A stretch of DNA of 45,839 nt from Clostridia bacterium (lineage in GTDB: Bacteria > Bacillota > Clostridia > Oscillospirales > CAG-272): the NCBI GenBank assembly GCA_017398585.1, contig JAFQFS010000125.1, forward strand, positions 1 through 45,839, given 5' to 3'. The notes beneath the pieces are model-generated. The model worked only from the letters and a program-made list of their open reading frames with translations, was not told the origin of the DNA and did no database searches. The position numbers and the translations under genes were made by a program. How positions within the stretch are numbered: the first letter of the stretch is position 1; each line of letters opens with the position of its first letter. This document shows positions 1 through 45,839 of this stretch, one piece after another.

Positions 1-65
1 TCCGGAAGAAACTTTTTGAATATATTTGTTTAAATGAGATTTGTTCGAAAATGGAGATATAATTA

Positions 66-785
66 ATGAAGTGGTCTGGGGAGTATAACGTAAACGCGAA
101 CGATGTGGATTTCAACAACATTGTTTCGGTTTCGAACATTCTGCGGTATATGCAGGATGCGGCAAATTACGCAATGGAAGAAGACGGTCCGTCTTATATT
201 GAACTGTTTGAAAAGGGACTGGCATTTATTCTCAGCCGGATCCGTCTGAGTCTGTACGCGCCGGTGTATTCGCATGAGAAGCTGGAAGTACAGACATGGG
301 CGTGTGAATCCAGAGGGGCACAGTTCAACCGCTGCTACCGGATTCTGCGCGACGGGAACATCGTTGCGGAAGCGGTTTCGGTCTGGGCACTGTGCGGGGT
401 GGAAGACCGCCGTCTGCACCGCGTGAGCGAATTCAATTTCGGCTACCGGACGGACGAGATGCTGGAACTTGATCTTCCGGCACGGTTTAAAATTCCGGAA
501 GACGTATCGCTCCGTCTGGTCGGAGAGAGAACCGTGGAATACGCGGACATCGACATGAACGGGCATATGAACAACACGAAATATCCGGACATCCTGTGCG
601 GGTACATCGGTGACATGCGTGGTCAGAGAGTGATTTCGATGGCGGTATCGTTTGTATCGGAAGCGCCGCTGCATGAGGCGCTGAAGGTTTACGCCGGATC
701 GAGCGACGGGGTATGGTATGTGCGTACCGTGAGAGAAAACGGACAGACCAACGTCGAGGCGGAAATCATCACGGAAGCAATTTGA
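66..785 (+). CDS. acyl-ACP thioesterase (FatA/FatB-like)
   Basis: This 239-residue protein reads as a double hot-dog acyl-ACP thioesterase, a cytosolic enzyme that hydrolyses acyl-ACP to free fatty acid. The clearest sign is DMNGHMNNTKY at residues 163-173, the family active-site segment carrying the Asn and His of the catalytic set (N165, H167). The N-terminal half (residues 1-125) has the first hot-dog pattern, with a long helix after VDFNNIVSVSNILRYMQDAA. The length is normal for bacterial members. The ATG at 66 is preceded by GGAG at 53-56. A strong terminator follows the stop, so it is the last or only gene of its transcript; anything upstream is outside the window. Acyl chain-length preference cannot be read from the sequence. 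Confidence 0.88.
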   Translation: MKWSGEYNVNANDVDFNNIVSVSNILRYMQDAANYAMEEDGPSYIELFEKGLAFILSRIRLSLYAPVYSHEKLEVQTWACESRGAQFNRCYRILRDGNIVAEAVSVWALCGVEDRRLHRVSEFNFGYRTDEMLELDLPARFKIPEDVSLRLVGERTVEYADIDMNGHMNNTKYPDILCGYIGDMRGQRVISMAVSFVSEAPLHEALKVYAGSSDGVWYVRTVRENGQTNVEAEIITEAI

Positions 786-797
786 TCGGAATATGAG

Positions 798-840
798 AAA
801 ACCTCCGGGAGTTCTTACGAACTCCAGCGGAGGTTTTTTG
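798..840 (+). terminator. Rho-independent terminator after thioesterase gene
   Basis: Nested stems AAACCTCCG/CGGAGGTTT and GGAGTTC/GAACTCC close a four-base loop and run into TTTTTT. It ends the thioesterase transcript and faces the convergent small membrane protein gene. Confidence 0.9.
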
Positions 841-844
841 TCTG

Positions 845-1039
845 TCAGAGAAACGTGGAAAGGATCACGGCGGCGATCAGGATTCCGGCAAGGAGAACGG
901 TTCCGCCGATGAAGAGGGGACGTCGGACTTTGCCCATCCGGTAGGAATTGAACAGCCAGACGAACAGGATGACGAGGGGGATGTAAATCAGGGAGAGGGA
1001 CAGCGAGAGGTCGGAATAGGGGAGGCGCGGCATGGTCAT
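845..1039 (-). CDS. small two-helix membrane protein, unknown function
   Basis: This 64-residue protein has two predicted membrane helices, about residues 14-31 and 43-62, separated by a basic loop (SYRMGKVRR). I do not recognise a family. The gene is credible because the ATG at 1039 has a strong AGGAGG six bases upstream, and the reading frame starts 31 bp after the glpK stop on the same strand, so it is probably co-transcribed with glpK. A helper role for glycerol kinase or glycerol uptake is possible, but nothing in the sequence shows it. No glpF or glpD is present in the window. Confidence 0.65.
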   Translation of the reverse strand: MTMPRLPYSDLSLSLSLIYIPLVILFVWLFNSYRMGKVRRPLFIGGTVLLAGILIAAVILSTFL

Positions 1040-1070
1040 GGGGAACCTCCTTTCTGATATGTTTTTTGTG

Positions 1071-2540
1071 TCACTTCGTCAGCGTACGTCCGACGGCATC
1101 GTTCCAGCCGTCGTAAAGCTGTGTGCGTTTTTCTGCCGTGATTTCCGGTTCGAACATCTTGTCAACGGCGCGGAGAGCAAGCAGTTCGTCCTTCGACTGC
1201 CAGAATCCGGACGCAAGTCCCGCGAGAAATGCTGCACCGAGCGCGGTCGATTCCCGAACCACCGGACGGATGACCTTCCGGTCGCTGATGTCTGCCTGGA
1301 ACTGCATCAGGAAATTGTCACGGGTCGCACCGCCGTCGACGCGGAGCTCATGGATCGGTGCGCCGGTATCGCGTTCCATCGCGTGGATGAGGTCGGCGGA
1401 CTGGTACGCAATCGACTCTTCCGCTGCGCGGATGATGTGCTCGCGCTTCGTGCCGCGGGTGATGCCGACGATGGTGCCGCGGGCGTACATATCCCAGTAC
1501 GGTGCGCCGAGTCCGGTGAACGCGGGAACAAGGTACACACCGCCGCTGTCCGGAACTTTTGTTGCATAATATTCCGCGTCACGGCTTTCGGAGAAGAATC
1601 GCATCTCGTCGCGGAGCCACTGGATGACGGAGCCGCCGCAGAAGACGCTTCCTTCGAGGGCATATGTAACAGGCTCTCCTTCCAGACCCGCGCAGATGGT
1701 GGTGAGAAGTCCGTTTTCGCTGTATTCTCTTGTAGTGCCGGTATTGAGCAGGAGGAAGCAGCCGGTACCGTAGGTGTTTTTCGCGTCACCGGCGGAGAAG
1801 CAGCCCTGTCCGAACAGCGCCGCCTGCTGGTCGCCCGCAACGCCGCAGACGGGAATGTCGCAGCCGTCGATCTTTGCGGTGCCGAAGAATTCCGAAGAGG
1901 ACTTCACGTCGGGCAGCATGGATGCCGGAACGCCGAACAGATCGAGAAGATCCGTATCCCATTCGAGGTTGTTGATGTTGTAGAGCATCGTGCGGGACGC
2001 GTTGGTGCGGTCGGTGGCATGGACACCGGTGAGTTTCCAGATGAGCCATGTATCGACGGTACCGAACATCAGCTCGCCGTTTTCCGCACGTTCGCGGACG
2101 CCTTCGACGTTGTCGAGGATCCACTTGATCTTGCTCGCGGAGAAGTATGCATCCGGAACAAGTCCGGTCTTTCCGCGGATCATTTCATGATGTTCGCGCA
2201 TTTCGTCAATGATCGGCGCTGTACGGCAGCACTGCCATACGATCGCGTTCATCACGGGCGTACCGGTCTTTTTATCCCATACGATGGTCGTTTCACGCTG
2301 GTTCGTGATCCCGATGGCGGCAATTTCCGAGGCGGACACGCCGGTCTTTGCGATGACTTCCATCAGACAGCCGTAGGAGCTTGACCAGATGTCGATCGGA
2401 TCATGTTCAACCCATCCTTCCTTCGGATAGATCTGCGGGAATTCTCTCGCAACCACGCCGACGATCTGCGCCGCGTGGTCAAACAGGATCGCCCGCGAGG
2501 ACGTCGTACCCTGGTCAATGGCGATAACGTATTTCTTCAT
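1071..2540 (-). CDS. glpK: glycerol kinase
   Basis: This cytosolic FGGY-family kinase phosphorylates glycerol to sn-glycerol-3-phosphate using ATP. Its 489 residues match the usual length of about 495. The N-terminal phosphate-binding signature [13 protein letters not shown] is at residues 9-21, the glycerol-binding segment GWVEHDP follows near residue 42, and the C-terminal motif [19 protein letters not shown] is characteristic of GlpK. The ATG at 2540 has GGAGG just upstream. A palindromic repeat separates it from the upstream yhaN-like gene, so it probably has its own promoter, although I could not pick one with confidence. A phosphorylatable His for PTS control was not verified. Confidence 0.97.
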
Positions 2541-2610
2541 GGTAATCCTCCAGTTTTAACGATGACGGATACGTGAAATCTGCACATACTCTGTCATCTG
2601 TATCAGTTTC

Positions 2611-2664
2611 AAGTTTTTTGGAAGGGGTTCGGGGAAACCTTTTTCGAAAAAAAGGTTTCCCCGA
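2611..2664. repeat. dispersed palindromic element, copy 1
   Basis: The core TCGGGGAAACCTTTTT (2629-2644) is followed within two bases by its reverse complement, ending at 2664. On its left is the conserved tail AAGTTTTTTGGAAGGGGT. The same core plus tail recurs near 20960, 27950, 41900 and 42050. It fills the gap between glpK and the yhaN-like gene and could stop transcription of the latter, whose stop codon lies about 7 bases away, though it lacks a classical T-run outside the stem. Confidence 0.85.
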
Positions 2665-2670
2665 GAAAAA

Positions 2671-4995
2671 TCATATTTCCAATCTCGCGGCTCCGCCGGA
2701 TTCGGCTGCGAGGGCTTCTTCGCGGCGGCAGGTGAGGATGAGGTACTGGCCGTCGATCATGAGGGAGACGATGGCTTCGATGCGGGAGGTGTCGATGTGG
2801 GCGAAGCTTTCGTCGAAGATCATGAAGGGCGTTTCGTTTTTGAAAATTTCTTCCGCGAGAGCGATGCGGAGGGAGAGGTAGGCGAGGTCGGATGTGCCGC
2901 GGGACAGGTATTCGCCCGGAAGGACGTCTGTTTCCGTGGAGCAGCCAGCGTTGAAGCTGCCGTCGAGAGTGAGTGCTTCATGCGCACCGCTGGTCGCACC
3001 GCTCAGCAGGATCGACGCGCTTTCCGCGATCTTCGGGAGAACGCCGGAACGCATTTTTTCACCTGCCTGTGTCAACGCGTTTTTCGCAAGTTCGCATGCA
3101 TCGTGACGGAGGGACAGCTCTTCGATACGGCGGTCAAGCTCGTCGAGGGCGGTCGCGGCTTCGTCGGGAGCGTGTGCGGGGGAGCCGAGGGCGGCAAGCT
3201 GGGTTTCCAGCTCATGCTGACGCTTTTCCGCCGACTTCAGCGCACTGTTCGTGAAGTCGCGTTCGCGCATCATCGTTTTGATGCCGTCCGCGGTCAGGGA
3301 CGCCGCTGTCTGTCCCCACGGCAGTTTGACCGTTTCGAGATATTCGTATTCCGCGTTTACGCGGTCGACACCGGTGAGCTGTTCGTTCAGAACTTCCAGT
3401 TTGCCGTTCAGATTCGACAGCTTGGAGACCATCGCTTCCCGGTCGGTCCGGATGTCGTCGGATGTTTTGCGGAGAAGGTTCAGCGTCTGCTCGAGGTCTT
3501 CGAGAGGTTCGACTCCGGCAGCGGCACACAGTTCGTCCACCTTGGTCAGCGCCGCGTCAAAACGCTGCTTCGCCTGTGCGAGGATCGTGTCGGCCGGGCG
3601 GAGGCTGTCCGGATCTTCTGCGGTATCGCCGTCGTCTTCGTCCGGTTCCGCATCTTCTGCGGTCTTGCCGGAGAGAGGTTCAGCACAGAGTTGTTCCAGC
3701 TCATCGATGGTTTCCACATTCCATTCCGCAAGCAGTCGGGTCAGTTCGGAGGAGGATCGGATGTTTTTCAGAATAAAGATGCCGCCGAGCGTCACGAATG
3801 CCAGTGTCATAAACAGCGGCAGGAGATAGAACTCGGTGTTGAACCAGTAGAGCAGCAGGGTGATCCCGAAGCCGAACAGACCTGCGACGAACAGCGCCAT
3901 GGAAGCGGTGAACTGATTGTGTGCCGCAAGTTCGAGATATCGTGCTTTTGCCGCGGGATCCGCAGCGCCGTAGGATGTCTCCTCCGGAACGGGTTCGTCG
4001 GGATCCTCGGTATCATCGGGATCAAGATCCGGAAAAACGTCCGGAATACCCGTGCCGGAATCCGTACTTCCGAAGGCGGCACAGGCTTCTGCATAGGCGC
4101 GGATGTCGCGTTCCGCTTCGTCAAGGTCTTCGGAAAAACCGGAGCCGAGGGAAGATTCGTCCAGTGCGGTGAGTGTTTCCGTCAGTGCGGCGATGTTTTT
4201 TTCTGTTGTTTCGGCTGCATCGATACGGCGCTTGAGCATGATTTTGTCAAGGGACTGGAACACGCCGTCGTAGCGGCGCTTGTCCTCCCAAAGCTCGCCA
4301 ATCCGCTTTTTGATATCGTTGAGAGATGTGCTGACACGGATGATCTCTGCGGAGGTACCGGAGGAGTTTTTGATTTCCTCGGCAAGTGCGGCTCGTTTTT
4401 CGCGCAGTTCACCGAGCTCACCGCCGCTTCCGTTTTTGTGACAGATCTCACGGCGGACATTGTCAATGGTACGGATTGCTTTTTTGATGTCCACGTTTTC
4501 ATCTGCGGAGGAAAGGAGATTTTCCACGGCGGCACCGATACTTCCGGCGTCCGGCTTGATGAGTGCTGTCTGACCGACAAAGCAGGTATTCATGAAGACT
4601 TCCTCGGAGAGACCGAAGAAATATTCGCCGGGATTCTGTCCGGTGAAGGATTCACCGGTCGAACGGTTGATGATGCGGACGCGTTCGCGCGCGGGACCGT
4701 CATCGGATGTGAGGATGGCACGTTCGAGACGGTATTCGACCCCTTCATCGGTTTCGAGGAGGATGTAGCCGGCCGCCTGGCCGGTGAGCCGGTTGATGTA
4801 GCGGGCACGTTCGGAAGGTTCACCGTTTTTCGGCGTTTTGGCGGACAGTCCGTAAAAGACGAACTTGATGAACATCGCCGCCGATGATTTTCCGGATTCG
4901 TTCGCACCGTGCAGGACGTTTACTCCGTCGTAGAGGCGGATCTCGTAATTGGAAAGTCCGCCGAAGGAAATAATATGTAGCAGTTTCAGTTTCAT
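2671..4995 (-). CDS. YhaN-like AAA ATPase (SbcC/Rad50-type)
   Basis: This 774-residue protein is a Rad50/SbcC-like ATPase, expected to work with the Mre11-like nuclease encoded just upstream in DNA end processing. Walker A GANESGKS is at residues 30-37. A Walker B with signature-like context (FMIFDESFAHID) lies near residue 725. Between them are charged, helical coiled-coil stretches. Two hydrophobic segments near residues 360-383 and 386-410 look transmembrane, as in Bacillus subtilis YhaN, so the protein may be membrane-attached. An acidic insert rich in D/E and P follows near residues 315-345. There is no clear Shine-Dalgarno before the ATG. The gene lies 45 bp after yhaO on the same strand, so they are probably one transcript. 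Confidence 0.82.
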   Translation of the reverse strand: MKLKLLHIISFGGLSNYEIRLYDGVNVLHGANESGKSSAAMFIKFVFYGLSAKTPKNGEPSERARYINRLTGQAAGYILLETDEGVEYRLERAILTSDDGPARERVRIINRSTGESFTGQNPGEYFFGLSEEVFMNTCFVGQTALIKPDAGSIGAAVENLLSSADENVDIKKAIRTIDNVRREICHKNGSGGELGELREKRAALAEEIKNSSGTSAEIIRVSTSLNDIKKRIGELWEDKRRYDGVFQSLDKIMLKRRIDAAETTEKNIAALTETLTALDESSLGSGFSEDLDEAERDIRAYAEACAAFGSTDSGTGIPDVFPDLDPDDTEDPDEPVPEETSYGAADPAAKARYLELAAHNQFTASMALFVAGLFGFGITLLLYWFNTEFYLLPLFMTLAFVTLGGIFILKNIRSSSELTRLLAEWNVETIDELEQLCAEPLSGKTAEDAEPDEDDGDTAEDPDSLRPADTILAQAKQRFDAALTKVDELCAAAGVEPLEDLEQTLNLLRKTSDDIRTDREAMVSKLSNLNGKLEVLNEQLTGVDRVNAEYEYLETVKLPWGQTAASLTADGIKTMMRERDFTNSALKSAEKRQHELETQLAALGSPAHAPDEAATALDELDRRIEELSLRHDACELAKNALTQAGEKMRSGVLPKIAESASILLSGATSGAHEALTLDGSFNAGCSTETDVLPGEYLSRGTSDLAYLSLRIALAEEIFKNETPFMIFDESFAHIDTSRIEAIVSLMIDGQYLILTCRREEALAAESGGAARLEI

Positions 4996-5040
4996 AGCAG
5001 TGTACCAGTTTCGGCTTTCAGGTTTCGGATGGCGGTATGG

Positions 5041-6162
5041 TCAGAATGTTTTCTCGCCGGCGAGGGCGGAGAGGGCATAGCGGAACGCACGCACGGCGAC
5101 TTCTCGGGTGCGGATGTCGTCCGACTCAATGGAGGGCTTCAGGATGCGGTAGAGTTCACCGGTGATGGTGGGGTCATGTTCGAGTGCGGCGCAGTCGATG
5201 TCCGGCAGGGTGGCGTCCTCCACACGGAGAAGGAACAGACCGCACGGGGAATTTTCGAGTGCTTCCGTGTCGATCACGAGGGACTGCGCGACCACGCCGG
5301 TCAGACGGAGGGAGAGAAGGGTATCTTCGCCGTAACGGTTCTGTGCGACATAGGCGGCGACCGCTTCGCGTACGTCCGCCTGCGTGGCCATGCCGGTGAG
5401 GGCGAGTTCGCCCTTTTCGTAGCGGCGTTTCGAGAATCGCACTTTTTTTATGGTGACGGAGGAGGTGGTACCGGTTTTGTCGATTTCGACGATGCAGGCA
5501 CCCTTCGGACCGGTTTCGTCGAAGGCGCGCGCCTCCAGGCATCCGCAGTAGCACCAGCGGCCGTCATGACCTGGAGCGGGCGGATTGTGAATGTGTCCGA
5601 GGGCGGCGTAGTCCGCGCCGAAGGCGTCGAGATGTTCCGCGGTCATCGGACAGTCCTTGGTGGAGGACTTCACGCCGGGCATATCGCAGTGACAGACGAG
5701 CAGATTCACGCGGGACGGATCGGCGACGTGCATGTTTTCGACGGGGACGGTGACAAGGTCGTTGGCCGTGAAACCGAAACCGTAGACGGTGACGGGAAGA
5801 TCCGGTACATCGGCGGAAGACAGGCTGCTTTCACGGAAAATATGGACGTTTTCGGGGAAGGTGATTTTCGTCCAGACGCTGTCGGACGAAGCGGGGTCGT
5901 GGTTTCCGGGGGCGATGAACACGGGTTTCTCAAACCGTTCGAATTCGCGGAGCAGAAGAGCGACGGTTTCGCGGGTGATGTACCCGCCGTCAAAGAGGTC
6001 ACCCGCGATGAGAATGAGATCGACGCCGGCGGTACGGGCGTAGGTCATCATGGAGGTGAAGGCGGCGCGCAGTTCGTTCCGGCGGATTTCGGCGTGCCGG
6101 GAATCAAGCCCCGAAAACGCACTGTCGAGGTGGACGTCGCCTGTATGCAGAATTTTTATCAT
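5041..6162 (-). CDS. YhaO/SbcD-like metallophosphoesterase (Mre11 family nuclease)
   Basis: This cytosolic calcineurin-fold nuclease subunit has 373 residues. The metal-binding motifs appear in order: GDVH (8-11), GDLFDGG (54-60), GNHD (86-89), CHCD (157-160) and GHIHNP (189-194). This set is typical of the Mre11/SbcD/YhaO group. The C-terminal third is the capping region. It is the first gene of the transcript, with a good promoter at 6199-6227, and is followed by the ATPase partner gene. The pairing with a membrane-segment-bearing ATPase favours YhaO/YhaN over classical SbcD/SbcC. Confidence 0.88.
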   Translation of the reverse strand: MIKILHTGDVHLDSAFSGLDSRHAEIRRNELRAAFTSMMTYARTAGVDLILIAGDLFDGGYITRETVALLLREFERFEKPVFIAPGNHDPASSDSVWTKITFPENVHIFRESSLSSADVPDLPVTVYGFGFTANDLVTVPVENMHVADPSRVNLLVCHCDMPGVKSSTKDCPMTAEHLDAFGADYAALGHIHNPPAPGHDGRWCYCGCLEARAFDETGPKGACIVEIDKTGTTSSVTIKKVRFSKRRYEKGELALTGMATQADVREAVAAYVAQNRYGEDTLLSLRLTGVVAQSLVIDTEALENSPCGLFLLRVEDATLPDIDCAALEHDPTITGELYRILKPSIESDDIRTREVAVRAFRYALSALAGEKTF

Positions 6163-6198
6163 ATTCGTATGAAAATCCCTGTTAGAATCGTTTTATTC

Positions 6199-6227
6199 AT
6201 TATAACATATTTATATGCGGATTGCAA
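6199..6227 (-). promoter_or_regulatory. sigma-A promoter for the yhaO-yhaN operon
   Basis: On the minus strand, TTGCAA (6222-6227) is separated by 17 bases from a perfect TATAAT (6199-6204), 36 bases upstream of the start codon. It is divergent from the rbfA promoter. Confidence 0.75.
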
Positions 6228-6327
6228 GGACACTCGCTTTTGCTGACATCTTTATTTTTTGTGTATGGTGTAACTTATCATTGAAGACTGTACCCTGAGG
6301 CACTCTCCTTATTTTGCGCATTAAGTA

Positions 6328-6356
6328 TTGAACTCCCCCCGTTTTTGTGGTATAAT
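6328..6356 (+). promoter_or_regulatory. sigma-A promoter for rbfA-nrnA
   Basis: TTGAAC (6328-6333), a 17-base spacer and TATAAT (6351-6356) predict a start near 6363 and a leader of about 57 bases before rbfA. A promoter here means rbfA is cut off from the usual nusA-infB genes, which are absent upstream. Confidence 0.8.
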
Positions 6357-6419
6357 AAACTGTATCTCTCTACGCTGTACGCGTGAAATGTAAACTATTA
6401 ATACAAAGGATTTGGATAT

Positions 6420-6803
6420 ATGGCAAAATACAGAAAGAATCGTATCAACGACGCCATGACAGCCGAATGTGCGCAGATCGTCCGTGAGATCAAGGACCCG
6501 CGCGTTTCCGGTGTCATGATTACTGTTATGAATTCCGACGTTTCCGCTGACCTGAAGTTTGCAAAGATCTATTACTCCGTCTTCGGAGAATGCGACGAAA
6601 AGGAACTGGCGAAGGGACTGAAGTCCGCTGTTCCGTTCGTACGCTCTCAGCTGGCACAGCGTCTTAACCTCCGTATCACGCCCGACCTGACGTTTGTACG
6701 TGATGAAGGGGTCAAGCACGGTGCGGAAATTTCGAAGCTGCTCCGTGAAATTTCGAAGGATACCGAACCGGCGGCTGAGGAGGATGAAGACGACGATGAA
6801 TGA
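6420..6803 (+). CDS. rbfA: ribosome-binding factor A
   Basis: RbfA is a KH-fold protein that binds the 30S subunit and aids late 16S rRNA 5'-end maturation. This 127-residue copy has the expected start (KYRKNRINDAMTAECAQIV), the segment VREIKDPRVSGVMITV, and the KH-region phrase LRITPDLTFVRDEGVKHG. The last dozen residues are an acidic tail (AAEEDEDDDE). AAGGA lies 9 bases before the ATG. Its end overlaps the nrnA start, giving translational coupling. Confidence 0.95.
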   Translation: MAKYRKNRINDAMTAECAQIVREIKDPRVSGVMITVMNSDVSADLKFAKIYYSVFGECDEKELAKGLKSAVPFVRSQLAQRLNLRITPDLTFVRDEGVKHGAEISKLLREISKDTEPAAEEDEDDDE

Positions 6804-7890
6804 GATGAACGAACTCCTCACGGAAGAAACCGCACCCGTTTATGAAACGATCGGCCTCGCGTTTCTCGCGGACGAGATCGCGGACACGAAAAATGCACTT
6901 ATCCTGACCCATGTCAATCCCGACGGCGACTGCATCGGTTCGGCATTTGCTCTGCGGAAGCTGATTCTCGCCTGCGGCGGGAATGCACGCGTCGTCTGTC
7001 CGAACGATCTTCCGAAGCGGCTTCGCTTCCTCGCTTCCGACAGTTTCTATATGGGGGAGGAAGAAGAACCCTACAATACGCACTTTGATCCCGAAACCGA
7101 CGATCTTTCCGCGTACGACCGCATTCTTTCCATTGACGTTGCGTCTCCGATCCAGCTCGGTGACCTCGCGGCACTGATTCCGCACATCTCTTTCATGATC
7201 GACCATCACGGCATGGGAGAGGCGTTTGCGAAGAATTATATCGACACGACCGCATCTGCGGCAGGTGAGATCGTTTACCGTCTGTATATCGAACTCAAGC
7301 AGCGCGGCGTGATCGGAAATGTTCCGGAAGCAGCAAGACGCATGTATGCGGCGATCGTATCCGATACGGGCAGCTTCAAGTTCTCGAATACTTCCCCCGA
7401 AACGCACATGGCGGCGGCAGAACTCGTACGTGAGATCAATCACGCGGACGACGGCGGCATGGATACGGCAGATGTCTGCCGTTCCCTGTTCGGTCAGCGT
7501 ACTCTCAAGGAACTGACCGCGCAGATGCTCGCGATCCAGAACCTCCGCTTCTATGAAAACGGCCGTCTCGGTGCAGTGCTGTTCACTCAGCAGATGCTCG
7601 CCGACGCGGGACTGACCGAAGAAGAGATCGGCAACGTTGTCGATACGCCGCGCGGCGTCGAAGGCGTGCTGATCGGTATTTCGCTCCGGCAGCTTGCCGC
7701 CGATCCGATGCAGTACAAGGTTTCCTCCCGGGCGAATACGGAGATCGACTGTGCGGCGGTATGCGCAAACTTCGGCGGCGGCGGACATGTCCGCGCGGCC
7801 GGATGCACGATCACGGCGGACGATCCCGAAGAAGCGCTGGCACGGATGGCGGAAGCCTTCGGCGCAGCGATCCGGGAAGCGAAAGGATAA
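6796..7890 (+). CDS. nrnA: DHH-family phosphoesterase, NrnA-like (oligoribonuclease / pAp phosphatase)
   Basis: This cytosolic two-domain phosphoesterase probably degrades short oligoribonucleotides and 3'-phosphoadenosine 5'-phosphate. The DHH domain shows HVNPDGDCIGS at residues 39-49 and the name-giving DHH in MIDHHGMGEAF. The C-terminal DHHA1 domain ends with the glycine motif FGGGGHVRAAG. I chose the ATG at 6796, which overlaps the rbfA stop and has GAGGAGG about 12 bases upstream. An in-frame ATG at 6784 abuts that site directly and is less likely; 6805 is also possible. The length is 364 residues with this start. The rbfA-nrnA-truB order is common in Firmicutes. Confidence 0.9.
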   Translation: MNEMNELLTEETAPVYETIGLAFLADEIADTKNALILTHVNPDGDCIGSAFALRKLILACGGNARVVCPNDLPKRLRFLASDSFYMGEEEEPYNTHFDPETDDLSAYDRILSIDVASPIQLGDLAALIPHISFMIDHHGMGEAFAKNYIDTTASAAGEIVYRLYIELKQRGVIGNVPEAARRMYAAIVSDTGSFKFSNTSPETHMAAAELVREINHADDGGMDTADVCRSLFGQRTLKELTAQMLAIQNLRFYENGRLGAVLFTQQMLADAGLTEEEIGNVVDTPRGVEGVLIGISLRQLAADPMQYKVSSRANTEIDCAAVCANFGGGGHVRAAGCTITADDPEEALARMAEAFGAAIREAKG

Positions 7891-8123
7891 GTGAAATATT
7901 TCACTGCGTGAAATGTGAAATCCGCCTCCGGCGGGTGAAATATCCTGCGGATGTGAAATTTGCCGCACGGCGGCAAGTTGAGGAAAAATTCGCTGACGCG
8001 AATTTAAATTAATTAAAATGCGTCAGCATTTTTTCCTTAACTTCCTGCGAAGCAGGAAATTTCACTCGCCGCAGGCGAATTTCACTCACGCTCCGCGTGA
8101 ATTTCACAGCGCAGCTATTTCAC
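7891..8123. repeat. array of short palindromes bounded by GTGAAAT / ATTTCAC
   Basis: The gap between nrnA and truB is filled by small hairpins with 3-4 base loops. GTGAAAT occurs at 7891, 7908, 7915, 7935 and 7953; its complement ATTTCAC occurs at 7898, 8059, 8079, 8101 and 8117. Between the heptamers lie different palindromes: CCGCC-tcc-GGCGG, ATCC-tgc-GGAT, TTGCCGC-acg-GCGGCAA, TTCCTGC-gaa-GCAGGAA, TCGCC-gca-GGCGA, TCACGC-tcc-GCGTGA and AGC-gca-GCT. Two central hairpins with complementary loops (tgac, gtca) flank an AT-rich middle at 8003-8018. The whole array is roughly symmetric about that middle. Function is unknown; it is not protein coding. Confidence 0.85.
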
Positions 8124-8143
8124 TTAAAAACGGAGTTTTTATT

Positions 8144-9082
8144 ATGGGAAGACGCAAACCGGACACCATCTCCGGTGTCCTTATCATCAACAAACACGCG
8201 GGCGTGACCTCGCACCGGATCATTTCGTCCGTGCGGAAGCTGTTCGACACCTCCCGCGTCGGGCATACGGGAACCCTTGATCCGATGGCGACGGGCGTTC
8301 TTCCCGTCCTGCTCGGACGTGCGGCGAAGGCTTCGGACTACCTCATGATGCACGACAAGGAATACATCTGCGAGATGAAGCTCGGGCTGACGACCGATAC
8401 CGAGGACGTCACCGGCGAGATCCTTTCGCAGACGGATATTATTCCGGACGAAGAGACCGTTCTTTCGGCATGCGCGTCGTTTGTCGGGAAGATCGAACAG
8501 ATCCCGCCGATGTACTCCGCCGTCAAGGTGGACGGACGCAAGCTCGTCGACATCGCCAGAGAAGGCGGTGAAGTCGAACGCAAGCCGCGGCCTGTCGAGA
8601 TCTATGAAATCGACGTGCACAAGGTAACGGACGACGTGTATTCCATGCGGGTCGCGTGCTCGAAGGGGACATACATCCGCACGCTGTGCAGCGACATCGG
8701 CAAAAAGCTCGGATGCGGCGCGGCGATGCAGTCGCTTGTGCGTACGAAAACCGGACAGTTCACCCTCGACGACTGTGTGACTGTAGAACAGCTTGACAAT
8801 ATGACGTTCGAGGAACGGCTGACTCTGCCGAAGACAGTGGAATCGCTGTTTACGGATCTGCCGGAAGTGAACATTCCGGACTATTATGTGAAGCTGGTGC
8901 GCGGCGGGACGAACCTGTTCCAGAAGAAACTGAAAGCGGATTTTGAGGACGGTACGCTCCTCCGCATCCGGAACCGGGACGAGTTCATCGCGCTCGGACG
9001 TGCCGGAACGGACGAAAACGGCAAGGCGGTCATCCGTCCGGAAAAGCTGTTCAGCCTCGGCGAACAGTCTGCGGAGGAATGA
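8144..9082 (+). CDS. truB: tRNA pseudouridine(55) synthase
   Basis: TruB converts U55 of tRNA to pseudouridine in the T-loop. This 312-residue protein has the catalytic motif GHTGTLDPMATGVLP, with the nucleophile D46. The later segments PPMYSAVKVDGRKLVDIARE and RVACSKGTYIRTLCSDIG are standard for the family, and a C-terminal PUA-like region follows. The ATG at 8144 has CGGAG upstream and gives the conserved N terminus; the frame is open further upstream through the palindrome array, but that extension is not homologous. The stop is followed after one base by the next gene. Confidence 0.96.
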   Translation: MGRRKPDTISGVLIINKHAGVTSHRIISSVRKLFDTSRVGHTGTLDPMATGVLPVLLGRAAKASDYLMMHDKEYICEMKLGLTTDTEDVTGEILSQTDIIPDEETVLSACASFVGKIEQIPPMYSAVKVDGRKLVDIAREGGEVERKPRPVEIYEIDVHKVTDDVYSMRVACSKGTYIRTLCSDIGKKLGCGAAMQSLVRTKTGQFTLDDCVTVEQLDNMTFEERLTLPKTVESLFTDLPEVNIPDYYVKLVRGGTNLFQKKLKADFEDGTLLRIRNRDEFIALGRAGTDENGKAVIRPEKLFSLGEQSAEE

Positions 9083-9083
9083 C

Positions 9084-9695
9084 ATGAAGATCATCGACTG
9101 CCCGTTCATCGATCAGCGGGAGAAGTACCCGACCGGATGCGAAAGCGTCTCGGCGGTGATGCTTCTGCGGCACTTTGGCTTTGACGTGACACCGGAGGAG
9201 TTCATCGGACGATGCCTTCCGAAAGCGCCGGAGCCGGTGTGTGAAAACGGTGTATGGTACGCCGCCGATCCGCAGCACTTTTACCTCGGCGATCCCTGTA
9301 CGGACGACGGCTGGGGCTGTTTCGCACCGGCGGTCTGCAAGGGATTGCGGACGTATCTCGGAGACACGGACACATATGAAGTACGGGAAGTATACGGCAT
9401 GACGCTCGCCGATCTGTGCCGCGAATATGTCTTCCGGGATGTTCCCGTGATCGTGTTCGCGACGATGGGAATGGCACAGCCGCGGGAATACCGCACGTGG
9501 ACGATACCGGAAACCGGAGAGACGTACACGTGGAAAACGCCGATGCACTGTCTTCTTCTCGTCGGATACGGCGAGGGGACGTTTGTTTTCAATGATCCGC
9601 TGGTCGGAAAGAACACCGTTTATCCGGCGGATGCTGCCTTGTTTGCGCACGAACACATGGGAATGCAGGCGGCAGTGCTTGTTAAGGTTAAATAA
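9084..9695 (+). CDS. C39-like cysteine peptidase family protein
   Basis: This 203-residue protein resembles the C39-like peptidase family (papain fold). The probable catalytic cysteine is C19 in YPTGCESVSAVMLLRHFG. The histidine is H155 in TPMHCLLLVGYGEG, followed by N170/D171 in FVFNDPLVG, which completes the expected Cys-His-Asn/Asp order. There is no signal peptide or membrane segment, so it is predicted cytosolic, unlike many secreted members. The start lies one base after the truB stop with GGAGG in the truB end, so it is translationally coupled. The substrate is unknown. In many Firmicutes a ribF gene sits at this position. Confidence 0.75.
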   Translation: MKIIDCPFIDQREKYPTGCESVSAVMLLRHFGFDVTPEEFIGRCLPKAPEPVCENGVWYAADPQHFYLGDPCTDDGWGCFAPAVCKGLRTYLGDTDTYEVREVYGMTLADLCREYVFRDVPVIVFATMGMAQPREYRTWTIPETGETYTWKTPMHCLLLVGYGEGTFVFNDPLVGKNTVYPADAALFAHEHMGMQAAVLVKVK

Positions 9696-9737
9696 TTGTA
9701 AATAATTGCGGGAAAGACACTATTTCTTTCCAAAGTG

Positions 9738-9746
9738 TGTTATAAT
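9738..9746 (+). promoter_or_regulatory. extended -10 promoter for the HlyD-like gene and ylm cluster
   Basis: TGT followed by TATAAT (9741-9746) forms an extended -10 element without a clear -35. A small hairpin GGAAAG/CTTTCC (about 9711-9731) lies just upstream, where the -35 would be. The start codon is about 70 bases downstream. Confidence 0.55.
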
Positions 9747-9817
9747 AAAAAATCAGGATTATCAAAGAATCCTGAAGATCCTTGTTCTTTTCTTTATCTT
9801 TGATTTAAAAGGCAAAC

Positions 9818-11158
9818 ATGAAAAAAAAGTCAGTTTTTGACACAAGTTATCTTACACGAACCGGGTTGTACGTTCTGACGGCGGTATTGGCCTTTGGGGT
9901 TCTTGTCTATGCGGCGTACCATGTGATCGGGCGGTTCTCGCCCGGTCTGGAGCTGGTCGACGCCGTTCCGACGAGCGTGTCGAAGACCGTTTCCGCCTAT
10001 GCCTACATCATGCGTGACGAGACCCCGGTCTATGCGACGGATATTTTCGGAGGCAGTGTGGCTCCGGCGGTCCGTGACGGCTCTCACGTTTCCCTCTACG
10101 GAAAGATCGCGGATGTGTATGCGAACTCCTCTCCCGATACCGAGACCCGTCTGACGGAACTGGATGAGCAGATCGCTCTTCTGGATAAAAATCAGTCGGA
10201 AAACAGGTCGGTGCAGAGTGCATCCGGGCTGGACGCAGACATTTACAACGACCTGTTCACCATCCGTTCCCATTGTGAGGACGGAAACTACGCCGACGCG
10301 CTTGCGCTCCGTACCGAGCTTCTGGTCGGTATCAAAAAACGTGCGGTCCTGACCGGTGAGATCACCGACTACGCGTCGCAGATCGCCATGCTGGAAGGGG
10401 AGAAGGCATCCCTTCGTTCGGGGCTCGGAGCGAACCTCGGTTCGGTCTACAGTGCGTCGTCGGGGTATTTCTTTTCGGATTCCGACGGGTACGGTGCGAT
10501 TTTTTCCTCCGATAAGATCGACAGCATGACGTTTGAGGATTTCCTGCGGATGACGGAGACCGATCCGGAACCGGGGACCGGCCTCTGTGTCGGGACGATT
10601 GTGTCGGATTACAAATGGTACATCGCCTGTCTTATGGACAAGGCAGACGCCTCGGGACTGGCGGAGCAGTATTCCTGTGATGTTATGTTCCGTTACAGCG
10701 GCATGCTGCTGGAGATGGATGTATACCGCGTCATTTCCGAAACGCCGGGCGACCGTTCTGTTGTTGTTCTGGAGTGCGGGAAGATGCCGGTCAACTTCGA
10801 CTATACGAGAATGCAGCCTGTGGATATCGTTACGGCGACCTACACCGGCTATGAACTCCCTTCTTCCGCAGTCCGTGTGGTCGGCGGATTTCAGGGGGTC
10901 TATGTCAAGAACGAGGTCACTATCGAGTTCAGACGGATTCATATCCTGTATGAAAACGACGGGAAGGTCATCTGTTCCGGCAAACCGGACAGCATGAAAT
11001 ACGAGATGAACTTCGACGGGACATACAAGCTCGATGAAAACGGACAGCGGATTGCGGTCGTTGACATCAACGACGAGATCTATCCCTGGATCGCGCAGAA
11101 CGACATCGTCGTTGTGAGCGGTACGGAACTGTACACCGGTAAAACGATCAACGAATGA
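9818..11158 (+). CDS. HlyD/membrane-fusion-like envelope protein of the sepF cluster
   Basis: This 446-residue protein has one N-terminal membrane helix (about residues 15-37) followed by an extracytoplasmic region. After the helix comes a beta-rich segment (YAYIMRDETPVYA, VAPAVRDGSHVSLYGKIADVY) like half of a biotinyl-lipoyl domain. It is followed by charged helical stretches near residues 105-125 and 165-205, then further beta-rich sequence. This pattern matches membrane-fusion proteins of the HlyD type, but no transporter genes are nearby. Its place directly before ylmE-sepF-ylmG-ylmH-divIVA suggests an envelope or division role. The ATG at 9818 has AAAAGG five bases upstream. The exact function is not known to me. 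Confidence 0.7.
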   Translation: MKKKSVFDTSYLTRTGLYVLTAVLAFGVLVYAAYHVIGRFSPGLELVDAVPTSVSKTVSAYAYIMRDETPVYATDIFGGSVAPAVRDGSHVSLYGKIADVYANSSPDTETRLTELDEQIALLDKNQSENRSVQSASGLDADIYNDLFTIRSHCEDGNYADALALRTELLVGIKKRAVLTGEITDYASQIAMLEGEKASLRSGLGANLGSVYSASSGYFFSDSDGYGAIFSSDKIDSMTFEDFLRMTETDPEPGTGLCVGTIVSDYKWYIACLMDKADASGLAEQYSCDVMFRYSGMLLEMDVYRVISETPGDRSVVVLECGKMPVNFDYTRMQPVDIVTATYTGYELPSSAVRVVGGFQGVYVKNEVTIEFRRIHILYENDGKVICSGKPDSMKYEMNFDGTYKLDENGQRIAVVDINDEIYPWIAQNDIVVVSGTELYTGKTINE

Positions 11159-11182
11159 CGGCAGAGCAAAGAAGGCACAGCA

Positions 11183-11899
11183 ATGACAGAACGACAGATC
11201 GAACTGCATGACAATTACATGCGGGTTCTTGAAAAAATTGAAAACGCGAAAGCGAAACGTACCGTGAACACCGACCGGGACGTACAGCTTCTTGCCGCAA
11301 CCAAAACCGTCGCGGCGGAAGACATCACATTCCTTGTGGAAAACTACGGTCTTCGCCTGTGCGGGGAAAACCACGCGCAGGAATTCAATGCGAAGTACGA
11401 AGCCGTCACGGCGGCGGGGGCACAGATGGATTTCATCGGGCATCTTCAGACCAACAAGGTCAAGTACATCGCCGGGCGGGCCGGACTGATTCACTCCGTT
11501 GATTCCGTACGGCTTGCGGAGGAGATCGATAAAAAGTGTTCGAAACTCGGTGTGCGTCAGGGCATTCTGGTGGAGGTCAACATCGGGATGGAGGAATCCA
11601 AAACCGGCATCGTTCCTTCGGAATTTGATCGATTTATGGAAGAAATTTCCGGATTTTCATCGCTTGATGTTTGTGGAATGATGACAATGGCGCCGAAATG
11701 TACGGAAAATGAGGAATTTCGCAAATATTTTCAAGAATCTTGCAGAATATTTCTTGACTTTTTCGCAAAAAAAACGCATAATATAAGAAAGCCTGTTTTG
11801 TCTATGGGTATGAGTGACAGCTTTGAATGCGCCATAGAGGAAGGCTCCACGATGGTACGCGTCGGCAGCGCGATTTTCGGCTCCCGGAAATACACCTGA
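11183..11899 (+). CDS. ylmE: YggS/YlmE-type PLP homeostasis protein
   Basis: This cytosolic alanine-racemase-fold protein binds pyridoxal 5'-phosphate and is linked to vitamin B6 and amino-acid homeostasis. The PLP lysine is K41 in LLAATKTV. The family phrases GENHAQEF, FIGHLQTNKVKYI, VNIGMEESKTGI and LSMGMSDSFECAIEEGSTMVRVGSAIFG are all present. The length of 238 residues is usual. It lies 24 bp after the HlyD-like gene. The last third uses more AT-rich codons than its neighbours, which may only be local drift. Confidence 0.93.
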   Translation: MTERQIELHDNYMRVLEKIENAKAKRTVNTDRDVQLLAATKTVAAEDITFLVENYGLRLCGENHAQEFNAKYEAVTAAGAQMDFIGHLQTNKVKYIAGRAGLIHSVDSVRLAEEIDKKCSKLGVRQGILVEVNIGMEESKTGIVPSEFDRFMEEISGFSSLDVCGMMTMAPKCTENEEFRKYFQESCRIFLDFFAKKTHNIRKPVLSMGMSDSFECAIEEGSTMVRVGSAIFGSRKYT

Positions 11900-12012
11900 C
11901 CGGATGCACTATCATGTGCGATCCCGTGCGATCGCAGAATACTACCGGCAACTTATTATTTTAAATATTTAAGTGGAATACACTGCCGAAACACGGCAGC
12001 ATGGAGGTTAAC

Positions 12013-12591
12013 ATGGGACTTATGGATCGAATCAAGAAGGTAACCGGCACGAACGAACCTTACGATGACTCTTACGATGACGATTACTATCAGGGCTTCG
12101 ACAACGGCTATGACGAAGGCGGCAGCGTAGCTCCGGACGATGATGTTCAGGTAGCCGGCATGAACATGGGCATGGGCAATACTCAGCAGATCAATCCCCA
12201 GCCGATGGGCGGCATGAACATGGGTGCGCAGCCCATGCAGAACGGCAGCATCGGTCTTTCCGGTACGAACATCAAGATGCAGGTTGTCCGTCCGAAGACT
12301 TACGACAGCGACACCGCTTCCCAGATCGCAAACCACCTTCTCAACAAGTGCACCGTTGTTCTGAACCTCGAAAACTCCAATAAGGAAACCTCGAGAAGAC
12401 TGATCGACTTCCTCTCCGGCGTTGCATACTCCATCGGCGGCAACCTGAAGCGCATCGCTGTCAACGCATACGTTGTTACTCCCGCAAACGTTGACGTGGA
12501 TGAAGCAAAGATCAAGCCTGCTTCCCGCCGCACCGAACCCCAGCCCGAAGCAAAGGAACCCGCAAACGAAGATTTCTCTGATTTCAACTGA
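12013..12591 (+). CDS. sepF: cell division protein SepF
   Basis: SepF is a membrane-associated FtsZ partner that helps assemble the division ring. This 192-residue copy begins MGLMDRIKKVTG, an amphipathic helix that in SepF binds the membrane. A linker of about residues 15-85 is acidic, then rich in Gly, Met, Asn and Gln (GMNMG repeats). The SepF core follows, with VVRPKTYDSDTASQIANHL, VVLNLENSNKETSRRLIDFL and GVAYSIGGNLKRIA. The ATG at 12013 is chosen because GGAGG at 12003-12007 precedes it by five bases; an in-frame ATG at 12001 overlaps that site. Codon use looks like that of a well-expressed gene. Confidence 0.95.
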   Translation: MGLMDRIKKVTGTNEPYDDSYDDDYYQGFDNGYDEGGSVAPDDDVQVAGMNMGMGNTQQINPQPMGGMNMGAQPMQNGSIGLSGTNIKMQVVRPKTYDSDTASQIANHLLNKCTVVLNLENSNKETSRRLIDFLSGVAYSIGGNLKRIAVNAYVVTPANVDVDEAKIKPASRRTEPQPEAKEPANEDFSDFN

Positions 12592-12677
12592 GGAGATCCG
12601 GAACCCATCGGGTACATATTGAATACATGAACGTAAACTGACATCGTACGGTGATCGGGTTTTGTTTGTGTACTCAT

Positions 12678-12711
12678 AATGCGGTTTGTACTCAAATGCA
12701 GAAACCGCATT
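12678..12711 (+). other. hairpin in the sepF-ylmG gap
   Basis: AATGCGGTTT (12678-12687) and AAACCGCATT (12702-12711) form a perfect 10-bp stem with a 14-base loop. There is no T-run after it, so it is not a normal terminator. It lies 20 bases before the ylmG ribosome site and may affect ylmG expression or RNA stability. Confidence 0.5.
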
Positions 12712-12753
12712 ACCCGCCATCCACCATATCCACTTGGAGGACAGAAAACTCAA

Positions 12754-13020
12754 TTGTATCAGGTTTTTTACGTGCTTTCCGCCACTGTGAGCTATCTCAT
12801 TACCGCAATTCAGCTGTTGATGTTTGCGCGTGCGATACTCAGCTGGCTGCCCATCGACGAGGACAATCCCATCGTGAACTTTCTGTATGCCGTGACGGAG
12901 CCGGTAATCATGCCGGTCCGGGCGGTGATCGAGCGGTTCGGATGGTTTGAAGGGATGCCGATCGACATGTCGTTTTTCATCACCTTCCTGCTTTTGTCGA
13001 TTCTTGAAGTGATGCTCTGA
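12754..13020 (+). CDS. ylmG: YggT-family membrane protein YlmG
   Basis: This is a two-helix YggT-family membrane protein; the family is linked to division and envelope organisation. The core phrase LLMFARAILSWLPIDEDNP with VTEPVIMPVRAVIERFG is diagnostic. I propose the TTG start at 12754, which gives 88 residues and places the first helix near the N terminus as in homologues. TTGGAGG lies about 13 bases upstream, a rather long spacing. An ATG at 12679 would add 25 non-homologous residues and lies inside a hairpin. It sits between sepF and ylmH in the usual order. Confidence 0.85.
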   Translation: MYQVFYVLSATVSYLITAIQLLMFARAILSWLPIDEDNPIVNFLYAVTEPVIMPVRAVIERFGWFEGMPIDMSFFITFLLLSILEVML

Positions 13021-13047
13021 CGTTCGGTATTTTCAGAAAACAGGACT

Positions 13048-13887
13048 ATGACAAACAGCAATACTGTGGTTTCACGTGCAATGGACAAATTCCGCGAGTC
13101 GGAGTATGCCATTGCCGTGACCGATTTTATGACACCCGCGGAGATCGCGGAAGTTTACAGTAATTTAATCACCCGGAGCGGCAGCGGTATATCCAGATGC
13201 TTTTTCTGGGGCGGATGCCGTGGAGCCGAAAGGTGTACCGCGGTTTTTTTGCCTGAATGGTATCTTCCGGAACCGGATGCGCCGCGTCATGCACTCCCGC
13301 TCGATACGGCACGCCGCGACGTTTTTGCCGCGCATCTCTGCGCGAATCCGGATATTGTGAATGAGATCTCGATCCGTGCAATACGGATCCGTGGAAGCGG
13401 ATTCCGGGAACTGACGCACCGGGATTTCATGGGCGGGATTCTCTCGCTCGGCATCGAACGCAGCACAATCGGAGACATCGCCGTGATCTCCGAAGCGGAG
13501 GCGCTGGTGTTCGCGCTCGACAAGATCGCGCCGTACATCGTTTCCGAGCTGCGCAAAATCGGCAGGGACGGTGTCCGTGCCGAACTGTATGATTGTTCAC
13601 CCGATTATGAAATCCCGCGCCGTTACGAAGCAATGGAGATCGCTGTATCTTCTGCGCGTCTGGACGGCGTTGTCCGTGCGCTGACGGGAAAATCCCGGGA
13701 AGCGGCGGCAGACATGATCCGTGCGGGACTGGTGGAACTGCGCTATTTCCCGACGGACAATGTTTCGGCCGATGTGAAAGAGGGAGATATTTTATCCGTG
13801 CGCGGTTTCGGGAAATACGTTATCGGAGAAACCGAAGGACAGACGCGCAGCGGCAGACTGAAGATCAAATGCCGCAAATACATCTGA
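13048..13887 (+). CDS. ylmH: YlmH, S4-domain RNA-binding protein
   Basis: YlmH is a cytosolic RNA-binding protein, related to ribosome rescue factors and found in the division cluster. This 279-residue protein has the N-terminal YlmH domain (ISRCFFWGGC, HRDFMGGILSLGIERSTIGDI). A C-terminal S4 domain starts with SSARLDGVVRALTGKSREAA and ends with VKEGDILSVRGFGKYVI. The final basic segment GRLKIKCRKYI is typical. The start at 13048 has CAGGA seven bases upstream and lies 27 bp after ylmG. Confidence 0.93.
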   Translation: MTNSNTVVSRAMDKFRESEYAIAVTDFMTPAEIAEVYSNLITRSGSGISRCFFWGGCRGAERCTAVFLPEWYLPEPDAPRHALPLDTARRDVFAAHLCANPDIVNEISIRAIRIRGSGFRELTHRDFMGGILSLGIERSTIGDIAVISEAEALVFALDKIAPYIVSELRKIGRDGVRAELYDCSPDYEIPRRYEAMEIAVSSARLDGVVRALTGKSREAAADMIRAGLVELRYFPTDNVSADVKEGDILSVRGFGKYVIGETEGQTRSGRLKIKCRKYI

Positions 13888-14014
13888 TCTATAAATAAAT
13901 CTATAAATAAACAGAAAAAATATTGATAAAAATAAAAGGTATTGGATGGGGACGGGGCAGAACTATTCCTGAAAAAGTTCCCCCGGAATCCAAACAATCG
14001 AAGGAGAAAGAACT

Positions 14015-15943
14015 ATGCCGCACGATTTCAGAAACAAGTCCTTTCAGAAGGTTCTTCGCGGATACGCGCCGGATGAGGTGGAAGATTACATCGCTTACAT
14101 GAACGAGGAGTATCGGAAACTCGAACGCCGTACGGCGGACAGTGAACGCAAGCTTGCGCTCGCGCTGAAGAAACTGTACGAAAGTGCCAAGAACGGTTCG
14201 GTGAATTCCGTCGGTCCGGCTGCACGTGAAGCTGCTGCAAAGCTTCTGAAGAGAGCGGAAACGGAAGCAGCAGGAATCCTTGAGAAAGCAGAAACCGAAG
14301 CTGCGGGGATTCTTGAGAAAGCAGAACTTCAGGCGGATGAACAATCCAGAAATATCGTACATAAAGCGCAGGTACAGGCGCAGGACGTGATCGTAAAAGC
14401 TGCATGTCAGGCAGAACAGAATGCGGTCAGACTTCTTGAAAAGGCAGAACAGCAGGGCGATGAAAAAGCCAGAGAGATCGTCCACAGAGCACAGGTACAG
14501 GCTCAGAATGTGCTCGTGAAAGCGGCACAGCAGGCAGAATATAATTCTGCCGCGCTCCTTGAAAAGATCGAGGCGCAGGCGAATGAAAAAGCCAGAGAGA
14601 TCATCCACAAGGCACAGGTACAGGCTCAGAATGTGCTCGTGAAAGGTGCGCAGCAGGCGGAACAGAATGCGGCGGGCGTTCTCAGAAAGACAGAAGAGCA
14701 GGCCGGCGAACAGGCCAGAGAGATCATCCACAAGGCACAGGTACAGGCTCAGAACGTGCTCGTAAAAGGTGCACAGCAGGCAGAACAGAGTGCGGTGGGT
14801 GTTCTCAGAAAAACAGAAGAGCAGGCCGGCGAACAGGCCAGAGATATTGTGCACAAGGCACAGGTACAGGCTCAGAACGTGCTTGTGAAAGCGGCACAGC
14901 AGGCAGGTACAGCGGGCGCAATGAATGCGGCTGTGCAGGAAATCGACGTGCAGAAGGCGCAGGCTACCGCAAAGACGATTTACGAAGAAATCGGTATGTT
15001 CCGCGACCGTCTGTTTGCACTGTACAATGAACATCTGGAAGTTCTGGAAAATGTGACCGACGCGGCCCAGAAGTTTATGGAAAAAGTGAACGGTCAGGCT
15101 GATATGTCTTTCGCATCAGAATCTGTGGAACCTGAGGAAGAGACCGGTGACGAAATCCCTGAGCAGGCAGCGGAGGAAACTTCCGAAGCCGTCGCTGAGA
15201 TAATTCAGGAGATTGAGGAAGAAGAACTGCCGGAAGCGGAGGAAGAAGCACTTCTTACCGAGCCGGAAGATTCGATGACGGAGCCGGAAGATTCCGAAGG
15301 TGAAACGGTGATTCCGGAAGACGCGGAAGGCGACGACGAACTGGCAAGCAATCTGGCTTTCATGGATCGTCTGTTTGCCAATCTGCAGACGTCGGAAGAC
15401 ATCATTGGCGGAGATCTGTATATTGATATTCCCGATGATGAAGAACTTGATCTTTCGGAATATCCGGAAGAAGATCTTGGAGAGGAAATTCCTCTGTTCA
15501 TGATCGACTGGAAAAAACGCAGTGCCGTTTCCACATTTGAGGAATCGGAGGCGGAAGAAGAGCTTCCCGCGGTGGATGAAAGCGATGATTTCTGTTCTGC
15601 AGACGGTTTTGAAGACTTTGCGGAAGAGAGCGGCGATTTTGAAGAAGAAGAGGAAGCGGAAGCGGAAGAAAACTACGACGATTACAGTCCCGAGGATCTG
15701 CCCGAAGAAGAACCGGAAGACGCCGGTACGGATGAATTTGAGGAGGAAGACGAAAAGGACGAATTCCATGACATGGATCAGATCTTCAACGAAGACAAAT
15801 CCAAACGTGAAATGTCCCTCACCGACGAATTCAACATCATTTTTGCAGATTCCAAGAGCAATCAGAACGTGAAGGAAATCAGCCGTCAGCCGATCGTCAC
15901 GCCGGAAAATCCCAAAAACGCGAAAAAGCACAAGAAATTCTAA
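14015..15943 (+). CDS. divIVA: DivIVA-family protein, unusually long, with 41-residue repeats and an acidic tail
   Basis: DivIVA proteins form coiled coils at curved membranes (poles, septa) and recruit partners. The N terminus here is a standard DivIVA domain (RNKSFQKVLRGYAPDEVEDYI, residues 6-26). Residues about 100-307 contain five consecutive 41-residue units built on AQVQAQNVLVKAAQQAE, spaced exactly 123 bp, preceded by two 11-residue copies of AETEAAGILEK. Residues about 370-610 are strongly acidic and probably disordered, and the last residues are basic (KNAKKHKKF). Total length is 642 residues, against roughly 160-250 in well-known members. AAGGAGA precedes the ATG. It follows ylmH as usual. 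Confidence 0.9.
   Translation: MPHDFRNKSFQKVLRGYAPDEVEDYIAYMNEEYRKLERRTADSERKLALALKKLYESAKNGSVNSVGPAAREAAAKLLKRAETEAAGILEKAETEAAGILEKAELQADEQSRNIVHKAQVQAQDVIVKAACQAEQNAVRLLEKAEQQGDEKAREIVHRAQVQAQNVLVKAAQQAEYNSAALLEKIEAQANEKAREIIHKAQVQAQNVLVKGAQQAEQNAAGVLRKTEEQAGEQAREIIHKAQVQAQNVLVKGAQQAEQSAVGVLRKTEEQAGEQARDIVHKAQVQAQNVLVKAAQQAGTAGAMNAAVQEIDVQKAQATAKTIYEEIGMFRDRLFALYNEHLEVLENVTDAAQKFMEKVNGQADMSFASESVEPEEETGDEIPEQAAEETSEAVAEIIQEIEEEELPEAEEEALLTEPEDSMTEPEDSEGETVIPEDAEGDDELASNLAFMDRLFANLQTSEDIIGGDLYIDIPDDEELDLSEYPEEDLGEEIPLFMIDWKKRSAVSTFEESEAEEELPAVDESDDFCSADGFEDFAEESGDFEEEEEAEAEENYDDYSPEDLPEEEPEDAGTDEFEEEDEKDEFHDMDQIFNEDKSKREMSLTDEFNIIFADSKSNQNVKEISRQPIVTPENPKNAKKHKKF
14320..14930 (+). repeat. 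five tandem 123-bp coding repeats within divIVA
   Basis: Equivalent codons of the five units fall at 14345, 14468, 14591, 14714 and 14837, so the period is exactly 123 bp. The last three units are nearly identical at the DNA level, while the first is the most diverged. The series suggests recent unit duplication in frame, and copy number may vary between strains. Confidence 0.92.
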
Positions 15944-15958
15944 AGGACTGCACCATAC

Positions 15959-16486
15959 ATGATAGTTACAGCTGCAATCATGATCCTGTGTGTGCTTCTC
16001 GATCAGGTGACCAAGCTCGCCGTTGTTGAGAAGCTTGCACCGATCGGCACATACCCTCTGATCAAAGATATTTTCCATTTTACCTATGTTGAAAACCGCG
16101 GAGCCGCCTTCGGGATGCTCGCCGACCATCGCTGGGTGTTTATGATCCTGTCGACGGCGGCAATCGCTGTGATGCTTGTCTGGCTTTTCCTTGAAAAGCC
16201 GAAGAGCTGGTGGATCCGTGTGTCGGCGGCGTTCGTGATCGCGGGCGGCATCGGCAATATGATCGACCGCGTACGTCTTGGATATGTCGTGGACTTCATC
16301 GACTGTCGGTTCATTGACTTCTATGTATTCAACGTTGCGGACTCGTTTGTCTGCATCGGCTGCGGCATGTTTCTTGTCGCAGCGATCTACATGGAGATCA
16401 TGGAACAGAAGAATAAGAAATCGGCTTTGTCGGATCCTGCGGAATCCGAGAATGCGGAAGAGACGGACGGTGGCTCCGATGAATGA
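15959..16486 (+). CDS. lspA: lipoprotein signal peptidase II
   Basis: LspA is an inner-membrane aspartic protease that removes the signal peptide of prolipoproteins after lipidation. This 175-residue copy has four membrane helices, the motif YVENRGAAFGML, and the two catalytic aspartates D112 (VVDFID) and D128 (FNVADS). The C-terminal tail of about 25 residues is polar and acidic. The lipoprotein genes elsewhere in the window encode its likely substrates. It starts 15 bp after divIVA and overlaps the rluD start by eight bases. Confidence 0.97.
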   Translation: MIVTAAIMILCVLLDQVTKLAVVEKLAPIGTYPLIKDIFHFTYVENRGAAFGMLADHRWVFMILSTAAIAVMLVWLFLEKPKSWWIRVSAAFVIAGGIGNMIDRVRLGYVVDFIDCRFIDFYVFNVADSFVCIGCGMFLVAAIYMEIMEQKNKKSALSDPAESENAEETDGGSDE

Positions 16487-17432
16487 AAACGACAAGAACG
16501 CGGAGCTTGAGAATGTCACGTTCCTGACAGCGGCGCGGGACGGTGAACGGATCGACTCCTACCTTTCCGCGGAATGCGGGATCTCCCGTTCGGCGGCGCA
16601 GCGTCTGATCGCGGACGGTGCGGTGACGGTGAACGGGAAGGTCTGTGCGAAAAATTACAAAACCAAAAACGGCGATGCGGTCGAGATCACCTTTCCCGAA
16701 ACGGAAGAATGCGACGCGAAGCCGGAGAATATCCCTCTCGACGTGGTGTATGAGGATGGGGATATCATCGTTGTCAACAAGCCGTGCGGGATGGTTGTGC
16801 ACCCCTCGCCGGGACATGCGGACGGAACGCTTGTCAACGCGCTGATGTACCACTGCGGCGACTCGCTGTCCGGTATCGGCGGTGTTCTGCGCCCCGGGAT
16901 TGTCCATCGGATTGACCGTGATACGTCCGGGCTGATTTGTGCGGCGAAAAACGACGCGGCGCATCTGTCGCTGGCGGCACAGCTTGCGGATCACTCGATG
17001 CACCGCGAGTACCGGATGATCGTCTGCGGGAATCTGAAAGAGGAATCCGGAACTGTGGACGCGCCGATCGGGAGACATCCGGTCGACCGGAAGAGGATGG
17101 CGGTCGTGAAGGACGGCAGACATGCCGTGACGCACTGGAAGGTGCTCGAACGGTATCCCGGCTTCACGTATGCGGAAGCGGTGCTGGAGACGGGACGGAC
17201 GCATCAGATCCGTGTGCATCTCTCGCACATCGGACATCCTCTCGCCGGGGACACGGTCTACGGCGGCGGACGGACTCCGTTCGAAAAGCACAACGCGCCT
17301 TTGCTCGACGGACAGGCGCTCCACGCGGTCGCGCTCATCCTGCGTCATCCGGTGACGGGAGAAGCGATGCGGTTCGAGACGCCTCTTCCGGAAGGATTTG
17401 AGACGGTGCTTGACAAACTGAGAAAATTATAA
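16479..17432 (+). CDS. rluD: RluA/RluD-family 23S rRNA pseudouridine synthase
   Basis: This cytosolic RNA-modifying enzyme has an N-terminal S4 domain (ERIDSYLSAECGISRSAAQRL, about residues 24-44) and a catalytic domain with the active-site motif HRIDRDTSG (nucleophile D146). The segments VVNKPCGMVVHPSPGH and ETGRTHQIRVHLSHIGHPL are typical. The ATG at 16479 overlaps the end of lspA, the usual lspA-rluD coupling in Firmicutes. The length is 317 residues. The exact uridine modified cannot be told from sequence. A terminator follows. Confidence 0.94.
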   Translation: MNENDKNAELENVTFLTAARDGERIDSYLSAECGISRSAAQRLIADGAVTVNGKVCAKNYKTKNGDAVEITFPETEECDAKPENIPLDVVYEDGDIIVVNKPCGMVVHPSPGHADGTLVNALMYHCGDSLSGIGGVLRPGIVHRIDRDTSGLICAAKNDAAHLSLAAQLADHSMHREYRMIVCGNLKEESGTVDAPIGRHPVDRKRMAVVKDGRHAVTHWKVLERYPGFTYAEAVLETGRTHQIRVHLSHIGHPLAGDTVYGGGRTPFEKHNAPLLDGQALHAVALILRHPVTGEAMRFETPLPEGFETVLDKLRKL

Positions 17433-17438
17433 GGATAC

Positions 17439-17482
17439 GTCCGGCTCCGATTTGCTGTGTAAGTCGAAGCCGGACAATTTTT
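17439..17482 (+). terminator. terminator ending the division/lspA/rluD operon
   Basis: GTCCGGCT (17439-17446) pairs with AGCCGGAC (17468-17475) and is followed by AATTTTT. A second hairpin, TCGGCAG/CTGCCGA (17482-17500), lies directly before the ribosome site of the next gene. Confidence 0.75.
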
Positions 17483-17514
17483 CGGCAGGAGAGCTGCCGA
17501 CAGGAGGAAGAACA

Positions 17515-18642
17515 ATGCTGACCGAACAGGACAGAGTCGCTATGATGAGCGATGAGGAGAGAGTTGCCTTTGCAAAGGCGATGAATGCGGAAGATTACAG
17601 GGAGATACCGGCATACTGGAACGAATATCTTGACGTGAAAATCCGGCAGATTCACGATAAACAGATGGCGGGCGGCGTTCATGCTGCAAGTTTCGGCGTG
17701 ATCGCGGACTTCCATTTTACCGTGAACTGCCTGCGCTCGCCTGCACTGATGGAGAAGATTCTTGACGAATGCGGCATTCCGTACTTCTTCCTGGCCGGAG
17801 ATTTTGTTTCCGGAATGGGAATGATCACGCCCGATGACCTCATTCGTGAGATGATCTGCGTGCGCAGACTGTTTTCGCGGATCGAACCTAAAATGCTGCT
17901 CGTTCAGGGCAATCACGATCCGTCCTATTCCACGATACCGGGTCACGGTTATGCCGAATCTCTGACAACGGAGCAGATCTATGAGTATATGTTCCGTTTC
18001 CAGACACAATATCCGAACCGTGTATTCGGTGAGGATGGTACATACTTCTATGCCGACGACAGTGCCCGGAAGATGCGTTATATCGTTCTTAACGCGCATG
18101 ATACGCCGAACGATGATGTGAAGCCCGACGGGTTCCCCGTGTATCCGAAGATGAAATGTCTCGGTTTCGGACAGATGCAGCTCCGGTGGTTTGCGGAGAC
18201 GGCTCTGGACGTGCCGGCTGCCGACTCCGGGACGGACGTCGTCTGGACCGTTGTTTTGTGTACGCACGAGAGCGTATGCGGCGATGAGGAGTATTACAAC
18301 AGAGAGCTGGTTCTTGGGCTGATCGACGCGTTCAGAAAGCATACGGTTTACGAAGGAACAAGTGACTGTGCCGAACCGGAGTATAACGCTTCTGTCCGTG
18401 CCGACTTTACCGGACGCGGCGGTGATTTTGCTGTCTGGGTCGGCGGTCACACGCACCGCGATATGGTGCAGAACGTGAATGGCATCCTGTGCCTGACGAC
18501 TGCCTCCGACAGCTTCAATGACATCGGCAATACTGACGAACAGTGTTTCGATATTTTTACGGTGAACAAGGCGGAACATACGATCTGCGCAACCCGGATC
18601 GGCCGCGGCGGAGACCGTGAGTTTTCCTATGAGACATACTGA
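17515..18642 (+). CDS. calcineurin-like metallophosphoesterase
   Basis: This 375-residue cytosolic protein has the metallophosphoesterase motif series: DFH at 65-67 in GVIADFHF, GDF in FFLAGDFVSG, GNHD in LVQGNHDPS, and GGHTH near residue 320. No signal peptide is present. The substrate is unknown; the fold serves nucleotides, phosphodiesters and proteins. The ATG at 17515 follows AGGAGG. The gene stands alone between two terminators, so it is probably monocistronic. Confidence 0.85.
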   Translation: MLTEQDRVAMMSDEERVAFAKAMNAEDYREIPAYWNEYLDVKIRQIHDKQMAGGVHAASFGVIADFHFTVNCLRSPALMEKILDECGIPYFFLAGDFVSGMGMITPDDLIREMICVRRLFSRIEPKMLLVQGNHDPSYSTIPGHGYAESLTTEQIYEYMFRFQTQYPNRVFGEDGTYFYADDSARKMRYIVLNAHDTPNDDVKPDGFPVYPKMKCLGFGQMQLRWFAETALDVPAADSGTDVVWTVVLCTHESVCGDEEYYNRELVLGLIDAFRKHTVYEGTSDCAEPEYNASVRADFTGRGGDFAVWVGGHTHRDMVQNVNGILCLTTASDSFNDIGNTDEQCFDIFTVNKAEHTICATRIGRGGDREFSYETY

Positions 18643-18648
18643 AATCAA

Positions 18649-18681
18649 ACGCCCTGCGGAATTTCCGCGGGGCGTATTTTC
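18649..18681 (+). terminator. Rho-independent terminator
   Basis: A 12-bp stem begins ACGCCCTGCGGA, has a three-base loop and is followed by ATTTTCATTT. It ends the metallophosphoesterase transcript. Confidence 0.88.
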
Positions 18682-18705
18682 ATTTATTCAATTTTGCTGG
18701 AACTA

Positions 18706-18734
18706 TTGAATTTTTTCTGCATATATGCTACCAT
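18706..18734 (+). promoter_or_regulatory. possible promoter for the sugar isomerase gene
   Basis: TTGAAT (18706-18711) and TACCAT (18729-18734) are 17 bases apart, 37 bases before the start codon. The -10 matches consensus at only four positions. Confidence 0.4.
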
Positions 18735-18771
18735 ATTCACAACAAAATTTCTCGGAAACGGAGATAGTATC

Positions 18772-19578
18772 ATGACAAACAGAAAAAACTGGAAAGCCGC
18801 TCTGTCGGTTGGTTTTTCCGCGATGACGGCGGAAACCCTTGCGGAACTTGCGAATGCGGGCATTACGGAAATCGAACTTTCGTGCGGCCAGCTCGCTCCT
18901 TTTTTCGATGACATCGATTATCCGAACCGTTCGGCGGACATTTCACGTCTGGCGAAGGACAACGGTGTGAACATTTCTTCCGTTCACCTGCCGTTCGCTC
19001 CGTTCGGAAAGATCGACCCCGCTTCTCTTGACGCGGACGTACGCGCGTACGTTGTAAAGGTGCAGTCCGAACTCATCAAAGCGGCGGGGGCGGCCGGCGT
19101 CGGCATTGCAGTCATTCATCCGAGCGGCGAACCGTACAAGGATGAAGAAAGAGCACAGCGCATTGCAGTCGCTTCTGATGTGATCGCACAGCTCGTTGAC
19201 GTTGCGAAGGAAGCGGGCGTTACCATTGCGCTTGAAAACATTCCGCGTACCTGTCTTTGCCGTACGCACGACGAAATGCAGACCTTCCTTGACAAGATTC
19301 CGGATCTGCGCGTCTGCTTCGACACCAACCACTGCCTGATCGAAGACAACTGCGACTATATCCGCGCGGTCGGCAGCAAAATTGTGACCCTGCACGTTTC
19401 GGACTACGACTTTGTTGATGAAAAGCACTGGCTGCCCGGCGAAGGCAAGAACGACTGGGAAGGTATCCTCCGTGCGCTCGAAGAGGTGGGGTACAGCGGA
19501 CGTTTCCTGTATGAGACCGGCGGTGCGGGCAAGTGCCGCGAAATTTACGCGAACTACAAAAATCTGATGGGACTCTGA
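18772..19578 (+). CDS. sugar phosphate isomerase/epimerase (xylose isomerase-like TIM barrel)
   Basis: This 268-residue protein matches the AP-endonuclease-2/xylose isomerase-like TIM-barrel family. Signs are AGITEIELSCG near the N terminus, VIHPSGEP, the metal-site strand IALENIP, FDTNHCL, LHVSDYDF with the His and Asp ligands, and GRFLYETGG at the end. Members isomerise or epimerise sugars or polyols; the substrate here is unknown. The ATG at 18772 has CGGAGA upstream. It is followed at 34 bp by the ADP-ribosylglycohydrolase gene, probably in one transcript. Confidence 0.85.
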   Translation: MTNRKNWKAALSVGFSAMTAETLAELANAGITEIELSCGQLAPFFDDIDYPNRSADISRLAKDNGVNISSVHLPFAPFGKIDPASLDADVRAYVVKVQSELIKAAGAAGVGIAVIHPSGEPYKDEERAQRIAVASDVIAQLVDVAKEAGVTIALENIPRTCLCRTHDEMQTFLDKIPDLRVCFDTNHCLIEDNCDYIRAVGSKIVTLHVSDYDFVDEKHWLPGEGKNDWEGILRALEEVGYSGRFLYETGGAGKCREIYANYKNLMGL

Positions 19579-19612
19579 TCCCGGTAAACTTCGTATACAG
19601 GAGGGAACGATT

Positions 19613-20956
19613 ATGTTAAAGCATCAGCCGTGGCTCAGACTGGGCCGTGATATCCGCGTGGAACTGGAACAGTGCCTCACGGAAGGACGTGACGTTGAAA
19701 AATACCGTGGTATCGTGGACGATATCTGCAAAATGGACGATGATACCCTGATGGCGAACGAAGGCTGGATCGCGGAAGTCGGCGCAAAAATGGCATCCGC
19801 TCCGTTCCGCGAAGGCTGGAACTACGAAGAACCGTCCGATCTGGCGGGAATTTTCGCAGCGGCACCGGCGGAAAAGCCCGTGCTCGGCGAAACTGCCGGT
19901 GACGAAGAACTGCTGAAGAAGCTCTCCGGTGCGTGGATCGGACGCATTGCGGGCTGTCTGCTCGGCAAGCCGGTCGAAGGCTGGCGCCGTCCGACGCTTC
20001 TGCCCGTTCTCAAGGCGACCGGAAACTACCCGATGGAACGTTACATCACCCAGAAGGAATTCTCCGACGAGCTGGTGGCGGAACACCGTCTGAACCGCCG
20101 TGCCTGCTTTGCGGACAACATCGGAGACGCGTCTCCGGTGGACGACGACACAAACTACACGACCTTCGCAATGAAGCTTGTGGAAAATTACGGCAAAAAC
20201 TTTACGGCGGCGGATGTTATGGAAGGCTGGATGCGCTGGATTCCGATTCTCGCGACCTGTACGGCGGAACGCGCGGCTTACCGCAACGGTGCAATGGGAC
20301 TTCTGCCCCCCGAAACCGCGACGTACAAGAATCCGTACCGTGAATGGATCGGTGCGCAGATCCGCGGCGACTTCTTCGGCTACGTCAATCCCGGCGACCC
20401 GCAGACGGCGGCCGACATGGCGTTCCGCGACGCGTCCATCTCCCATGTGAAGAACGGTATATACGGCGAAATGTACATCGCGGCGATGATTGCGGCAGCG
20501 GCTGTCACGAACGACATGCGCACCGTTATCGAAACCGGTCTTGCGTACATTCCCGCGAAGTCCAGACTGACGGAAGAAATCCGTTACATCATCGGTCTGT
20601 ACGACGGCGGTACATCCGCACTTGATATCATCGAAGCGATCCATGCGAAGTACAACGAGTTCTCCGCGCACGACTGGTGCAGTACCATTGCCAACGCGAT
20701 GATCGTTACGATGGCGCTTCTCTGCGGCGAAGGCGACTTCGGACGTTCGATTTGTCTTGCGGTGCAGTCCGCGTTTGACACCGACTGCAACGGCGCGACC
20801 GTCGGTTCCATTCTCGGCATCATGCTCGGCGAAGAAGGCATTGATCCGTACTGGTACGAAGTCTTCCACAAGGCGGTCTATACCTCTATCGAAGGCTACA
20901 ACCGTGTGGATGTCGACTTCCTTGCAAAGCGTACGCTTGAACTCATCAAGAGATAA
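19613..20956 (+). CDS. ADP-ribosylglycohydrolase family protein
   Basis: This 447-residue protein belongs to the ADP-ribosylglycohydrolase family of dinuclear Mg enzymes. The core begins with LSGAWIGRIAGCLLGKPVEG, after an N-terminal extension of about 105 residues. The first metal motif is VDDDTNYT (about residues 177-184) and the second is FDTDCNGATVGSILG (from about 388). Both key aspartate pairs are kept, so it should be active. Possible substrates include ADP-ribosylated protein or small ADP-ribosides; its place next to a sugar isomerase hints at a small-molecule role, but this is inference. AGGAGG precedes the ATG. Confidence 0.88.
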   Translation: MLKHQPWLRLGRDIRVELEQCLTEGRDVEKYRGIVDDICKMDDDTLMANEGWIAEVGAKMASAPFREGWNYEEPSDLAGIFAAAPAEKPVLGETAGDEELLKKLSGAWIGRIAGCLLGKPVEGWRRPTLLPVLKATGNYPMERYITQKEFSDELVAEHRLNRRACFADNIGDASPVDDDTNYTTFAMKLVENYGKNFTAADVMEGWMRWIPILATCTAERAAYRNGAMGLLPPETATYKNPYREWIGAQIRGDFFGYVNPGDPQTAADMAFRDASISHVKNGIYGEMYIAAMIAAAAVTNDMRTVIETGLAYIPAKSRLTEEIRYIIGLYDGGTSALDIIEAIHAKYNEFSAHDWCSTIANAMIVTMALLCGEGDFGRSICLAVQSAFDTDCNGATVGSILGIMLGEEGIDPYWYEVFHKAVYTSIEGYNRVDVDFLAKRTLELIKR

Positions 20957-21016
20957 GGTTTCCTGGGGAAAAACTTTTTGAAAAAAGTTTTTCCCCAAAC
21001 CCCTTTTCAAAAACTT
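20957..21016. repeat. dispersed palindromic element, copy 2
   Basis: The core TGGGGAAAAACTTTTT (20964-20979) and its complement are followed by the tail AAACCCCTTTTCAAAAACTT. It begins directly after the ADP-ribosylglycohydrolase stop and ends about eight bases before the ogt start. Confidence 0.85.
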
Positions 21017-21023
21017 GCAAACT

Positions 21024-21515
21024 ATGAATGGAACTATTTGGATTCCTTCGCCGGCTGGCATGTTGGCGGCGGTGATCGGGGAAGGGAAGATTTACAGTCT
21101 GTCCTTTTCGGATTCCGTCGGAAGTTTTCCACAGGATGCCCCGACTTCCGCGGAAGACCGGAGGACGGCGGAGCTGCTGCGAATGCAGCTTGACGAATAT
21201 TTTTCGGGACGGCGGCAGTCGTTTGACCTGCCGTTCTGTCTGCACGGTACGGAATTTCAGCTCGCCGTGTGGAATGCGATCCGGCGGATTCCGTACGGAG
21301 AAGTCCGTACATATGGAGAAGTTGCGTGGATGGCGGGATATCCCCGTGCGGCACGTGCCGTCGGTACAGCCTGCCGGAAGAATCCGGTCCTGCTGATCGT
21401 ACCGTGTCACCGCGTGGTGGCGGCGGACGGTCTCGGCGGATACGGCGGACGTCCGGACATCAAGCGGGCAATCTTACGACTGGAAGGAAATACGGACTAT
21501 GAACCGACGCTTTGA
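21024..21515 (+). CDS. ogt: methylated-DNA--protein-cysteine methyltransferase
   Basis: This suicide DNA repair enzyme transfers the methyl group of O6-methylguanine to its own cysteine. The active site is VPCHRVV near residue 130. The helix-turn-helix segment FQLAVWNAIRRIPYGEVRTYGEVA and the AVGTACRKNP motif are standard. The ATG at 21024 gives 163 residues; a TTG at 21015 would add three. No ribosome-binding site is visible, because the palindromic repeat occupies the space. Its end overlaps the HAD gene by 17 bases. Confidence 0.95.
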   Translation: MNGTIWIPSPAGMLAAVIGEGKIYSLSFSDSVGSFPQDAPTSAEDRRTAELLRMQLDEYFSGRRQSFDLPFCLHGTEFQLAVWNAIRRIPYGEVRTYGEVAWMAGYPRAARAVGTACRKNPVLLIVPCHRVVAADGLGGYGGRPDIKRAILRLEGNTDYEPTL

Positions 21516-22158
21516 CAGCATTTTATTCGATCTCGACGGCACCCTCTGGGATGCGACGAACGTGACGGCGGAGACGTGGGTGGAGGTTCTCGCGCGCCAT
21601 CCGTACGTGAAATGCGCGGTGAAACCCGATCATGAGACCGTACGGCGGTACATGGGGCTGACGAACGAGGAACTGGCGGGGATTTTTTTCCCGGAGCTTC
21701 CGTTTGACGAGGCGTTTTCTCTGATGGGAGAGAGCTGTGCGCTCGAGAACGAATGGCTCCCCGAACGGGGCGGCATTCTGTACGACGGCGTGGAGGAGAC
21801 CCTCTTCCGGCTGAAAACGGACGGATACCGGCTGTTTGTCGTGAGCAACTGTCAGGCGGGATATATTGAGGCGTTCCTGTGGGCGCACGGGTTCGGTGAT
21901 CTGTTCGAGGACATCGAATGCACCGGAAACACAGGACTCAGCAAGGCGGAGAACATCCGTCTTGTCACGGAGCGGAACAGGCTGGAGGCACCGGTGTTTG
22001 TCGGTGATACGATCAGCGACGGTTCGGCGGCGCGGGCGGCGGGGATCCCGTTCGTCTACGCGAAATACGGGTTCGGCGAACTCTGCGGCAGAGGGCGTAC
22101 GGACGATTATGACATGGAAATTCACGCGTTCCGCGAGGTCGCGGACGTGATCAGATAA
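21499..22158 (+). CDS. HAD-family hydrolase (phosphoglycolate phosphatase-like)
   Basis: This 219-residue HAD phosphatase shows motif I FDLDGTLWD (residues 10-18), motif II VVSNCQ, a lysine in LSKAENIRL, and motif IV GDTISDGSAARAAGIPF. A helical cap domain lies between motifs I and II. The layout resembles phosphoglycolate or other sugar-phosphate phosphatases; the substrate is unknown. It overlaps ogt by 17 bases and has GGAAGG about 11 bases before the ATG, so translation is coupled. Confidence 0.85.
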   Translation: MNRRFDSILFDLDGTLWDATNVTAETWVEVLARHPYVKCAVKPDHETVRRYMGLTNEELAGIFFPELPFDEAFSLMGESCALENEWLPERGGILYDGVEETLFRLKTDGYRLFVVSNCQAGYIEAFLWAHGFGDLFEDIECTGNTGLSKAENIRLVTERNRLEAPVFVGDTISDGSAARAAGIPFVYAKYGFGELCGRGRTDDYDMEIHAFREVADVIR

Positions 22159-22172
22159 AGGAGCACACCATC

Positions 22173-22982
22173 ATGCAGAGATGCAATTTTCATACCCACA
22201 CCAAGTATTCCGACGGGACGGACACCCCGCAGGAAATGATCGAGGCGGCCATCGGCTTCGGCTTCAAGGCGCTCGGTTTCTCGGATCACAGCTACACCCA
22301 TCAGCGTGAGGATTATCCGATGTCCATCGAGGGACAGAAGCAGTACCGCCGCGAGATCCGCGCGCTTGCCGAACAGTACAAGGATCAGATCCGTGTTTAC
22401 TGCGGTATCGAGCAGGACGCGGAATCGAGCCTGCCCGGCAGGGAATACGACTACATTCTTTCGTCCGTGCATGAGCTGATCTATCACGGGGAATTCTATC
22501 CGCTCGACTCGAGCGAAGCACTGCACCGCAACGCGGTGGAAACCCTCTTCGGCGGGAATTATCTCGAATTTGCGAAGCGGTATTTCTACCTGCTGACCGA
22601 ACATGTCATTCGTCAGAAGACGGACATCGTCGGACATTTCGACCTCATTACCAAGTACAGCCTTGCTCCGGAGGATCATCCGGAATATGCGGACGCAGCG
22701 CTTGAGGCGATCCGCGAGATCGTGAAGCACTGCAATCTGTTCGAACTGAACACCGGTGCGATTGCAAGAGGGCTGCGGACAGTTCCGTATCCGGCGCCGT
22801 TCATGGTGGATGAGATCAAGCGTCTCGGCGGACGGTTCATTGTCAACTCCGACTGCCATTACCGTGCAAAGCTGACCTGCTGGTTCGACGAGGCGGAAAA
22901 GTTCCTCGCGGCACACGGATTTGTAAAGGACGAACACGCAGATCTGAACGATGTCGTGAAGGACATCGAGATTTGGAGATAA
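22173..22982 (+). CDS. PHP-domain histidinol-phosphatase family protein
   Basis: This 269-residue PHP phosphoesterase has the metal ligands in the expected order: HTHTKYSDGTD (from H7), GFSDHS, GIEQD, SSVHEL, GHFDLI and NSDCH. The match is best to HisJ/HisK histidinol-phosphate phosphatases. No other histidine biosynthesis gene is near, so another phosphate ester is possible. AAGGAG precedes the ATG, and the gene lies 14 bp after the HAD gene and three bases before the next. Confidence 0.85.
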   Translation: MQRCNFHTHTKYSDGTDTPQEMIEAAIGFGFKALGFSDHSYTHQREDYPMSIEGQKQYRREIRALAEQYKDQIRVYCGIEQDAESSLPGREYDYILSSVHELIYHGEFYPLDSSEALHRNAVETLFGGNYLEFAKRYFYLLTEHVIRQKTDIVGHFDLITKYSLAPEDHPEYADAALEAIREIVKHCNLFELNTGAIARGLRTVPYPAPFMVDEIKRLGGRFIVNSDCHYRAKLTCWFDEAEKFLAAHGFVKDEHADLNDVVKDIEIWR

Positions 22983-22985
22983 GTT

Positions 22986-24032
22986 ATGGTAAATTACGAA
23001 GCATTGCCGAAAAATATTTATTCCGGTGAATATGCGGCGGGACACTGTCAGGGGATCGCGGTCGATACGGAGAAGGGATATGTGTATTATTCCTTTACGA
23101 CCATGCTCGTGAAGACCGACCTGCTCGGCAATTTCATCGGTTCCGCGGTCGGACTCTGCGGACATCTCGGCTGCATTTCGTTCAACAAGGCGGACGGGAA
23201 AGTGTACGGTTCGCTCGAATACAAGAACGACGGCATCGGGAAGGGAATCATCCATATGCTCGGCGGCGGAATCGTGATCCCGAACGCGTTCTACATTGCG
23301 ATTTTTGACGTGGATCAGATCGACCGTGCGGACATTCCGTCGGAAGAAGTGCTGAAGTGTGCGTTCCTTAAAGAGGTAACGGACGATTACGAAAACGAAG
23401 CGGCTCTTGCAGACGGCAGAACGGTGAAGCACGTTCTCGGATGCAGCGGCATTGACGGATGCGCGATCGGTCCGGACTTCGGTGCGGACGACGGCGTATA
23501 TCACCTGTTTGTCTCGTACGGCGTTTATCTGGATCAGAGCCGCGATGACAACGACTATCAGGTGATTCTGAAGTACGACCTCGGCGAACTGAACCGTACG
23601 GCGGAGGTGCTGCGTCAGAACGACATGCACCAGAGCGGCCCGGCGGCTCCGGAGGCGAAGTATTACGTCTATACCGGCAACACGAATTACGGCGTGCAGA
23701 ATCTGGAATACGATGCGTTCTCGAACAAGTATTATATGGCGGTGTACCGCGGAAACAAGCCGCAGTTCAGAAATCCGCCGATGTTTGCGGTGGACGCGGG
23801 AATCGCGCCCGTGAAGGAAGTGCTGAAGGGTGTGTATCCGGAAACGGTCGGCGATGTGCTGACGCTCGACGCGCACGGTATGGATGGGATCGGATTCGGC
23901 TACGGCTCGACGGGGATTGCGTCCATCGGGAAAGGGTATTTCTACGTTTCCCATGAGGGACACCGCGAAAAGATGCAGTACACGAACGTGAAGCTGTACA
24001 AGCTGGTGAACGGCGAGTTTGAGCTCGCGTAA
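22986..24032 (+). CDS. uncharacterised protein, probable beta-propeller
   Basis: I cannot name this family. The 348-residue protein lacks a signal peptide and is rich in short beta-strand phrases with aromatic pairs (GYVYYSFTT, GKVYGSLEY, YHLFVSYGVYL, NKYYMAVYRG, KGYFYVSHEG) in the manner of a beta-propeller. GHCQGIAVD near residue 19 and GVQNLEYD near 236 could be blade starts. It begins three bases after the PHP gene, sharing its transcript, so the two may act on related substrates. Confidence 0.7.
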   Translation: MVNYEALPKNIYSGEYAAGHCQGIAVDTEKGYVYYSFTTMLVKTDLLGNFIGSAVGLCGHLGCISFNKADGKVYGSLEYKNDGIGKGIIHMLGGGIVIPNAFYIAIFDVDQIDRADIPSEEVLKCAFLKEVTDDYENEAALADGRTVKHVLGCSGIDGCAIGPDFGADDGVYHLFVSYGVYLDQSRDDNDYQVILKYDLGELNRTAEVLRQNDMHQSGPAAPEAKYYVYTGNTNYGVQNLEYDAFSNKYYMAVYRGNKPQFRNPPMFAVDAGIAPVKEVLKGVYPETVGDVLTLDAHGMDGIGFGYGSTGIASIGKGYFYVSHEGHREKMQYTNVKLYKLVNGEFELA

Positions 24033-24106
24033 ATTTTGGGAAAACGGGAACTTTTGCGGCGGTGACGGCGTCTAACGGATAGAGTTTTTATTGAACGGAG
24101 GATGTT

Positions 24107-24994
24107 ATGAAGTACGCGAAAGTTTTCGGGATTCTCCTTTCGGCGGGGATGCTGTCTGTGTCCTGCGGGGAACCGGTGGAACTCGGGGAACCTGTGCATC
24201 TGTTCGGGCATATTACGCAGGAACCGATTGCACTCATGGATTATCTGGTCTGTGATGGAGAACAGACGATTTCTTACCGTGTTCCGAGTGAAAGTAAAGT
24301 GGAATATCACGAAGAAATTTTTACGAACCTTCAAAAGGTCGAGGCGTGTCCGGTGCTGAACCCGGAAATGCCGGAACCGACTTATCCGATTTATTCCGTG
24401 TTCGCTCTGGATGAAGGCGAAACCGGAGAAAATGTTGAGTTTGCATGGTCGGACGGATATCTGTACAACAGAGACGGAACGGTTTATGCGTTTGATTTCG
24501 ATTTTGATTCTCTGATTGATGACTATGACATGAACTATCGGGAAGAACGGGATGTGAAGGAAGGCGTTTCTGTGAAATGCCGGTATTATATTGCGCAGGA
24601 TCCGGACGGCTGGAAAAGCGAATGGCTGAATCCTGTGGCAGACCGGATGATTTCGGAGGAAATTCTTCTGACCGATGCAGTGTTATCCGACGGAATCCTG
24701 TCATTTTCGCTCACGAATTCCGGCGAACAGACGATGCGGACGGGAGGAACGGACTATTCTCTTCATGTGAAGCTGGACGGAATCTGGTACGGTGTGCCGA
24801 CCTTGCCGGGAACGGTGGTCTGGGACTATATGCCGGAAATTCCGGCAGGGGAGACGTATGAGGAATCCTGTTATATCCGTAGCCGCTACGGCGATCTTCC
24901 GGCGGGAACGTATCGTGTCGGGATCGATGTCTGGAGCGATGAGGGAGACCGTGCGGAAAAATCGGCGGTATACCATGAATTTACGATCGAATAA
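24107..24994 (+). CDS. lipoprotein, first of three tandem paralogues
   Basis: This 295-residue protein has a lipoprotein signal peptide with a lipobox ending at C20 (LSVSC), so it is predicted to be tethered to the outer face of the membrane. The middle has the family phrase WSDGYLYNRDGTVYAFDFD near residue 115 and YYIAQDPDGW. The C-terminal domain is beta-rich and ends with YGDLPAGTYRVGIDV, typical of bacterial Ig-like folds. Function is unknown. GGAGG lies five bases before the ATG. The next paralogue starts 14 bases after its stop. Confidence 0.8.
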   Translation: MKYAKVFGILLSAGMLSVSCGEPVELGEPVHLFGHITQEPIALMDYLVCDGEQTISYRVPSESKVEYHEEIFTNLQKVEACPVLNPEMPEPTYPIYSVFALDEGETGENVEFAWSDGYLYNRDGTVYAFDFDFDSLIDDYDMNYREERDVKEGVSVKCRYYIAQDPDGWKSEWLNPVADRMISEEILLTDAVLSDGILSFSLTNSGEQTMRTGGTDYSLHVKLDGIWYGVPTLPGTVVWDYMPEIPAGETYEESCYIRSRYGDLPAGTYRVGIDVWSDEGDRAEKSAVYHEFTIE

Positions 24995-25008
24995 GGGGGA
25001 ATCCGAAG

Positions 25009-25815
25009 ATGAAAAAAATCACAAAACTTACGGCGGCTCTTCTGCCGGCACTGCTCCTGACCGCCTGCGGCGGCGGGGCGAATACGCTGTTTGACACCGC
25101 GTCGCCGGAATCGTCGCTGATGGTGCTTTACGTGTACGACGGTGCGGAGATGGTCTGCTACTATCTCTCGGACAATGCGGCGGAGCATGAAATCATCGAA
25201 AAGCTGAAATCCACGTCCGCGAAGCCGGCGGATGTGACGACGGACGACGTAAAGTTCCCGGCGTACGGGTTCGACATCGGTTCAACGGACGGCTGGGGCC
25301 TTTACATGACATGGTCGAACGGATATCTCTACAACCGCGACGGGGAAGTGTACGAATTCGACTTTGATTTCGATGACCTTCTCACGGACTATGCCTTCAC
25401 AGAGGAATGGAGCCGTCCGGACGGAATGGCTCTGCCGTGCATGTGGTATCTGGTGCAGGACGAAAACGGCTGGAACGCGGATTTGATGAATCCTGCGGCG
25501 GAACCGGAAGCTCCCGACAGGATTACAGTGGAGATCGACTATACGGGCGAGACCATCGAAGCAACGTTCCGCAACGACGGGACAGAGCCTTGGGGATTCG
25601 GGACGTACTGGTCGCTTCAGGTGAATCTTGGTGGCGTGTGGTACGAGGTTCCTACGTCGCCGGTAAGCAACTGGGGATTCCCGGACATCGGGTATGAGCT
25701 TGCCGCCGGCGGAACGTGGGACGAGACCTATCACATGGAAATGTACGGCGACCTTCCGGCGGGACAGTACCGGTTCTATGCGTTCGGCGTAACGGATGAA
25801 TTTACAGTGGAGTGA
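25009..25815 (+). CDS. lipoprotein, second tandem paralogue
   Basis: The 268-residue protein has a lipobox ending at C20 (LLTAC) and the same plan as its neighbours: a poorly conserved N-terminal domain, the phrase WSNGYLYNRDGEVYEFDFD near residue 102, WYLVQDENGW, and a C-terminal Ig-like domain ending YGDLPAGQYRF. It is co-transcribed with the first and third copies. Function is unknown. Divergence between copies is large, so the duplications are not recent. Confidence 0.8.
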   Translation: MKKITKLTAALLPALLLTACGGGANTLFDTASPESSLMVLYVYDGAEMVCYYLSDNAAEHEIIEKLKSTSAKPADVTTDDVKFPAYGFDIGSTDGWGLYMTWSNGYLYNRDGEVYEFDFDFDDLLTDYAFTEEWSRPDGMALPCMWYLVQDENGWNADLMNPAAEPEAPDRITVEIDYTGETIEATFRNDGTEPWGFGTYWSLQVNLGGVWYEVPTSPVSNWGFPDIGYELAAGGTWDETYHMEMYGDLPAGQYRFYAFGVTDEFTVE

Positions 25816-25818
25816 TCT

Positions 25819-26658
25819 GTGAAGAAGGCGATATTTGCGCTGATGGCGGCGGTTCTGATGCTTGGTTCCTGCGGAAACAAGAACAACATGCTTTTTGACA
25901 GAATGCAGGCGGATGAGCTGTATCTGTACCGCTATGATGGCGGTGAGGTCGAGGTTTACCGGATCGTTACGACCGGGACGCACCGGAGTGTCAAAGAAGA
26001 ACGAATGGTTCAAACTCTGCGCAGGATTCATGCGGAACCCGCCTCAGCGACATCGGCGGAATTCCCGATTTACGCAGTTTCAAGCGGATCATCGGAAGAG
26101 GGCGAGTGGTTCCGGGCGGCGTGGTCGGACGGATATTTGTATACGGCAGACGGTGCGGTTTATGAGTTTGACTACAATTTTGAAAAGGCGATACGGACTT
26201 ATGATTTTGTAAAGCAGAGAGGCGACCCTTTGCCGGAAACTCTGCCCTGTGTATACTATATAGTACGCGGTGATGACAGCTGGGACACGGACCTTCTGCG
26301 GGAGGTTTCCAAAAGCAGTCCTGCAGAAGGGATGGGTGTTTCGGTGGCTGAACGTACAGAGGAACAGATTGTTCTGAAACTGGTCAATCATGGGACGGAG
26401 CCATGGGAATATTTCAGCCGATACACACTTCATGGTAATGTGGACGGCATATGGTATCACCTTCCCGCGATGCCTGAGCAGACGGAAGGAGAGATTGCGG
26501 TGCTGGAGATTCCGGTCGGAAGCAGTGCGGAAATTCCGTGTGATCTTTCGGGATACGGCGATCTTCCGGAAGGTGACTATCGCTTGGTTCTGGAAGGTAC
26601 GAACGACGGAGGGGGACGGGAAATCTACTTCGAATTTAAGGTTTCAAAAGGAAAATAA
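25819..26658 (+). CDS. lipoprotein, third tandem paralogue (GTG start)
   Basis: The GTG at 25819 starts three bases after the previous stop, with GGAG just upstream, and gives a lipoprotein signal peptide with a lipobox at C18 (LGSC). The 279-residue protein keeps the family signature WSDGYLYTADGAVYEFDYN, YYIVRGDDSW and a C-terminal Ig-like end, YGDLPEGDYRL. It is the most diverged copy and uses more AT-rich codons. Function is unknown. Confidence 0.78.
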   Translation: MKKAIFALMAAVLMLGSCGNKNNMLFDRMQADELYLYRYDGGEVEVYRIVTTGTHRSVKEERMVQTLRRIHAEPASATSAEFPIYAVSSGSSEEGEWFRAAWSDGYLYTADGAVYEFDYNFEKAIRTYDFVKQRGDPLPETLPCVYYIVRGDDSWDTDLLREVSKSSPAEGMGVSVAERTEEQIVLKLVNHGTEPWEYFSRYTLHGNVDGIWYHLPAMPEQTEGEIAVLEIPVGSSAEIPCDLSGYGDLPEGDYRLVLEGTNDGGGREIYFEFKVSKGK

Positions 26659-26693
26659 TACGCAAATGCGTAAGACATAACGGAGGAATTACA

Positions 26694-27932
26694 ATGGCAA
26701 AGATCAAGATCGGCGTATTCGGCGCCGGACGCGGGATGACGATGATCCGTCAGATCCTGCACAGCAAGGAGGCGGAGCTTGTGGCGGTATGCGACAAGTA
26801 CAAGCCCCTTCTCGATGCCTGCAAGCGCGAAGCGGAAGCGGCGGGACTTTACAACATCACCTACTACGAACGCTTTGACGACTTCTTCAACCACGACATG
26901 GACGCGGTCGTCTGTGCGAACTATGCGCACGAACACGCAAAGTTCGGCATCAAGCTGCTCGAATCCGGCCGTCACATCATGACCGAATGTCTGACGATGG
27001 CGAACATGGCGGAAGCGGTGCAGCTTATCGAAACGGTGGAAAAGACGGGTATGGTCTACACCTACGCGGAAAACTACTGCTACACGCCCGTAAGATGGGA
27101 AATGCGCAACATCTACCGTTCGGGCGCACTCGGCGAACTGATGTATGCGGAAGGCGAATACCTGCACGACTGCTCGTCCATCTGGCCGGATATCACCTAC
27201 GGTGAACGCAACCACTGGCGCAACATCATGCCGTCCACGTTCTACTGCACGCACTCCATCGGCCCGATTCTGTACATGACGGGTCTCCGTCCGGTTCAGG
27301 TTTCGGCGTTTGAGACCCCGAACATGCCGTTCATGCGGAATCTCGGCACGGCGTCCGGTTCTCTCGGCATGGAAATCGTGACCCTGAACAACGGTGCGAT
27401 GCTCAAGAGCCTGCACTTCAACATCAAGTCGACGCGTCATTCGAACTACCAGCTGAACGGTGACCTCGGCGGCGTACAGGACCTCGGCAACGGTCAGATC
27501 GCGGTCTACACGGAAGGTCCGAACCAGAACTGCCGCGGCGAACACAAGGTCTACACGCCCTCCCCGATTATCGCAGGTACGGAAAACTCCGGTCACGGCG
27601 GCGGGGACTACTTTACGACGTACTACTTCATCCGCTCGATCCTCGGTGACGAAGTGGCACGCGAACGTGCGATTGACGTTTACGACGCAGTCGATATGTG
27701 TATGCCCGGCACGCTCGGCTACCGTTCCATCGCGAACGGCAACGCGCCGATCAAGCTGCCGAACCTCCGCAACAAGGAAGAACGCGACGCGTACCGGAAC
27801 GATACGTTCTGCACGTTCCCGGAAAGCGCGGGCGACATGTACATTTCCAACAATCTCTGGGGCGATCCCGAAATTCCGGACGAAGTGTTCGAAGAAGTCG
27901 AACGCCGCTGGAAAGCCGGCGAACCGGGTTGA
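26694..27932 (+). CDS. Gfo/Idh/MocA-family oxidoreductase with altered EKP motif
   Basis: The N-terminal Rossmann domain of this 412-residue protein starts GVFGAGRGM (residues 7-15), the dinucleotide-binding turn. The family's usual EKP motif, whose lysine binds substrate and cofactor, reads ECL here (residues 98-100). The C-terminal alpha/beta domain has YAENYCYTPV and THSIGPILYMTG with a probable active-site His. Members oxidise sugars, inositols or glycosides with NAD(P). The missing lysine may mean changed chemistry. CGGAGGA precedes the ATG; a palindromic element and a long hairpin follow. Confidence 0.85.
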   Translation: MAKIKIGVFGAGRGMTMIRQILHSKEAELVAVCDKYKPLLDACKREAEAAGLYNITYYERFDDFFNHDMDAVVCANYAHEHAKFGIKLLESGRHIMTECLTMANMAEAVQLIETVEKTGMVYTYAENYCYTPVRWEMRNIYRSGALGELMYAEGEYLHDCSSIWPDITYGERNHWRNIMPSTFYCTHSIGPILYMTGLRPVQVSAFETPNMPFMRNLGTASGSLGMEIVTLNNGAMLKSLHFNIKSTRHSNYQLNGDLGGVQDLGNGQIAVYTEGPNQNCRGEHKVYTPSPIIAGTENSGHGGGDYFTTYYFIRSILGDEVARERAIDVYDAVDMCMPGTLGYRSIANGNAPIKLPNLRNKEERDAYRNDTFCTFPESAGDMYISNNLWGDPEIPDEVFEEVERRWKAGEPG

Positions 27933-27940
27933 TAGAGGGG

Positions 27941-28000
27941 GATTTCTCGGGAAAACCTTTTTTGAAAAAAAGGTTTTCCCGAACCCTTTCCAAAAAACTT
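27941..28000. repeat. dispersed palindromic element, copy 3
   Basis: The core TCGGGAAAACCTTTTTT with its complement, and the tail GAACCCTTTCCAAAAAACTT. It lies nine bases after the oxidoreductase stop. Confidence 0.83.
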
Positions 28001-28012
28001 TATACTGTGCGG

Positions 28013-28108
28013 ACAGACAGAGAAAGTGCAGATTTGAAGCAACAAAACGGCTGTATAACTTACAGTAATTTTGATACTTCAAATCTGCACTGACGTTGTC
28101 TGTTTTTT
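28013..28108 (+). terminator. very long nested hairpin with T-run between convergent genes
   Basis: ACAGACA (28013-28019) pairs with TGTCTGT (28097-28103). AGTGCAGATTTGAAG (28025-28039) pairs perfectly with 28077-28091. CAAAA/TTTTG and CTGTA/TACAG continue the stem inward. T6 follows at 28103-28108. On the plus strand it should end transcription of the oxidoreductase gene; it is much longer than a normal terminator. Confidence 0.75.
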
Positions 28109-28110
28109 AA

Positions 28111-28140
28111 TTTGAAGGTTTTTGAAAAAGGGGGCGAGGA
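28111..28140. repeat. dispersed palindromic element, partial inverted copy
   Basis: Only the tail AAGGTTTTTGAAAAAGGGGG is present, inverted relative to copy 3, without the palindromic core. It abuts the udk stop. Confidence 0.6.
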
Positions 28141-28141
28141 C

Positions 28142-28759
28142 TCAAATTCCCAAATGTTCTCTTATGTAACTGATGATCATTTCCGCGGCGATGACATTTT
28201 CACCGCCGTCCGGAACGATGATGTTCGCCATGCGTTTTGAAGGTTCGACGTATTTTTCATGCATCGGCTTTACGGTATTCTGATACTGTGCGACAATCGA
28301 ATCGACGGAACGGCCGCGTTCGTGGATATCGCGCATCAGGCGGCGGAGGATGCGGATGTCGGCATCGGTATCGACGAACACGCGCAGATCGAGCAGGTCA
28401 CAGATGGCAGGATCGGAGAAAATGAGGATGCCGTCGACGAGAACGAGCGGACGTGCGGAAAGAAGTCTGGTTTCGGCGGTGCGGTTGTGTTCGCTGTAGT
28501 CGTAGACGGGACATCGGATATCATATCCGTGCCGGAGCATTGTGAGATGTTCGCAGAACAGCTCGTTGTCGAACGCGTCCGGTTCGTCGTAGTTGAGGGC
28601 GGCACGTTCCTCGTAGGAGAGGTCGTCGCGGGCTTTGTAGTAGTCGTCGTGGTTCAGGATGACGGCATGCATGGGGAATCGCTGGGCGAGGACGCGGGTC
28701 AGGGTGGTTTTTCCGCTGCCGGAACCTCCCGCGATGCCGATGGTGAGAATGTTGTTCAT
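28142..28759 (-). CDS. udk: uridine kinase
   Basis: This cytosolic pyrimidine salvage enzyme phosphorylates uridine or cytidine. The 205-residue protein has Walker A GGSGSGKT (residues 11-18), the segment LNHDDYYKA, NYDEPDAFD for nucleoside binding, and PVYDYSEHNR. The end of the protein (QYQNTVKPMHEKYVEPSKRMANIIVP) is typical, split here only for description. AAGGAGG precedes the ATG at 28759. It lies 18 bp after deoD and shares its promoter, which makes a nucleoside salvage pair. Confidence 0.94.
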   Translation of the reverse strand: MNNILTIGIAGGSGSGKTTLTRVLAQRFPMHAVILNHDDYYKARDDLSYEERAALNYDEPDAFDNELFCEHLTMLRHGYDIRCPVYDYSEHNRTAETRLLSARPLVLVDGILIFSDPAICDLLDLRVFVDTDADIRILRRLMRDIHERGRSVDSIVAQYQNTVKPMHEKYVEPSKRMANIIVPDGGENVIAAEMIISYIREHLGI

Positions 28760-28777
28760 ACGGTACCTCCTTCGCTG

Positions 28778-29497
28778 TCAGAGGGTGACGGCGGTTTCAA
28801 GTGCGATTTCCATCATTGCGGTGAAGGTGGTCTGGCGTTCCTCAGCCGTGGTCGCTTCGCCGGTGAGAATGTGGTCGGAAATAGTGAAGAGGGCGAGGGC
28901 ATTCTTTCCTGCGCGTGCGGCGTTCATATAGAGTGCGGCAGATTCCATCTCGATCGCCATGACGCCCATCTTTGCCCACTGAGCTGTGGCGGTCGTGTCG
29001 TCGGTATAGAACGTATCGGAGGAGAGAACGTTGCCGACATGGTAGCGTGCGCCGAGCCGTTCCGCCTGAGCGACGGCGGCGGTCAGGAGCTTATACGACG
29101 CGGTCGGTGCGAACGTGCCGGGAAGTTTGTACTGGGATGCGAAATTGGAGTTGGTGCAGGCACCCATCGCGAAGACGACGTCGCGGACTTTCAGATCCAT
29201 ATTGATCGCACCCGCGGAACCGATGCGGATAATGTTTTCTACATCATAGAAATTGTAAAGTTCGTAGCTGTAGATCCCCATCGAGGGCATGCCCATACCG
29301 CTTGCCATGACGGAGACGGGAGTTCCTTTGTAGGTGCCGGTGTATCCGCCGATGCCGCGGACGTTGTTGACGAGCCGGGCGTCCGTGAGGAAAGTTTCGG
29401 CGATGAACTTCGCACGGAGCGGGTCGCCGGGCATAAGAACGGTTTTTGCGAAATCTTCGGGAGTCGCGGAATTATGAGGGGTGGGGTAGTTTGCCAT
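28778..29497 (-). CDS. deoD: purine-nucleoside phosphorylase, DeoD type
   Basis: This cytosolic hexameric phosphorylase cleaves purine nucleosides with phosphate to base and ribose-1-phosphate. The 239-residue protein has MPGDPLRAKFIAET, GMGMPSMGIYSYEL, RIGSAGA and the substrate-binding VMAIEMESAALY near residue 180, followed by TISDHILTGE. I chose the ATG at 29497, preceded by AGGAGA, which gives the conserved N terminus; an upstream ATG at 29524 lacks a ribosome site. It is first in the deoD-udk transcript. Confidence 0.95.
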   Translation of the reverse strand: MANYPTPHNSATPEDFAKTVLMPGDPLRAKFIAETFLTDARLVNNVRGIGGYTGTYKGTPVSVMASGMGMPSMGIYSYELYNFYDVENIIRIGSAGAINMDLKVRDVVFAMGACTNSNFASQYKLPGTFAPTASYKLLTAAVAQAERLGARYHVGNVLSSDTFYTDDTTATAQWAKMGVMAIEMESAALYMNAARAGKNALALFTISDHILTGEATTAEERQTTFTAMMEIALETAVTL

Positions 29498-29547
29498 ACG
29501 GTTTCTCCTGTTCTGAAGGTTCATGATTCGTGAAGTTCTGTGTTTTT

Positions 29548-29576
29548 ATTATACCTTATGCCGGACGAATTATCAA
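29548..29576 (-). promoter_or_regulatory. sigma-A promoter for deoD-udk
   Basis: On the minus strand TTGATA (29571-29576), a 17-base spacer and TATAAT (29548-29553), 50 bases before the deoD start. Confidence 0.8.
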
Positions 29577-29609
29577 GTAAAAAAACAAAGTCCGGGAGAC
29601 ACACGGACG
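29577..29609 (-). terminator. terminator of coaW
   Basis: On the minus strand GTCCG and CGGAC (29590-29608) form a short stem followed by TTTGTTTTTTT. It lies downstream of the coaW stop and directly beside the deoD promoter. Confidence 0.7.
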
Positions 29610-29656
29610 AATCGGTTCCGGTGTCTTCCGAACTGCTGAAAGTTGCGGGATGCGTA

Positions 29657-29685
29657 TTGATTTTGAGAGGGGATTCTGTTATAAT
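29657..29685 (+). promoter_or_regulatory. consensus-like promoter pointing antisense into coaW
   Basis: TTGATT (29657-29662), 17 bases, then TATAAT (29680-29685). The predicted start at about 29692 is within the 3' end of coaW and would give RNA antisense to it. No plus-strand gene follows until 30688. Confidence 0.5.
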
Positions 29686-29686
29686 T

Positions 29687-30541
29687 TCAGGTAAGATCCA
29701 TCTGACATCCCATGAGTGCGGCACCGATGACGGTACCGAACGAAGAGTTTTCGGGGATGATGAAATTCATGTCGAACATCCGGTTGAGGATATCGAAGAT
29801 CTGCGGAGCCTGTTCTACGGCGGACAGATTGCCGGTGAGGACGATGTCGCGGAGATTATAGTTGCGCGCGGCGAAGATGGAGATCATGCCGATGGTTTCG
29901 AAGACCATGTTGATGATGCCGAGGGCGATGTCCTCGCGGGTTGCGATGTCGCTGACGCTGCCGAAGTTGGATGCAGTCATAATGTCGCCGAAGCCGGGCA
30001 GGATATCTGATTTTGTGATATCGTTGATTTTTAAGTCGATGTTGGCGAGAGAGCCGTTTTTCGCGAGTTCGGAAATGTGGTTCACGTTGTCCATGTTCAG
30101 CATTTTCTTGGAGAGGCCGACGAGCGTGCCTCCGCCGACACCGGTGCCGCCGAGGTATTTCGGTTCCGCACCGCGTTCCGCATAGACGAGGGACGTGCCG
30201 GTGCCGCAGCTCGTGATGAGCGCACGGTCGAGGCCGGAGAGATAGAGCCCGCCGAGTCCGTTGGAAGTGAATTCGGGGACTTTTTCGCACGGCAGGCCGT
30301 AGAGCGGTTTGGTCATATACGATGCGCCGACGCCCGTTACCATGACTTTTTTGATATCTTCAAGAGAAAAATTGTTTGTATCAAGGAATTTGCCGAACGC
30401 GCCGTAGACCGCGGTGATCGGGTCGGTCGCGCGGACAAACAGCGGAGCGATGAGACGGTTTTCGCCGCAGTCGGTGTCAAAACCGACGATTTTCGTCGTG
30501 CTTCCGCCGAGATCGATCCCAATAATAATGCTTTTTGCCAT
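29687..30541 (-). CDS. coaW: type II pantothenate kinase
   Basis: This cytosolic enzyme phosphorylates pantothenate in the first step of coenzyme A synthesis. The 284-residue protein has the ATP-binding IIIGIDLGGSTTKIVGFD at the N terminus, GVGASYMTKPLYG, TSCGTGTSLVYAE and LGGTGVGGGTLVGLSKKML, all typical of type II (CoaW) enzymes. A final VLTGNLSA with GTVIGAALMG completes the acetate-kinase-like fold. The ATG at 30541 gives the family start. It has its own promoter and terminator. Confidence 0.92.
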   Translation of the reverse strand: MAKSIIIGIDLGGSTTKIVGFDTDCGENRLIAPLFVRATDPITAVYGAFGKFLDTNNFSLEDIKKVMVTGVGASYMTKPLYGLPCEKVPEFTSNGLGGLYLSGLDRALITSCGTGTSLVYAERGAEPKYLGGTGVGGGTLVGLSKKMLNMDNVNHISELAKNGSLANIDLKINDITKSDILPGFGDIMTASNFGSVSDIATREDIALGIINMVFETIGMISIFAARNYNLRDIVLTGNLSAVEQAPQIFDILNRMFDMNFIIPENSSFGTVIGAALMGCQMDLT

Positions 30542-30577
30542 TGTATTCTCCCGATCGGTTGTAGTGTGATTAGGAAA

Positions 30578-30606
30578 AGTATAGCACACCTGTCCGGAAA
30601 AATCAA
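30578..30606 (-). promoter_or_regulatory. sigma-A promoter for coaW
   Basis: On the minus strand TTGATT (30601-30606), a 17-base spacer and TATACT (30578-30583), 36 bases before the coaW start. Confidence 0.72.
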
Positions 30607-30687
30607 TGGTTCGCGCGGAAATGGCGCGGGGATTGTAAATAAATATGCAATATTTAAAAATAAAACAAATTCAGAAAGGAATCTGTT

Positions 30688-31533
30688 ATGCTTACTGAAA
30701 GAGATACTGCGCAGGCGGCGGAGCTGCTTGCGGCCAAAAAGCTGTTTATCTTTGACATGGACGGCACCATTTACCTCGGAGGGATCCCGTTTGATTTTGC
30801 TGTTTCCTTCATCAACAAGCTCCGGGCATCCGGACGACGGGTGCTGTTCTTTACGAACAACGCATCCCATTCTCCGGCGTTCTATCTGAAAAAACTGACA
30901 AAGCTCGGTTTTGAGCCGTCTCCGGAAGAAATTTGTACCTCCGGCAACGTTACCGCGGCGTTTCTCACCCGCAAGAGAGCAGGGAAGTGTGTTTACCTCC
31001 TCGGTACCCCCGAACTGCACGAACAGTTCTGCGAAGCGGGCGTTGACCTCGTGAATCAGCCCGATGGTACCTGCGACGGTCGCAAGGCGGACATTGTGGT
31101 CACCAGCTTCGACACGACGCTCGACTACAAAAAGCTCACCGACGCGTGTGATTTTATTCGGTACGGTGCGGAATACCTCTGCACGCATCCCGATTTCAAC
31201 TGCCCGACCGAGACCGGATTTATCCCGGACAGCGGTGCCATTGCGGCGTGTGTCACGGCTTCCACGGGAGTTCTGCCGACCTACTTCGGCAAGCCGTATC
31301 CGGAAACCGTCGAAATGATCTCCGAGATCACGGGCGAGGAAAAGTCCGATATGCTGATCTTCGGCGACCGTCTCTACACCGACATCGCGACCGGCAAGAA
31401 GCATGGTATCACTGCCGCACTCGTCCTCACCGGAGAGACCAAAATGGCGGATGTGGACGCGGCGACGGACGATGAAAAGCCGGATGTTCTGCTTGATTCG
31501 CTGGCATCGGCGGACAAGCTGATCTTCGGCTGA
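30688..31533 (+). CDS. HAD-IIA family phosphatase (NagD-like)
   Basis: The 281-residue cytosolic HAD phosphatase has motif I FDMDGTIYLGG (nucleophile D23), motif II FFTNNAS, the type IIA cap between motifs II and III, KPYPETVEMI with the conserved Lys, and GDRLYTDIATGKKHGI as motif IV. The family hydrolyses small phosphates such as p-nitrophenyl phosphate or nucleotides. AAAGGA precedes the ATG. Its stop is two bases from the stop of the convergent spoIIP. Confidence 0.9.
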   Translation: MLTERDTAQAAELLAAKKLFIFDMDGTIYLGGIPFDFAVSFINKLRASGRRVLFFTNNASHSPAFYLKKLTKLGFEPSPEEICTSGNVTAAFLTRKRAGKCVYLLGTPELHEQFCEAGVDLVNQPDGTCDGRKADIVVTSFDTTLDYKKLTDACDFIRYGAEYLCTHPDFNCPTETGFIPDSGAIAACVTASTGVLPTYFGKPYPETVEMISEITGEEKSDMLIFGDRLYTDIATGKKHGITAALVLTGETKMADVDAATDDEKPDVLLDSLASADKLIFG

Positions 31534-31535
31534 GA

Positions 31536-32732
31536 TTAACCGAGAATTTCTTCCGCAAGATGGTCCGCAAAGCGTTCCGCGGAAGTTTTGACTTCTTCAA
31601 GCGTGGAAGCGCAGGAACCGATTTCCACAAGAAGCGAGCCGGGCGTATACTGTTCGTTGAACGAGGCGGAGCGGAGGTTGATGCTGCGCATCAGCGTCGT
31701 GCATTCGCCGTACAGACTTTTCTGAAGACGTGCCGCGAGGGCGAGGTTGTCCCGCCATCCGGTGTGTCCCGAGCCGCCGTGATCCGTCCCGACGACAAAC
31801 ATCATCTGGGCGGCGGATCGGCCGTCAAGCTCTGTGACGGGGCTGACCCAGCCGTCGTCCGACAGGATCGAGTCGCGGTGGATGTCGATGATATAGGAGA
31901 TCGACGGATAATCCGCTATGTACTGCCGGATGGCAAGAGCGGCTTTGTAGTAGGCCATGTTGAAATCCGGATAGTCGAACTGTTCGGTGCAGTGGAGGAC
32001 GGGAATGCCGTTCTCTGTCAGCCGGTCTGCGATGACGTTCCCGACGGCGATGACATTTCTGCCGGCGTCCCTGCTGCGGAAATCGTCGGCGTATGTGTCG
32101 GCGTACGATTCCGTGGCATGGGTATGCAGGATCAGGACGACCGGAGCGGTATCTCCGTACATCTCCACGAGTTCGCGGTACGGCGGGATCACACGACCGG
32201 TTTCCGCCAGGGTGTTCAGATCGGCATCGTACGGGGTTTCGTTGACGAGTCCGAGGGCATTTTCCTCCGGGGAGGACATGTCCAGACGGTACAGCGGAAA
32301 ATCCGGAATCAGTTCGCCTGATTCGGGTTCCGCCAGGGGAGCTGACGGGAGAGAGCTGCTGTCTTTCGGGAGAGTGACCGTGTTTTCGTTCATTTTTGCG
32401 GTTTCCGTAAATCGGACGTACTCTGCGCCTCCGGTGAACTCGCCGAGTGCCGCTTTCAGAATCTGTACGGCGGTGAATTCCGTTTCGCGGAGCGACGTTA
32501 CTGCGAGTACGGCATAAACGGTCACGGCGGCTGCGAGAAGCACCGACGGGAACACACGGAGTACAGCGGTACGGCAGATGCGGCGGAAAACGCAGCCTTT
32601 GGTGCCGGTAGTCTGCGGCTGTTCTTCGGCAGATTCTTTGCGGAACGGTTCCGGAAGAGCGGCCGGGAGTTCTGCAGCGGGTGTATCTTTGGGTACCACA
32701 ATGGTTTCGGGTGAGGATCGTTCTTCATCCAT
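31536..32732 (-). CDS. spoIIP: stage II sporulation protein P
   Basis: SpoIIP is a peptidoglycan amidase/endopeptidase that drives septal wall thinning and engulfment with SpoIID and SpoIIM. This 398-residue copy has a cytoplasmic N-terminal stretch of about 58 residues, one membrane helix (about 60-80) and an extracytoplasmic domain. The zinc site includes LILHTHATESY (H203, H205), then DIHRDS, and FNEQYTPGSLLVEIGS. The NET motif (LGLVNETPYD) is also kept. AAGGAGG precedes the ATG. It follows gpr by 66 bp, the same order as in Bacillus. Confidence 0.95.
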   Translation of the reverse strand: MDEERSSPETIVVPKDTPAAELPAALPEPFRKESAEEQPQTTGTKGCVFRRICRTAVLRVFPSVLLAAAVTVYAVLAVTSLRETEFTAVQILKAALGEFTGGAEYVRFTETAKMNENTVTLPKDSSSLPSAPLAEPESGELIPDFPLYRLDMSSPEENALGLVNETPYDADLNTLAETGRVIPPYRELVEMYGDTAPVVLILHTHATESYADTYADDFRSRDAGRNVIAVGNVIADRLTENGIPVLHCTEQFDYPDFNMAYYKAALAIRQYIADYPSISYIIDIHRDSILSDDGWVSPVTELDGRSAAQMMFVVGTDHGGSGHTGWRDNLALAARLQKSLYGECTTLMRSINLRSASFNEQYTPGSLLVEIGSCASTLEEVKTSAERFADHLAEEILG

Positions 32733-32775
32733 GATTTTTCTCCTCCTTCTGCGTACGGTGATAGGAATTCACCAC

Positions 32776-32783
32776 ATTATATG
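32776..32783 (-). promoter_or_regulatory. CATATAAT -10-like box between gpr and spoIIP
   Basis: On the minus strand CATATAAT lies 43 bases before the spoIIP start. It resembles both sigma-A and sigma-E -10 elements; no convincing -35 was found, so its use is uncertain. Confidence 0.3.
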
Positions 32784-32798
32784 CGCAGACCGGAGAAT

Positions 32799-33599
32799 TT
32801 AGACTTGCGCGGCGGTGATTTCCGCGTTTCCCGAGAGGGCGAGGTTTACCGCTCCTGCGATCACACCGGCGTAGCAGTCCGCGATCGTGTCTGTTTCAGC
32901 ACGGGTTACGAACATCGGCTCTCCGGTGAATGATTCGTCCAGCAGATCCGCACGGATCACCATCGGAACGCCGAGTGAAATGACCGGACGGTGCATCGTT
33001 TCACGGGTGATGGCGGACGCACTGTGCGCCAGAGCTGAACCGGGCGTCATACCTTCGTCGGTGATCTGGAGGACGGTCTGGAGCCGTTCCCGCGTCCGTG
33101 CGGCGACGGAGTCGGCTGTCAGGATCACGTCGGCATCCATGTGGTCTGCGAGCAGTGCGATCTGCTTGGCTGTGTCGAGCCCCGTGCGTGACGGAACGCC
33201 GGGACGGACAGCAGCGATCTCCGGAAATCCGAGATCCGTCAGCAGGCGGTCGCCGCGTGTCACAAGGATCCGGTCGCAGGTTTTCGGACCGACGGCGTCG
33301 GAGGCGAGGTTCGGATTTCCGATCCCCGCAAAGAGGATGCGGGCGTTCCGGCAGACTCCTGCGGCGCGGAGATAATCCGAGAGAATCGCTGCGCAGAGAC
33401 GGATGCAGCGGCGGCGGTCATCGGCGGGGGACTGCCAGAGTTTTCCTGTCACGACAGTGTGATAGCGGCTGTTTCCATGAGCGGCGGTATGGACGGAAAA
33501 TCCCATCCGTTCGTACGTTTCCGCGGATGCGGCATGGACCGGATGGGAGGCGTCCATGCCGAAATTTTCGATCATCAGATCGCTTTTTCGGTAATTCAT
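32799..33599 (-). CDS. gpr: GPR germination endopeptidase, short form
   Basis: GPR degrades small acid-soluble spore proteins during germination. The family phrases are GIGNPNLASDAVGPKTCDRI, VTRGD, AVRPGVPSRTGLDTA, ADVILTADSVAARTRERL, LQITDEGMTPGSA and VISLGVPMVI. The ATG at 33599 with GGAGG upstream gives 266 residues, against about 370 in Bacillus. The N terminus lacks the usual RTDLA-type propeptide motif and reads ENFGMDASHP instead. It is first in a gpr-spoIIP transcript. Confidence 0.9.
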   Translation of the reverse strand: MNYRKSDLMIENFGMDASHPVHAASAETYERMGFSVHTAAHGNSRYHTVVTGKLWQSPADDRRRCIRLCAAILSDYLRAAGVCRNARILFAGIGNPNLASDAVGPKTCDRILVTRGDRLLTDLGFPEIAAVRPGVPSRTGLDTAKQIALLADHMDADVILTADSVAARTRERLQTVLQITDEGMTPGSALAHSASAITRETMHRPVISLGVPMVIRADLLDESFTGEPMFVTRAETDTIADCYAGVIAGAVNLALSGNAEITAAQV

Positions 33600-33757
33600 C
33601 GTGTTCTTCCTCCGTGTATTGCGTCGCTGCTGTATTTTTTGCCCGACGCAGACACGTTTATAAAGATTTTTATTCAAATTGCGTGTGAAAGTTGCACAAA
33701 AAAAGAAGTTGTAATTGTGCATGTGGATGAAACTTGTGTTTTATATAAAAGAACATG

Positions 33758-33786
33758 TTGATTATCTCTGAAAAAAGTGTTATAAT
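33758..33786 (+). promoter_or_regulatory. sigma-A promoter for the oligopeptide-binding protein gene
   Basis: TTGATT (33758-33763), a 17-base spacer and TATAAT (33781-33786). A hairpin TGCACA/TGTGCA lies upstream, near 33692-33720, and could be an operator. The leader is about 63 bases. Confidence 0.85.
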
Positions 33787-33855
33787 GTGGTGAGTTAAAA
33801 TAACCCGTATCACTACGCTTTATTAAAAGAAAGCACGAGGAGGATTTACTGAATC

Positions 33856-35646
33856 ATGAAAAAGGTGTTATCCCTTGTTCTCGCCATGATTACGGCCGCA
33901 TCGGTCATGGCAGGATGTACCACTCTTGAAAAAGACGAAACCGGCAACTACGACAAAGGTGCCATTATTGACATGTACCTGACCACTGAGGTATATGACT
34001 TTGACCCCCAGAGAAGCATTACCGATGACGCAATGCTCAAGATCTACAGCCTGATCTACGAAGGTCTCACCACCATCAATGAAAACGGCAAGTGGGAAAA
34101 GGCTCTTATGAAGAACTATAAGGTTGAAAAGGATGCAGACGGTGAATTCAGCATTCTGATCACCCTTAACAACACCAGATGGAGCGACGGCCGTACCGTT
34201 CAGGCGGCTGACCTTGTTTACTCCTGGAAGAGACTTCTCGACCCGGACGCAACCAGCGAAGCAGCTTCTCTCCTTTACGACATCAAGAACGCTCGTGATG
34301 TAAAGACCGGCGACGCTACCGTTGACGACCTCGGTATCGCTGCAGTTGACACCTACGTTCTTCAGGTTGAATTCGAACAGAAGGTCGACCTCGATCTCTT
34401 CTTCGAAAACTGCTCCTCCATCGCGCTTGTACCGCTTCGTGAAGACGTTATCACGAGATACAAGGATGCTAACGACATGGAAATCTGGGCTCAGAAGTCC
34501 ACTTCCATCGTAACCAACGGTCCGTTCTGCCCGAAGGAAATCATCTACGGCAACACCCTTCGTCTCGAACGTTCTTCCTACTACTATCTTGATGCGGAAA
34601 AGGAAGAACCCCTTGACAAGTTCGTTATCCCGTACAGACTTCTTACCACCTACAGCACCGGCAACGCAGACGCTCAGCTCGCTGCTCTTACCTCCGGCGG
34701 TATCTTCTACAATGGCGAAATCCCGATGTCCGCTCGTGCTCAGTACGCGGGTGACGCTACCATCACCGATATGATGGGTACTCATACTTACGTATTCAAC
34801 ACCAACAACGACCTGTTCGCGAAGCCGGAAGTCCGTAAGGCTCTTTCCATGGCGATCGACCGTAACCAGATCGTTTCCATCGTAACCTATGCAAAGCCCG
34901 CTACCGGTTATGTTCCCTACAAGGTATTCGATACCAAGTCCGGCACTTCCTTCCGTGAAGTCGGCGGCAACATCCTTTCCTCTACCGCAGATGCTGCAGG
35001 CGCTAAGAGCCTTCTCTCTTCCGCAGGCGTTAACGGCGGTTCCTTCACCCTTACCGTCCGCAACAACGAAGTTGACCTCGCGATCGCTGAATATGTTGCA
35101 GGCGTATGGGGCGACCTCGGTTTCAATGTAACCGTTGAAGCTGTTAAGTCCACCGCAAACTCCACCGACTCCACCATCTATGTTGACAACTTCCAGGCTC
35201 TCTACGATTCCGGTGAATTCGATGTTATCGGTATCGACATGATGATGCTTTCCACCGACGCGTTCTCCGCACTGTCTCAGTTCGCAGTATCCTTCTCCGG
35301 TAACGGTGTGGATATGGATTCCGAAAACTATGACCTCTACGGCCACATTTCCGGTTATGCAAGCGAAGATTACAATGCGCTGATCGAATCCGCTTACGCT
35401 GAAAAGGACAGAGCTGCAAGAGCTACCATCCTCCATCAGGCAGAAGCAAAGCTCCTTGAAGATATGCCTGTAATCCCGGTAATCTTCCTTCAGGACGCTT
35501 ACCTCTACCTCGGCGAACTCTCCGGTATCGGTACTAACTACTACGGCACCAGAGACTTCAACGATACTCAGCTCAAGGATTACATGACTTATAAGGCAAG
35601 AACCGCATCCGCAAGCGAAGGCAACGCTGAAGGCGGTCAGGGCTAA
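33856..35646 (+). CDS. oligopeptide ABC transporter substrate-binding lipoprotein (OppA-like)
   Basis: This 596-residue family-5 solute-binding protein is anchored by a lipobox at C21 (VMAGC). Family features are YDFDPQRSITDDAMLKIYS, TRWSDGRTVQAADLVYSWKR, TNGPFCPKEI, KPEVRKALSMAIDRNQIV and a C-terminal phrase MPVIPVIFLQDAYLY. It probably captures peptides outside the membrane. Codon use differs from its neighbours (frequent CTT, TCC, AAG and GCT), suggesting high expression, in line with its strong promoter and GAGGAGG site. No permease or ATPase genes are adjacent, so it must use a transporter encoded elsewhere. Confidence 0.93.
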   Translation: MKKVLSLVLAMITAASVMAGCTTLEKDETGNYDKGAIIDMYLTTEVYDFDPQRSITDDAMLKIYSLIYEGLTTINENGKWEKALMKNYKVEKDADGEFSILITLNNTRWSDGRTVQAADLVYSWKRLLDPDATSEAASLLYDIKNARDVKTGDATVDDLGIAAVDTYVLQVEFEQKVDLDLFFENCSSIALVPLREDVITRYKDANDMEIWAQKSTSIVTNGPFCPKEIIYGNTLRLERSSYYYLDAEKEEPLDKFVIPYRLLTTYSTGNADAQLAALTSGGIFYNGEIPMSARAQYAGDATITDMMGTHTYVFNTNNDLFAKPEVRKALSMAIDRNQIVSIVTYAKPATGYVPYKVFDTKSGTSFREVGGNILSSTADAAGAKSLLSSAGVNGGSFTLTVRNNEVDLAIAEYVAGVWGDLGFNVTVEAVKSTANSTDSTIYVDNFQALYDSGEFDVIGIDMMMLSTDAFSALSQFAVSFSGNGVDMDSENYDLYGHISGYASEDYNALIESAYAEKDRAARATILHQAEAKLLEDMPVIPVIFLQDAYLYLGELSGIGTNYYGTRDFNDTQLKDYMTYKARTASASEGNAEGGQG

Positions 35647-35667
35647 TATTAACGTAACCGCAAATGA

Positions 35668-35700
35668 AAAAAACGGGGAGTAAAACTTCCCGTTTTTTTG
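35668..35700 (+). terminator. terminator of the oppA-like gene
   Basis: AACGGGGAGT and ACTTCCCGTT form a stem around a three-base loop, followed by TTTTTTT. Confidence 0.9.
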
Positions 35701-35706
35701 GGCAAA

Positions 35707-35752
35707 GGAAAGATTTGAAGGGGTACTTTATCAAAAAGTACCCCGATCTTCC
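35707..35752. repeat. diverged palindromic element (GGGGTACTTT core)
   Basis: GGGGTACTTT and AAAGTACCCC pair around a short loop, with an outer stem GGAAAGAT/ATCTTCC. It resembles the dispersed palindromic element in layout but has a different core and lacks the AAAAACTT tail, so it may be a relative or a second terminator. Confidence 0.55.
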
Positions 35753-35797
35753 CGGTGCCGGTTTTTTACCTATTCTAGAAAACGACAGGAGTGTGTT

Positions 35798-36376
35798 ATG
35801 CCTGAAACGTTCCATTCACCGCAGCAGGTCAAGGTGTTTATCCTGTACCTTCTTGAAAAGATCGGGTATCCGCTTGACTACAACGATATCGCTACCATCG
35901 TGATCCGCGACGGTTATGTGGATTATTTTGATTTTGTGACGTACTTCCATGAATTGCTGGAAGACAATCATATTCAGAGGATTCAGCGCGACGGGGCCGA
36001 AAATGAGCCGGGTGCCGCTGACCGTGATTCTTACGCGGTGTCCGATACCGGACGCCTGATCGCCAAAGGACTGGCGGACGATCTGCTTCTCGCGGCAGTC
36101 CGCGAGAAAAGTTATATCAGCGCCATGCGGCATCTGTCACTGGAAAAACGCGGTGCTGTTCTTCATCATGACATTGAGCCGAACGGGGACGGGACATATA
36201 ATTTCCACTGTTCCATCAAGGACTGCGACGGTCTGGCGTTCGATCTCACTCTCCGTGCCGATTCCTTCATGCAGGCTTCCCGTATGCGGATGAATTTCGA
36301 GGACAAGCCCGATGTTGTTTACCGCGGGCTGGTTGCTCTCGTTACGGGAAATGTGAACTACCTTTTTGAAAAATGA
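35798..36376 (+). CDS. DUF4364-family protein, probable winged-helix
   Basis: This 192-residue cytosolic protein resembles the DUF4364 family of Clostridia. The first 90 residues look like a winged helix (VKVFILYLLEKIGYPLDYND, FVTYFHELLEDNHI, YAVSDTGRLIAKGL), similar in feel to PadR-type regulators. The C-terminal half is a mixed alpha/beta domain with YNFHCSIKDCDGLAFDLTL. A regulatory role is plausible but unproven. AGGAG precedes the ATG, and a terminator follows. Confidence 0.75.
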   Translation: MPETFHSPQQVKVFILYLLEKIGYPLDYNDIATIVIRDGYVDYFDFVTYFHELLEDNHIQRIQRDGAENEPGAADRDSYAVSDTGRLIAKGLADDLLLAAVREKSYISAMRHLSLEKRGAVLHHDIEPNGDGTYNFHCSIKDCDGLAFDLTLRADSFMQASRMRMNFEDKPDVVYRGLVALVTGNVNYLFEK

Positions 36377-36382
36377 GTGGCA

Positions 36383-36430
36383 GGTCCGACGATTTGCCGA
36401 TTACAGGGTGGAGGATCGGACTGTATTTTT
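36383..36430 (+). terminator. probable terminator of the DUF4364 gene
   Basis: GTCCGA (36384-36389) pairs with TCGGAC (36416-36421), with a 26-base loop, followed by TGTATTTTT. Confidence 0.6.
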
Positions 36431-36494
36431 GCATATTATGTGAGAAAAATATTCATTTTCTGCTTGAAAATGTTAAAAAAATTTTGTGTATCTA

Positions 36495-36522
36495 TTGACA
36501 AATTCGTGATTTGTGATATAAT
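36495..36522 (+). promoter_or_regulatory. sigma-A promoter for the sigma-factor gene
   Basis: A perfect TTGACA (36495-36500), a 16-base spacer and a perfect TATAAT (36517-36522), 41 bases before the start codon. It should be strong. Confidence 0.88.
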
Positions 36523-36563
36523 CTATTTAGAGAAAAACTATATTTCTTTTTCGGGGTGCCGCA

Positions 36564-37178
36564 ATGGAGAATGAATTGCGGGAACTGCTTGCCGGGGTGC
36601 AGCGGGAGGACGAAAGCGCGTTTGAACGTCTGGCGGAATTGTATAATTCGCTGACAGAGAGCGCGGTTCACCGTTTTGCGCCGTCTTTTGGGATTTCAGA
36701 AGATCCCGACAGGAGAGACAACGTATACGATATGGATGATCTCAGACAGTACGCAGCGATGGCACTGTACCGTGCGGCGGCTGCCTACCGTCCCGATGAC
36801 GAGGGACGGAAGGTAAGTTTCGGGTTGTACGCGAAAGTGTGCATCCGGAATGCGATGATCTCCGAACTCAGAAAGTACCGGCGTGAAATGAAAAAACGTA
36901 CGGTGCGGGAGAAGTCGGGGGACGAGCGGAAACGGCGTACGAAAGGCTGCATCGCGGCGGAGGATCCGCTTTACCGGATCGTATCCGACGAAGGGATGTA
37001 CAGGACTCTGGAGATGTTCCGTTCTACGCTGTCCGGTTACGAAAAAGAAGTATTTGAATATTATATTGTTGGCAAGTCCATTACGGAAATCGCTGAAAGA
37101 CTTGGGAAAGATGAAAAGTCTGTCAGCAACGCTTTATATCGTATGAAAGTTAAGATAAGAGGACTTCTGAAAAATTAA
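36564..37178 (+). CDS. sigma-70 family RNA polymerase sigma factor (SigH-like)
   Basis: This 204-residue sigma factor has region 2 (MDDLRQYAAMALYRAAAAYRP, then FGLYAKVCIRNAMISELRKY) and region 4 (LSGYEKEVFEYYIVGKSITEI and a helix-turn-helix in AERLGKDEKSVSNALYRMK). Region 3 is replaced by a short basic linker. The layout matches the sporulation factor SigH group and related short sigma factors. Which regulon it controls is unknown. It is driven by a consensus sigma-A promoter; the ribosome site is weak. Confidence 0.85.
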   Translation: MENELRELLAGVQREDESAFERLAELYNSLTESAVHRFAPSFGISEDPDRRDNVYDMDDLRQYAAMALYRAAAAYRPDDEGRKVSFGLYAKVCIRNAMISELRKYRREMKKRTVREKSGDERKRRTKGCIAAEDPLYRIVSDEGMYRTLEMFRSTLSGYEKEVFEYYIVGKSITEIAERLGKDEKSVSNALYRMKVKIRGLLKN

Positions 37179-37206
37179 TACTGTATTTTAAACCCCATGC
37201 GGGATT

Positions 37207-37280
37207 TAGAATAAATACGCCCGAATAGCTTAACTCAAGAGCGTTGTTTTCAAAGGTGACGGTGAGAGTCCGCCGAGGGC
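37207..37280 (+). ncRNA. possible structured leader of the zinc-ribbon gene
   Basis: A -10-like TAGAAT (37207-37212) would start RNA near 37219, exactly where GCCC (37219-37222) begins; it can pair with GGGC at 37277-37280. Inside are a possible arm GCTTAACTCAAGAGC and a stem GG..CGG/CCG..CC with the loop TGAGAGT. Together they suggest a three-way junction of about 62 bases. No known riboswitch or tRNA is recognised. Confidence 0.4.
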
Positions 37281-37321
37281 AGAAATTTCTTCAACCAATT
37301 TTTAAAAGCGAGGAACAAAAG

Positions 37322-37603
37322 ATGTACGAGGACAAGACCTTAAAGTGTAAGGAATGTGGCAACGAATTCGTTTTCACCGCTGGTGAACAGGAATTCTACG
37401 CAGAAAAGGGCTTCCAGAACGAACCCCAGAGATGCAAGGCATGCCGCGACAAGAGAAAGAATGCTACCCGCGAAGGTAAGGAAAGAGAAATGTTTACCAC
37501 TGTATGTGCTCAGTGCGGTAAGGAAGCTAAGGTTCCCTTCCAGCCCAGCAACGACAGACCGGTATACTGCTCCGAATGCTTCGCAGCTATGAAGCAGCAG
37601 TAA
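37322..37603 (+). CDS. double zinc-ribbon protein
   Basis: This 93-residue protein has four CxxC pairs: C9/C12, C38/C41, C62/C65 and C83/C86, enough for two zinc ribbons. The N-terminal ribbon (LKCKECGNEFVFTAGEQEFY) resembles the probable-zinc-ribbon family found in Firmicutes; the second pair (VCAQCGKEAKVPFQP) is like the CxxC ribbons fused to it. It probably binds nucleic acid or the translation machinery, but its role is unknown. Codon use suggests high expression. The ATG at 37322 follows GCGAGGA. Apparently structured RNA lies on both sides. Confidence 0.85.
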   Translation: MYEDKTLKCKECGNEFVFTAGEQEFYAEKGFQNEPQRCKACRDKRKNATREGKEREMFTTVCAQCGKEAKVPFQPSNDRPVYCSECFAAMKQQ

Positions 37604-37704
37604 TCTGATCGAACAGATTTGCTGTTGAGTTTCCGCTTGCTCACGGTGTACGCATAGTACGTTCATCGGATGTGTACACGGACGAAGATAAACTCAATAC
37701 ACAG
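37604..37704 (+). ncRNA. structured 3' region after the zinc-ribbon gene
   Basis: TTGAGTTT (37625-37632) pairs with AAACTCAA (37690-37697) and encloses a second stem GTGTAC (37646-37651)/GTACAC (37674-37679). A small hairpin AACAG/CTGTT (37612-37626) precedes it. It lies between the stop and the terminator and could be a stable 3' RNA. No family is recognised. Confidence 0.4.
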
Positions 37705-37737
37705 ACAAGAGGTGCTTTTGGTACCTCTTTTTTGTTT
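37705..37737 (+). terminator. terminator after the zinc-ribbon gene
   Basis: AAGAGGT and ACCTCTT form a stem followed by TTTTTGTTTT. Confidence 0.82.
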
Positions 37738-37815
37738 TGAAAATGTGAAATCGTCAGAAAAAAAGTTTTTTCGCGGTATTTGTTGAAGATTGATATATAC
37801 AAAACGCGCGAAGTG

Positions 37816-37824
37816 TGATATAAT
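37816..37824 (+). promoter_or_regulatory. extended -10 promoter for rlmB
   Basis: TGA followed by TATAAT (37819-37824) forms an extended -10. A weak -35, TATACA, lies 17 bases upstream. The leader to rlmB is about 95 bases. Confidence 0.6.
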
Positions 37825-37925
37825 TAATGTGTATATTTATAAGATGCATTTTTATGCCCTGAACGGAGCCGGTTTGCCGGCGGCGGATCGGGTAGTTTTC
37901 AGCAATGGAGTAAACAATTTTCAAT

Positions 37926-38801
37926 ATGGAAGAAAGAATAAAAAAGAAATACGATGGGGCGCGGAACGGGAAAACCGGTGGTGCGTCCCGCAAACCAGGA
38001 GAAAGTCGTGACCGCAGACCCGGTTCCGGACGTCCGAACGACCGTCCGCAGAGAGAACGAGAGTTCGAACGCCGTGAAAACGTCGTGGTCGGACGCAACG
38101 CGGTGCGCGAACTTCTCGCGTCCGATACGCCGGTGGACAAAATCCTTGTGTCCGGCAGAGAAGGCTCCGTGGTCGCGCTGATCGCGCAGGCGAAGGAGCG
38201 CAGGATCCCGATCGTGGATTCCGATTCGGCTGCACTGGACCGTCTGGCCGGCGGCGAAAACCATCAGGGAATTGCCGCATACGTTGCGGAGAAGGAATAT
38301 TCCACCATTGAGGAGATTCTTGAAACGGCAGCGGAACGCGGGGAAAAGCCCCTGATCGTTGTGTGCGACGGCATCGAGGATCCGCACAACCTTGGTGCGG
38401 TGATCCGCTGTGCGGAGTGCGCCGGGGCTCATGGTGTCATCATTCCGGAACGGCGTGCGTGCGGTCTGACACCGGCGGTGTCCAAGGCATCGGCGGGTGC
38501 GATCCTTCACATGAAGATCGCGAGAGTCGGCAACATTGCGCAGACCATTGAAAAGCTTAAGGACAGCGGGATCTGGACGTTTGCGGCGGAAGCAGGAGGG
38601 ATCGACTTCTATGAAGCGGATTTCAATCTCCCGTGTGCAATCGTTCTCGGAGGAGAAGACAGCGGCGTCAGCCGTCTGGTGAAGGAACGTTGTGATTTCA
38701 CTATCTCCATCCCGATGTACGGTCATGTAAACTCGCTTAACGTTTCCACGGCGGCTTCTGTCCTGCTCACCCGCGCGGCGAGAATGCAGAGACAGGGATA
38801 A
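37926..38801 (+). CDS. rlmB: 23S rRNA 2'-O-ribose methyltransferase (TrmH/RlmB family)
   Basis: This SPOUT-fold methyltransferase is expected to methylate a guanosine ribose in 23S rRNA. The substrate-binding domain starts at VVVGRNAVRELLASDTPVD (about residue 53), and the catalytic motifs are VVCDGIEDPHNLGAVIRCAE, IVLGGEDSGVSRLVKE and IPMYGHVNSLNVSTAASVLL. Before them is a basic, probably disordered N-terminal extension of about 50 residues (rich in R, G, P). The length is 291 residues. The ribosome site before the ATG at 37926 is weak. Confidence 0.92.
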   Translation: MEERIKKKYDGARNGKTGGASRKPGESRDRRPGSGRPNDRPQREREFERRENVVVGRNAVRELLASDTPVDKILVSGREGSVVALIAQAKERRIPIVDSDSAALDRLAGGENHQGIAAYVAEKEYSTIEEILETAAERGEKPLIVVCDGIEDPHNLGAVIRCAECAGAHGVIIPERRACGLTPAVSKASAGAILHMKIARVGNIAQTIEKLKDSGIWTFAAEAGGIDFYEADFNLPCAIVLGGEDSGVSRLVKERCDFTISIPMYGHVNSLNVSTAASVLLTRAARMQRQG

Positions 38802-38897
38802 GACGCCGCGGAATTCCGCGACTCTTTGGTAGATAAATACGTTTCCAGCATAGGAAAGGAAGGACTGCGGCATACAGCGGCGGTCAATGTACTTAAT

Positions 38898-41891
38898 ATG
38901 GCTAAAAATAAGAAAAACAAGAAAGAAAATTCGGGGGACGCCCTGTTCGGCAGACTCGGACGCGGTTCGGCGAAAAAAGACAAGACGGCGGAAGAGGAAG
39001 AGCTTTTTGCGTTTGAAACGGAAGAAGCCGAAGCGGAGGAATACGATTCCATCGATATCACGGAGGACGCGGATCCGTCCGACAGTGAGCTGGATATCAA
39101 TGAGCTTCTGCGCAAATATATGCCGGAATATTCGGACGGCGAATCTTCCTCCGGCGGCTCGGGTTCGGGCGTTCTTTCCCGTCTGAAGCAGACGAGAGCG
39201 GACACGGAGATGATGCCGGAAAGCGAAGCGGATGATCAACTGATTTCCGCGCTCGATTCGGTTTTCTCGCAGTCCTTTGAGGAACAGGCGGAAGAACCGG
39301 TGATGACGGGGGAGGCGGAAGAGCTTCCCATGGAGGAAATCGTCGAAGAATTCGAGGAAGAACTTCCGGAAAAAACGCAGAAGAACACGTCTTCCGGAAA
39401 GGGAGGACTGTTCGGACGGAAAAACAAGCAGAAGGAACCGGAGCAGCCCGTTGACGAATTTGCCCTTGAAGCGGAAGAACCTTTCGAGGCGTACGAGGAA
39501 GAGCCGGCGGATGATTCGGAGCTTGAAGGAGAGACTCTCCCTTCGGCGGACGAATGGCTGGCAGAAGAACCGGAAGAAAAGACAAAGAAAAAACGTTTTG
39601 GCTTCGGTTTCCGTAAAAAGAAGAAGGAAAAGAACGTTACTGCAGAAGAGAATACGATTCTCGCGGATGACGAGCGGACGGAAGGCGTGCTTCCGGAAGG
39701 AGATATCCTTGCGGAAGAGCTGCTCGGAGATCTCCCGGAAGAATTCGGTGGAATTTTGGCAGAACTGGAGCTGTCCGGAGAAATTCCGGAAGAAGCGGAC
39801 GCTGCTGCGGATGTACCGGAGCTTTCTCTGGAGGAATCGACGGTTGCAGAAGAAACCGAAATCTCGGAAGCGGAACTCGAGGAAGAAACGGAGCCGGAAG
39901 AAATAACCGAACTTCGACTCGATCTCGGAACGGAATTTGCTCCGGAAAACGAAGGCGGTGCGGATTTCGAGCCTGCGAAGAATGAAAATTTTGCGGAAGA
40001 CGACTTCGACGAGCAGATCGACCCCACCGATATGAATCTCATGATCGCGTTCGGTCTGGACAGCGAGGGCGACAAAAAGGCGGATAAGGCGAAGGAACTC
40101 GGTGACCGCCTGGAAGCGAAGCAGCAGTCTCACGATGCGAAGAAGGTACAGCTCGACCGTCCCGAATTCGTTGACAAGTCCCAGACACCGAAGATCCGCA
40201 AGGAATTCAAGTACCGCGGCATTTCGCTCTGGATGAAGTTCGGCCTGTGCCTGATCTTCACCGTTCTGCTGATGCTGTTCGAAAACATCGAAGTGTTGAC
40301 CAAGCTGTTCACCGGTTCGCCGAAGCAGTTCGGCGGTGCGTTTGACCCCGCCGTTTACCCGACGGTATACATCATGGTGAGTCTGCAGCTCATGCTTCTT
40401 GCATGTCTCTGTGCATACGAACAGATCGCCAACGGTTTCAAATACCTGTTCCGCGGCGTTCCGAAGCCGGAATCGATGCTGTCCATTCTGACGGTGATCG
40501 GTATTCTGTACTCGGTGGTCCTCGTGCGTGTGAACAGCGGTGAACCGGTCATGTTCAACTTTATGGTTGCGCTGACTGCACTCTTCACACTGATTTATGC
40601 GATCTACAACCACAAGCGCGAAGTGCTGAACTTCCGTATTGTTGGCAACAAGAAGCCCAAGCATATCGTTCGCCGTCTGATGGATGAAGAATCCGAAGGC
40701 GAAGCGAGAGCGTTTGAAGACAACGACGAAGTCTGCGACGTTATGAAGATCGAGAAGACCGACTTCATTGACGGTTTCTTCGGCAGACTTACCAAGCCGG
40801 ATCCGGCGACGACGCGGTTCATGGTTGCACTTCTCAGTGCAGTCGGTGCCATTGCCGTGATCTTCGGTATTCTTATGAATTTCCGCGGCGGGGAAGCGGA
40901 TGCGGTGCTCGGCACCGTTTACGCGGCTCTGCTGATCGTAGCTCCCCTGTCCATTTACCTGACGTTCAGTTATCCCTTCTACCGCGCGAACGTTGCGGCG
41001 AAGGAATACGACAGTGCCATCATCGGGGATTCTTCCCTCGAGGAATATTCCAATGCGTCCATCATCAGCTTTGACGACAAGAACGTATTCCCGTCCTATT
41101 CCGTCAAGGTGCAGAACATCCGCATTTACAACAATGCGCGTGTGGACCGTGTGTTCTACTATGCTGCGTCCGTCTTTGCATACGCGGGCGGTCCTCTGCA
41201 GGATGTGTTTGAATTTGCGACGCTGGAAATGGGGCATTCGGCGAATGTGAAGATTTTCGATACCGAAGCCGGTTTCCTTGCAACTCAGGTGGACGGCGTC
41301 AACATTTTCTTCGGCAATTCCGAAGCGCTGAAAAATCACGGCTTTGAAATTGATGCGGACGCGGAAGAAGACGACATGGATCTGTCCGACGAACTGTCCG
41401 TTATGTACATGTTCCGCGAGAAGAAGCTCGTTGCGAAGATGTACATCCAGTATGTCATGGATGCGGACATCGATCTGATTCTCAAGCAGTTCTCCGGCAG
41501 CGGCCTGTACGTCTGTGTACGTACGTTCGACCCGAACATTGACGAGCGTATGATCGCGCGCAAACTCAACATGAAGCGCATGCCGCTCAAGATCGTACGT
41601 TATGCAAGCGCGGAAGAAGTGACTTCGTATGAAGAAAAGGTCGACAGCGGTCTGGTGACCTGCGGTTCGCCGAAATCGCTGCTGCAGGTGATCTCGTACT
41701 GCGAAAAGGTTCTGCGTACCAGAAAGACGAACGTTGCGCTCGGCGTTCTCTCCGTTCTGATCGGTACGGGTATTCTCACGCTGCTGCTCCTGTCCAATTC
41801 GATGGGACTGCTGAATTCGCTGTACATCGCAATTTATCAGCTGATCTGGATGATCCCGCTTTCGATTTCGTCCAGAATGTTTATCCGGTAA
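38898..41891 (+). CDS. large acidic membrane protein, probable degenerate P-type ATPase
   Basis: I do not recognise a named family. Residues 1-435 are highly acidic with a few basic clusters and look disordered. Residues 440-997 contain eight likely membrane helices (about 443-465, 489-511, 525-545, 553-571, 640-662, 669-695, 946-968, 974-996), placed as in P1B-type ATPases. Where the phosphorylation motif DKTGT is expected, the text is FDDKNVFP (from D726). The nucleotide-domain strand reads FFGNSEALKNHGF, the TGDN position reads VRTFDPN, and no GDGVND hinge or CPx motif is seen. This suggests an inactive transporter fold. The start is uncertain: the ATG at 38898 has only distant GGAAGG; a TTG at 38826 would add 24 residues. 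Confidence 0.7.
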   Translation: MAKNKKNKKENSGDALFGRLGRGSAKKDKTAEEEELFAFETEEAEAEEYDSIDITEDADPSDSELDINELLRKYMPEYSDGESSSGGSGSGVLSRLKQTRADTEMMPESEADDQLISALDSVFSQSFEEQAEEPVMTGEAEELPMEEIVEEFEEELPEKTQKNTSSGKGGLFGRKNKQKEPEQPVDEFALEAEEPFEAYEEEPADDSELEGETLPSADEWLAEEPEEKTKKKRFGFGFRKKKKEKNVTAEENTILADDERTEGVLPEGDILAEELLGDLPEEFGGILAELELSGEIPEEADAAADVPELSLEESTVAEETEISEAELEEETEPEEITELRLDLGTEFAPENEGGADFEPAKNENFAEDDFDEQIDPTDMNLMIAFGLDSEGDKKADKAKELGDRLEAKQQSHDAKKVQLDRPEFVDKSQTPKIRKEFKYRGISLWMKFGLCLIFTVLLMLFENIEVLTKLFTGSPKQFGGAFDPAVYPTVYIMVSLQLMLLACLCAYEQIANGFKYLFRGVPKPESMLSILTVIGILYSVVLVRVNSGEPVMFNFMVALTALFTLIYAIYNHKREVLNFRIVGNKKPKHIVRRLMDEESEGEARAFEDNDEVCDVMKIEKTDFIDGFFGRLTKPDPATTRFMVALLSAVGAIAVIFGILMNFRGGEADAVLGTVYAALLIVAPLSIYLTFSYPFYRANVAAKEYDSAIIGDSSLEEYSNASIISFDDKNVFPSYSVKVQNIRIYNNARVDRVFYYAASVFAYAGGPLQDVFEFATLEMGHSANVKIFDTEAGFLATQVDGVNIFFGNSEALKNHGFEIDADAEEDDMDLSDELSVMYMFREKKLVAKMYIQYVMDADIDLILKQFSGSGLYVCVRTFDPNIDERMIARKLNMKRMPLKIVRYASAEEVTSYEEKVDSGLVTCGSPKSLLQVISYCEKVLRTRKTNVALGVLSVLIGTGILTLLLLSNSMGLLNSLYIAIYQLIWMIPLSISSRMFIR

Positions 41892-41959
41892 GGGGATGTT
41901 TCCGGGGAGGAACTTTGGGAAAAAAAGTTCCTCCCCGGACCCAACCTCAAAAACTTTTG
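41892..41959. repeat. dispersed palindromic element, copy 4
   Basis: The core TCCGGGGAGGAACTTT (41901-41916) and its complement ending at 41939, then the tail ACCCAACCTCAAAAACTTTT. It starts directly after the stop of the large membrane protein. Confidence 0.82.
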
Positions 41960-42024
41960 AGCGGGATGGATGGGCTTCGTTTGGCTTGAATTTATAGAAA
42001 ACTGTATTTTAACTTTTTATTTAA

Positions 42025-42079
42025 AAGGTTTTTGAAAGGGGTTCGGGGAAAACTTTTTCCTTAAAAAAGTTTTCCCCGA
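42025..42079. repeat. dispersed palindromic element, copy 5 (inverted)
   Basis: The tail AAGGTTTTTGAAAGGGGT then the core TCGGGGAAAACTTTTT and its complement, inverted relative to copy 4 and separated from it by 65 bases of AT-rich sequence. It ends 12 bases before the radical SAM gene. Confidence 0.85.
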
Positions 42080-42091
42080 TCAATTTTTATC

Positions 42092-44719
42092 ATGAGAGAA
42101 GATATCAGAAGTTTTATTACGCAGGTGCAGAAGCCGGGACGGTATACCGGCGGGGAGACGAACTGCGTTATGAAGGATCCTGCGGATGTGAAGATGCGTG
42201 TGGCATTCTGTTTCCCGGATACGTATGAGATCGGGATGTCCAACCTCGGGATGCGGATCCTCTGCGACTGCTTCAATGCGGTCGACGGCGTCTGGTGCGA
42301 GAGAGTCTATGCGCCGTGGGTCGACATGGAAGAGGAAATGCGCAAGCGGAACATTCCGCTCTTCACGCACGAAAGCGGCGATGGAGTCGGGGAATTTGAC
42401 GTGGTGGCGTTCACCATGCAGTATGAGCTGTGCTACACGACGATGCTGAACATGATCGACCTTGCGGGACTTCCGCTGCGCCGTGACGAACGCGGCGAGG
42501 ACGGTCCGATCCTGCTTGCAGGCGGTCCCTGCTCGTACAACCCGGAACCGGTGGCGGATTTTATCGACGTGTTCTCCATCGGAGAGGGCGAAGAGGCTCT
42601 GCCGGAATTTGCGAGACTTTATCTCGAAATGAAGGAAAACGGAACGTACACGAAGAAGGGGTTTCTGAAGCGTGTTGCGACTGAGCTGAAGGGGTTCTAT
42701 GTTCCGGAATTCTATAATGTTTCCTACAAGGAAGACGGTACGATCGCCGCGATTGAGACAACGGACGAACAGGTGCCGAAGGTCGTTGTCAAGCGTGTAG
42801 TCGAGGATTTCGATAAGTGCTATGTGCCGCTGAATCCTGTCATGCCGAACATTGAGACAGTTCATGACCGCGTGACGATGGAAGTCATGCGCGGATGTAT
42901 CCGCGGATGCCGCTTCTGTCAGGCTGGTATGGTTTGCCGTCCGGTGCGCGAAAAAGCACCGGAGACCCTCGACTGTATCGCGCGGACGATGGTCGAAAAC
43001 AGCGGTTACAGCGAAATTTCGCTGTCGTCTCTGTCGATCAGCGACTATACCAAGATCAGTTCGTTGACCGATAAGCTTCTCTCCTGGACGGACGATCAGA
43101 TGATCAATTTGTCTCTGCCGTCAATGCGTGCCGACAGCTTCACCAAGGAGCTGATGGACAAGATTTCAACGGTTCGTACAAGCACACTCACGTTCGCGCC
43201 GGAAGCCGGTACACCGAGACTGCGCGATATTATCAACAAGAATATTACCGAGGAAGAAATTCTCCGTGCGGCGGGCGTTGCCTATGCGGCGGGGAAGAAT
43301 CAGATCAAGCTGTACTTCATGGACGGTCTGCCGGGCGAAACGTACGAGGATATCGCGGGAATTTCGACGCTCGCGAGCCATGTCGTCGACGAATACTACC
43401 GTACGCCGAACCGCAACAAGGCGCGTCAGCCTCAGGTCACGCTGTCGGTCGCATGCTTCATCCCGAAGCCGCATACGCCGTTCCAGTGGGAACGTCAGAA
43501 TACCATTGAGGAACTGATGGACAAGCAGAAGTTCCTCTCGGAGAAAATCACGGACCGCAAGGTACGCTATAACTATCACGATGCGAAGGTGTCACGTCTG
43601 GAAGCCGTTTTTGCGCGCGGCGACCGCCGTCTCGGCAAGGCACTCGAAGAAGCGATCAGGCGTCATGTTCGTTTTGATGCGTGGGAAGAGTATTTCGATT
43701 ACGACGGATGGATGGATATTTTCGAAACCGTCGGTATTGATCCTGCGTTCTACGCAAATCGAACGATGGCGGACGACGAAATCCTGCCGTGGGACATGAT
43801 CTCCGCGGGTATTTCGAAGGAATTTCTTCTGTCCGAACGCCACAAGGCTCAGGCGGCGATTGCGACTCCGTCCTGTAAGGAAAAGTGTTCCGGCTGCGGT
43901 GTGAATAAGCTGGTGGACAAGAAGTACTGCCGCTGGTGTCCCGATCATCCGGAAAGCGAAGACAGCGCAGGTGTGATCGCCAGCGCGGAAACGGGCGGCG
44001 TGAAGCCGGTTGAAGAGGAAGAGAAGCCGGTTCCGGCGAAGGGAAGCATCAAGGCGGCGCGTCATGTGCGTGTACGTTTCCGCAAGTTCGGCGCAATGCT
44101 GTACATTTCCCACCTCGATCTGTCGAAGACGCTCATGCGCTCCATTGTACGTTCCGGCCTGCCGATTTATTATACGGAAGGCTTTAACCCGATTCCGAAG
44201 ATGGTCTTTGCGACGCCTCTGTCGGTCGGTGTCGGCGGTGAAGCGGAAATTCTCGACCTGCGTATGATGAAGACGATCTCCAATGCGGAAATTCTTGAGA
44301 AGCTTCGTGAGGTCATGCCGAACGGCATTGAGGTGACGCAGGTTTACGAACAGAAGGGCAAACTGACGGACATCAAGTGGGCGGAAAATGAGATCCGCTA
44401 TGCGGATGTGGATGTTTCTCCCGCAGTGCGCGAGGAAATTGAGGAAATGTTCCGGCACCCGGTTGTGATGATGAAGCGATCCAAGAGCGGTGACAAGGAA
44501 ACGGATATCACAGAACTGATCCGTTCGGTCAGGGTCGACGGGGATGAAAATCATCTGGTGATCACGGCGGTGACATCGGCAGACAGCGCGAAGTATCTGA
44601 ATCCGGAATACATCGCACAGGCGGTGGAGGAAAAGTTCGGGATTTCCGGCGAGCGCGGCTGGCACATCATTACAAGAAAGAAACTGCTTCTTGCGGATGG
44701 TGAAACGACGTTTGCTTGA
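42092..44719 (+). CDS. radical SAM protein (TIGR03960-like) fused to a DUF2344/TIGR03936 domain
   Basis: This 875-residue protein joins two families that are often separate neighbouring genes. The N-terminal part has a B12-binding-like region (FCFPDTYEIGMSNLGMRIL) and then the radical SAM domain with its 4Fe-4S cysteines C269, C273 and C276 (MRGCIRGCRFCQAGM). Near residues 593-618 is a second cysteine cluster (SCKEKCSGCGVNKL, CRWC) that may bind metal. The C-terminal DUF2344 domain begins RVRFRKFGAMLYISHLDLSK. The family is thought to act in RNA or ribosome-related modification, but its substrate is unknown. No ribosome site is seen before the ATG. The usual rng/rplU neighbours are missing. 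Confidence 0.9.
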   Translation: MREDIRSFITQVQKPGRYTGGETNCVMKDPADVKMRVAFCFPDTYEIGMSNLGMRILCDCFNAVDGVWCERVYAPWVDMEEEMRKRNIPLFTHESGDGVGEFDVVAFTMQYELCYTTMLNMIDLAGLPLRRDERGEDGPILLAGGPCSYNPEPVADFIDVFSIGEGEEALPEFARLYLEMKENGTYTKKGFLKRVATELKGFYVPEFYNVSYKEDGTIAAIETTDEQVPKVVVKRVVEDFDKCYVPLNPVMPNIETVHDRVTMEVMRGCIRGCRFCQAGMVCRPVREKAPETLDCIARTMVENSGYSEISLSSLSISDYTKISSLTDKLLSWTDDQMINLSLPSMRADSFTKELMDKISTVRTSTLTFAPEAGTPRLRDIINKNITEEEILRAAGVAYAAGKNQIKLYFMDGLPGETYEDIAGISTLASHVVDEYYRTPNRNKARQPQVTLSVACFIPKPHTPFQWERQNTIEELMDKQKFLSEKITDRKVRYNYHDAKVSRLEAVFARGDRRLGKALEEAIRRHVRFDAWEEYFDYDGWMDIFETVGIDPAFYANRTMADDEILPWDMISAGISKEFLLSERHKAQAAIATPSCKEKCSGCGVNKLVDKKYCRWCPDHPESEDSAGVIASAETGGVKPVEEEEKPVPAKGSIKAARHVRVRFRKFGAMLYISHLDLSKTLMRSIVRSGLPIYYTEGFNPIPKMVFATPLSVGVGGEAEILDLRMMKTISNAEILEKLREVMPNGIEVTQVYEQKGKLTDIKWAENEIRYADVDVSPAVREEIEEMFRHPVVMMKRSKSGDKETDITELIRSVRVDGDENHLVITAVTSADSAKYLNPEYIAQAVEEKFGISGERGWHIITRKKLLLADGETTFA

Positions 44720-44734
44720 TAAGATATGCAGGAA

Positions 44735-44766
44735 AAGAGAGGGACTGCGGTTCCTCTCTTTTTTTG
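44735..44766 (+). terminator. terminator of the radical SAM gene
   Basis: AAGAGAGG (44735-44742) and CCTCTCTT (44753-44760) form a stem followed by TTTTT. In reverse it could also serve the convergent DUF421 gene, which ends four bases away. Confidence 0.9.
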
Positions 44767-44769
44767 GTT

Positions 44770-45441
44770 TCAGAGAGATTTTCGTATGACGGTGATGTTG
44801 TTCAGGTCGTCGACGGTCAGAATAAAAATGTCGGGGAGCTTCAGGTGCCGTTGGCGGATTTCTTTTTCGAGTCGTTCGCTTGTCCAGCCGATGGTCTGCA
44901 GACTGTCAGTGAGAATTTTTCCGTCCGCGACGCAGAGATGGGAGATCCCGGTTTCTTCTGAGGAGAGGGAGAGATCTTTGGGAGTAGCGGGGGATTTTTC
45001 TGCATAGGGGAAGACGGAGAGCTGACCGTTTTCCTCGAGAATGGCATAGTTCACATCGCTGATAGACGAATACCCCTTTTGACGGAGTTCGGAGAAGAGC
45101 TCTTCGATGTCCACGCGGTTTTTCCGGAGTTCGTTCTGATTGAGTTGTCCCTGCTGAATGAGGATGGAAGGCGTTCCGCAGACGAGGCGCTTCAGTCTGC
45201 TGCTTTTTATAAGGAGGAAGGAAACCAGAAGTTCGATGGAGAGAAGGAGGACGATGGCGGTGACGGCGTGGTGGAGCGGTATCTTGTGATCCAGAATGGG
45301 GGTGGCGGCGATCTCGGAAAGCATGATGGTGATGATGAATTCGGAAATCTGGACTTCGCCGATCTGACGTTTTCCCATGAAGCGCATGGAGACGATCAGC
45401 GTGAAATAGAGGATGATGGTGCGGATGATGATGGTTGTCAT
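44770..45441 (-). CDS. DUF421 (YetF/YcaP-like) membrane protein
   Basis: This 223-residue protein has three N-terminal membrane helices (residues about 2-20, 32-48 and 55-78), followed by a cytoplasmic DUF421 domain. Signs are RFMGKRQIGEVQISEFII, the loop KRLVCGTPSILIQQGQ, NRVDIEELFSELRQKGYSSI and DVNYAILEENGQLSVFPYAE. YetF-type proteins are linked to spore or stress envelope properties in Bacillus, but the mechanism is unclear. The ATG at 45441 has no evident ribosome site; a TTG at 45528 would add 29 residues with no homologous features. Confidence 0.85.
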   Translation of the reverse strand: MTTIIIRTIILYFTLIVSMRFMGKRQIGEVQISEFIITIMLSEIAATPILDHKIPLHHAVTAIVLLLSIELLVSFLLIKSSRLKRLVCGTPSILIQQGQLNQNELRKNRVDIEELFSELRQKGYSSISDVNYAILEENGQLSVFPYAEKSPATPKDLSLSSEETGISHLCVADGKILTDSLQTIGWTSERLEKEIRQRHLKLPDIFILTVDDLNNITVIRKSL

Positions 45442-45534
45442 GGTGTTAGTATGTGTGGTGGGCGTGGATTTTATGCGGATGAGAAAGAAAATCGAAAAAT
45501 CCAAAAAAAAGTTGAAAAAGATTTGCAAAAGGTA

Positions 45535-45563
45535 TTGACAAGTGTTCGGAGGAGTGATATAAT
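45535..45563 (+). promoter_or_regulatory. tandem promoter 1
   Basis: TTGACA (45535-45540), 17 bases, TATAAT (45558-45563). It is the first of three promoters in a row. Confidence 0.88.
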
Positions 45564-45647
45564 AACGGGGCTGTCAAGGAGACGGCGACACGGAAGGTCC
45601 GAAAGCAAGTGGTTCGAAAAAACTTAAAAAAAGTTTTAAAAAACCTC

Positions 45648-45676
45648 TTGACAAAGGAAACCGGATGTGATATAAT
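45648..45676 (+). promoter_or_regulatory. tandem promoter 2
   Basis: TTGACA (45648-45653), 17 bases, TATAAT (45671-45676). A-tract and T-tract DNA just upstream looks like an UP element. Confidence 0.92.
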
Positions 45677-45751
45677 AAACGAGTCGCTGAGACAGAGCCA
45701 AGCAATCGCGAACCGGTCAAGAAAAAACTTAAAAAAGTTTTAAAAAACCTC

Positions 45752-45780
45752 TTGACAAAGGAAAGCGGATGTGATATAAT
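45752..45780 (+). promoter_or_regulatory. tandem promoter 3
   Basis: TTGACA (45752-45757), 17 bases, TATAAT (45775-45780). It is a near copy of promoter 2, offset by 104 bases, with the same A/T-rich upstream tract. Confidence 0.92.
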
Positions 45781-45839
45781 AAACGAGTCGCTGAGACAGA
45801 GCCAAGCAATCGCGAACCGGTCAAGGAAAAAACTTAAAA

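Follow-up and report, generated by a model that had tools for sequence, protein, structure and literature searches.

The window, the whole stretch of 45,839 nucleotides analysed here, comes from a contig of a Clostridia bacterium and carries on its forward strand an open reading frame for a protein of 997 residues, downstream of rlmB (Table 1). The frame starts with ATG; an in-frame TTG lies 72 bases 5' of it. The protein is predicted to begin with a long acidic tail, to which a P1B-type ATPase body is joined, with helices in a 2-2-2-2 arrangement and with P and N domains. The hydropathy scan gives nine windows, of which two (residues 664-682 and 673-691) overlap, so that eight helices are counted, in agreement with the eight hydrophobic segments of an earlier reading made from the sequence alone (the sequence-only reading). 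The plan includes the extra MA and MB helices that are a P1B trait, and the MA-M2 segment matches the P1B profile separately (E=3.2e-17). The tail is 30% D+E and has a net charge of -82; the earlier description of this region as mostly D/E was overstated.

Table 1 Features of the locus, in positions of the window.
Feature	Position	Strand	Basis or remark
Intrinsic-terminator-like hairpin upstream of the unit	37707..37729	+	Consensus match only; 9 in region against 6.0 expected from shuffles
Sigma-70-like promoter, TATACA-17-TATAAT, TG before -10	37796..37824	+	Consensus match only; 3 in region against 2.2 expected
rlmB, 23S rRNA G2251 2'-O-methyltransferase; constant upstream neighbour	37926..38801	+	TIGR00186, E=1.9e-67
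Predicted pseudo-P1B ATPase	38898..41891	+	997 aa; homology searches
Long acidic, low-complexity cytoplasmic tail	38898..40199	+	Residues 1-434
Tail motif LDINELLRKYMPEY, possible f1 counterpart of the [FY]S[ILV][DE][DE]ILAE tip motif	39090..39131	+	Residues 65-78; putative equivalence
Second tail motif, DMNLMIAFGL	40029..40058	+	Residues 378-387; window's family and near kin only
Helix MA	40221..40277	+	Residues 442-460; hydropathy
Helix MB	40362..40418	+	Residues 489-507; hydropathy and profile comparison
Helix M1	40476..40532	+	Residues 527-545; hydropathy and profile comparison
Helix M2	40548..40604	+	Residues 551-569; hydropathy and profile comparison
67-residue linker at the A-domain position, without TGES	40617..40817	+	No P1B profile match
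Helix M3	40818..40874	+	Residues 641-659; hydropathy and profile comparison
Helix M4, APLS replacing CPCA, proline retained	40914..40970	+	Residues 673-691; hydropathy
FDDKNVFP replacing (F/V)DKTGTLT	41070..41093	+	Residues 725-732; profile alignment to copper ATPases
GGPL replacing EHPL, nucleotide-binding His site of the N domain	41187..41198	+	His 0/81
TFDPNI replacing TGDN	41523..41540	+	Asp retained 78/81
DSGLV, P-domain end; preceding GDGxND loop missing	41643..41657	+	GDGxND columns empty 81/81
Helix M5	41733..41789	+	Residues 946-964; hydropathy
Helix M6, conserved YQLxW	41811..41867	+	Residues 972-990; hydropathy
16-pair terminator-like hairpin closing the two-gene unit	42043..42079	+	Consensus match only; 9 in region against 6.0 expected

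The rlmB neighbour, already noted in the sequence-only reading, proves to be constant. Of 100 loci, 99 carry it upstream in the same orientation; these are all the loci with room for it, the stretch of the hundredth (L174) stopping 56 bases upstream of the frame, before any rlmB would be visible. This gene order suggests that the pseudo-ATPase is made together with RlmB, probably by co-transcription, and the consensus signals in the window are compatible with a two-gene unit. Rfam, at the gathering score, places no regulatory RNA at the unit, its only matches being two Gut-1 RNAs elsewhere. A downstream rSAM gene, found at 78 of the 101 first-set loci that have room for it, was rejected as a partner; it is not a constant neighbour, because it occurs at none of 40 loci of other families.

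Homology of the body to copper ATPases, and with it membership of the P-type superfamily by descent, is firm at the level of sequence comparison. Profile-profile comparison with P1B copper ATPases gives E=5.4e-41 over 558 columns, and the family profile matches LpCopA (3rfu) among PDB sequences at E=5.6e-40. The M3-M4 and P-N-P segments also match P1B separately, and the part from the P-domain end to M6 matches weakly (E=0.0022, Prob 12.9). The window sequence alone matches CopA, at E=3.7e-5 in NCBIfam and E=1.5e-5 among PDB sequences. Reversed-profile controls gave no matches, which together with the profile-profile comparison rules out a chance likeness of helices. The comparison thus supports the P1B-derived fold without catalytic motifs that had been proposed from the sequence.

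Homologues were aligned in two sets. A1 holds 95 of the 114 rows of the family set, with L026, L027 and rows more than 80% alike dropped and L116 absent. A2 holds 81 rows, 40 hand-picked from the 114 and 41 from other families, and leaves out L166 and L171 (split frames), L174 (partial) and L187, L188, L192 and L194 (repeats or near kin). At E<=1 the window protein matches no Pfam family, and PF00702 is found in one of the 81 rows.

In profile alignments with real copper ATPases, FDDKNVFP falls at the DKTGT position, TFDPN at TGDN and FFGNSEALKNHGF at the N-domain end, confirming the first two placements as originally made. The lack of TGES, CPx and GDGVND claimed at that stage is also borne out, with TGES, CPC and GDGxND missing from the window protein. 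These losses extend across the family: the 162 homologous frames (157 distinct) are all without DKTGT, GDGxND and CPC, so that no homologue with an intact DKTGT, the mark of a merely decayed copy, is among them. At most three of the five letters of DKTGT are retained at its site, with the nucleophile Asp in 35 of 81 rows; the GDGxND columns are empty in every row, and the N-domain His of SEHPL is found in none. Cys occupies the first position of the CPC site in three rows, the second in one and both in none, and the M4 proline is retained in 70. The former active site is strongly conserved in the 114-row family set (D727 0.95, D878/P879 0.96/0.97, and likewise GGPL), so that a remaining ligand or unusual chemistry is possible. 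Taken at the level of motifs, the pseudo-pump nature of the window protein appears well supported. The host genome retains real pumps with DKTGT.

The A domain implied by the earlier P-type assignment is not detectable by profile comparison. The linker in its place does not match the P1B profile (E=0.69), and across the family an A domain likewise appears undetectable: in the TGES columns, E and S are empty in 81 of 81 aligned rows and G in 80. As a string, TGES turns up in 5 of the 162 frames, never at the A-domain site in aligned rows.

Of the 295 genomes sampled from the order, 275 carry the gene, as do 219 of the 225 of high quality, the remaining six of which give no match. It was not found in the samples from other orders and is, in these samples, order-restricted. 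The homologues form a single clade (SH-aLRT 100). The dN/dS values of 0.087 and 0.103, about 0.1, and the wide presence show that the protein is maintained by selection; for the tail, dN/dS is 0.16-0.26 against L003 and L004, at dS >1.4. A decaying pseudogene or local degenerate copy would account for the lost motifs and for the single internal TGA in each of G021, G166 and G969. However, most among the matches listed have no internal stop, and the low dN/dS, order-wide presence, absence from the other-order samples and single clade leave this explanation with a negligible probability; it was rejected.

Tails were surveyed in 145 proteins, excluding contig-end-cut frames and ten named loci; their lengths are upper estimates, because the first Met of the frame was taken as the start. 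An acidic tail is usual, with 119 of the 145 at a net charge of -20 or below, but not universal: 11 are at net >=0, and both f10 proteins have tails of 0-5 residues. DMNLMIAFGL, for which the search expression was chosen after inspecting the sequences, occurs in 39 of 94 tails of the window's family and near kin, against 0.1 in shuffles, and in none of 38 tails in other families. The tip motif [FY]S[ILV][DE][DE]ILAE is present on tails in many families other than the window's, which has a diverged form at best. In its strict form it gives 20 matches in 197 genomes (19 of them with a match) and none in the reversed control. Eighteen lie in the pseudo-ATPase tail; the other two form the end of a signal peptidase II (LspA) tail and the start of an ABC-2 permease tail, each from one genome. 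An earlier pattern test in four genomes gave seven matches and none in the control (three in the pseudo-ATPase tail, one in the ABC-2 permease, one in a 131-codon frame and two in frames without the N-terminal motif). Only the strict motif is telling, because a looser DNA pattern in six genomes gave five matches (two in the pseudo-ATPase tail, one in the ABC-2 permease, one inside an RlmN-like protein and one unassigned) against two in the control. The f1-type motif was also sought elsewhere in the window's own genome (74% complete), where the pattern ELLxKY(M)PE matched the pseudo-ATPase only.

The loss of catalytic parts from a gene kept beside rlmB throughout the order makes a non-pumping job probable, perhaps that of a docking platform at the membrane, a reading to which we give an about even chance. 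On this view, what disappeared from an ancestral ATPase of the copper type, probably at the order's base, would be the A domain, the phosphorylation motif, the GDGxND loop that binds Mg, the His that binds nucleotide and the CPC that binds metal; all eight helices, together with the folds of the P and N domains, would have been retained. The body may then act as a fixed cytoplasmic head upon an eight-helix anchor, and the long disordered tail as a tether whose short tip motif would bind a cytoplasmic hub, gathering partners at the membrane. The tip motif on the signal peptidase II and ABC-2 permease tails suggests a hub in envelope assembly. Of the envelope or divisome tie once proposed, this hint from one LspA and one permease is what stands, the divisome being unsupported; rlmB, the sole constant neighbour, points instead to ribosomes. 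The docking function itself, like the sensor, scaffold or regulator roles suggested earlier, is a conjecture, and the restriction of the strict tip motif to 19 of 197 genomes, with a diverged form at best in the window's own family and just two other proteins bearing it, the nearly tailless f10 proteins, the six high-quality order genomes without a match and the conserved D727, D878 and GGPL, which could mean a remaining ligand or unusual chemistry, count against it.

Such a ligand is central to another explanation, in which the protein, as a sensor or regulator, would recognise a metal, a nucleotide or a lipid but not turn it over, its tail or head passing on the signal. The changed yet conserved active-site positions and the order-wide retention of the TGD Asp (78 of 81 rows) argue for it, and an ATP analogue still binds, in the micromolar range, to TMEM94 despite its similar motif losses (PMC12134183). 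The family, however, lacks the paired CPC Cys and the N-domain His, and Pfam shows no output domain in the window protein or the 81 rows, so that we consider a sensor rather unlikely. Continued transport, by unusual chemistry or by none (passive or partner-driven), would fit the retained M4 proline and has a parallel in ERMA/TMEM94 (DKQGI, GSSANL, no TGES), reported in excerpts of PMC13322241 to move Mg2+ with ATP. That claim is disputed (PMC12134183), and with the Mg-binding loop missing, the A domain undetectable and the nucleophile not conserved, transport is quite improbable here. The invariant gene order and the signals of a two-gene unit would also suit a ribosome-maturation factor acting via RlmB, for example by bringing RlmB or newly made ribosomes to the membrane. 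Gene adjacency is its whole support, the prevailing negative charge of the tails does not favour RNA binding, and RlmB is widespread without a pseudo-ATPase partner; we regard this role as very unlikely.

Extending the docking-platform reading, a copper pump might have become a near-universal, non-catalytic membrane hub across the order, with the tip motif as a docking code adopted by envelope proteins and hence an undescribed organising system with a cytoplasmic partner, a proposal that we hold to be tentative and on balance doubtful. If true, the code would be shared with signal peptidase II and an ABC-2 permease, and the tail motif would offer a direct handle on the partner. Judged by its motifs, the family would in any case be a bacterial one of pseudo-P-type ATPases, and most of the genomes sampled from the order, which has many gut members, carry it. 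Its near-universal presence and the lack of a Pfam family of its own make a hidden, probably basic function possible, and it provides a clean system for asking what role a pump fold has after the loss of catalysis.

Among the open-licence PubMed Central papers listed, none concerns a bacterial pseudo P-type ATPase; such pseudo-forms seem hardly described, with one debated, eukaryotic example among these papers. The P1B copper ATPases (PDB 3rfu, 3j08, 3skx) have in common with the window family the helix plan, the P and N domains and sequence homology, whereas their DKTGT, TGES, CPC, GDGxND and SEHPL His are lost in it. Mycobacterium tuberculosis CtpH and CtpI are likewise P-type ATPases in an isolated position and without an assigned function, described in excerpts of PMC10654040 as not yet characterised. 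The apicomplexan guanylyl cyclase with a P4-ATPase domain likewise ties a P-type body to another function; according to excerpts of PMC7858053, that domain retains its phosphorylatable Asp, and parasites with the Asp replaced could not be selected. Human TMEM94/ERMA comes closest among known cases; in PMC12134183 and excerpts of PMC13322241 it shares with the window family the P-type architecture, a degenerate phosphorylation motif (DKQGI), the replacement of GDGVND (GSSANL) and the missing TGES. One group saw neither ATPase activity nor nucleotide at the phosphorylation site of TMEM94 (PMC12134183). TMEM94 is not among the matches listed for the family profile (60 of 63 PDB). It has ten helices and a GMN motif (PMC13322241, excerpts), retains an A-like domain and resides in the eukaryotic ER, whereas the window family has eight helices of P1B type, an undetectable A domain and, usually, a long tail.

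The pseudo-ATPase is a membrane protein whose conserved body descends from a pump and is devoid of catalytic motifs; its tail carries recurring short motifs, and its gene has a fixed neighbour. Searched singly, the window protein matched no Pfam family, gave weak, colinear NCBIfam matches to CopA (E=3.7e-5) and TIGR01525 (E=9.2e-4), and had the copper ATPase 3rfu (E=1.5e-5) as its sole PDB match at E<=1 in a plain sequence search. The profile of the order-wide alignment of 81 pseudo-ATPases reached 3rfu at E=5.6e-40, followed by other copper ATPases; among the individual members, 48/81 matched TIGR01525 and 35/81 CopA. Set against 18 genuine P1B ATPases in a profile-profile comparison, the family gave Prob 100 and E=5.4e-41 over 558 columns, with the similarity distributed over the MA-M2 (E=3.2e-17, Prob 98.9), M3-M4 (E=3.4e-6, Prob 87.7) and P-N-P (E=3.2e-22, Prob 99.5) blocks, each E-value being that of a single comparison. 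The block from the end of the P domain to M6 (E=0.0022, Prob 12.9), M5-M6 by themselves (E=0.04, Prob 1.3) and the A-domain region (E=0.69, Prob 0.1) scored far lower; reversed-profile controls gave Prob <=1.3. The pseudo-ATPases form a single clade (SH-aLRT 100) in a tree of 61 rows (41 pseudo-ATPases, 18 P1B ATPases and 2 outgroup rows), which was built in quick search mode and has long terminal branches on several rows.

DKTGT, GDGxND and CPC are each absent from all 162 homologous frames (157 distinct) in a pattern search, which is independent of alignment. The letters TGES occur anywhere in five of these frames and TGDN in one; within the bodies alone the counts are three and one. Alignment of the 81 rows with real P1B ATPases, in which gap placement at motif columns depends on the alignment, leaves the TGES columns for E and S empty in 81/81 rows and that for G in 80, and the GDGxND columns empty in 81/81. 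The proline of CPC is retained in 70/81 rows and the aspartate of TGDN in 78/81; cysteine stands at the first CPC position in 3/81, at the second in 1/81 and at both in none, and no row retains the N-domain histidine. The nucleophile column holds aspartate in 35/81 rows and the next column in 64/81 (neither in 8/81), with at most three of the five DKTGT letters surviving in any row. These losses, in the pattern search and the aligned columns, make catalysis by the P-type route very unlikely.

The body is under purifying constraint, with dN/dS of 0.103 and 0.087 between the window gene and two relatives (86 and 87% identity); the tail values for the same relatives, 0.26 and 0.16, are less certain because dS exceeds 1.4, and dS was uncomputable for the comparison with locus L020. 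In the window's family, the body was matched in 143/146 genomes at E<=1e-3, weak matches counted. Across the order, which we take from named relatives to be GTDB Oscillospirales, 275/295 genomes carry the pseudo-ATPase at E<=1e-60 (219/225 high-quality genomes), and of the 20 genomes without a match at least G171 is explained by a contig end that cuts the gene, with tail and rlmB present. The 25 loci from a named-genome scan, titled Oscillospiraceae, Ruminococcus or Clostridia, are all from MAGs. Outside the order, the first profile matched 0/236 class genomes at 1e-30. In the class sample, the 12 genomes belonging to the order all scored 327-667 bits over almost the whole of the 81-row profile, and the top score among 279 outsiders was 139.8 bits over the M3-to-P part; on inspection, the best 18 of the 279 were real ATPases, with DKTGT and CPC in 18/18. 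None of 296 outsiders in the phylum sample passed the 1e-45 threshold; the samples overlap one another. Genome G981 has two matches, G011 has two near-full-length copies on separate contigs (L085 and L086), and G021, G166 and G969 each have one internal TGA in the frame.

Features of the window, and of the two loci in which another membrane protein bears the tip motif
Feature	Position	Strand	Details
Pseudo-ATPase ORF	38898-41891	+	997 aa
rlmB	5' of pseudo-ATPase gene		TIGR00186 E=1.9e-67 (NCBIfam)
Radical SAM gene	3' of pseudo-ATPase gene		TIGR03960/TIGR03936 (NCBIfam)
Antisense open frame	37899-41339	-	1146 codons
Gut-1 RNA (RF01706)	7889-7964	+	
Gut-1 RNA (RF01706)	8054-8125	-	
Signal peptidase II	L260:586-1539		318-codon frame; PF01252 E=2.1e-38; tip motif = last residues
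ABC-2 permease	L268:232-1554	-	PF01061 E=6.1e-17; tip motif at start

The fixed neighbour is rlmB, found in 77/77 loci of the first locus set having at least 1500 bases upstream. A same-strand upstream rlmB is present in 99/100 flanked loci, 40 of them from other families; in the exception, L174, the sequence stops 56 bases 5' of the pseudo-ATPase frame. L116, L173, L252 and L258 also have rlmB. The gap between the rlmB and pseudo-ATPase stop-to-stop frames has a median of 4 bases and exceeds 300 in two cases. The radical SAM gene is not a constant neighbour, since it occurs in 0/40 loci of other families. In the window, 96 bases separate rlmB from the pseudo-ATPase ATG, a promoter-like site precedes the pair and terminator-like hairpins flank it on both sides, these consensus matches being barely above shuffles (promoters 3 vs 2.2, hairpins 9 vs 6.0); spacing and signals are compatible with a two-gene unit. 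The antisense frame, which runs across rlmB and the larger part of the pseudo-ATPase gene, is probably a by-product of codon use. Elsewhere in the window, two Gut-1 RNAs on opposite strands, with about 90 bases between them, each exceed the gathering score.

A long acidic tail is usual but not essential, since among 145 tails (contig-end-cut ones excluded) 11 have a net charge >=0 and five are shorter than 60 aa; 119 have a charge <=-20. Two expressions picked post hoc recur: a juxtamembrane DINLMIAFG-like motif in 39/94 tails of the window's family and near kin (0.1 expected from shuffling) and 0/38 elsewhere, and [DE][DEN][IL][LI] near the N-terminus in 30/92 tails of this group (6.9 expected) and 16/36 other tails (2.3 expected). 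The tip motif, [FY]S[ILV][DE][DE]ILAE, is a stricter version of the latter expression. Searched as DNA in 197 order genomes, it matched 20 times, in 19 of them, and the reversed control gave 0 matches; a less strict pattern used before it did little better than its control (5 matches vs 2). By position, 16 of the 20 lie inside known pseudo-ATPase genes, two in contig-end-cut tails with rlmB ahead of each, and two in frame at the tail tips of other membrane proteins. The signal peptidase II of L260 has a long Ala/Pro/Lys-rich C-terminal tail with final residues EYSLEDILAEFRDI, and FSIDDILAE opens a long, disordered-looking N-terminal tail in the ABC-2 permease of L268. All 39 frames from a looser frame-end scan (frames >=150 aa, 2.27 Mb, overlaps included) belong by locus to the pseudo-ATPase family or these two proteins, in a set of 268 loci that is non-random because they were chosen around those genes.

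We suggest that the pseudo-ATPase may serve as a docking platform with the tail as a tether, the tip of which would bind a cytoplasmic partner shared with other proteins; such a platform might be connected to the envelope. Rival explanations are that it may be a sensor, a non-canonical transporter or a ribosome-linked factor.

No bacterial pseudo P-type ATPase was among the matches listed in the open-licence literature, and the passages searched in a 2023 review (PMC10654040) did not treat pseudo-ATPases. The nearest described case is TMEM94/ERMA. One group found neither ATPase activity nor nucleotide in the site (PMC12134183), and another reports that D427N abolishes Mg2+ uptake (PMC13322241). 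Structures of TMEM94/ERMA show a P-type architecture with TGES absent (PMC12134183; PMC13322241); TGES is likewise missing from the window's pseudo-ATPase.
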